Positions 1 to 7,282 of a stretch of DNA of 7,282 bases are shown piece by piece. The notes under the pieces were generated by a model. That model was not told the DNA's origin, did not search any database, and saw only the letters and a program-made list of their open reading frames with translations. Position 1 is the stretch's first letter; every line of letters starts with the position of its first letter. Made by a program: the position numbers and the translations under genes. Origin of the DNA: Lachnospiraceae bacterium UBA3863 (GTDB lineage: Bacteria; Bacillota; Clostridia; Lachnospirales; Lachnospiraceae); the NCBI GenBank assembly GCA_002392385.1, contig DGGX01000066.1:1-7282 (forward strand), given 5' to 3'.

Positions 1-977
1 TCCCAGATCTCGCCCACCAGCTCCTCCAGGATATCCTCGTCCGTGACGATACCCACCGTGCCGCCGTAGTTGTCCGTGACCACCGCCAGATTGATCTTCT
101 TCCTGGACATAATGGTCAGAAGGTCGTCGATCTTGGTGGACTGGTGCACGAAGAAGGGCTCGTACAGAAGGGGCCGGATATCGATGGCCTTGCCCATGCG
201 GACGTAATAGCGGATATAGCGGCGGATATGCAGGATACCGATGATATTGTCGATGGTGCCGTCGTAGACGGGCAGACGGCTGTGATTCTGCTCCTTGATA
301 TAGGCCAGGATCTCCTCCTGGGGCATATTGATATCGATGGCCGCCACGTCCACACGGCTGGTCAGGATGGTGTCCACCGTCACGTCGCCGAACTGCAGGG
401 CCGAGGAGATCAGGTCTCCCTGCTCCTCATCGATGGTCCCCTCCTCCGTCATATCCTCGATGATATCATAGAGGTCGCTTTCCGTGACGGACGACTCCTC
501 TTCCCCTCTGGTCATTCCCGCGGCCTTGTTTCCGATCCAGGTCAGGAGCGCTGCCGCCGGCCGCAGGACCGTCATCAGCAGCTTCATGATGCCGGAGAGG
601 CTCAGACTGAACACCTCGCTGTATTTGCGCGCAATACTTTTAGGCAGCATCTCTCCGAAGAAAAATACCACCAGCGTTGTGATCACAGTGGAAAGGGATA
701 CAGCGGATGCGCCCCACCGCTCAGTCACATAGACTGTCACGATGGATGCGGCGGCAAGATGTACGATATTGGTGCAGATCAGAAGCGTCGTGACGGCACG
801 GTCGAAATGCTCCGCGACATACAGCGCCCGCTCTGCCCGGCTGTCGCCCTTCTCCGCGGCTGTCTTGAGCCGGATGCGGGAAACTGAGGCAAAAGCGGTT
901 TCCATGACTGCAAAAAGCATGGCCCCCAGAAGCAGTAATAACACGATCAGCAAGGTAGATCGACTGCCATCGTCCAT
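1..977 (-). CDS. CorC/HlyC-family DUF21 and CBS-domain membrane protein, 3' end outside window
   Basis: About 325 residues lie in the window and the C-terminus runs off its left edge. An N-terminal DUF21 membrane domain has hydrophobic segments near residues 7-30, 61-85, 92-112 and 125-150, with the family signature GEMLPKS at 108-114. A pair of CBS domains follows (roughly 200-255 and 265-325), ending in the typical EELVGEIWD stretch that leads into the CorC_HlyC C-terminal domain, which is not seen. Members are linked to Mg/Co ion efflux or resistance; the older hemolysin label is usually misleading, and the exact substrate is unknown. The start is the only ATG in frame after an upstream TGA. 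The best Shine-Dalgarno, AAGGAG at 992-997, lies 14 nt away, which is long, while a weaker AGG sits nearer the ATG. No convincing promoter is seen. The family call is firm and the function is inferred. Confidence 0.93.
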   Translation of the reverse strand, partial: MDDGSRSTLLIVLLLLLGAMLFAVMETAFASVSRIRLKTAAEKGDSRAERALYVAEHFDRAVTTLLICTNIVHLAAASIVTVYVTERWGASAVSLSTVITTLVVFFFGEMLPKSIARKYSEVFSLSLSGIMKLLMTVLRPAAALLTWIGNKAAGMTRGEEESSVTESDLYDIIEDMTEEGTIDEEQGDLISSALQFGDVTVDTILTSRVDVAAIDINMPQEEILAYIKEQNHSRLPVYDGTIDNIIGILHIRRYIRYYVRMGKAIDIRPLLYEPFFVHQSTKIDDLLTIMSRKKINLAVVTDNYGGTVGIVTDEDILEELVGEIW

Positions 978-1003
978 AAGACCTGATCACACTCCTTAAC
1001 ACA

Positions 1004-1030
1004 TGTCCGCGGCCTCCGCGCCGGCGGACA
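1004..1030 (-). promoter_or_regulatory. Hairpin in the CorC-family mRNA leader
   Basis: TGTCCGC (1004-1010) pairs with GCGGACA (1024-1030). The inner GGC (1011-1013) pairs with GCC (1020-1022), with one bulged G at 1023 and a 6-nt loop. On the minus strand the hairpin ends about 6 nt before the AAGGAG of the downstream gene and has no T-run, so it is not a terminator. It could affect mRNA stability or access of ribosomes. The structure is seen in the sequence; the role is unknown. Confidence 0.4.
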
Positions 1031-1084
1031 GAACAGAAAAGACAGATACGGCATCCTCGGATACCATGTTCATGAGGGTAACAT

Positions 1085-1115
1085 AAAAAGGCGGCTTCTG
1101 CAAGGAAGAACCGCC
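1085..1115 (-). terminator. Rho-independent terminator, minus strand
   Basis: On the minus strand GGCGG plus TTCT (1107-1115) pairs with AGAA plus CCGCC (1090-1099), with one bulged base and a 7-nt loop (1100-1106), followed by five T residues (1085-1089). The other orientation has no T-run after the stem. The nearest minus-strand gene upstream is pheA, whose stop is about 700 bp away on the far side of the convergent thioesterase gene. The terminator may therefore end pheA read-through, or it may be an attenuator in a long leader of the CorC-family gene. No competing antiterminator was found. Confidence 0.65.
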
Positions 1116-1125
1116 CGCAAGTGCG

Positions 1126-1153
1126 TTTACAGTGCCTTTTTTTCCTGTATAAT
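1126..1153 (+). promoter_or_regulatory. Sigma-70-type promoter for the thioesterase gene
   Basis: The -35 box is TTTACA (1126-1131), the spacer is 16 bp and includes a run of seven T, and the -10 box is a perfect TATAAT (1148-1153). The predicted start near 1160 leaves an untranslated leader of about 100 nt before the ATG at 1262. The dyad CTGTAT-N7-ATACAG (1145-1163) overlaps the -10 box and start point. Confidence 0.75.
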
Positions 1154-1162
1154 AGGCATACA

Positions 1163-1185
1163 GGCCGGGGACAGGATCCCCGGCC
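1163..1185 (+). promoter_or_regulatory. GC-rich perfect dyad at the thioesterase transcript start
   Basis: GGCCGGGGA (1163-1171) and TCCCCGGCC (1177-1185) are perfect 9-bp inverted copies around a 5-nt loop. Neither strand has a T-run after it, so it is not a terminator. It starts about 3 nt after the predicted transcription start. It could be a 5'-terminal mRNA stem or an operator next to the promoter. The dyad is seen directly; its role is inferred. Confidence 0.5.
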
Positions 1186-1261
1186 CGGACAATAAGGCGC
1201 CGTGACGAACAGCAGACCCGCGTGCCTGCATCCGCATATAGATGCATAGAGAGGACAGACC

Positions 1262-1795
1262 ATGAGTAATTCGGAAACAGGACTCGGAAGGATGGGATCC
1301 GACTACGGCAAGAGCGATCCCAGGCCCAAAAAAACAGTGGAATTCTCACAGGTGGAGAACGTTTACCAGATCCGTTATGATCATCTCAACTCGGCCGGCA
1401 GACTCTTCGGCGGACAGCTGGTGGCCTGGATCGACGAGGTAGCCGGCGCTGTCGCCCTGCGCCACACCGGTCTCAATGTCACGACGGCCTCCATCGACAA
1501 CCTGACCTTCAAGCGCGGCGCCTATCTCCACGACCGTCTGGTCCTGCTGGGGCGCATGACCTATGTGGGCCGCAGCTCCTGCGAGGTGCGGGTGGACTCC
1601 TTCATCGAGGACAAGGAAGGCTTCCGCCGCGCCATCAACCGCGCTTTTCTCACCTTTGTGGCCGTCGACGGGAACGGCAGGCCCACCATGATCCCCTACG
1701 GTCTCGAGATCAGCGGCATCTCCGAACAGGCCCGCTGGGACGGCGCCCTCCTGCGCAGACTCAACCGCTCTTCCCGCAAGGACATGGGCTTCTGA
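1262..1795 (+). CDS. Hotdog-fold acyl-CoA thioesterase
   Basis: This 177-residue protein resembles the acyl-CoA hydrolase (YciA/ACOT) branch of the hotdog superfamily, which cleaves acyl-CoA to free acid and CoA in the cytoplasm. The segment HLNSAGRLFGGQLVAWIDEV (41-60) is the family's active-site and hotdog-helix region. N43 and D58 fall where the conserved Asn and the catalytic acid usually sit. A strand pattern typical of the fold continues to about residue 135 (ASIDNLTFKRG, GRMTYVGRSSCEVRV, AFLTFVAVDGNGRP). The first 25 or so residues are polar and poorly conserved in type. The start follows GAGAGGA (1249-1255) at 6-nt spacing. The gene has its own promoter and converges on pheA with only 28 nt between stop codons. 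Acyl chain preference cannot be told from the sequence. Confidence 0.9.
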   Translation: MSNSETGLGRMGSDYGKSDPRPKKTVEFSQVENVYQIRYDHLNSAGRLFGGQLVAWIDEVAGAVALRHTGLNVTTASIDNLTFKRGAYLHDRLVLLGRMTYVGRSSCEVRVDSFIEDKEGFRRAINRAFLTFVAVDGNGRPTMIPYGLEISGISEQARWDGALLRRLNRSSRKDMGF

Positions 1796-1823
1796 GACAT
1801 TTACGATCTTACGCGGCGGCCGT

Positions 1824-2930
1824 TCAGATGGTCTCGCCGCCCTGCAGCGCATCCTCCGCGGAGGTGTAGCTGCCCGCCACCTTCAGAGTCGTGCACACGC
1901 CGGCCAGCTCTTCCATGAGCTGCCGGCCTTTTTCTGTGGCCGTATCTCCCTCGATCTCCGCATAGAAGTAATAGTGCCAGGGCAGGTGCTTCATGGGACG
2001 GGACCGCAGGACCCGCATGTTGAAGCCGTGTCCGCTGATCACGTTGACGGCACGGGCCAACCCGCCCGCCTCGTCGCAGACGGTGAAGAGCAGGAGGAAG
2101 GCCCGCCCTGTCCCGCGCACGGGTGCCTCCACCGGGGAGAACACAGCGAAACGGGTCGTATTGGACCGGCTCTCATGGATGTGCCTGTCCAGGACCTTCA
2201 GACCGTACAGAGACGCCGTCTCCTCGCTGGCAATGGCCGCCAGGGAGGCGTCCTGCCTGTCCCGGACTGTCTGCGCGGCCACCGCCGTATTGGACATCTC
2301 CCGGGTCTCAAAGCCCCGCTCCAGGGTATAGGTCCGGCACTGGGCCAGGGCCTGGGGATGGCTGATCACGGTGCGGATGCCCTCCAGAGAAGACTCCGGG
2401 GTCCCCAGCAGGCAGTGATCCACGGCCATGTCATAGACGCCGTTGACATAGAGACGGCCTTCATAGAGAAGGTCCATGACCTGTCCGACCTCTCCCGCGT
2501 AGCTGTTCTCTATGGGCAGCACGGCCGTCTCGCAGTCGCCGTTCTCCACGGCCTGGTAGGCCTCCTCGAAGGAGCTGCAGGCCACCAGCCTGGCGTCGGG
2601 GAATATCCTGCGCGCGGCGATCTGGGCGAAGGCCCCCTCCACGCCGCTGTAGGCGACCCTGGTGCCCTCAATGAGACGGTGCTCGTACTGGCGGGTCCTG
2701 TGCATCACATCCTGGAGGAAGCACTGGTAGAGGCCCCTTTTCTCCGGATCCTTCACATTGGCGGCGCCGCGCTGCAGCACCCGCTCCTCCTGGGCCTTGT
2801 CCCTGACCGGCAGGCCGCGTTCCTTCTTCCAGGCGGCCACCGCCGCTCCGGCTCTCAGCCTGCGCTCGAACAGGGCCGCCATTTCACGGTCCACTGCCGC
2901 TATCTCCTGTCTTGCCTCTTCAATATCCAT
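1824..2930 (-). CDS. pheA: Bifunctional chorismate mutase/prephenate dehydratase (P-protein)
   Basis: This 368-residue fusion converts chorismate to prephenate and then phenylpyruvate, the committed branch to phenylalanine. An AroQ-type mutase domain covers residues 1-85, with R7, R24, K35, D44 and E48 matching active-site positions of the E. coli enzyme; Q47 stands where E. coli has R51. The dehydratase domain covers about 90-270, with VAYSGVEGAFAQ, PIENS (139-143), SHPQAL and the catalytic TRF (259-261). A C-terminal ACT domain (about 277-329) should bind phenylalanine. Its motifs read GGLA and RSRP rather than the E. coli GALV and ESRP. The start at 2930 was chosen over an upstream ATG at 2963 because AGGAGGAG sits just before it and directly overlaps the aroF stop. 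The gap to aroF is 10 nt, so the two are cotranscribed and probably translationally coupled. No terminator follows the stop. Confidence 0.96.
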   Translation of the reverse strand: MDIEEARQEIAAVDREMAALFERRLRAGAAVAAWKKERGLPVRDKAQEERVLQRGAANVKDPEKRGLYQCFLQDVMHRTRQYEHRLIEGTRVAYSGVEGAFAQIAARRIFPDARLVACSSFEEAYQAVENGDCETAVLPIENSYAGEVGQVMDLLYEGRLYVNGVYDMAVDHCLLGTPESSLEGIRTVISHPQALAQCRTYTLERGFETREMSNTAVAAQTVRDRQDASLAAIASEETASLYGLKVLDRHIHESRSNTTRFAVFSPVEAPVRGTGRAFLLLFTVCDEAGGLARAVNVISGHGFNMRVLRSRPMKHLPWHYYFYAEIEGDTATEKGRQLMEELAGVCTTLKVAGSYTSAEDALQGGETI

Positions 2931-2940
2931 GGTTCTCCTC

Positions 2941-3969
2941 CTAGAGCTGCTCCGCGATCTCATAGATCAGTCTCTCAGATTTCTCCCAGCCCAGGCAGGC
3001 GTCGGTGATGGACTTGCCGTAGCAGCCGCCGTCCACCTCCTGCCGGCCGTCCTCGATATAGCTCTCCACCATGAAGCCCTTGACCAGCCTGCGCACGTCC
3101 TCGCTCCAGCGGCAGCAGGACAGGACCTCCCGGATGATCCTGGGCTGCTGGAAGGGATCCTTGCCGGAATTAGCGTGGTTGCAGTCAATGATGACCGCCG
3201 GATTCTCCAGGCCTATCTTAGCATAGAGCTGGGACAGGTAGATGATGTCCTCGTAATGATAATTGGGGTGGGTGACGCCCTGGCGGTTTACATAGCCCCG
3301 CAGGATCGCGTGGGCGTAGGGGTTCCCGTAGGAGTGGGCCTCCCATCCCCGGTAGACGAAATCGTGGGGATGCTGGGCCGCCAGGATGCTGTTCATCATT
3401 ACGGTCAGGTCGCCGCTGGTGGGGTTCTTCATGCCCACGGCCACATCCATGCCGCTGGCCGTCAGACGGTGGTACTGGTCCTCCACGCTCCTGGCACCGA
3501 CGGCCACGTAGGCCAGAAGATCGTCCAGGTACCTGTAATTCTCCGGATACAGCATCTCGTCCGCGCAGGCGAATCCCGTCTCCTTGACGGCCCGCATATG
3601 CAGCTCGCGCATGGCGATGATCCCCTTGTAGAGGTCGGGACCGGCCCCCGGATCCGGCTGATGGACCAGGCCCAGATAGCCGTCTCCCGTCGTACGGGGC
3701 TTGCCCGTATAGATCCTGGGGACGATCAGGATCTTGTCCCTGACCTGCTCCTGGATCGGCATAAGGCGGGTGATATAGTCGATCACGCTGTCCTCATTGT
3801 CCGCGGAGCAGGGCCCGATAATGAGAAGAAGCCTGTCACTGCGGCCGCTGAAGATCTTCTTGATCTCCAGTCTCTGCCTCTCCACGGTCTCCGCCATGGC
3901 GGCTGTCAGGGGGTACATCTCCTTGGTCTCCATGGGCACTGTAAGCCTGCGGCTGAAAACCATATTCAT
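2941..3969 (-). CDS. aroF: DAHP synthase, class I (AroFGH type)
   Basis: This enzyme condenses phosphoenolpyruvate and erythrose 4-phosphate to DAHP, the first step of the shikimate pathway. It has 342 residues, close to the family's usual 350. Visible motifs in order are GPCS with metal ligand C54, KPRTT (90-94) for phosphoenolpyruvate binding, GARSVEDQYHR (158 onward), NHANS with H265, MVES with E302, and YGKSITDACLGWE with D324. Together these give the Cys-His-Glu-Asp metal site. The start at 3969 follows GAGAGGAGA at proper spacing; ATGs at 4005 and 3963 are possible but have worse sites, and the one at 4005 lies in the attenuator U-tract. It is the first gene of an operon with pheA, behind a Tyr/Phe-coding attenuator. 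The aroF label marks the family, and feedback specificity (Phe or Tyr) cannot be read here. Confidence 0.96.
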   Translation of the reverse strand: MNMVFSRRLTVPMETKEMYPLTAAMAETVERQRLEIKKIFSGRSDRLLLIIGPCSADNEDSVIDYITRLMPIQEQVRDKILIVPRIYTGKPRTTGDGYLGLVHQPDPGAGPDLYKGIIAMRELHMRAVKETGFACADEMLYPENYRYLDDLLAYVAVGARSVEDQYHRLTASGMDVAVGMKNPTSGDLTVMMNSILAAQHPHDFVYRGWEAHSYGNPYAHAILRGYVNRQGVTHPNYHYEDIIYLSQLYAKIGLENPAVIIDCNHANSGKDPFQQPRIIREVLSCCRWSEDVRRLVKGFMVESYIEDGRQEVDGGCYGKSITDACLGWEKSERLIYEIAEQL

Positions 3970-4003
3970 GCTGTTCTCTCCTCTCTTTCCGGTCTGATGA
4001 AAC

Positions 4004-4035
4004 AAAAAACGGCTCCGACAATACGTCGAAGCCGT
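4004..4035 (-). terminator. Attenuator terminator upstream of aroF (segments 3:4)
   Basis: On the minus strand ACGGCT (4030-4035), T4029 and CGAC (4025-4028) pair with GTCG (4016-4019), G4015 and AGCCGT (4009-4014). This gives an 11-bp stem with one G-U pair and a 5-nt loop, and a run of six T (4004-4009) follows. It sits 35 bp before the aroF start, after the promoter, so it can only serve to stop leader transcripts. Its 5' arm is also complementary to a segment inside the leader ORF. Confidence 0.88.
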
Positions 4036-4092
4036 GCGCCTTCTATAAAACTGCAGAGGACCGGTCAGATCCTGTTACCCGCAGGCACGGCT
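4030..4092 (-). promoter_or_regulatory. Antiterminator pairing (segments 2:3) of the aroF-pheA leader
   Basis: AGCCGTGC (4085-4092, segment 2, codons 25-27 of the leader peptide) is a perfect 8-bp complement of GCACGGCT (4030-4037, segment 3). Segment 3 is also the 5' arm of the terminator, so the two pairings exclude each other. Segment 2 can instead pair with ACGGCT at 4122-4127 (segment 1), which enclose a 7-bp hairpin AGCGGCT/AGCCGCT (4097-4115). That 1:2 structure would act as the pause and protector hairpin of a trp-type attenuator. The complementarity is seen directly; the mechanism is inferred. Confidence 0.75.
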
Positions 4093-4164
4093 AAAAAGCG
4101 GCTGGGCAAGCCGCTCCGTAAAGCCGTAAAAGTATGCTCTTTTCGAACATGCACTGCAGATCAT
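4075..4164 (-). CDS. Tyr/Phe-rich leader peptide of the aroF-pheA attenuator
   Basis: This is a 29-codon ORF whose start ATG (4162-4164) follows AAGGAG (4172-4177) at 7-nt spacing, as good a ribosome site as that of any real gene here. The peptide begins MICSACSKRA. Residues 11-15 are Tyr-Phe-Tyr-Gly-Phe, one more Phe lies at 24, and there is no Trp. TAA is at 4075-4077. Pairing segment 1 (4122-4127) lies within the aromatic codons, so a ribosome waiting for Tyr-tRNA or Phe-tRNA would cover it. Segment 2 (4085-4092) lies within about 15 nt of the stop codon, so a terminating ribosome would cover that instead. It is probably a cis-acting sensor rather than a functional protein. The ORF and its site are seen; translation is inferred. 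Confidence 0.82.
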   Translation of the reverse strand: MICSACSKRAYFYGFTERLAQPLFSRACG

Positions 4165-4195
4165 CGTAACACTCCTTATATACAGGCTGATGAGG

Positions 4196-4224
4196 AGTTT
4201 AACACTTCAAAGCAAAAAAGTCAA
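4196..4224 (-). promoter_or_regulatory. aroF: Promoter of the aroF-pheA operon
   Basis: On the minus strand the -35 box TTGACT (4219-4224), a 17-bp spacer and the -10 box TAAACT (4196-4201) lie just after the rhodanese stop. The predicted start near 4189 gives a leader of about 220 nt before aroF and puts the leader-peptide Shine-Dalgarno about 12 nt into the RNA. A TATATA at 4177-4182 was considered as an alternative -10 but has no matching -35. Confidence 0.7.
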
Positions 4225-4249
4225 ATCTTTTCTGCCGGACCGGGCCGGA

Positions 4250-4570
4250 TCACTTGACCATTCTGCCCGTGTAGTCCTGCACACCCCCGATATTCTTCAC
4301 GTTGGTGTAGCCCGCCTTCTGCAGAGCCGACACCGCCTTGCGGCTGCGGCCACCGCTGAGACAGTAGACGTAGATCGGCATATCCTTGTCATGGATGGCC
4401 GAGACTGTCTTGTCGATGGAACTCAGCGGAATATTCCGGGCTCCCTGCAGATGGCCGGCCGCGAACTCATCCCTGTCACGCACGTCGATCAGCATGGCGC
4501 GCTTCTGCCTTCTGTATTCCCTGTAGCCCTCGTTGATATCCGCCTTCTTAAAAAAATCAAAAAGTCCCAT
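4250..4570 (-). CDS. Single-domain rhodanese-like sulfurtransferase
   Basis: This 106-residue cytoplasmic protein is one rhodanese domain. LIDVRDRDEFAAGHLQGARN (residues 27-46) is the CH2-type motif, and YCLSGGRSRKA carries the active-site loop, with persulfide-forming C70 and R75 closing the six-residue loop. A C-terminal GGVQDYTG replaces the more usual GG..W.G with Tyr. The protein begins MGLFDFFKK, a short amphipathic stretch. Single-domain rhodaneses move sulfane sulfur between donors and thiol or cyanide acceptors; the physiological partner is unknown. The start at 4570 was chosen because AAGGAG (4577-4582) sits 6 nt upstream, whereas the ATG at 4597 has no site. The gene has its own promoter near 4610. 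No clear terminator separates it from the aroF promoter, although a GC-rich CCGG repeat lies just after the stop. Confidence 0.92.
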   Translation of the reverse strand: MGLFDFFKKADINEGYREYRRQKRAMLIDVRDRDEFAAGHLQGARNIPLSSIDKTVSAIHDKDMPIYVYCLSGGRSRKAVSALQKAGYTNVKNIGGVQDYTGRMVK

Positions 4571-4609
4571 GGTGATCTCCTTCCGCGGGTACTGCACTAA
4601 CCATCGTTC

Positions 4610-4618
4610 ATTATATCA
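4610..4618 (-). promoter_or_regulatory. Extended -10 promoter of the rhodanese gene
   Basis: The minus strand reads TGATATAAT: a perfect TATAAT (4610-4615) preceded by the extended -10 element TGn. Only a poor -35 (TTGGAG, 18 bp upstream) is present, as is common for extended -10 promoters. The upstream part overlaps the last codons of the lipoprotein gene. The leader would be about 30 nt. Confidence 0.65.
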
Positions 4619-4629
4619 CAGCCGGCCGT

Positions 4630-5493
4630 TTATCTCCAATTCTCCGTAAACAGGTCCGGATACCCCTCGAAGGGGATCTGGGCGTGCAGGGGGCCCACCG
4701 CATAGGGTGCCAGCTCATAGGGCGCGAAGTAGAAGGTGATGCCTTCCGCGTCCACCGTCCAGACCAGATTGTCCTTCAGGTCCCCGTTCTCGTCAAAATA
4801 GTCCTCGAGACCCCAGTCCGCCGTGTAGGTCTGGTCCTCAAAGTCCACCAGTCTCCCCGATACAGCTCTGCCCATGCCCGGCAGGTCCGCCACGATATCC
4901 GAAAGGGCGATGGGTTCCCCGGACGCGGTGTCGTAGGTATAGCCCTTGAAGGACACCATGTCGTGGGCGGCGCCGGGATAACCGGAGGCCCAGGTGTCCA
5001 GGAGGCTCAGGATCTTATCGTCGCTCCGGATGACCTGGATCTCCGTCTGCAGATGGCCCGCGGGGAATTCCTCCGGCTCGCCCTCGTAGGTCTCCAGGAA
5101 AGAGGCCGCCGCCCCGCTGATCTCCTCAAAGGTCGCCTGCGCGTCGTCCCACCGGTTCTGTCCCAGCAGCTCCACAGACCTGGCCAGCTGCGGCCACTCC
5201 GCTGCGGACTCGTCTGTGAGCCGGATGGTCATGTGGGTCCCCTGGGCCGTCACCACATCGTCGACCGCTTCTGATAATTCCTGCTCTCCTGTCTCGCAGA
5301 CCGGTGCCTGCGGAGCCTGCTCCGCTTCCGTCGCTTCTGTCTCTTCCGCCGTCTGCTCTTCCGCCTGCTCCACCGTCTGTTCTTCCGTCTGCTGCCCTGA
5401 CTGCTCAGCGGTCTGCCCCGCCGGGGCTCCGCTGCAGGCGCAGAGTACCGCTCCCAGCCATAAGGCCGCGATCACTGCCGTCCTTCTCTTCAT
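4630..5493 (-). CDS. DUF3298 (RsiV-like) lipoprotein
   Basis: This is a 287-residue predicted surface lipoprotein. The start at 5493 gives a type II signal peptide: KRR charge, hydrophobic core to L17, then lipobox L-C-A-C with lipidated C20. Residues 27-60 form a low-complexity linker of Glu, Gln, Thr and Ala, probably a flexible tether to the membrane. The folded part begins near residue 70. Its C-terminal third matches DUF3298, most clearly in TFYFAPYELAPYAVGPLHAQ followed by IPF. In RsiV this domain binds lysozyme, but here there is no anti-sigma domain and no neighbouring sigma factor, so that role should not be carried over. GGAGG (5504-5508) lies 10 nt before the ATG. In-frame ATGs further upstream lack ribosome sites and would place the signal peptide internally. 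No terminator lies before the rhodanese gene. Confidence 0.85.
   Translation of the reverse strand: MKRRTAVIAALWLGAVLCACSGAPAGQTAEQSGQQTEEQTVEQAEEQTAEETEATEAEQAPQAPVCETGEQELSEAVDDVVTAQGTHMTIRLTDESAAEWPQLARSVELLGQNRWDDAQATFEEISGAAASFLETYEGEPEEFPAGHLQTEIQVIRSDDKILSLLDTWASGYPGAAHDMVSFKGYTYDTASGEPIALSDIVADLPGMGRAVSGRLVDFEDQTYTADWGLEDYFDENGDLKDNLVWTVDAEGITFYFAPYELAPYAVGPLHAQIPFEGYPDLFTENWR
5314..5415 (-). repeat. Low-complexity Glu/Gln/Thr coding repeat in the lipoprotein
   Basis: The DNA for residues 27-60 is built from degenerate copies of short GAGCAGACG-like units that give EQT, EEQ and EQA words. Such tracts can change length by slippage. The protein segment lies between the lipidated Cys and the folded domain, so it looks like a spacer. 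Confidence 0.6.
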
Positions 5494-5517
5494 AGTCTTT
5501 CTGCCTCCGTCTCTTGC

Positions 5518-5546
5518 TGTATCCTGTGACTTTTCTCTTCTGTCCA
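5518..5546 (-). promoter_or_regulatory. Possible weak promoter of the lipoprotein gene
   Basis: On the minus strand TGGACA (5541-5546), a 17-bp spacer and GATACA (5518-5523) resemble -35 and -10 boxes. The -35 box matches consensus at five of six positions but the -10 box at only three. It lies after the fba terminator and before the lipoprotein ribosome site, where a promoter is expected. Confidence 0.3.
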
Positions 5547-5573
5547 TGCTCAGCGGGACTGCCGCCCACTGTA

Positions 5574-5629
5574 AATGCAAAAACATTACCGAAGGCGCGC
5601 AGGCGTGTCTCCGGTAATGTTCGTGCATT
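5574..5629 (-). terminator. Long imperfect-palindrome terminator of fba
   Basis: AACATTACCG (5582-5591) and CGGTAATGTT (5612-5621) are perfect 10-bp inverted copies, and on the minus strand the stem runs into five T (5579-5583). It lies about 46 nt after the fba stop, as expected for its terminator. The dyad continues inward as AGGCGCG/CGTGTCT (5593-5599, 5604-5610) and outward as AATGCA/TGCATT (5574-5579, 5624-5629), giving a 56-bp palindrome, longer than terminators usually are. Confidence 0.75.
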
Positions 5630-5674
5630 CAAAGGTTCAGTGCGACGATCCCGTCAATCGTCTGTTCCCGCCGA

Positions 5675-6613
5675 TCAGATCTTGCCGTCGGAGCCGAGAA
5701 CTTCCGTGATCTTGTGGGCCACGATCGCCTTGACATACTTGCGGCCGTCGCCGATGTACTGTCTGGGATCGAAGTGGTCCGGATGTGCCTCGAAGTGCTC
5801 ACGGATACCCGCGGTCATGCCGAGACGAAGGTCGGAGTCGATGTTGATCTTGCAGACCGCGCCCTTGGCAGCCTCACGCAGCTGATCCTCCGGAACGCCG
5901 ATGGCATCCTTCAGAGCGCCGCCGTGGGCATTGATGATGTGGACATATTCCTGCGGAACGGAAGAAGAACCGTGCAGAACGATCGGGAAGCCGGGAAGCC
6001 TTCTGGAGACTTCTGCCAGGATGTCCAGACGCAGCTTGGGATCCGTGCCGGGCTTGAACTTATAAGCGCCGTGGCTGGTGCCGATGGCGATCGCCAGAGA
6101 ATCGACGCCGGTCCTCTTCACGAACTCCTCGACCTGATCGGGATCCGTGTACATAGCCTTGTCAGCGTCCACGCTCACAGCATCCTCGATGCCGGCCAGG
6201 GTGCCCAGCTCAGCCTCGACGACAACGCCGTGCTCATGCGCATACTCGGCGACCTTTCTGGACTCCTCGATGTTCTCCTCGAAATCATGGCCGGAATAGT
6301 CGATCATGACAGAGGTGAATCCGCCGTCCACGCACTCCTTGCAGACTGCGAAGTCTGCGCCGTGATCCAGGTGAAGAGCGATCGGGATCTCGGGATAGAG
6401 CTCAACAGCCGCCTCGACGAGCTTCTTCAGATATACGGAGTTCGCATATTTTCTCGCGCCCGCGCTGGCCTGAAGGATAACGGGGGACCTCAGCTCGGCT
6501 GCCGCCTCGGTGATCGCCTGGACGATTTCCATGTTATTGACATTGAAAGCGCCGATGGCGTATCCGCCGTCATAAGCCTTTTTGAACATTTCAGTAGTTG
6601 TAACTAATGCCAT
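5675..6613 (-). CDS. fba: Class II fructose-1,6-bisphosphate aldolase
   Basis: This zinc-dependent cytoplasmic glycolytic enzyme cleaves fructose 1,6-bisphosphate to dihydroxyacetone phosphate and glyceraldehyde 3-phosphate. Its 312 residues match the usual bacterial class II length. Key motifs are LHLDHG with catalytic D83 and zinc ligand H84, VEAELG with E135, IGTSHGAYK with zinc ligand H181, LHGSSS with zinc ligand H214, and NIDSD (257-261) in the phosphate/substrate region. The related tagatose-bisphosphate aldolases share this fold, but the overall sequence reads as fba. The start at 6613 follows a GGGGG-rich ribosome site. A good promoter and a strong terminator bracket the gene, so it is a single-gene unit on the minus strand, divergent from the DUF937 gene. 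Confidence 0.97.
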   Translation of the reverse strand: MALVTTTEMFKKAYDGGYAIGAFNVNNMEIVQAITEAAAELRSPVILQASAGARKYANSVYLKKLVEAAVELYPEIPIALHLDHGADFAVCKECVDGGFTSVMIDYSGHDFEENIEESRKVAEYAHEHGVVVEAELGTLAGIEDAVSVDADKAMYTDPDQVEEFVKRTGVDSLAIAIGTSHGAYKFKPGTDPKLRLDILAEVSRRLPGFPIVLHGSSSVPQEYVHIINAHGGALKDAIGVPEDQLREAAKGAVCKINIDSDLRLGMTAGIREHFEAHPDHFDPRQYIGDGRKYVKAIVAHKITEVLGSDGKI

Positions 6614-6696
6614 TTCATTTCCCCCTTTTTAAAAGAGATGAGATTAAACCAATCGATGCCGGGCATTCCGGACCCTCGATATTACAGACAACGCTT

Positions 6697-6726
6697 ATTA
6701 TAGCATATTCCCTCGTTTTGTGTGAA
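6697..6726 (-). promoter_or_regulatory. fba: Promoter of fba
   Basis: On the minus strand TTCACA (6721-6726), an 18-bp spacer and a perfect TATAAT (6697-6702) form a good sigma-70-type promoter. The start near 6690 leaves about 75 nt of leader. In it ATCGA and TCGAT (6652-6656, 6676-6680) can close a small stem around CCGG repeats; no role is evident. Confidence 0.75.
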
Positions 6727-6772
6727 GAAGATAACATATTAATAAAAGAAGTCCTTCCTGCCCTTTGTGTAG

Positions 6773-6778
6773 TACAAT
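6773..6778 (+). promoter_or_regulatory. Possible -10 box for the DUF937 gene
   Basis: TACAAT (6773-6778) lies 48 bp before the start codon, in the region between the divergent fba promoter and the gene. No recognisable -35 is found at 16-18 bp spacing, so the call is weak. Confidence 0.35.
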
Positions 6779-6825
6779 AGTAGCAGGATCCGATTTCCAT
6801 TTTCTGAAGGGAGGTACCAAACGCT

Positions 6826-7282
6826 ATGAATCTGCTCGGAATGCTTCTGAAACTCATGCTTGCCAAGAATGCCGTCAGCTCCGTCGCCGGCAAGACCGGT
6901 CTGTCTGATAAGCAGATCAAGAGCCTGATGACCCTGGCCATCCCGCTCCTGCTCAAATATCTGACAGGCAACGCTTCCCAGGGCTCCGGTGCCCAGTCTC
7001 TGCTGACCGCCCTCTCCCAGCACACCAACAAGAACAGCATGGACCTGCAGCTGCAGGATGCTGACGAGAAGGACGGCTCCCTGATCATCGGTCATATCCT
7101 GGGCAATGACAGGGACAAGGTCACCAGAGATCTGTCCTCCCAGACGGGCATCGATCCCGCCATGGTCGCCCGCATCCTTACCATCATCGCCCCCGCTCTC
7201 CTCAGCGGTATCTCCGCGGCATCCAGCCAGGCCGCCCAGACACCCAAGCCCCAGGCCGCCCAGGCACCCAAGCCTCAGGCTG
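6826..7282 (+). CDS. DUF937-domain protein, 3' end outside window
   Basis: The first 152 codons are in the window with no stop. The start follows AAGGGAGG (6807-6814) at 11-nt spacing. Residues 1-130 match the DUF937 pattern: a leucine-rich helical N-terminus (NLLGMLLKLM, then LAIPLLLKYL at 37-46), LLTALSQH (59-66), DGSLIIGHILG (83-93) and the end motif IIAPALLSGIS (120-130). From residue 136 an Ala/Gln/Pro/Lys-rich tail begins with two near-identical 8-residue repeats and is cut by the window edge. No signal peptide is evident. The family's function is not established, so none is assigned. The gene is divergent from fba. Confidence 0.82.
   Translation, partial: MNLLGMLLKLMLAKNAVSSVAGKTGLSDKQIKSLMTLAIPLLLKYLTGNASQGSGAQSLLTALSQHTNKNSMDLQLQDADEKDGSLIIGHILGNDRDKVTRDLSSQTGIDPAMVARILTIIAPALLSGISAASSQAAQTPKPQAAQAPKPQA
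7231..7278 (+). repeat. 24-bp tandem repeat in the DUF937 gene
   Basis: Two in-frame 24-bp units (7231-7254, 7255-7278) encode AAQTPKPQ and AAQAPKPQ and differ at only two bases. A third unit seems to begin at 7279, and the array continues past the window end. The encoded Pro/Lys/Gln tail is probably extended and disordered. Confidence 0.8.

Follow-up and report, generated by a model that had tools for sequence, protein, structure and literature searches.

T-box riboswitches, which sense uncharged tRNA and control amino-acid genes, are used by Clostridia, and pheA, pheST and trp of enterobacteria are controlled by leader-peptide attenuators. Background on the enterobacterial mechanism is given in sections of PMC1262725 and PMC9413887, the former reporting, in the part available, that no Phe/Tyr leader-peptide attenuators were found in Actinobacteria. 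Extracts of further studies describe leader peptides in Firmicutes: His-leader attenuators are predicted in Peptostreptococcaceae (relatives of C. difficile), Erysipelotrichales and the B. cereus group (PMC9413887), leader peptides of hisS/hisZ are predicted in bacilli, leader peptides in Firmicutes being termed a notable finding (PMC2965389), and a Leu-rich attenuator peptide of the S. aureus ilv-leu operon has genetic support and is combined with a DNA-binding regulator (PMC5794164). The closest published case that we met is uORFC-13-1, described in an extract of PMC8632094 as a promoter, a ribosome-binding site and a uORF whose one or more Phe codons directly precede a terminator, in every case located ahead of aroF, in 24 sequences from Acholeplasma and environmental sources, for which the authors propose attenuation.

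Here we analysed a window of 7282 bases (the whole stretch of DNA under study) within a draft genome of 2.4 Mb in 252 contigs, at 73% completeness, in which a short ORF precedes aroF and pheA. Like the attenuators of enterobacterial pheA, pheST and trp, its leader has codons for the product amino acids, alternative 1:2, 2:3 and 3:4 pairings and an intrinsic terminator; unlike them, it has a mixed Tyr/Phe sensor before aroF-pheA, has segment 1 within the sensor codons and belongs to Clostridia. With uORFC-13-1, as far as the extract describes it, the window shares a uORF with Phe codon(s) followed by a terminator before aroF, but uORFC-13-1 comes from another lineage and calls for no Tyr/Phe block, one Phe codon being the minimum; the comparison is one of descriptions (PMC8632094). 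According to the same partial sources, the His leaders are likewise predicted attenuators in Firmicutes, at positions that in other Gram-positives are taken by T-boxes or repressors, but they sense histidine and precede other genes (PMC9413887, PMC2965389), and ilv-leu is likewise leader-peptide attenuation in a Firmicute, but for leucine and in another operon (PMC5794164).

The first-pass annotation suggested that a leader-peptide system sensing both Tyr and Phe might be undescribed in Clostridia, which it took to rely mostly on T-boxes. The second half of that view agrees with our finding of T-boxes in 60 of the 62 genomes of the window's genus (in 19 of them a match scores above threshold; two T-boxes in the window's own genome), whereas the first is qualified by the Firmicute precedents in the extracts cited (PMC9413887, PMC5794164, PMC8632094). 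Among the matches listed in the open-access literature, none reports Phe/Tyr leader peptides in Clostridia. Attenuation of this type is a classical mechanism; its fast-changing deployment on the aromatic pathway of Clostridia seems to have received little description.

Architecture of the aroF-pheA leader

All elements lie on the minus strand, in the order rhodanese-like gene, promoter-like site, Shine-Dalgarno sequence, leader ORF, terminator, aroF and pheA:

Ends at 4250, minus strand (as aroF): rhodanese-domain gene, upstream of the leader
4224-4219, minus strand: -35 hexamer TTGACT (consensus scan)
4200..4211, minus strand: TTTGAAGTGTTA motif, candidate operator common to other aromatic operons (sequence comparison; putative function)
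4201-4196, minus strand: -10 hexamer TAAACT, preceded by TG (consensus scan)
4177-4172, minus strand: Shine-Dalgarno AAGGAG of the leader ORF (sequence)
4164-4075, minus strand: leader ORF, 29 codons and stop, MICSACSKRAYFYGFTERLAQPLFSRACG (sequence)
4134-4120, minus strand: sensor codons 11-15, Tyr-Phe-Tyr-Gly-Phe (sequence; ribosome scan)
4127-4122, minus strand: segment 1, ACGGCT (fold, P(1:2)=0.96 without a ribosome)
4115-4097, minus strand: local hairpin AGCGGCTTGCCCAGCCGCT within the 1:2 structure (fold)
4092-4085, minus strand: segment 2, AGCCGTGC (folding scans)
4037-4030, minus strand: segment 3, GCACGGCT (folding scans, P(2:3)=0.97-0.98 with the ribosome at codons 11-13)
4035-4009, minus strand: intrinsic terminator hairpin (3:4), 12 pairs, 7 of them GC, -18.5 kcal/mol
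4019-4009, minus strand: segment 4, GTCGGAGCCGT (sequence)
4009-4004, minus strand: terminator U-run of six T, the first able to pair within the stem (sequence)
2941..3969, minus strand: aroF, DAHP synthase, first controlled gene (profile matches)
1824..2930, minus strand: pheA, chorismate mutase/prephenate dehydratase, second gene (best profile matches, under curated cut-offs)

AroF exceeds two NCBIfam cut-offs (TIGR00034, 257 versus 173 bits; PRK12755, 345 versus 343), and the best matches of PheA are prephenate dehydratase and chorismate mutase models, with neither curated cut-off reached. The promoter has a 17-base spacer and nine of 12 consensus matches, and is one of six promoter-like sites in the window, where shuffles give 2.4. 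Of the features of a classical trp/phe-type attenuator, the leader carries an ORF with a ribosome site, clustered codons for the end products and an intrinsic terminator before the first gene, and in energy models it has mutually exclusive pairings that switch with ribosome position. Segment 1 sits within sensor codons 13-15 (TAC GGC TTT) rather than apart from the sensor, so the sensor doubles as protector. The promoter, the Shine-Dalgarno sequence, the 29-codon ORF with its YFYGF block and the four segments with six T behind 3:4 had all been named by the first-pass annotation, and every coordinate that it gave is correct.

We posit, at a probability of roughly 0.85, that this leader is a ribosome-mediated transcription attenuator sensing the supply of Tyr and Phe. 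The same reading had been proposed from the sequence before, and it gains support from the folding scan, the identity of aroF and pheA, the lack of an Rfam match and the leaders of relatives. The sequence elements, their pairings in energy models and the analogous leaders before the same genes of relatives are observed here, and we infer transcription start, leader translation, termination and the response to Tyr and Phe.

Ribosome position and the predicted switch

In the proposed mechanism, segments 1 and 2 would pair when no ribosome is near the sensor, 3:4 would form and transcription would stop. Should charged tRNA-Tyr or tRNA-Phe be scarce, the ribosome would wait at codons 11-13 and cover segment 1, 2:3 would pair ahead of the synthesis of segment 4, letting RNA polymerase continue into aroF-pheA. 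With Tyr and Phe both plentiful, the ribosome would reach the stop codon and cover segment 2, leaving 3:4 to terminate.

This geometry, claimed earlier from inspection, is borne out by energy models in a scan of ribosome positions, in which the RNA was masked up to the ribosome front edge (A+11, +13 or +15) and RNA polymerase was set just past segment 3. The folding model gives P(1:2)=0.96 and P(2:3)=0.00 without a ribosome, P(2:3)=0.97-0.98 under all three footprints with the A-site on codon 11, 12 or 13 (Tyr, Phe, Tyr), and P(2:3) of 0.00-0.01 with the A-site at codon 23 through to the stop; at the stop 1:2 does not form either, and the complete RNA folds into 3:4. P(1:2) is 0.76-0.81 at codons 6-8, and the antiterminating stretch begins at codons 9-10, just before Tyr11. 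The proposal that stalling at the aromatic codons antiterminates thus holds in the model for Tyr11, Phe12 and Tyr13 but hardly for Phe15, where a stall is near-ineffective (P(2:3) just 0.08-0.22). Stalls at the non-aromatic codons 17-20 would antiterminate too (P(2:3) 0.84-0.98), and a ribosome at codons 2-5 gives P(2:3) of 0.46-0.85 in nine of 12 settings. With a stalled ribosome, the full-length RNA at equilibrium still prefers the terminator (P(2:3)=0.43-0.46, 3:4 kept in the MFE structure), and antitermination would thus require co-transcriptional order, with 2:3 formed before 3:4. A second scan of ribosome positions, run more coarsely on 14 leaders, separated the states in six (L114, L078, L108, L190, L100, L142), did not or not clearly separate them in seven (L055, L075, L185, L186, L192, L242 and the window) and was reversed in L301.

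Aromatic leaders in relatives

Within the window's genus AroF was matched in 51 of 62 genomes and pheA in 57, and 30 of the pheA loci were read for leaders. The window's leader DNA has nothing beyond matches of 22-28 bases, in three of the 61 other genomes. An aromatic leader stands directly before aroF in G018 (MLRQNAGAYFYGGYFFGTLDFGQSS) and G019, with AYFYGGYFFG, and before pheA in G008, G028, G013, G026, G009, G076, G033 and G080, G013 having a second one before aroE. Phe/Tyr-rich leaders before aroF, pheA or aroE therefore occur in at least 11 of the 62 genomes, window included, a lower bound because the scan could not take in every genome of the genus. In the relatives nearest by AroF (76-80% identical; G068, G077, G063, G032, G067, G002, G012, G079, G017), the upstream stretches scanned hold no ORF with four or more aromatic codons in seven. 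What is conserved is thus the device and not the sequence of the window's leader. The expectation that upstream regions of homologous aroF genes carry such ORFs is accordingly borne out in many relatives but not in the nearest ones, and the lack of the ORF in homologous leaders, named by the first-pass annotation as contrary evidence, is seen in part, no aromatic leader being seen in the stretches scanned before aroF and pheA of the nearest relatives.

Several members of one leader family of the genus have, as read from their sequences, a sensor TTTTACTTTTAC that faces GTAAAAGTAAAAG directly behind it. The sensor codons of that family would again lie within a stem.

The wider family has an AroF match in 216 of 250 genomes, and 109 aroF upstream regions (L210-L318), part of its match list, were scanned. 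Nine had an ORF with at least four aromatics in seven codons within 400 bases, two of which were accepted by eye as leaders directly before aroF (L242, MKNNKFYYFYYFFNKDCPASMMFKD; L301, MTMKEFFYFYFYFFVKGCPLFVIFGV; two of 109 loci). In a separate scan L215 and L216 have an aromatic leader about 1.1 kb upstream, before a gene reading as prephenate dehydratase, while matches in L214, L221, L224, L225, L228 and L238 were not counted as leaders. Leaders directly before aroF are uncommon.

A further 80 named AroF loci come, going by their titles, mostly from rumen or gut Clostridia MAGs. Loose criteria matched 28 of them, and dropping seven (L117, L128, L129, L152 and L155, 3' end of pheA; L103, after aroF; L090, unclear), together with one of two ORFs in L079, which lay at the edge of its contig, left aromatic leaders in 21, before aroF in L141 and before pheA or aroE in 20. 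With the window and nine genus leaders these make up a set of 31, from which L188 and L189 were left out because the scan gave the same leader as for L187. By tblastn, the gene behind the leader is pheA in 25, aroF in four (window, L055, L075, L141) and aroE in two.

As a control the same scan was applied to long ORFs from as many as 150 loci, with a ribosome site needed and the window's leader excluded, and gave the following counts, those for pathway genes being likely low because ORF starts and the terminator finder are crude:

ORF with at least 4/7 aromatic codons (the window's grade): other genes 21/900, pheA 16/60, aroF 4/86, aroE 2/35
ORF with at least 5/7: other genes 2/900, pheA 13/60, aroE 2/35, aroF 2/86
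ORF with at least 6/7: other genes 0/900, pheA 8/60, aroE 1/35, aroF 0/86
ORF with at least 4/7 and a terminator (simple finder): other genes 1/900, pheA 7/60, aroF 0/86, aroE 1/35

One of the two matches of at least 5/7 before other genes is the 3' end of a pheA.

The relatives also bear on whether the leader works by a variant of leader-peptide control, such as mainly Tyr sensing, translation-coupled control or a nascent peptide acting on the ribosome, which we consider unlikely. The near-ineffective stall at Phe15 beside effective ones at Tyr11, Phe12 and Tyr13 would fit such a variant, as would the several relatives that, as read from sequence, seem to have no segment 1 while keeping the sensor and segments 2, 3 and 4. 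The effective stretch nevertheless holds both Tyr and Phe codons, and relatives vary the leader peptide freely while keeping its aromatic content, which argues against a nascent-peptide sensor. We take the leaders of relatives as one logic that may have been built many times, with differing completeness.

Chance arrangement and other elements

Segments 1-4 of the proposed attenuator are one 6-mer alternating with its reverse complement (w, rc, w, rc) and followed by the U-tail. When the 193 bases that start at the leader ATG were shuffled 5000 times with dinucleotides preserved, that layout, for any 6-mer with a U-tail, never arose; it was present upstream of one of 931 other genes, with an AT-rich 6-mer. 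The individual pairings are less distinctive: the 8-base 2:3 match was reached in 39 of 2000 shuffles, the 6-base 1:2 match is not significant on its own (537 of 2000), and the window's best 2:3 duplex energy does not differ significantly from shuffles (z=+0.27) and is ordinary for GC-rich sequence. Across 30 leaders (no terminator was found for L049) the duplex energy had p<0.05 in only five, with a mean z of -0.84, in a test too weak for calls on single leaders and in which L108 and L148 seem to have been assigned incorrect terminators. It is the arrangement of the four segments that stands out, not the single pairings. Among the 31 leaders this strict layout occurs at 6 bases only in the window and L148, and at 5 bases in L191 and L192.

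These figures bear on a different origin of the same elements, in which the hairpin at 4035-4009 terminates the rhodanese-like gene, the short ORF is due to chance and aroF has its own later promoter. That gene does share the leader's strand, with its end at 4250, the 1:2 match is unremarkable by itself, and terminator-like sites are not rare, with six in the window (the leader's having the most pairs) and 3.8 in its shuffles. The only minus-strand promoter-like site near aroF, however, lies between the rhodanese gene and the leader, before the terminator; the ORF has a strong Shine-Dalgarno sequence; ORFs of the window's aromatic grade followed by a terminator precede just 1/900 other genes; and relatives carry similar leaders before the same genes. 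We regard this origin as very improbable, and a rhodanese-gene terminator with a spurious ORF was rejected given the promoter site ahead of the leader and the absence of the four-segment layout from all 5000 shuffles.

Also very improbable, and slightly more so, is a translation-independent RNA sensor (T-box, riboswitch or protein-bound attenuator), for which the abundance of T-boxes in the genus and the strong folding of the leader RNA without a ribosome (-76 kcal/mol) could be cited, but against which stand the lack of any match to 4227 Rfam models in the window up to E=5 on either strand, T-box included, the finding that nothing but tRNAs reached gathering scores at the loci of ten relatives, and the fact that relatives have in common an aromatic-rich ORF and not one fold. 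The T-box (RF00230) is common in the window's genus, but the aroF-pheA leader has no T-box match, and with zero such matches in the window up to E=5 a T-box reading was rejected. An Rfam search for a known leader family, suggested beforehand, likewise returned no match in the window.

Covariation in a leader family

Nine loci have sensor codons followed by GCGATGGA and then by a terminator that opens with TCCACCGC. In L108 and L115 GCGATGGA is changed to GCGATTGA and TCCACCGC to TCAACCGC, and the other terminator arm is altered correspondingly. This triple change, which may be a single event, leaves both alternatives (2:3 and 3:4) intact, and 12 and 10 of 500 shuffles attained its scores. In a set of 14 sequences, consisting of the nine loci and five found with a model of the family itself, two pairs of the 2:3 helix change on both sides, and the covariation score was reached by one of 500 shuffles. 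Two of five covariation measures (changed-pair count and pair types) did not exceed what shuffling gives (equalled in 156 and 470 of 500), and one of the eight 2:3 pairs is broken in 13 of the 14 sequences. Sliding the alignment by +3 columns gave a higher covariation score (0.147 versus 0.102) with fewer cells paired (64% versus 86%).

At about nine candidates scored per genome, the covariance model of this family found no member in the window's order (392 genomes) and members in four of 391 genomes of its class. It found no further members among nine genomes of one family, and among the 80 named loci it recovered the nine source loci and L139. The covarying segments called for by the first-pass annotation are thus seen as a few compensatory changes in the antiterminator of the GCGATGGA family, but not for the window's own leader, for which no homologous DNA was found in the 61 other genus genomes.

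A shared promoter motif

The trp operon of E. coli has a second, transcription-factor layer of control. The promoter of the window shares its layout, TTGACTTT-n5-TTTRAWGTGYTA, with those of the leader-bearing loci L242, L100, L123 and L132. The motif TTTRAWGTGYTR lies in all five of these promoters at a constant spacing behind TTGACTTT, and also precedes the leaderless pheA operons L177-L183. Of 18 distinct matches in 2.02 Mb searched, where 4.25 were expected in total, these loci (window, L242, L100, L123, L132, L177-L183) account for 12, seven of which come from close relatives. Going by this comparison, TTTRAWGTGYTR may be a candidate regulator-binding site. No member of the TrpR family (PF01371) was found in the window's genome, which is 73% complete.

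Implications for aromatic amino-acid control

The many unrelated aromatic leaders across gut Clostridia are a more interesting result than the single leader. On balance we lean towards a joint reading in which gut Clostridia would have lineage-wide, fast-turning Phe/Tyr(/Trp) attenuators, of unrelated sequence and the same logic, before aroF, pheA and aroE, and less surely before a phenylacetate-CoA-ligase-like gene and a transporter lipoprotein, with T-boxes kept elsewhere. The window would represent the textbook four-segment form and several relatives a three-segment form without segment 1, and the promoter motif would suggest a transcription-factor layer.

With the leader described here, a Tyr/Phe sensor and a further bacterial lineage join a mechanism whose usual teaching examples are enterobacterial. 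The comparison with relatives suggests that one pathway of gut Clostridia has gained leader-peptide control many times, in genomes that also have T-boxes. The origin and replacement of attenuators are testable here by comparison of close relatives, and it would become easier to predict how gut and rumen bacteria put out aromatic amino acids.

A shared motif in aromatic-operon promoters

The promoter of the aromatic operon in the window contains a short motif:

Window 4200-4211, minus strand: motif TTTRAWGTGYTR, promoter of the aromatic operon

The same motif is found in the aromatic-operon promoters of related loci, both leader-bearing (L242, L100, L123, L132) and leaderless (the pheA operons L177-L183), and in L181 and L182 it lies within an imperfect palindrome, TTAGC..GCTAA. 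Across 2.02 Mb scanned, such promoters account for 12 of the 18 distinct matches, with 4.25 matches expected in all. The motif is possibly an operator for some regulator.

Other putative regulatory elements of the window and its genome

Window 5575-5635: inverted repeat AACATTACCG/CGGTAATGTT, 3' of the fructose-bisphosphate aldolase gene

By its look, this repeat would be an ordinary terminator. The window's own genome has two T-box matches, one of them, among the matches listed, on contig 248.

Diversity of aromatic leaders

In genus genomes (L046, L049, L185-L192), pheA or aroE is preceded by leaders such as MSSSRMFNSTFWFYFYYLPL, and in several of these the Phe/Tyr codons are pair-complementary to GTAAAAGTAAAAG shortly 3'. 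One further leader precedes paired hairpins:

L148:2017-2200: leader MENRLYDTVRFYYWLSPCRQSRIAW, then a tandem pair of terminator-like hairpins

Leaders that belong to the GCGATGGA family or resemble it also lie upstream of what we take, from sequence, to be a phenylacetate-CoA-ligase-like gene and an ABC-type lipoprotein (L206, L207, L209). Upstream of pheA-like genes, L111, L215 and L101 carry leaders of 42-43 codons with aromatic codons in two separate blocks (for example, FAFTFF and FAGFYWRWYF), a composition that perhaps allows joint sensing of Phe, Tyr and Trp.
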